In this document: one piece after another, positions 1 through 17,219 of the stretch
Layout: the number at the start of each line of letters is the position of its first letter
How positions within the stretch are numbered: position 1 is the first letter of the stretch
Program-made: the position numbers and the translations under genes
From: Nitrospirota bacterium
GTDB taxonomy: Bacteria; Nitrospirota; Nitrospiria; Nitrospirales; UBA8639
Direction of reading: 5' to 3'
DNA: 17,219 nucleotides
NCBI GenBank assembly: GCA_029879555.1
Contig: JAOUQB010000017.1
Location: forward strand, 1-17,219
Notes under the pieces: generated by a model
Told to the model about the DNA's origin: nothing
Databases searched by the model: none
What the model saw: the letters and a program-made list of their open reading frames with translations, nothing else

Positions 1-101
1 ACAGGTGCTTTTGGAGGGGAGGGAGGCGTCAGTTTAGGCCCTAGGACTATTTTTTCAGGATTGAGTCGATATCCTGCTGGGCGAGATCGGGTGGTCTTCA
101 T
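1..101 (-). CDS. Partial CDS running off the left edge, N-terminal 33 residues, unidentified
   Basis: Reading the minus strand from an ATG at 99-101, the frame stays open to the window edge. It begins MKTTRSRPAGYRLNPEKIVL and then becomes proline-rich with PPSPP. A purine-rich GGAAGAAG lies about 8-9 bases upstream of the ATG and fits a ribosome-binding site. The gene starts 86 bases after the Spt stop on the same strand, so it could be the last gene of the ceramide operon. I see no signal peptide or recognisable domain in these 33 residues. Thirty-three open codons alone are weak evidence; the ribosome-binding site and the position are what support it. Confidence 0.45.
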   Translation of the reverse strand, partial: MKTTRSRPAGYRLNPEKIVLGPKLTPPSPPKAP

Positions 102-108
102 GAAAAGA

Positions 109-125
109 CTTCTTCCTTGAAGAAG
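109..125. other. Small perfect hairpin overlapping the ribosome-binding site of the left-edge gene
   Basis: CTTCTTC-CTT-GAAGAAG is a perfect 7-bp inverted repeat with a 3-base loop. On the minus strand it contains the purine-rich ribosome-binding site (AAGGAAGAAG) of the gene starting at 101. It could lower translation of that gene or be chance. It has no U-tract and so is not a classic terminator for Spt. Confidence 0.35.
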
Positions 126-187
126 ACACTCACTTTGAAGAGGATGAGGCCACTCACACTAACAGGTCACAAAAGTGGCGGCGTCTT

Positions 188-1396
188 CTACGTTGAGAGG
201 GATGCGGCATGTTCCTTTAACGGGGAATATACGTTTGCAAAGCTTTCAATAATGGTTTCAAGTTGTTTTGGCGTATGGGCGGCGCTGACGCTGCAACGCA
301 AGAGACTTTCGCCATTCGGGGTTGCGGGAGGGATCATCAGATTCACATAAATGCCTTGCTCTAATAATCCTTGCCACATGGCCAAGGCCTGTTCTTTAGA
401 CGGGATCATAGCCGCAATGATGGGGCCTACCTCGGCACCTAATGTATACCCTATTTTGGTTAAGCCAGCATAGAGTTGTTGCGAATTTTCCCATAACTGT
501 TGCCTGAGTTGTGGTGTCTCACGAATAATTCGGAGGGCGACTTTGGTTGAGGCAATAACTGAAGGGCAAGGGGAGGCGGTAAAAATATAGGGGCGGCTGG
601 TATATCGGATCAATTCAAATTCGGGATGAATGCTGATACCAAATCCACCTGTCGACCCCAAACTTTTACTAAATGTACCGACAATGCAATCAACGTCTTG
701 CTCGACTCCATCTTCCTCGGCTAGTCCGCGTCCTCGTTCCCCAAGCACACCGAGCGAATGAGCTTCATCGACCACCAATGTGGCCCCATATTTCTTTTTT
801 ACCTCAACAATGTCTTTGAGTGGGGCTCGATCGCCCAGCATACTATAAATACCTTCGACAATGATGAGGGTTCGACGACTTCGATCACCCAATCGGCGTA
901 GTTTTTTGTCCAAATCCGTGACATCATTGTGTTTGAATCGTAAGACTTCTGCGCCCCCCAGGCGACAACCGTCGTAAATACTGGCGTGCGAATCTCCATC
1001 CATCAAAATGGTATCGCCAGGTCCAGCCAAGGCAGAGAGGACTCCTAAATTCGCTTGGTAGCCAGTGGAAAAAACCACGGCAAATGGGACGCCGTAAAAA
1101 TCTGCGATGGCTCGCTCAAGATCCCCGTGGCTTGAAAATGATCCATTCGCCATTCGTGAGCCAGTGGTACCTGTGCCTTCCCGAGCAAGCGCTTCTTGGC
1201 TCGCTTGAATACAGTCAGGGTGAAACGTGAGGCCCAGGTAATTGTTGGTCCCGACGAGAATAGTCGGGTGTCCATTGATGACTGCTTCGGTCGGCGAAAG
1301 AATTTTTTCGATGGTGAGGTGAAAGGGATTGATTCCATTGGCCAATAAATCTTCACGAGCCTGTTGGATGGGACGAAATTTTTCAAATAACGACAT
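188..1396 (-). CDS. spt: Serine palmitoyltransferase (alpha-oxoamine synthase family)
   Basis: This is a PLP-dependent, cytoplasmic alpha-oxoamine synthase of 402 aa, the normal family length. It should condense L-serine with a long-chain acyl thioester, probably acyl-ACP here, to give 3-ketosphinganine and CO2, the first committed step of sphingolipid synthesis. Visible motifs are the substrate/cofactor loop GTGTTGSR (74-81), HASIYDG with the PLP-stacking His137, DEAHSLGVLG (Asp210, His213), and GTFSKS with the Schiff-base Lys244. The family also includes BioF and Kbl, and these motifs do not separate them. The choice of Spt rests on the neighbours: a dedicated ACP with its stop only 2 bases upstream, then CerR and an acyl-AMP ligase, with a bCerS-type gene nearby. 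The start ATG at 1396 is likely translationally coupled to the ACP gene. Confidence 0.88.
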   Translation of the reverse strand: MSLFEKFRPIQQAREDLLANGINPFHLTIEKILSPTEAVINGHPTILVGTNNYLGLTFHPDCIQASQEALAREGTGTTGSRMANGSFSSHGDLERAIADFYGVPFAVVFSTGYQANLGVLSALAGPGDTILMDGDSHASIYDGCRLGGAEVLRFKHNDVTDLDKKLRRLGDRSRRTLIIVEGIYSMLGDRAPLKDIVEVKKKYGATLVVDEAHSLGVLGERGRGLAEEDGVEQDVDCIVGTFSKSLGSTGGFGISIHPEFELIRYTSRPYIFTASPCPSVIASTKVALRIIRETPQLRQQLWENSQQLYAGLTKIGYTLGAEVGPIIAAMIPSKEQALAMWQGLLEQGIYVNLMIPPATPNGESLLRCSVSAAHTPKQLETIIESFANVYSPLKEHAASLST

Positions 1397-1398
1397 GG

Positions 1399-1644
1399 TT
1401 ACCCTTTCAACAAGGTCTCGATTTCCTGGCCAAGGTCTTTCACGGTACGGATATTGGGCAAATTGTTTAAGGGAATGGAAATATCAAACTGGTCCTCAAT
1501 TTTGAGCAACACCTGCATGACTTGAAGAGAATCGAGTCCAAGTTCAGAGACGAGATCGGTGGTTTCCTTCAGCCCGCCTACTTTTTTGGCATAGGGCTTC
1601 AGAGTTTCCAGGAGTTGCGGCAAAATGTCAGTATAGGTCGTCAT
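1399..1644 (-). CDS. Acyl carrier protein dedicated to sphingolipid synthesis
   Basis: This is a small acidic acyl carrier protein of 81 aa. The phosphopantetheine attachment motif LGLDSL places the modified serine at Ser39, followed by the helix-II pattern QVMQVLLKIEDQF. It has full ACP length. In the cluster it should receive a fatty acyl chain from the acyl-AMP ligase and present it to Spt, whose start codon follows 2 bases after this stop. Ceramide operons of other bacteria, for example Caulobacter, carry such an ACP between cerR and spt, and I rely on that memory for the specific role. It lies 57 bases downstream of the cerR stop. Confidence 0.88.
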   Translation of the reverse strand: MTTYTDILPQLLETLKPYAKKVGGLKETTDLVSELGLDSLQVMQVLLKIEDQFDISIPLNNLPNIRTVKDLGQEIETLLKG

Positions 1645-1701
1645 GTTTGCAATCGTGGAGACGTATTTATAGGGTTTCCGTTGGAATGAACTGGGCGGAC
1701 T

Positions 1702-2646
1702 TTAGATCCTATTCGATAGGTTGAGACTATCCGATGCAAAGAGATGACGCAAGCCTTCTTCTAAAGGAATCTGGGGGGTCCACCTCAGTTCTTGCCTAGC
1801 TTTCAGTGAATCTGAAACCCAATTTTGATGCCGTAATTCAGTGACTTTACCAGTGCTGAAGAGGGGCGAATAGCCAAAGCCACGAGCCATGATTTCATTA
1901 CTCTTCCCGATCAGCCATAAGAATTTCAGTGGAATGGGCAGACGAATTTTCATGTCAGGGTTTATCAAGCGAAAAACTGATTCCCACGAATAGCCCCCAG
2001 GAGTCCCATCGTCCACCTCATACACAGACGAATTTGGACAATGTTCCTCAAGGCAGGATACAACGAGGTCAGCTAGATCCTGGACATGAAGAAGGGAAAA
2101 TCTTCCCTCTTGGGGACCAAGTTGGAGACCAATCCCCTGCTTAGCTAACTTAAAAAGTGGCAAAAGCGCTGTATCCAAAGGGCCATAGACAGCTGGAGGG
2201 CGAAGAATAATCCATGGCAATGATTCTGCCTGCTGGCGGATTACGCGTTCTCCCTCATGTTTGCTCCAGGCATAGGGTGAGAGCGAGGGTTCTCGGGCTG
2301 CAAGTGAGGAGAGATGGACGAATCGTGGGGGGCTGGGTTGAGAAAGACAGACGGTGAGAAGTTGAGAGACTCCTTGGACGTTGGTCGGGACAAAATCTTC
2401 TCTTCGGGAACCGCGAATGGCCCCTGCACAATGAATAATGCCTGTACATCCTTCTAGGAGCCTATTGAGACTCTCTGTATTTTCAAGGCTTCCATGAATC
2501 AGCGAAATATCAGGATGGTGAAGGCCTGGAATGTCTTTTGAGGTTCGAACCAATGCTCGGACCTTCATCCCTGCTTGGCAGAGCCGCTGGGCAATGGTTT
2601 GTCCTATAAAACCTGAGGCTCCAGTAAGCGCAACCTTGCGTGACAT
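1702..2646 (-). CDS. cerR: NAD(P)-dependent epimerase/dehydratase-family reductase, probable 3-ketosphinganine reductase CerR
   Basis: This is an extended short-chain dehydrogenase of 314 aa. The N-terminal Rossmann motif is TGASGFIG (8-15). The catalytic region has HLSSLAA (Ser113/Ser114) and YAWSK (Tyr125, Lys129). It also shows RPPAVYGP, typical of NAD-dependent epimerase/dehydratases. In characterised bacterial ceramide pathways a protein of this extended family, rather than the eukaryotic KDSR type, reduces 3-ketosphinganine to sphinganine. Its position between the FAAL and ACP-Spt genes matches that system. The protein alone could be any sugar-nucleotide epimerase-like enzyme, so the specific role is inferred from context. 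I see no good Shine-Dalgarno sequence before the ATG. Confidence 0.82.
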   Translation of the reverse strand: MSRKVALTGASGFIGQTIAQRLCQAGMKVRALVRTSKDIPGLHHPDISLIHGSLENTESLNRLLEGCTGIIHCAGAIRGSRREDFVPTNVQGVSQLLTVCLSQPSPPRFVHLSSLAAREPSLSPYAWSKHEGERVIRQQAESLPWIILRPPAVYGPLDTALLPLFKLAKQGIGLQLGPQEGRFSLLHVQDLADLVVSCLEEHCPNSSVYEVDDGTPGGYSWESVFRLINPDMKIRLPIPLKFLWLIGKSNEIMARGFGYSPLFSTGKVTELRHQNWVSDSLKARQELRWTPQIPLEEGLRHLFASDSLNLSNRI

Positions 2647-2697
2647 AAGAAACGGGAAGGAGGTGAGATCCTGATCCGGCGGATCGAGTCTGACCGG

Positions 2698-4488
2698 TTA
2701 CACCGAAAGAGATACTGTCGGCGCTAAGGTTTCCCACTTCACGCGCTTGAGGAAGTCGGCTTTGGCGCGTGAGCGTGATAGTTTTCCCGATGAAGTTCGT
2801 GGCAGGGTTCTGGGTGGAATGAGCTCAATATAGCAGGGAATGGAGAGTTCCTTTTGAATTCGTGTCCCTAAACGACCAATCAGGTCTTCTCGCTTTTGCG
2901 AATTGGTTTCGCGGCATTGGATGACCATAATGGCCACTTCATCCCCATCAGGACCGCAGACGGAAAAGGCGGAAGAGTCACTGGGTCGCACTTCTGGTTG
3001 CTGTTCCGCGAGATACTCTAAATCCTGAGGCCAAATATTGCGACCATTGATGATAATCATATCTTTGGATCGCCCAATAATGACCAGATTTCCCTTTATC
3101 CAATACCCAATGTCTCCTGTATTGAGCCATCCATCTTCAGAAAGAACCTCTTGCGTTAAGATAGAGTCATTAAAGTATCCCGCCATAATGCTCGCGCCGC
3201 GAACAAAGATGGTTCCACTTTGCCGATCATCAAGGGCCATCCCTTGGTCATTACGTATTTCCACTTCATAGCCAGGAAGCGGCATCCCACAGTTGACAAA
3301 TTTGCTCATGCGGGTATTGCCGTCTGCAGGGAAATTTTCCTTGAAGGGGCTGGCGGTTCTGTTATTGGAAAGGGCATCCGCATCGACCAGGTCCACTTCA
3401 ATGCCAGAATGGAGAGGGGCGAAGCTGATAGCCAATGAGCATTCAGCCATGCCATAGCATGCCAAAAAAGCCTTCGAGTTAAATCCCGAAGGACTGAGGG
3501 CCTTGGCAAAGCGTCCCAAACTGTCCGCCCGAACCGTTTCCGCTCCCACCCCCGCAATCCGCCACGCCCGCAGGTCGTAGGCTTCATTTGAGGAGTCTTC
3601 ACGTAAGCGGCGAACGCAGAGCTCATACCCAAAGGATGGGCTAAACGAAATTGTTGCACGACTATGAGTCATCAGCTTGAGCCATTGGCGGGGGCGCATG
3701 GCGAAATCTCTTGTGCTGAGATAATCTACCGAAAGTTGTGAGGCCATAGGACCAAGGACAAACCCCACTAAACCCATATCATGATAAAAGGGCAGCCAAG
3801 AAACGCATCGATCTCCTGATTGCACTTGCAGCCCATGTTGGATAATGCCGGCCAAATTGGTCATAACCGCAGACTGGGTGACTTCAACGCCCCTTGGCCA
3901 TCGAGTACTGCCCGAGGTGTATTGAATATAAGCCAGTTCATGGCGGGTTAGGGGCTGTATGGGGTCCTGACTTTCCTTTAGCGAAGCAAAAGCTTCAGGC
4001 CCGCCAATGAGGCGAATTTTCAGGTCAGTGGCCGCCTCTTCTAAAAATGGCACAAAGCCTTCAGGGGCCATGGCAATCGAAGCCTGGCAATTTTCAAGCA
4101 ATCGGCGCAATTGGCTTACATAGGCTTGATGACCTCCCAAATGAATCGAAATTGGGAGGGGCACAGGTATCAGGCCGGCATATTGGCAGGCGAAGAAAAA
4201 CCGAAGGAAATCAGGCGTGGTGTCTGCAACTAAAGCCACCCTGGATCCACGAGTTAATTCAAGGCTATTCAGTCTTTTGGCTAAATTCTTAGATTGGGTT
4301 TGTAGCTCGACATAGGAGAGAACATGGGTTAAATGGCCTCGCCCTGAATAAAAGTTGGTTCCTGTTTTTCCAGAAGCCGCATAATCCAGAGCCTCAGAGA
4401 GGGTCGAAAAATCACCTGGACGAAGTGGAAGTGCGGGATCTGTCGGAGTGGCAATCATGTTTGAATTCGGTGTGCTTAAAAGAGTCAT
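2698..4488 (-). CDS. Fatty acyl-AMP ligase / acyl-ACP synthetase
   Basis: This is an adenylate-forming enzyme of the FAAL type, about 596 aa from the chosen start. It should activate a free fatty acid as acyl-AMP and load it on the ACP two genes downstream, feeding Spt. Motifs are YTSGST (about 190-195), the FAAL-characteristic SWLPFYHDMGL (about 230-240), YGMAECSLAISFAP, TGDIGYW, the hinge GRSKDMIIINGRNIWP, and a C-terminal RTSSGK whose Lys is about 569. The phosphate loop is unusual: after YTSGST it reads RWPRG where GxPKG is typical. The frame also has a GTG at 4503; I prefer the ATG at 4488 because GAGG stands 3 bases upstream, although that is close. It is the first gene after a sigma-54-like site and probably leads the cerR-ACP-spt operon. 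Confidence 0.85.
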   Translation of the reverse strand: MTLLSTPNSNMIATPTDPALPLRPGDFSTLSEALDYAASGKTGTNFYSGRGHLTHVLSYVELQTQSKNLAKRLNSLELTRGSRVALVADTTPDFLRFFFACQYAGLIPVPLPISIHLGGHQAYVSQLRRLLENCQASIAMAPEGFVPFLEEAATDLKIRLIGGPEAFASLKESQDPIQPLTRHELAYIQYTSGSTRWPRGVEVTQSAVMTNLAGIIQHGLQVQSGDRCVSWLPFYHDMGLVGFVLGPMASQLSVDYLSTRDFAMRPRQWLKLMTHSRATISFSPSFGYELCVRRLREDSSNEAYDLRAWRIAGVGAETVRADSLGRFAKALSPSGFNSKAFLACYGMAECSLAISFAPLHSGIEVDLVDADALSNNRTASPFKENFPADGNTRMSKFVNCGMPLPGYEVEIRNDQGMALDDRQSGTIFVRGASIMAGYFNDSILTQEVLSEDGWLNTGDIGYWIKGNLVIIGRSKDMIIINGRNIWPQDLEYLAEQQPEVRPSDSSAFSVCGPDGDEVAIMVIQCRETNSQKREDLIGRLGTRIQKELSIPCYIELIPPRTLPRTSSGKLSRSRAKADFLKRVKWETLAPTVSLSV

Positions 4489-4534
4489 AAACCTCGTACC
4501 CACGCGTCATGGCATTAAAAGTCAATAATGATAT

Positions 4535-4550
4535 AGCAAAGGTTATGCCA
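4535..4550 (-). promoter_or_regulatory. Sigma-54 (RpoN) -24/-12 promoter upstream of the FAAL-cerR-ACP-spt operon
   Basis: On the minus strand the sequence is TGGCATAACCTTTGCT. Against the sigma-54 consensus TGGCACGNNNNTTGCW it keeps GG, GC and their 10-base spacing exactly and differs only at two tolerated positions. A T-run immediately precedes the -24 element. Transcription would start near 4524, about 36 bases before the FAAL ATG at 4488. The upstream 150 bases are AT-rich and contain small inverted repeats, for example TGTGT/ACACA at 4619-4638, that could bind an enhancer-binding protein. This is a sequence match only. Confidence 0.6.
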
Positions 4551-4703
4551 AAAAAATATCTGAAATTGTTCTAGAAAATATAAGCCTACAATGTCTTGGG
4601 CCTGTGAATAATGAAAAATGTGTCTCAAAAAAAACACAAGATGAGTCTAATAGGCAACAAAAAATATAAGAAAAACAGATGGTTCAGGCTCATACGCGAT
4701 CAA

Positions 4704-5135
4704 TTACGCTGACCAAAGTTTTTGAAGATGGGACAATATTTCGTGTCTGACTTTTGGGGGTATTTCATTAGGGTTTTTCAGGATCGGCGGACCTGGCCAT
4801 CCTTGGTCAAGAAATTGCTGTTGAGCAAATGTACGAGGGGTGTCATATCGGGGAAAGACATGAAAATGTACCTCAGGATCGACCATCATGAGCATGAGAT
4901 AATTGATCTTGTTGTAGGCAAATGCACGTGAGAGGCTCGTCTCCATCTCACGAAGTACGTTTGGTAGTTCCCCAAATGCTTCAGAGCTAATCCTGGAGAA
5001 GGCTGTGGCGTCCTCTCGACAAATTAATACCAAAGAGCCAAGAGTCACTTGTTGAGGACGTAACACCACAACCCAGTGGTGAAATTCTTTGACGCACGTG
5101 TCGGGGAACCCAAATTTTTGCATCGTGGCGTTCAT
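4704..5135 (-). CDS. HIT-family protein with variant His triad
   Basis: This 143-aa protein has the overall pattern of the histidine-triad (HIT) nucleotide hydrolase/transferase family. The signature segment is MMVDPEVHFHVFPRY around residues 83-97. Family members normally show HxHxHxx at this point; aligned on the PRY end, the first His is Glu88, while His90 and the nucleophile-position His92 remain. The rest (HHWVVVLRPQQVTLGSLVLICR, residues 19-40) fits the HIT fold core. Enzymes of this family act on nucleoside phosphoramidates, dinucleoside polyphosphates or adenylylated substrates; processing an acyl-AMP by-product of the adjacent FAAL is conceivable but unproven. About 200 AT-rich bases with a candidate promoter separate it from the FAAL gene. 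ATGs at 5135 and 5123 are both possible starts. Confidence 0.75.
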   Translation of the reverse strand: MNATMQKFGFPDTCVKEFHHWVVVLRPQQVTLGSLVLICREDATAFSRISSEAFGELPNVLREMETSLSRAFAYNKINYLMLMMVDPEVHFHVFPRYDTPRTFAQQQFLDQGWPGPPILKNPNEIPPKVRHEILSHLQKLWSA

Positions 5136-5483
5136 AGAAATGGTTTTATACCCAAATCGGCGTTATGGTGTCTATGAGCTAAATAATTTCAGATTTCGTT
5201 TGTATTTCATGCCTCTGACTCTACCCAACGTGTTGTTCAAATTATAGCCGGGGACCTTTATCGGAATCTTGTTGCAATGTGATCATTTGGTAAGGTTTAT
5301 TACCATGTTTGGGAGATTGCACATTAGGCCTCTAGTTTGGTTTGGATGGTTGATGCGTAATTTGCTCATTGTTGTGCGTTCTTCAATAGGTTTCTATAAT
5401 CGCCCAACGCAACCTACAAAGATCGGGGGGGTGTTCTTCATTGAAGCCCTTCAAATAAGGACTGAAAGAATGGTGTCTCACGC
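5136..5483. other. Divergent intergenic region between the HIT and hydroxylase genes
   Basis: These 348 bases separate the minus-strand HIT gene from the plus-strand hydroxylase gene and should hold both promoters. The plus strand has a perfect TATAAT at 5395-5400. The minus strand has a perfect TATAAT at 5241-5246, with no clear -35 partner. A 73-codon plus-strand frame (5269-5490) overlaps the hydroxylase start, but it lacks a recognisable domain and I do not call it a gene. Confidence 0.4.
5372..5400 (+). promoter_or_regulatory. Candidate sigma-70-type promoter for the hydroxylase-bCerS genes
   Basis: A TTGTGC hexamer (3 of 6 to TTGACA) at 5372-5377 and a perfect TATAAT at 5395-5400 are separated by 17 bases. 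The start point would be near 5407, leaving a leader of about 77 bases before the hydroxylase ATG. The -35 match is poor, so this is a candidate only. Confidence 0.4.
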
Positions 5484-6218
5484 ATGTTAACGAAGCAGTG
5501 GTATCGAGAAAAATACCATCTTGACCGCATGGTGTTTCGAGATTTGATGTGGGCGTACGTGTCGTATCCCAGCATTCAGGTTTATGCCATATTATTGGTG
5601 AGTAGCATAGTTATGGCCTTGGTGATTTATCCCAATGCCTCCGTTTCTCCTATTCGTTTAATGGGCAGTATTTTTGCGACATTGCTGGCGTATCCATTTG
5701 TGGAATATACGGTCCATCGATTTATTCTTCATGGACGATATTTGTATCGTTCTCCCTGGACGGCGGCGCTGTGGAAGCGGATTCATTACGACCACCATCA
5801 AGACCCCAATGACTTACGTGTCCTGTTTGGATCAGTCTCAACGACCCTCCCCACCATTGTGGTGGCCACATTCCCAATCGGGATGAGTCTGGCGGGCTGG
5901 GCAGGGGTTCCGCTGTCTTTTGCGACGGGTTTGGCCTGTTTCATGGTGTACGAATTATGTCATTGCATGCAGCATCTTCGTGTGAATCCCAAGAATCAAT
6001 TTTTACGAAAAATTAAGCGGCATCATTTATTGCATCATTTCCACAATGAACAAGGGAATTTTGGGATCACCAGTCTGCTGTGTGACCGCCTATTTGGGAG
6101 TTTGTATTCCAGTTCAGAAAAAATTCCTGTCAGTCCCACCGTCTCAAATTTGGGCTACCAGGAAGAGGAGCGGGTGCGGTATCCCTGGGTTGCGCAATTA
6201 TCTGAACACAAGTTGTAG
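5484..6218 (+). CDS. Fatty acid hydroxylase/sterol desaturase superfamily membrane di-iron enzyme
   Basis: This is an integral membrane oxygenase of 244 aa. The histidine boxes expected for the superfamily are present: HRFILH (78-83), HYDHH (101-105), HCMQH (160-164) and HHLLHHFH (180-187). Together they can ligate a di-iron centre facing the cytoplasm. Hydrophobic stretches near 32-50, 58-72, 115-138 and 140-158 are likely membrane spans. Members hydroxylate fatty acyl chains, sphingoid bases, sterols or carotenoids. Next to bCerS, the most economical role is hydroxylation of the ceramide (acyl C2 or the long-chain base), but the position cannot be read from sequence. The ATG at 5484 has no strong ribosome-binding site; an in-frame ATG at 5529 is the alternative. 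Confidence 0.82.
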   Translation: MLTKQWYREKYHLDRMVFRDLMWAYVSYPSIQVYAILLVSSIVMALVIYPNASVSPIRLMGSIFATLLAYPFVEYTVHRFILHGRYLYRSPWTAALWKRIHYDHHQDPNDLRVLFGSVSTTLPTIVVATFPIGMSLAGWAGVPLSFATGLACFMVYELCHCMQHLRVNPKNQFLRKIKRHHLLHHFHNEQGNFGITSLLCDRLFGSLYSSSEKIPVSPTVSNLGYQEEERVRYPWVAQLSEHKL

Positions 6219-6319
6219 CCATTCATGGTTGTTGATTCCTGCCCTCATTTTTCTTTGATTTCAGTCATGCCGTTCCCCATGAGTTATTCCCAGGCAAGGT
6301 TTTTCTGGGGACAGGCATT

Positions 6320-7444
6320 TTGATTCGGATTGAGCCGGTCAAAACCCGGGTTGGCCTCAAACAGTTCGTTCAATTTCCCGCCCACGTCTATCGGACGGAT
6401 TCCGCCTGGGTGCCGCCTCTTGAGTTAGAGCGCCTTCATTTTTTTTCGTCAAAGAACCCGTATTTCGAGCATGCTCGCTGGCAGGGTTGGATCGCGTATC
6501 GTGGGGCCGAACCGGTTGGACGGATCAGTGCACAAATTGATGAATTGCATCTTGCGCGGTATACGCCTCGAACAGGATTTTTTGGATCGCTCGAAGCGGA
6601 AGATTCGGTAGATGTTTTTCAAGCGCTGTTCAAAACAGCGGAAGCGTGGCTCCGAGCGGAAGGGATGGTGACCGCACAGGGGCCGTTCAATTTATCGATC
6701 AATCAAGAATGTGGGTTGCTGGTCGAGGGGTATGACAATCCCCCAATGGTGATGATGGGGCATGCTCGACCGTATTATCCCCAGCACATTGAAGCTAACG
6801 GATATCGTAAGGCCCAGGATATGCTGGCGTATCGGCTCGGGATTCATTTTCCACTTCCTTCGGGCGTGACGCGGTTTTTGCAGAAAGCCAAGGATTCCGT
6901 GCGGATTCGTCCGTTACGCAGAAAACATTTGCGGGAAGAATTGGAAATTATTAAGGAAATTTATGAAGAGGCGTGGTCGGAGAATTGGGGATTTTTGCCG
7001 TTCACCGAAGCCGAATTTGCAGAACTTGGTCAGCACATGAAGTTGTTAGTTGAGGACGATTTTGTGCAAATTGCAGAAATTGATGGGACGCCTTGTGCGA
7101 TGCTTGTGGCCTTTCCCAACTTGCATGAAGTCATTCATGATCTTGGCGGGCGTCTCTGGCCTTGGGGGTGGCTCAAAATTCTGTGGGGGTTGAAGGTGTC
7201 GTATCCCAAAACGGGGCGTGTCGTCCTTATGGGGGTTCGGCAGCGTTTTCAATCCAGTCCGATGGGAGCCGTGATGGCATATGGAATGATTGAAGCGGTG
7301 AGACAGGCAGGCTTGCGAAAACATATTGAACAGGTTGAACTCTCTTGGATTCTGGAAGACAACAAGCGGATGCGACATGTTCTTGAATCATTGGGAGCCG
7401 AGCCTTATAAAACCTACCGACTCTATGAGAAATCACTCAATTGA
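6320..7444 (+). CDS. bcerS: Bacterial ceramide synthase-type acyltransferase (double GNAT, YghO-like)
   Basis: This is a 374-aa soluble protein with the layout of the bCerS/YghO family: two GNAT-like folds. The N-terminal half carries VYRTDSAWVPPL (about 23-34) and QGPFNLSINQECGLLVEGYD, and the C-terminal half carries ELSWILEDNKRM before a terminal LGAEPYKTYRLYEK, both hallmarks I recall for this family. bCerS transfers an acyl group to the amine of sphinganine to give dihydroceramide and is unrelated to eukaryotic ceramide synthases. The gene sits 101 bases after the hydroxylase and across the divergent region from the spt operon. The start is a TTG at 6320; I see no in-frame ATG before the conserved beginning IRIEPVKTR. 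The specific function is inferred from family memory and cluster context. Confidence 0.82.
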   Translation: MIRIEPVKTRVGLKQFVQFPAHVYRTDSAWVPPLELERLHFFSSKNPYFEHARWQGWIAYRGAEPVGRISAQIDELHLARYTPRTGFFGSLEAEDSVDVFQALFKTAEAWLRAEGMVTAQGPFNLSINQECGLLVEGYDNPPMVMMGHARPYYPQHIEANGYRKAQDMLAYRLGIHFPLPSGVTRFLQKAKDSVRIRPLRRKHLREELEIIKEIYEEAWSENWGFLPFTEAEFAELGQHMKLLVEDDFVQIAEIDGTPCAMLVAFPNLHEVIHDLGGRLWPWGWLKILWGLKVSYPKTGRVVLMGVRQRFQSSPMGAVMAYGMIEAVRQAGLRKHIEQVELSWILEDNKRMRHVLESLGAEPYKTYRLYEKSLN

Positions 7445-7459
7445 TTTCTGCCAACACCC

Positions 7460-8308
7460 ATGGATGACAGTATGCCGGATACTGAACCACGTCCAGTTAC
7501 TGCGTTGGTCTTAGCTGGTGCGCGACCAGGTCGCGACGCCGTCGCTGAGGCGGCTGGTGTGCCAATAAAAGTATTGGCCATGGTGGGAGGAACGCCCATG
7601 GTGGCCAGTGTTTTGAGGATTCTCGAATCCTCATCCTTAGTGGCGAAACGCGTTTTGTGTGGACCTTCCTGGAAGGTTATCCAAGAGCAGGCCTTTTTAC
7701 AGGAACTCGTAGAAAAGAAAGAAATTGGGTGGCTCCCTCCACAACAAGGTCCAAGCTTGAGCGTGAAAGGGTTTTTGGAACAATTTCCAGAGGATCTGCC
7801 TCTTCTGGTGACGACCGCTGATCATGCGTTGTTGACGGTGGAGATGGTGGACTATTTTCTCAGAGAGGCTGGACGAGCACAGGTTGATGTTGCTGTTGCG
7901 TTGGTCCCCTATACCGTGGTGGCAGAGGCCTATCCTCAATCCAAGCGTACGGTGATCGGGTTTCGAGGTGGAGGGTATTGTGGGTGCAATTTATTTCTTC
8001 TTGGGAGTCCAAAAGCCCAGCGATTGGTAGAATTTTGGACACAGGTTGAGCGTGAGCGTAAGCGCCCGCTTCGATTGATTCGTCGCCTCGGATGGGTCAT
8101 GCTTCTTCGCTATATTTTGGGTTGGCTGTCGCTGTCTGATGCGCTGCTCGAACTGAGTCAACGCATGGGGATCTCCATTCAAGCCATCATGTTGCCGTTC
8201 CCTGAGGCGGCCATTGATGTCGATACGCCTGAAGACCTGGTTTTAGTGAAAGAGATTATTGAGAAACGAGAAATGACCCTGGAGAAGGGGAAGGTCGCAG
8301 GATCCTAA
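7460..8308 (+). CDS. MobA-like nucleotidyltransferase (NTP transferase domain)
   Basis: This 282-aa protein has a GT-A-like nucleotidyltransferase core. The N-terminal nucleotide loop is ALVLAGARPGRD (about 15-26), a metal-binding Asp lies in VTTADHALLT (Asp121), and DVDTPEDL (253-260) is the usual C-terminal motif of NTP transferases. It should couple an NTP to a phosphorylated small molecule, or recognise one, but the substrate cannot be read. The loop LAGARPGRD lacks the usual GGxSxRMG pattern, so it is a divergent member. It starts 15 bases after bCerS and is probably co-transcribed, suggesting a part in the head group of the sphingolipid. An ATG at 7472 is an alternative start. Confidence 0.72.
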   Translation: MDDSMPDTEPRPVTALVLAGARPGRDAVAEAAGVPIKVLAMVGGTPMVASVLRILESSSLVAKRVLCGPSWKVIQEQAFLQELVEKKEIGWLPPQQGPSLSVKGFLEQFPEDLPLLVTTADHALLTVEMVDYFLREAGRAQVDVAVALVPYTVVAEAYPQSKRTVIGFRGGGYCGCNLFLLGSPKAQRLVEFWTQVERERKRPLRLIRRLGWVMLLRYILGWLSLSDALLELSQRMGISIQAIMLPFPEAAIDVDTPEDLVLVKEIIEKREMTLEKGKVAGS

Positions 8309-8373
8309 GTCTTAGATATCGGAGGGGATTCGTCACTGAATGAAAGAAAGAATAGCGAGAAAATGAGTGGACA

Positions 8374-9108
8374 CTACGGTTTTGGGATATGCGGTTTGAG
8401 TCGTGTCTCAGCATAGTGGAGGTCTTCGGGGTTGTCGATCTCTGCCCAGGTTAATCCGTTAATCGATACTGTGGAGACATGGCCTTGTGTGGCAAGTTCG
8501 TCGATGAGAGATAAGTACCATTGTTTGAGGGATTCGGGTTGTCGAATACGCTGTTCGATGGTTGAACAAAACATTCGAGGGCCTTCGTCTTGGAAACGAA
8601 TCATGCCAATGGATTCACCGTTGACTTTTTCGAGTGCTAATTTTTTTCCAATCCTGAGAAGTTGGGTGCCTCGCACAATCACCTTCATGTCATCCGCATC
8701 ATACTGCGGTTTTTCATCGGTCACGAGGGTGATGGGGGCCGCTGGGGCTTGTAATACACGTTTAAGAATGGCTGTTTCAAACACGGTATCGCCATTGAGC
8801 AAGATGAAATCTTCCGTCATTTCATTTCTCGCTGTCCAACAACTGATAAGATTATCCGCCAATGCATAAAAGGGATTGTACAACGTGTGAATGGCATGAC
8901 GGCTGCTATGGGTGGCTAAGACCTGTTCCACGGTGGATGCCTCAAAGCCGACCACCACATGAATGGGGCGAATTCCTAACTTGATCAATTCATCGATTTG
9001 CCATTCCAAGATAGAGCGTCCATGGAGCGGAATGGTGCATTTAGGGCGGTCTTGAGTGAGCGGGAGTAACCGTTTGCCCTGTCCCGCACTGAGGATGATG
9101 GCTTTCAT
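8374..9108 (-). CDS. LicC-like sugar/alcohol-phosphate cytidylyltransferase
   Basis: This is a soluble nucleotidyltransferase of 244 aa. The N-terminal signature LSAGQGKRLLPLTQDRPKC (6-24) binds the NTP, YNPFYALADNLISCW (77-91) resembles the LicC/inositol-1-phosphate cytidylyltransferase region, LNGD (Asp107) should hold a metal ion, and WAEIDNPEDL (221-230) closes the active site. Relatives convert CTP plus phosphocholine or inositol-1-phosphate to the CDP-alcohol. With a CDP-alcohol phosphatidyltransferase nearby, it may supply the activated head group. It lies on the minus strand between two plus-strand blocks and is divergent from lptF, with 57 bases between the starts. The nucleotide and substrate are not certain; a GT-A sugar-1-phosphate enzyme is possible. 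Confidence 0.78.
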   Translation of the reverse strand: MKAIILSAGQGKRLLPLTQDRPKCTIPLHGRSILEWQIDELIKLGIRPIHVVVGFEASTVEQVLATHSSRHAIHTLYNPFYALADNLISCWTARNEMTEDFILLNGDTVFETAILKRVLQAPAAPITLVTDEKPQYDADDMKVIVRGTQLLRIGKKLALEKVNGESIGMIRFQDEGPRMFCSTIEQRIRQPESLKQWYLSLIDELATQGHVSTVSINGLTWAEIDNPEDLHYAETRLKPHIPKP

Positions 9109-9165
9109 GAAAAGATTAGTACCATCGGGTTTGGCAAATGTAAAGATGTTTCAGGAATCGGTGCA

Positions 9166-10233
9166 ATGTTAGATCGCTATCTCATTCGGGAAGTGCTTAA
9201 GCCTTCGATGTTGGTGTGCGGGCTGTTTATCGTCCTCTTTGCCGGATACAGTTGGATCGTCTTTTTAGCCCAAGCGGTGGATGCCCTTCTTTCCACCAGC
9301 ATGCTCTTGAAATTAATTGTGTTAAAGGTTGCCATTGCGCTAGAGGTCTTACTCCCTGTCTCGTTGTACTTTGGAGTGATTCTTGGTTTAGGGCGGTTGT
9401 ATGCGGATTCGGAGATGAAGGCGTTGTTGGCGGCTGGAGTGAGTCCTTATCGTGTGATGGGAGCGATTTTCCTACTGTCCGCCTGTGTGGCGATACTCGT
9501 CGGTGTCTTTTCATTGTATCTTCGCCCATTGGCCTATCAAGAGAGCTACCGTGTCAAAGCTCAAGCCGAAGCTGGATTGGGAATCAGTCATTTGGAGCCA
9601 GGACATTTTTATGATCGACGGGATGGTTCCCTGGTCCTTTTTGCTGAAGAAGTCGATCAACCGCAGCGCGAGTTAAAGCGGGTATTTGTGCAAAGTGAAA
9701 AAGGGGAAAAGTTGCGAATCATTTCTGCCAAAAAAGCTGGTGAACAATTTCATCCTGAAAGCGGGATGGCGATTCCGGTGGTTTTTGATGGGTTCGAATA
9801 CAAATTCACGCGAAATGGCCGTATGACCCATATGTCGCATTTTGAAAAATTATTCATTTATCCTGAAGAAGCCATTCAAGATTACCGACGGAAGGCCGTT
9901 CCAACCCTCGAGTTGGTGGAATCTGAAACGAAGCAGTATATTGCCGAATTTCAGTGGCGTTGTACAGCGCCCTTCTCGACTATTCTCTTGGGCTTGTTAG
10001 GTATTCCGTTGAGTCGATCATCCCCAAGAAAAGGCAAATATGCCAAAATATTCACCGCGACGATCCTCTTTGCGCTGTACTATTTTGTTGGATTGATGGT
10101 CAAAGCTTTGGTCGAGCAAGGAACGCTGCCGATTTTTCCCGGTCTGTGGTGGATAGTCATTGGATTAGGGATACTCGTGAGTGCTTTAGCCCTGATCCCT
10201 AAATTTTCATCGCGTCAACTTTTAGGCGCATGA
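9166..10233 (+). CDS. lptF: LptF-type permease (YjgP/YjgQ family)
   Basis: This 355-aa inner-membrane protein has the LptF/LptG plan: three N-terminal membrane spans (about 14-36, 47-76 and 96-118), a periplasmic beta-jellyroll domain (about 120-255) and three C-terminal spans (about 265-350). Family marks are RYLIREVLKP at the start, LPVSLYFGVILGLGRLYADS, the cytoplasmic coupling-helix segment EMKALLAAGVSP (83-94), and PLSRSSPRKGKYA. LptF and LptG with the ATPase LptB extract lipopolysaccharide from the inner membrane and pass it to a periplasmic bridge. No lptB, lptC or lptA is seen here. The gene sits among lipid head-group genes, so it may be the core Lpt permease or one specialised for sphingolipids. 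Confidence 0.85.
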   Translation: MLDRYLIREVLKPSMLVCGLFIVLFAGYSWIVFLAQAVDALLSTSMLLKLIVLKVAIALEVLLPVSLYFGVILGLGRLYADSEMKALLAAGVSPYRVMGAIFLLSACVAILVGVFSLYLRPLAYQESYRVKAQAEAGLGISHLEPGHFYDRRDGSLVLFAEEVDQPQRELKRVFVQSEKGEKLRIISAKKAGEQFHPESGMAIPVVFDGFEYKFTRNGRMTHMSHFEKLFIYPEEAIQDYRRKAVPTLELVESETKQYIAEFQWRCTAPFSTILLGLLGIPLSRSSPRKGKYAKIFTATILFALYYFVGLMVKALVEQGTLPIFPGLWWIVIGLGILVSALALIPKFSSRQLLGA

Positions 10234-10266
10234 ACGCTCAAGCTCAAGTCAAACACTCCATGGGCG

Positions 10267-10291
10267 TGGGCAGGTTTTGGTTTCCCGCCCA
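10267..10291 (+). terminator. Imperfect hairpin between lptF and lptG
   Basis: TGGGCAGG and CCCGCCCA can pair (7 of 8) around a 9-base loop. A T-rich stretch (ACTTTTCTT) begins only about 6 bases later. It could be an attenuator between lptF and lptG, but the spacing to the T-run is poor. Low confidence. Confidence 0.25.
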
Positions 10292-10334
10292 GAGAGACTT
10301 TTCTTAAAAGCCCAACTTGCCTGATCGTTTCACG

Positions 10335-11411
10335 ATGTCTATTCCTATTCTTTATCGGTACCTCTGGGGAAGTGTTATCAGAGGGTATTTGCCGGTCATC
10401 GCTATCCTGTTAGCCCTATTTAGTTTATTTGCGTTTGTTGAAGAGGTCGACGAAGTGGGCAATGGACGTTATACCTTTTGGGCGGCAGGGGAATACGTTC
10501 TCCTGACCCTGCCAGAACGGTTTGTGGTGTTATCACCGTTTATCGCGTTACTGGGTAGCATTATGGCCTTGGGGGGGTTGGCGAATGGTCGGGAGCTTTT
10601 GGCGATGCAGGCTGCAGGTTTCTCTCATTACCAAATAGCTTGGGCCGTCATGCAAGTGGGAATCGTCTTTATGGTGACGGTGGCCTGCTTGGAAGAATAT
10701 GTCACCCCCGTTTTGGATCAGAATGCGCATATTTCACGGTCCTTAGCGCTGTCCAACTCCCATGTCTATCAGGGGAAACAAGGGCTATGGTTTCAAGAAG
10801 GCAACCGCTATATTCGGATTAAAACGTTGAAGTATGGTGAAATTCCTCAAAAAATAGATATTTTTGAATTCAATGCCAATGGCGAAATGACAGCGTACCT
10901 GTATGTGGAAGAAGCCGACGTTCAGAATCCTGGTACGTGGGTGTTGAAAAATATTCAGAAGAAAGTCATTGATGGTTTTCGTGTCACTGAAGAGGTGGTA
11001 CCGAGTCTCGTGTGGGATTCCCCTTTGAATCGAGAAGAAATGCGACTATTAACCCTTCCGGCTTCCTCTCTCGCCCCATCGGATCTTTTTCGTTATATTG
11101 AAATCCTTCAACGGAAAAAACAGAATGTTCTGAGATATGAGTTGGCCTTTTGGGAAAAAATATTTATGCCGTTAAAGACGGGATTGATGATTCTGCTGGC
11201 GTTGCCGTTTGCCTTTGGCCCCTTGAGAAGTAGCTCAGCGGGCAAGCGAATTATGCTAGGGGGGTTGGTTGGGATTGGCTATTATCTGACAACAGAAATA
11301 TTGGAAAATTTAGGGATCTTATTAGGCGCCTCAGCCTTCCTCACCACCATCATCCCCTTTCTCGGCATTGTTCTGGCTACGGCCATTCTATGGTGGGTGT
11401 ACTTTTCATGA
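10335..11411 (+). CDS. lptG: LptG-type permease (YjgP/YjgQ family)
   Basis: This is the partner permease of LptF, 358 aa from the ATG at 10335. It begins ILYRYLWGSVIRGYLPV, shows three N-terminal membrane spans, the coupling segment NGRELLAMQAAGFS, a periplasmic domain with GLWFQEGNRYIRI, and the C-terminal block RYELAFWEKIFMPL followed by spans ending WWVYFS. This pattern fits LptG rather than LptF. A TTG 18 bases upstream in frame is a less likely start. It is about 100 bases after lptF and 49 bases before the CDP-alcohol phosphatidyltransferase start, so co-transcription is plausible. Function: release of a lipid from the inner membrane for export. Whether the cargo is lipopolysaccharide or a sphingolipid is not shown by the sequence. 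Confidence 0.83.
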   Translation: MSIPILYRYLWGSVIRGYLPVIAILLALFSLFAFVEEVDEVGNGRYTFWAAGEYVLLTLPERFVVLSPFIALLGSIMALGGLANGRELLAMQAAGFSHYQIAWAVMQVGIVFMVTVACLEEYVTPVLDQNAHISRSLALSNSHVYQGKQGLWFQEGNRYIRIKTLKYGEIPQKIDIFEFNANGEMTAYLYVEEADVQNPGTWVLKNIQKKVIDGFRVTEEVVPSLVWDSPLNREEMRLLTLPASSLAPSDLFRYIEILQRKKQNVLRYELAFWEKIFMPLKTGLMILLALPFAFGPLRSSSAGKRIMLGGLVGIGYYLTTEILENLGILLGASAFLTTIIPFLGIVLATAILWWVYFS

Positions 11412-11460
11412 TGGAGAAAACCTAGATGTACCATTACTTTATAAAGGGACGATCATTCGG

Positions 11461-12672
11461 ATGAAGCGCATGTATTGGTCTCTATGTCGGGAGTCGGACA
11501 TTCGATTGTGGGGGTTGACCTCTCGCGAACGGTTGGAGCGAATGCTGAATCGGATTGGCCCTCATGCGGGGTGGGCTGATGTTCAAAATGTGCCTGCCGG
11601 AAGTTCCGTCCTCATCACCCGTGGAGATTTTATTTTCGATGAGCGGGTGTTACGCAGTTTAACGAAGGAAGAGAACGTGATTTTAGAGATGGGTCAAGGC
11701 CAAGCCCTTGTCCCTGTTGCCGCGCATGTGGAGGCCTCCGTGGCTCCGGCAGTTATGCAAAGTATGGAAGCGGGGCAGTTTGCCGAAATTCCCAATCTAA
11801 GAAGAGTGACATTAGAAGATCTGTCCGGCTCCTTTTCGAATGAATTGCGAAAGGCCGATCATCCCTACGTGTTGCCCATACGTGAAGACAATCGAGTCGC
11901 CTTGGAACAACATTTGTTTTCAGGATCGTATAAAGGGGTGACGGATTTCATCACCAAATTCTGGTGGCCGGCACCGGCACAACGGGTCACTCGCTGGTGT
12001 ACCTTATCAGGGATTTCCCCTAACCAGGTGACAACGCTGAGTTTGGCTCTGGTGATTCTGGCGGGAATTCTTTTTTGTTACGGGCATTTTGCTCTTGGTC
12101 TGGCTTTGGGGTGGGTCATGACTTTTCTCGATACGGTAGATGGAAAATTGGCCAGAGTCACGGTCACATCCACGAAATTGGGGAATGTTTTTGACCATGG
12201 CATTGATCTGATTCACCCACCGCTCTGGTACCTGGCGTGGGGAGTGGGCCTCCTTTCCTTTGCTCCATTGGTGTTGGAGGTGACCTTGGTGACCACCTGT
12301 TGGGTGATCGTGATCGGGTATATTTTTGGCCGAATCGTTGAGGGCATATTTCAGTGGTGGTTGGGAGGATTTGTCATTTTTTGTTGGAAGCCGTTTGACT
12401 CCTATTTTCGACTCATTACCGCACGGCGAAACCCGAATATGATTTTTCTTACGGGCAGTGTTCTGATTGGGCGACCAGATCTTGGTTTAGAAGCGGTGGC
12501 CATCTGGACTGTTGTTTCTACATTGATTTTGTTAGGAAGGCTAGCCATGGCTGGGCTGGAAAAGAGCACGACAGGGTCACTCACCTCCTGGTTGGCTGAG
12601 ATTGACCCAGTGAATGGGCGAGATGCTTTGGCTGTGCGATTGTTTACCAATCCTCCGGCCACCATTAAGTAA
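11461..12672 (+). CDS. CDP-alcohol phosphatidyltransferase with degenerate nucleotidyltransferase-like N-terminus
   Basis: This is a membrane enzyme of 403 aa from ATG 11461. The complete CDP-alcohol phosphatidyltransferase motif D-x2-DG-x2-AR-x8-G-x3-D-x3-D is present: Asp224, Asp227, Gly228, Ala231, Arg232, Gly241, Asp245, Asp249. It is followed by several membrane spans to the C-terminus. The first 150 residues are soluble and resemble the tail of a nucleotidyltransferase domain (RGDFIFDER at 54-62), as in the fused inositol-phosphate cytidylyltransferase/transferase enzymes, but no nucleotide-binding GxG loop is visible. It should transfer a phospho-alcohol between a CDP-linked donor and an acceptor alcohol. 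In this cluster either CDP-ceramide or a CDP-head group could be the donor. The frame is also open from 11368, overlapping lptG by 44 bases; I prefer 11461, with an AGGGA about 12 bases upstream. Confidence 0.85.
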   Translation: MKRMYWSLCRESDIRLWGLTSRERLERMLNRIGPHAGWADVQNVPAGSSVLITRGDFIFDERVLRSLTKEENVILEMGQGQALVPVAAHVEASVAPAVMQSMEAGQFAEIPNLRRVTLEDLSGSFSNELRKADHPYVLPIREDNRVALEQHLFSGSYKGVTDFITKFWWPAPAQRVTRWCTLSGISPNQVTTLSLALVILAGILFCYGHFALGLALGWVMTFLDTVDGKLARVTVTSTKLGNVFDHGIDLIHPPLWYLAWGVGLLSFAPLVLEVTLVTTCWVIVIGYIFGRIVEGIFQWWLGGFVIFCWKPFDSYFRLITARRNPNMIFLTGSVLIGRPDLGLEAVAIWTVVSTLILLGRLAMAGLEKSTTGSLTSWLAEIDPVNGRDALAVRLFTNPPATIK

Positions 12673-12822
12673 AAAGGGAGAAGTGGAAAGTAAGGAGTAA
12701 CGAGTAAGAAAGCAGAAAAGTCTTTCTGTTTCTGCCTCTGTGGCTTCTCGCTTATTTTGAGGCGCTTCTCATTTCTTTTTCTTTTGCTACTCACTCCTCA
12801 CTTTTCACTTCTTACTTCTTTT
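12673..12822. repeat. Polypurine/polypyrimidine imperfect inverted repeat
   Basis: The 150 bases between the CDP-alcohol transferase stop and the kinase start are strongly strand-biased. The left half (12673-12720) is purine-rich with units such as AGAAGTGGAAAGTAAGGAGT. The right half (about 12773-12822) is pyrimidine-rich, and its reverse complement reads AGAAGTGAAAAGTGAGGAGT. These are arms of an imperfect inverted repeat made of GT(A/G)AGGAGT-like units. A smaller hairpin, with stem CAGAAA/TTTCTG and loop AGTC, lies at its centre (12713-12728). The kinase start follows the pyrimidine arm directly and therefore lacks a Shine-Dalgarno sequence. Confidence 0.6.
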
Positions 12823-12825
12823 CAG

Positions 12826-13791
12826 ATGCGTGTCGGACTTCTCCATAATCCGCTAAGTGGACGGAATAGACGCAATCCCGCTCTTATTCGGGACATCCTG
12901 GTTGGGTATCCAGAAGTTCTCTGCGCTGAGGTCAACACGCCTGCCGATATTCTCGAAGCCCTCAAGGGCTTTGCCCAACGGGACATTGATTGTGTGGCGA
13001 TCACAGGCGGTGATGGGACCATTCAGGCGGCGATGGGAGCCTTGTTTAATCATCGTCCGTTTTCCACTATGCCTTCGCTCGCGCTCCTGCCGGCAGGAAC
13101 AGCCAATTTGATGGCTGGCGATGTGGGCTTAGGACGGTTCGAGGAGAAAACGCTGGATCAGTTTTTCACCCAAGCCCGAACAGGGCACGCCAAACTCCTG
13201 TTTGAATCACGCCCGATTCTTCGTGTCTGTTTTCCGGAGGAACGAGCGCCGCTTCTTGGAATGTTTTTCGGGGCAGGTGCCATTTACCATGGCACGAAAA
13301 TGGGTCTGGAAACCAAGCAGTCGATCGGGCGTTTAGGGGAATGGGGTGCCGGGCTCATTATGCTAAAATTCTTAGTAGCGTTGGCCACGGGTTCTCGAAA
13401 GGGATTGAATCCGATCTCCGTACGTGTGACTGCGGGAGAGGCGGATCCTCAGGAACAGGAATATTTAGTGGTGATGGTGACCACGTTAGATCGCTTATTC
13501 TTAGGCATGAAGCCGTTTTGGAGTACGAATTCAGGGCCTTTACGTTTTACCAGCTTGCGTGTCCCCTATCGCCATTTATGGCGTGTGTTGCCAGCGGTGC
13601 TTCGTGGAGCATCGCATCCCTTGGCGACAAAAGACCATGGGTATGTGAGTGACAACCTCTCGGAAATACGCTTGAGTTTTGACAGCGGTTTTGTCTTAGA
13701 TGGAGAAGTCTATACCTCCTCTAAACCTCAAGAACCACTGGTCCTCGATTCCCCAGGGCAGCTGTCTTTTGTGCGATTACCAGCTGAATAA
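12826..13791 (+). CDS. LCB5/diacylglycerol kinase-family lipid kinase, candidate ceramide kinase
   Basis: This is a lipid kinase of 321 aa. The nucleotide-binding and catalytic pattern of the DAGK catalytic domain is clear: NPLSGRNRR (8-16), ITGGDGTI with GGDGT at 61-65, LLPAGTANLMAGDVGL (87-102) and the catalytic DGE at 292-294. The family includes diacylglycerol, sphingosine and ceramide kinases; bacterial ceramide kinase of Caulobacter belongs to it. In a ceramide cluster, ATP-dependent formation of ceramide-1-phosphate is the likeliest role, but diacylglycerol kinase activity cannot be excluded. The ATG at 12826 begins the conserved MRVGLLHNP. An upstream in-frame TTG at 12757 would add a hydrophobic tail read from the pyrimidine repeat, which I reject. 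The 3' end overlaps the start of the next gene. Confidence 0.84.
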   Translation: MRVGLLHNPLSGRNRRNPALIRDILVGYPEVLCAEVNTPADILEALKGFAQRDIDCVAITGGDGTIQAAMGALFNHRPFSTMPSLALLPAGTANLMAGDVGLGRFEEKTLDQFFTQARTGHAKLLFESRPILRVCFPEERAPLLGMFFGAGAIYHGTKMGLETKQSIGRLGEWGAGLIMLKFLVALATGSRKGLNPISVRVTAGEADPQEQEYLVVMVTTLDRLFLGMKPFWSTNSGPLRFTSLRVPYRHLWRVLPAVLRGASHPLATKDHGYVSDNLSEIRLSFDSGFVLDGEVYTSSKPQEPLVLDSPGQLSFVRLPAE

Positions 13792-14746
13792 TCATGCCTC
13801 TTTCCCAGGAAATGTTGAGGATCGTCGGTCAGCCAAGTCGTCAACCTATTCTTCTTCCATTCAGGCTGTAGGACAATTTCTCGCCAACAAATATGGTCAG
13901 GCCGTTCAGGGCATCCTCCTCTATGGCTCCTGCTTACGGGCGGGCACCGATCAAGATGGATTGGTGGATTGTTATGTGTTGGTGGATCGGTATTTCGCCG
14001 TGTATCCGTCAACGTGGCTGGCGCGTGTGAACCACTGGCTCCCCCCCAATGTGTTTTATGGAGAAGTTCCCGTCGACGGACGCACCGTGCGGATGAAATA
14101 TGCGGTCTTGTCGTTAGAGGATTTTGAGCGAAGTGTCACACCCAAGTGGTTTCATTCCTATTTTTGGGGCCGGTTCGCACAACCGACGGCCGTGATGGCC
14201 TGTCCGAGCCAAGCGATGACACAACGGATTATCGAAGGCTTGGGGAACGCGGTGGTCACCTTTTTGGGAAATGTGGTTCCCCAGATGCCGCCGAAATTTT
14301 CTGCAAAAGATGTCTGGAGTGTTGGCTTGGGACTTAGCTATGGCGCGGAATTACGTGCTGAATCGAAAGGGCGCGTCTCAACCTTGTGGGACAGTAATCA
14401 AGCCTATTATGAACAAGCTGCCCATGCCGCGGTTTCGGCGCATTTTCCCAAAGTGCAGGTCATTCAAAAAAATGGCATCACTTGGTATGAGATGGAACCT
14501 TCGAGATGGAGTGCCACCAGAAATCGAATGGCTTGGGCTGTTCGAAAAATTCAGGGAAAGTTCTTGTCGATTTTGCGCCTGATGAAGGCGGCGTTTACAT
14601 TCAGCGGGGGCGCCGATTATCTCATTTGGAAAATTGAGCGGCATTCCGGGGTAAAAGTAGAGTTGACTCCCGCCCAACGGAAGCATCCCATTTGGGCTGG
14701 CCTCACCACATTCTGGCGTCTCTATCGCCAAGGGGCCTTCCGATAA
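13769..14746 (+). CDS. Tam41-like nucleotidyltransferase, candidate CTP:lipid-phosphate cytidylyltransferase
   Basis: This protein of about 325 aa carries in order several landmarks that I recognise from mitochondrial Tam41 (CDP-diacylglycerol synthase). These are ILLYGSCLR with Gly53-Ser54 and the acidic DGLVD (Asp63, Asp67); MKYAVLSLEDF (about 109-119); SYFWGRFAQPTAVM (about 130-143), resembling the Tam41 GRLxKPV block; GLSYGAELRAE (188-198); NQAYYEQ (about 210-216); and a C-terminal LSILRLMKAAFTFSGGADYL similar to the Tam41 tail. Tam41 makes CDP-diacylglycerol from CTP and phosphatidate. Directly after a ceramide-kinase candidate and near a CDP-alcohol transferase, this copy could make CDP-ceramide. 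The TTG at 13769 overlaps the kinase by 23 bases; an ATG at 13700 would overlap by 92. I made the assignment from memory, without an alignment search. Confidence 0.68.
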   Translation: MCDYQLNNHASFPGNVEDRRSAKSSTYSSSIQAVGQFLANKYGQAVQGILLYGSCLRAGTDQDGLVDCYVLVDRYFAVYPSTWLARVNHWLPPNVFYGEVPVDGRTVRMKYAVLSLEDFERSVTPKWFHSYFWGRFAQPTAVMACPSQAMTQRIIEGLGNAVVTFLGNVVPQMPPKFSAKDVWSVGLGLSYGAELRAESKGRVSTLWDSNQAYYEQAAHAAVSAHFPKVQVIQKNGITWYEMEPSRWSATRNRMAWAVRKIQGKFLSILRLMKAAFTFSGGADYLIWKIERHSGVKVELTPAQRKHPIWAGLTTFWRLYRQGAFR

Positions 14747-14960
14747 ATGTCGGGTCTCGGCCCGACAACCGAGTGACTTTTGATTCGGCAAAAGTCACCA
14801 AAACCATTGACGCCCAGTCCGGCCAGATTGGAAAAAATGAACGGAAGGAGGGGGGCAGCCCAACTCGTGGAGCTCGTCCTGAGGCTTCTCGAAGGGCTCA
14901 GGCAAGGCCCGCCGAATGATAGGAGCGTTCATCCCCAAAGCCGGACAATAGGCGTCGGAC
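14615..14960 (+). repeat. Direct repeat, copy 1 (3' end of Tam41-like gene plus hairpin-rich tail)
   Basis: From GATTATCTCAT to about 14960 the sequence matches 16494-16839 in the same orientation. I counted roughly 17 differences in the first 165 bases (about 90% identity), and the offset is constant at 1879 bases until about one indel near the end. The first 132 bases encode the last 43 residues of the Tam41-like protein and its stop. The rest is non-coding with three inverted repeats, including CCTGAG/CTCAGG at 14878-14902. Confidence 0.85.
14748..14798 (+). terminator. Tandem hairpins immediately after the Tam41-like stop
   Basis: Hairpin 1 is TGTCGGG-TCTCGG-CCCGACA (14748-14767), a perfect 7-bp stem starting one base after the stop codon. 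Hairpin 2 is GTGACTTTTG-ATTCGG-CAAAAGTCAC (14773-14798), a perfect 10-bp stem. Neither is followed by a clear U-run, so intrinsic termination is uncertain; they may stabilise the transcript end. In the second repeat copy the stem of hairpin 2 is unchanged while its loop differs. Confidence 0.4.
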
Positions 14961-15482
14961 GCAGGGGAGGGTTGAAGTGCTCAATCTTCAAGCAGAGGAG
15001 CCTGCGAGTTGGACAAACTAATGGACAAATGAAATAACAAAAAATACTTAACATGTAACATTTCGCCTAGGGGAACTATGATATTTTTGGCCATTCTTGA
15101 AAGCATAGGGATATTCTAAGGTATTGATTTGAACAGAATTTCCTTCTGCCAACAACTTGAGATTTCTCGAAAATGTAACCGAATGGCCCATTCTTCTTGA
15201 ATGGTTTTGTGGCAAGTGCCTGACTCTAGCTCTTCTTTTTCTTGTGGTATCCAGTAGGAGCATGCTTCTTTCCGAGGTCAGGCCCAGCATTCACCAGCCT
15301 GCCGCGAGAATGGTGCCTTTCTTACCTCATGTTCCGTCCTACTCGATAGCCACCATCATGTATGCCCGCGATAGGCCGGCTCGCCGGCAAGAGCGATTCG
15401 GCGGCATGCTCAGTTCCTACTATCACAAACCGACTCAAGCGCACTTGCTAGATTTTTCGCACCATACTTCGTAGGATGAACT
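14961..15482. other. Intergenic stretch with no recognisable gene, between repeat copy 1 and the acyltransferase
   Basis: About 520 bases without a gene I can defend. A 105-codon plus-strand frame (15157-15474) and an 80-codon minus-strand frame (15048-15290) show no family motif. A GCCGGC-TC-GCCGGC palindromic element sits at 15375-15388 within a REP-like context (GCGATAGGCCGGCTCGCCGG). The first part (15030-15170) is AT-rich and could hold the promoter of the acyltransferase, but I see no convincing -35/-10 pair. Confidence 0.35.
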
Positions 15483-16439
15483 ATGGCTGAACACTGTCTC
15501 GTTCCTCGGCGTCTAATCCGGCGTTTCCCCTTTCTGAAAAAAATTGCGTGGAAACTGGAAGCATGGCTATTAGCTGGAATTGTGCTGATATTAGGCGCAT
15601 TACCTCTGCAGCTATCGGGCAGGCTTAGTGGCTGGCTTATCAAAAGTCTCGCTGGTTTCACTTCAAGAATGAGAACAACCCAAAAAAATTTGCGACTAGC
15701 CTTTCCCGATAAAACCGAACAAGAGATCCAGCAACTTAGCCGAGAAACCGTTCGCAGCCTGGGTCTCGCTCTTTCAGAATTGCTTCATATGCTTACAGTA
15801 TGGGAACAGCGTGAGCAACGTCTTGAATTTTCCATTGCCCAAGAGAGCGAAGAAGTTTTGCTTGGTGATCAACCCATCGTTTTTGTGACGGCACACACTC
15901 AAGCCTGGCAATTCACTAATTTTTTGGCAGCCCAGTATAATTTGTGTGTCTCTATCATCTATGCACCGGAGTCCAATCCCTATTTCAGAGAATTCTTTCT
16001 CAAATTACGAAAAGCCTTCCCCGCACGCCTGGTATCCCGTGATGGCGGTATTCGAACACTAGCTCGCGAACTCAAGAATGGCCGTTCAATTGGGTTGGCC
16101 GTAGACACGCGGCTGGATGGTGCCGAGATGATCCCCCTCTTTGGTATTGAGACCCCCACTAATACCACGCCGGCTCGCCTTGCCTTGCGCTACCAATGCG
16201 CGTTGATCCCAGTTCATGTTGTGCGACTACCAGACTATCGTTACCGAATTTGTGCAGACAAACCAATACTCCCCGACAATCCTGCAGCATCTTCCACGGA
16301 ACAGGCCATCAATATGACGTGTCAATTGAATAGGAAATTTGAACAGTGGATTAGAGAAGCCCCAGGACAATGGATATGCATGAAACGTCGCTGGCCTAAA
16401 GAGGCGTATTCTCAGAAATCAAAAAGCGTACAAACCTGA
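15483..16439 (+). CDS. LpxL/HtrB-family lipid acyltransferase with variant HX4E motif
   Basis: This 318-aa protein has the layout of the lauroyl/myristoyl acyltransferase family of lipid A synthesis: a membrane-anchoring hydrophobic segment (about 27-45), NLRLAFPDKTEQEI (69-82), then the catalytic region VTAHTQAWQF, and AVDTRLDGAEMIPLFG with TPARLALRYQ farther on, ending QWICMKRRW. In LpxL-type enzymes the catalytic dyad is HX4(D/E), usually HxGNWE. Here His138 is kept but the acidic residue is Gln143 (codon CAA). The enzyme may therefore use another residue, be weak, or act on a different lipid. An AGGA lies about 9 bases before the ATG. It is flanked by the two copies of a long direct repeat, which suggests that it arrived or moved by recombination. 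Confidence 0.75.
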   Translation: MAEHCLVPRRLIRRFPFLKKIAWKLEAWLLAGIVLILGALPLQLSGRLSGWLIKSLAGFTSRMRTTQKNLRLAFPDKTEQEIQQLSRETVRSLGLALSELLHMLTVWEQREQRLEFSIAQESEEVLLGDQPIVFVTAHTQAWQFTNFLAAQYNLCVSIIYAPESNPYFREFFLKLRKAFPARLVSRDGGIRTLARELKNGRSIGLAVDTRLDGAEMIPLFGIETPTNTTPARLALRYQCALIPVHVVRLPDYRYRICADKPILPDNPAASSTEQAINMTCQLNRKFEQWIREAPGQWICMKRRWPKEAYSQKSKSVQT

Positions 16440-16481
16440 GAATGGCTATACACAAGACCCTCATCAGTCAATAAAGTCCAC

Positions 16482-16625
16482 GAAGGCGGAGAAGATTATC
16501 TCATCTGGAACATTGAGCGGCATTCCGGGGTGAAAATTGAATTGACTCCTACACAACGGAAACATCCCATTTGGGCTGGCTTGACCACGTTTTGTCGTCT
16601 CTATCGCCAAGGGGCCTTCCGATAA
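16482..16625 (+). pseudogene. Truncated duplicate of the 3' end of the Tam41-like gene
   Basis: From about 16482 the plus strand encodes GGEDYLIWNIERHSGVKIEL and continues to a TAA at 16623-16625, matching the last 43 residues of the gene ending at 14746 with a handful of changes (Lys to Asn, Val to Ile, Ala to Thr, Trp to Cys). No start codon or upstream domain is present, so it is a fragment. It lies in the same frame as the preceding acyltransferase, with only that gene's TGA between them. Most differences preserve the protein, so it probably derives from a once-functional related gene rather than from a very recent copy. Confidence 0.72.
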
Positions 16626-16839
16626 ATGTCGAGTCTCGGCCCGACAGCCGAGTGACTTTTGTTTTGGCAAAAGTCACCAAAGCCATTGACGCCCAGTCCG
16701 GCCAGATTGCTAGGAATGAACGCAAGGAAGGGGGAGGACCAACTCGCGGAGCTGGCCCCTGAGGATTCTCGAAGGGCTCAGACAAGGTCCGCCGAACGAT
16801 AGGAGCGTTCATCCCAAAAGCCGAACAGCAGGCGTTGGG
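16494..16839 (+). repeat. Direct repeat, copy 2
   Basis: This is the second copy of the 14615-14960 repeat in the same orientation. It contains the gene remnant, the hairpin TGTCGAG/CCCGACA with one mismatch (16627-16646), the perfect 10-bp hairpin GTGACTTTTG/CAAAAGTCAC with a TTTTGG loop (16652-16677), and the GAGGATTCTCGAAGGGCTC segment. Upstream of 16494, similarity is limited to GAAGGCGG. Downstream of about 16839 the two copies diverge. Confidence 0.85.
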
Positions 16840-17027
16840 AATGGGAAAAAGCTTAGGGGGTGGAACCCGCGGGCTGTTGTGTCTGTTTCTTCTTCTGTCA
16901 TTCTCGACATTTTTCATCGAGAATCCATCCTACAGCTCCATCAAGCGTTTGTTGGTAGTATCAGGTCTCGCCTCAGCGGCGATCTAGGGGCCTGGAATGT
17001 CCCAAAGACCGTCATGGCATTTGTTCT
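16840..17027. other. Intergenic stretch with a palindromic repeat, no gene seen
   Basis: No coding frame is convincing here. At 16900-16924 there is a perfect 8-bp inverted repeat ATTCTCGA/TCGAGAAT with a 9-base loop, in the context TGTCATTCTCGA...TCGAGAATCCAT. This resembles the widespread dispersed GTCATTCCCG...CGGGAATCCA palindromes of many bacterial genomes, with C-to-T drift. It may act as a terminator for the convergent gene on its right. Confidence 0.45.
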
Positions 17028-17219
17028 TCATTTCGCGGCTGAAGGAGCCAGGATGGGAGAAAGAGCTTGAATATTCTTCCAAGGGTATACCGTGATTTTT
17101 TCGCGCGTCTGGACGTGTTCTCCCCCATAAATGAGGGATGGGGTTGAGGCTTTCTTCCCGGCGAGGATGGAAAATTTTGTCAACCCTTCAAAAAAATCAG
17201 CAACCACCGTCTGCCCGGA
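17028..17219 (-). CDS. C-terminal fragment of an AAA/DUF4143-type ATPase, running off the right edge
   Basis: On the minus strand the frame from the window edge is open for 63 codons to a TGA at 17028-17030. The residues include GQTVVADFFEGLTKFSILAG, then PSLIYGGEHVQTREKI and VYPWKNI near the end. This pattern (LxYGGx..Q.R....V.PW) is what I recall for the C-terminus of the AAA_14/DUF4143 family of predicted ATP-binding proteins, often mobile or toxin-like in distribution and of unclear function. Only the tail is visible; the ATPase domain would lie outside the window. It is convergent with the lipid cluster and probably unrelated to it. Confidence 0.65.
   Translation of the reverse strand, partial: SGQTVVADFFEGLTKFSILAGKKASTPSLIYGGEHVQTREKITVYPWKNIQALSPILAPSAAK

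Follow-up and report, generated by a model that had tools for sequence, protein, structure and literature searches.

The locus and its genes

The window, by which we mean the whole stretch of 17,219 nucleotides that was analysed, belongs to a fragmented metagenome-assembled genome (MAG; 3.22 Mb in 605 contigs, 91.8% complete) whose named relatives are Nitrospirales, which makes its source a relative of the nitrite-oxidising Nitrospira. It opens with five genes on the minus strand, encoding a serine palmitoyltransferase (SPT; 188-1396; 627.7 bits against the NF047599 equivalog, cut-off 500), an acyl carrier protein (ACP; 1399-1644; PF00550), a CerR-like NAD-dependent epimerase/reductase (1702-2646; assigned from PF01370 and position), a fatty acyl-AMP ligase of ceramide synthesis (2698-4503; NF006624, 779 bits) and a HIT-domain protein (4704-5135). 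On the plus strand follow a fatty acid hydroxylase family protein (5484-6218; PF04116, E 1.2e-21), a bCerS-like acyltransferase (6320-7444), which is without a Pfam or NCBIfam match and was recognised from its CC_1154 position and from its counterparts in similar loci, and a MobA/CofC-like NTP transferase (7460-8308; PF12804), counterpart of CC_1153 by type and gene order. A CpgD-like cytidylyltransferase of the LicC type, conserved across loci, lies on the minus strand (8374-9108; 1jyk at E 4e-11, 4jd0 at E 2e-6). Back on the plus strand are an LptF/LptG pair (9166-11411; PF03739 twice), probable phosphosphingolipid exporter permeases judging by the accessible text of PMC11324152, and a CpgA-like CDP-alcohol phosphotransferase (11461-12672) with a cytidylyltransferase-like N-terminal domain in the AF2299/IPCT-DIPPS architecture. 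These are followed by a CpgB-like ceramide kinase (12826-13791, plus strand) and a CpgC-like nucleotidyltransferase of predicted Tam41 fold (13794-14746, plus strand), for which we propose a CTP:ceramide-1-phosphate cytidylyltransferase function; an LpxL-like acyltransferase gene comes last. The GGDGT and DGE motifs from which the first-pass annotation had recognised a lipid kinase were located in the 321-residue product, with GGDG at residue 61 and DGE at residue 292, and the protein falls in the DAGK_cat family (PF00781, 55.5 bits, E 5.6e-15).

HIT proteins act on nucleotide phosphates, and for that reason the HIT protein may act on a CDP intermediate. Its gene recurs in many, not all, such loci from Nitrospirales and from Gamma-, Alpha- and Betaproteobacteria. 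In the window it is a counterpart of CC_1157 by position only, with a PF01230 score of 20.2 bits below the cut-off of 21.5, while the homologue in locus L047 lies above that cut-off; CC_1157 itself is called probably unrelated in the accessible text of PMC11324152. The hydroxylase gene is also present in the Nitrospirales loci that extend that far, and in L133, L136 and L138. It is a candidate for ceramide hydroxylation, which for Caulobacter is ascribed to a gene outside the locus in the text available (PMC11324152).

According to the accessible parts of the literature, Caulobacter makes the ceramide phosphoglycerates CPG and CPG2, the former requiring cpgB and cpgC and the latter cpgA and cpgD (PMC12275187, PMC11324152). 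Within the same limits, CpgB is described as a ceramide kinase that carries a GGDG motif (PMC10331486) and CpgD as the enzyme that forms CDP-glycerate (PMC12275187), both activities having been shown in Caulobacter; papers from 2025-26 give the mechanism of CpgC as unidentified (PMC12275187, PMC13228409). We read the window as a CPG/CPG2 locus. With Nitrospirota, a further phylum joins those known to carry this type of locus, and the full CPG gene set now reaches beyond the proteobacteria for which it is listed in the accessible text of PMC11324152. In the literature searched, which did not include the ceramide-gene survey cited by PMC10331486, no paper joined sphingolipid, serine palmitoyltransferase and Nitrospira; at least two papers mention sphingolipid, ceramide and Nitrospirota.

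Reading frame, profile and fold of CpgC

All five strings that had been named as Tam41 landmarks in the gene after the kinase are present in a single frame: YGS (13922-13930), MKYAVLS (14093-14113), GRFAQP (14168-14185), GLSYGAELRA (14330-14359) and AAFTF (14588-14602). The start that fits the relatives is at 13794, but the frame from there ends after 25 codons; the conserved frame is read from 13793 and continues without a stop as far upstream as an ATG at 13700. P0001, a protein of another assembly with 98% identity, reads through intact from its first codon, and the one-base displacement in the first ~20 codons of cpgC (13794-13860) therefore likely stems from an assembly error or a recent frameshift. 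The catalytic core is encoded further downstream, and relatives also have intact copies, for example P0010 from Ca. Nitrospira neomarina; Ca. Nitrospira allomarina has a homologue as well. The 3’ end of cpgC, together with downstream DNA, is part of a direct repeat of ~355 bp (14606-14958 and 16485-16838, 87-89% identical) with one copy on either side of the LpxL-like gene; the second of these holds a remnant of ~48 cpgC codons. A similar remnant follows lpxL in locus L008, and weak ones were seen in G004 and G005.

The profile PF09139 (Tam41_Mmp37) gives 23.8 bits for the 348-aa ORF and 24.1 for the 317-aa stretch, which is only at its gathering cut-off of 24. It is the sole Pfam family that CpgC matches at E<=1, the CTP_transf_1 domain of CdsA (PF01148) being absent. 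Ten of the 13 aligned relatives match PF09139 at E<=1, and none of five proteobacterial CpgC homologues does at E<=0.1. Because a genome search at E<=0.001 found nothing in the window's own genome or in 14 control genomes, Caulobacter vibrioides among them, the profile alone is weak evidence. The predicted model settles the fold: built on 13 sequences (pLDDT 77.1), it has the two-domain fold of Tam41, with a match that spans model residues 16-270, and the solved structures closest to it are those of Tam41 enzymes (PDB 6ig2, 6ig4, 7ecd). By this predicted fold CpgC is Tam41-like, and fold, homologues and co-occurrence together settle that likeness. Sequence searches of the PDB reached 6ig2 only at E 0.047 with alignment A1; the single protein had no match up to E 1, and alignment A2 retrieved no Tam41 up to E 10.

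Read by eye, the Tam41 residues K102 (of KYG), R127, P131, Y183 and R188 are conserved in 13/13 rows of alignment A2, in which the D of the Tam41 GD motif is E186 in CpgC. Aligned with 9xbd, CpgC retains only the second D of the nucleotidyltransferase (NTase) DxD pair (D59), the first being L or V, in a comparison that covers this pair. Tam41 itself retains one of the three acidic NTase residues, according to the accessible text of a review (PMC11646218). Invariant residues are about twice as dense in the C-terminal tail of CpgC (18 within residues 248-310) as in the core (23 within 30-194). The CpgC of locus L139, which is outside A2, does not follow this pattern in the tail at L263, D275 and W279.

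Co-occurrence and gene neighbourhood

To separate SPT from its other relatives, which reach 372 bits, SPT was called at 500 bits. Among 59 Nitrospirales genomes, CpgC is found in 22 and SPT above 500 bits in 26, with both in 20 and neither in 31. The two with CpgC only are G001, at 66% completeness, and G018, with a split SPT; the six with SPT only are each at most 88% complete. When the 40 genomes with >=90% completeness and <=5% contamination are considered, 15 of the 16 that carry CpgC have SPT above 500 bits, and in the sixteenth (G018) SPT is split over two frames, cpgC being 12.5 kb away. An SPT above that score is absent from all 24 good genomes without CpgC. In a Pseudomonadota sample of unreported genome completeness, in which at most nine CpgC candidates per genome were scored, CpgC occurs in 15/249 and SPT in 23/249 genomes (14/248 and 22/248 without the centre genome G060, which was picked for its CpgC). 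All 15 CpgC genomes have SPT, and SPT without CpgC was seen in 8/249. As such, the co-occurrence of the Tam41-like gene with ceramide genes that had been anticipated is near-strict with respect to SPT in both groups, with the proviso that the Fisher tests ignore the relatedness of the genomes. CpgC very likely belongs to the CPG pathway.

CdsA, which had been raised as a point to check in the host lineage, is present in 53/59 Nitrospirales, 39/40 of the good ones and 20/22 of those with CpgC; the window's own MAG gave no PF01148 match. Replacement of CdsA by the Tam41-like enzyme was considered and rejected in view of those 53 genomes, the gap in the MAG being best put down to fragmentation. 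CpgC could still be an additional CDP-diacylglycerol synthase with phosphatidate as its substrate, supplying head-group synthesis in the locus, as its closest solved relatives are phosphatidate-using enzymes. However, CdsA is already there in most CpgC Nitrospirales, CpgC is almost confined to genomes with SPT, a restriction to sphingolipid makers that would be surprising for a general CDP-DAG synthase, and Caulobacter loses CPG without CC_1161, as the accessible text of PMC11324152 has it. We regard this phosphatidate reading as distinctly improbable.

The kinase gene accompanies cpgC closely. It lies directly upstream in 16/16 homologous loci (14 from Nitrospirales or Nitrospirota and two from Gammaproteobacteria; L006 holds the end of cpgB only) and adjoins cpgC in 13/14 fetched Pseudomonadota loci; the fetched contig end of G176 (L141) shows no cpgB. 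On four plasmids the two genes are adjacent in L044, L045 and L047 and ~2 kb apart in L046, from a Diaphorobacter plasmid, where the neighbour of cpgC is cpgA. The Pseudomonas plasmid L044 carries a CPG locus, or a large part of one, in the vicinity of a sul1-bearing class 1 integron; L046 likewise carries one in the vicinity of a mercury-resistance operon. The pairing of a lipid kinase with a Tam41-fold enzyme in a ceramide locus is upheld.

A proposed route from ceramide to CPG

In the scheme that we favour, ceramide would be made by Spt, ACP, CerR, the acyl-AMP ligase and the bCerS-like protein, and phosphorylated by CpgB (12826-13791) to ceramide-1-phosphate (C1P), from which CpgC (13794-14746) would form CDP-ceramide and pyrophosphate with CTP. 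Glycerate or phosphoglycerate would then displace CMP, leading to CPG, either through an enzyme that is not dedicated to the locus, the PgsA type being the class seen in 15/15 CpgC Pseudomonadota, or through CpgC itself; CpgD and CpgA would add a second phosphoglycerate from CDP-glycerate. We place this scheme as a whole moderately above even, and judge that CpgC is likely a CTP:ceramide-1-phosphate cytidylyltransferase. The fold, co-occurrence, gene order and module split rest on the present analysis, and we infer CDP-ceramide, its consumer, the reaction of CpgA and the Caulobacter-like action of the Nitrospirales genes. Counted against the scheme are the Pfam score at its cut-off, the five unmatched proteobacterial homologues, the failure to find a dedicated transferase, the L046 arrangement and the 13-sequence model.

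The idea of a nucleotide-activated ceramide, central to the first-pass annotation, is not new. It has been in print since 2024, when CC_1161, the loss of which abolishes CPG, was proposed to make such a compound on the argument that joining C1P and glycerate needs activation, in the accessible text of PMC11324152. We equate CC_1161 with CCNA_01219 (CpgC) because both sit next to the kinase. That argument favours CDP-activation, and in chemical terms the most economical route leads from ceramide through C1P to CDP-ceramide; the outcome of this study is a sharpened, testable form of the published proposal. In the literature searched, neither biochemical evidence for CDP-ceramide nor the literal term was found.

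Which enzyme would consume CDP-ceramide? The first-pass annotation suggested the CDP-alcohol transferase of the locus, which would form a ceramide-phospho-alcohol. CpgA precedes CpgC by two genes, phosphatidylinositol-phosphate synthases are among the profiles nearest to it, and L012, L013 and L014 have two CpgA copies around cpgB-cpgC. Furthermore, in a survey of 21 Nitrospirales (11 with and 10 without CpgC, hand-picked from the 59), the only transferase class limited to CpgC genomes looks like CpgA, a call made from bit scores and frame lengths and without alignment. Its fold, however, is closest to AF2299. CpgA and CpgD are both in the window; CpgA is missing from 6/15 CpgC Pseudomonadota, exactly where CpgD is missing, the other nine having both. 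Caulobacter still makes CPG without CC_1159/cpgA (PMC11324152), and its cpgA counterpart is placed with CpgD in the second addition (PMC12275187, PMC11324152), in the portions of these papers available. Genetics and co-occurrence thus point CpgA to the second addition, and its use of CDP-ceramide is very unlikely. The CofC/MobA-like gene is retained in L136 and L138 (G101, G303), genomes that show neither CpgA nor CpgD, and may for that reason serve the first, not the second, addition.

No dedicated transferase for CDP-ceramide was found in the 21 Nitrospirales or the 15 CpgC Pseudomonadota. The Nitrospirales with CpgC have 3-6 CDP-alcohol transferases (five in 9/11), and those without it 3-5 (four in 6/10). 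Additional in-locus copies do occur in L012, L013, L014, L046 (5794-7002) and L133 (15627-16799), as a CpgA paralogue immediately following cpgC or as a divergent type (~30% identity to CpgA) beside lptG, and these are candidates for the CPG-forming step there; as such copies are not general, a general dedicated transferase was rejected. By bit score, a PgsA-like match is present in all 15 CpgC Pseudomonadota and a PssA-like match in 13, G176 and G275 lacking it; the PssA type, suspected because glycerate resembles serine, is therefore the weaker suspect. It is possible, and we put it forward tentatively, that CDP-ceramide is a free liponucleotide used by a housekeeping CDP-alcohol transferase, most simply of the PgsA type with 3-phosphoglycerate replacing glycerol-3-phosphate and a phosphatase completing CPG. 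If so, bacterial phosphosphingolipid synthesis would draw on the machinery for glycerophospholipids and run alongside it as a second branch.

CpgC might instead be bifunctional, keeping the CDP-ceramide (or ceramide-phosphoryl-enzyme) that it forms bound and itself passing it on to glycerate, in which case free CDP-ceramide would not exist. The densely conserved tail would suit such a role, and four genomes (G101, G190, G303, G309; typed by NCBIfam) show one PgsA-type and one PssA-type transferase and no other. In addition, the accessible text of PMC12275187 and PMC11324152 names no genes besides cpgB and cpgC for the way from ceramide to CPG. An extra domain, however, is not seen in CpgC, and no Tam41 relative is known to perform a second transfer; we hold bifunctionality to be rather unlikely. 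Activation by CpgC of glycerate or phosphoglycerate, both soluble acids, instead of the lipid is conceivable for an NTase fold that also serves enzymes with small soluble substrates. This would leave the requirement for CpgB unexplained, the Tam41 match spans both domains, and CDP-glycerate is already produced by CpgD, which is dispensable for CPG in the accessible text of PMC12275187; we give this reading hardly any chance.

Returning to the favoured scheme, the split between CpgB with CpgC and CpgA with CpgD shows where the missing transferase is to be sought. If CpgC does make CDP-ceramide, sphingolipids would gain a nucleotide-activated backbone, the counterpart of CDP-diacylglycerol, which to our knowledge is absent from textbook schemes. 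Compared with the Tam41/TAMM41 CDP-DAG synthases, CpgC has the fold in common at an identity of 16-17%, but a different neighbourhood and an invariant C-terminal tail of its own, and its substrate is presumably C1P where theirs is phosphatidate. AF2299 and IPCT-DIPPS handle inositol compounds, whereas the predicted substrates of CpgA are CDP-glycerate and a ceramide lipid, which it would link. With the CPG/CPG2 locus of Caulobacter crescentus (CC_1152-CC_1168), the window shares spt, acp, cerR, the acyl-AMP ligase, the bCerS-like and CC_1153-like genes, CpgD, LptF/LptG, CpgA, CpgB and CpgC. The connection between the two CpgC proteins runs through L139, the CpgC of which has mostly Phenylobacterium proteins as named best matches and is 30% identical to that of the window over 307 columns (profile comparison probability 100). 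L139 is ordered acyl-AMP ligase, cerR, acp, spt, cpgC, cpgB, cpgA, metallophosphoesterase, HIT, lptF, lptG, bCerS, CC_1153-like, with cpgD 340 bases past the fetched piece, an order that is Caulobacter's as far as the published text gives it. The window differs in its phylum, in the divergent arrangement of its ceramide and head-group genes, in having the hydroxylase inside the locus, and in being without a CC_1158-like metallophosphoesterase between lptG and cpgA, a gene that L010 does have (by Pfam) and of which L011, L012 and L014 have a look-alike.
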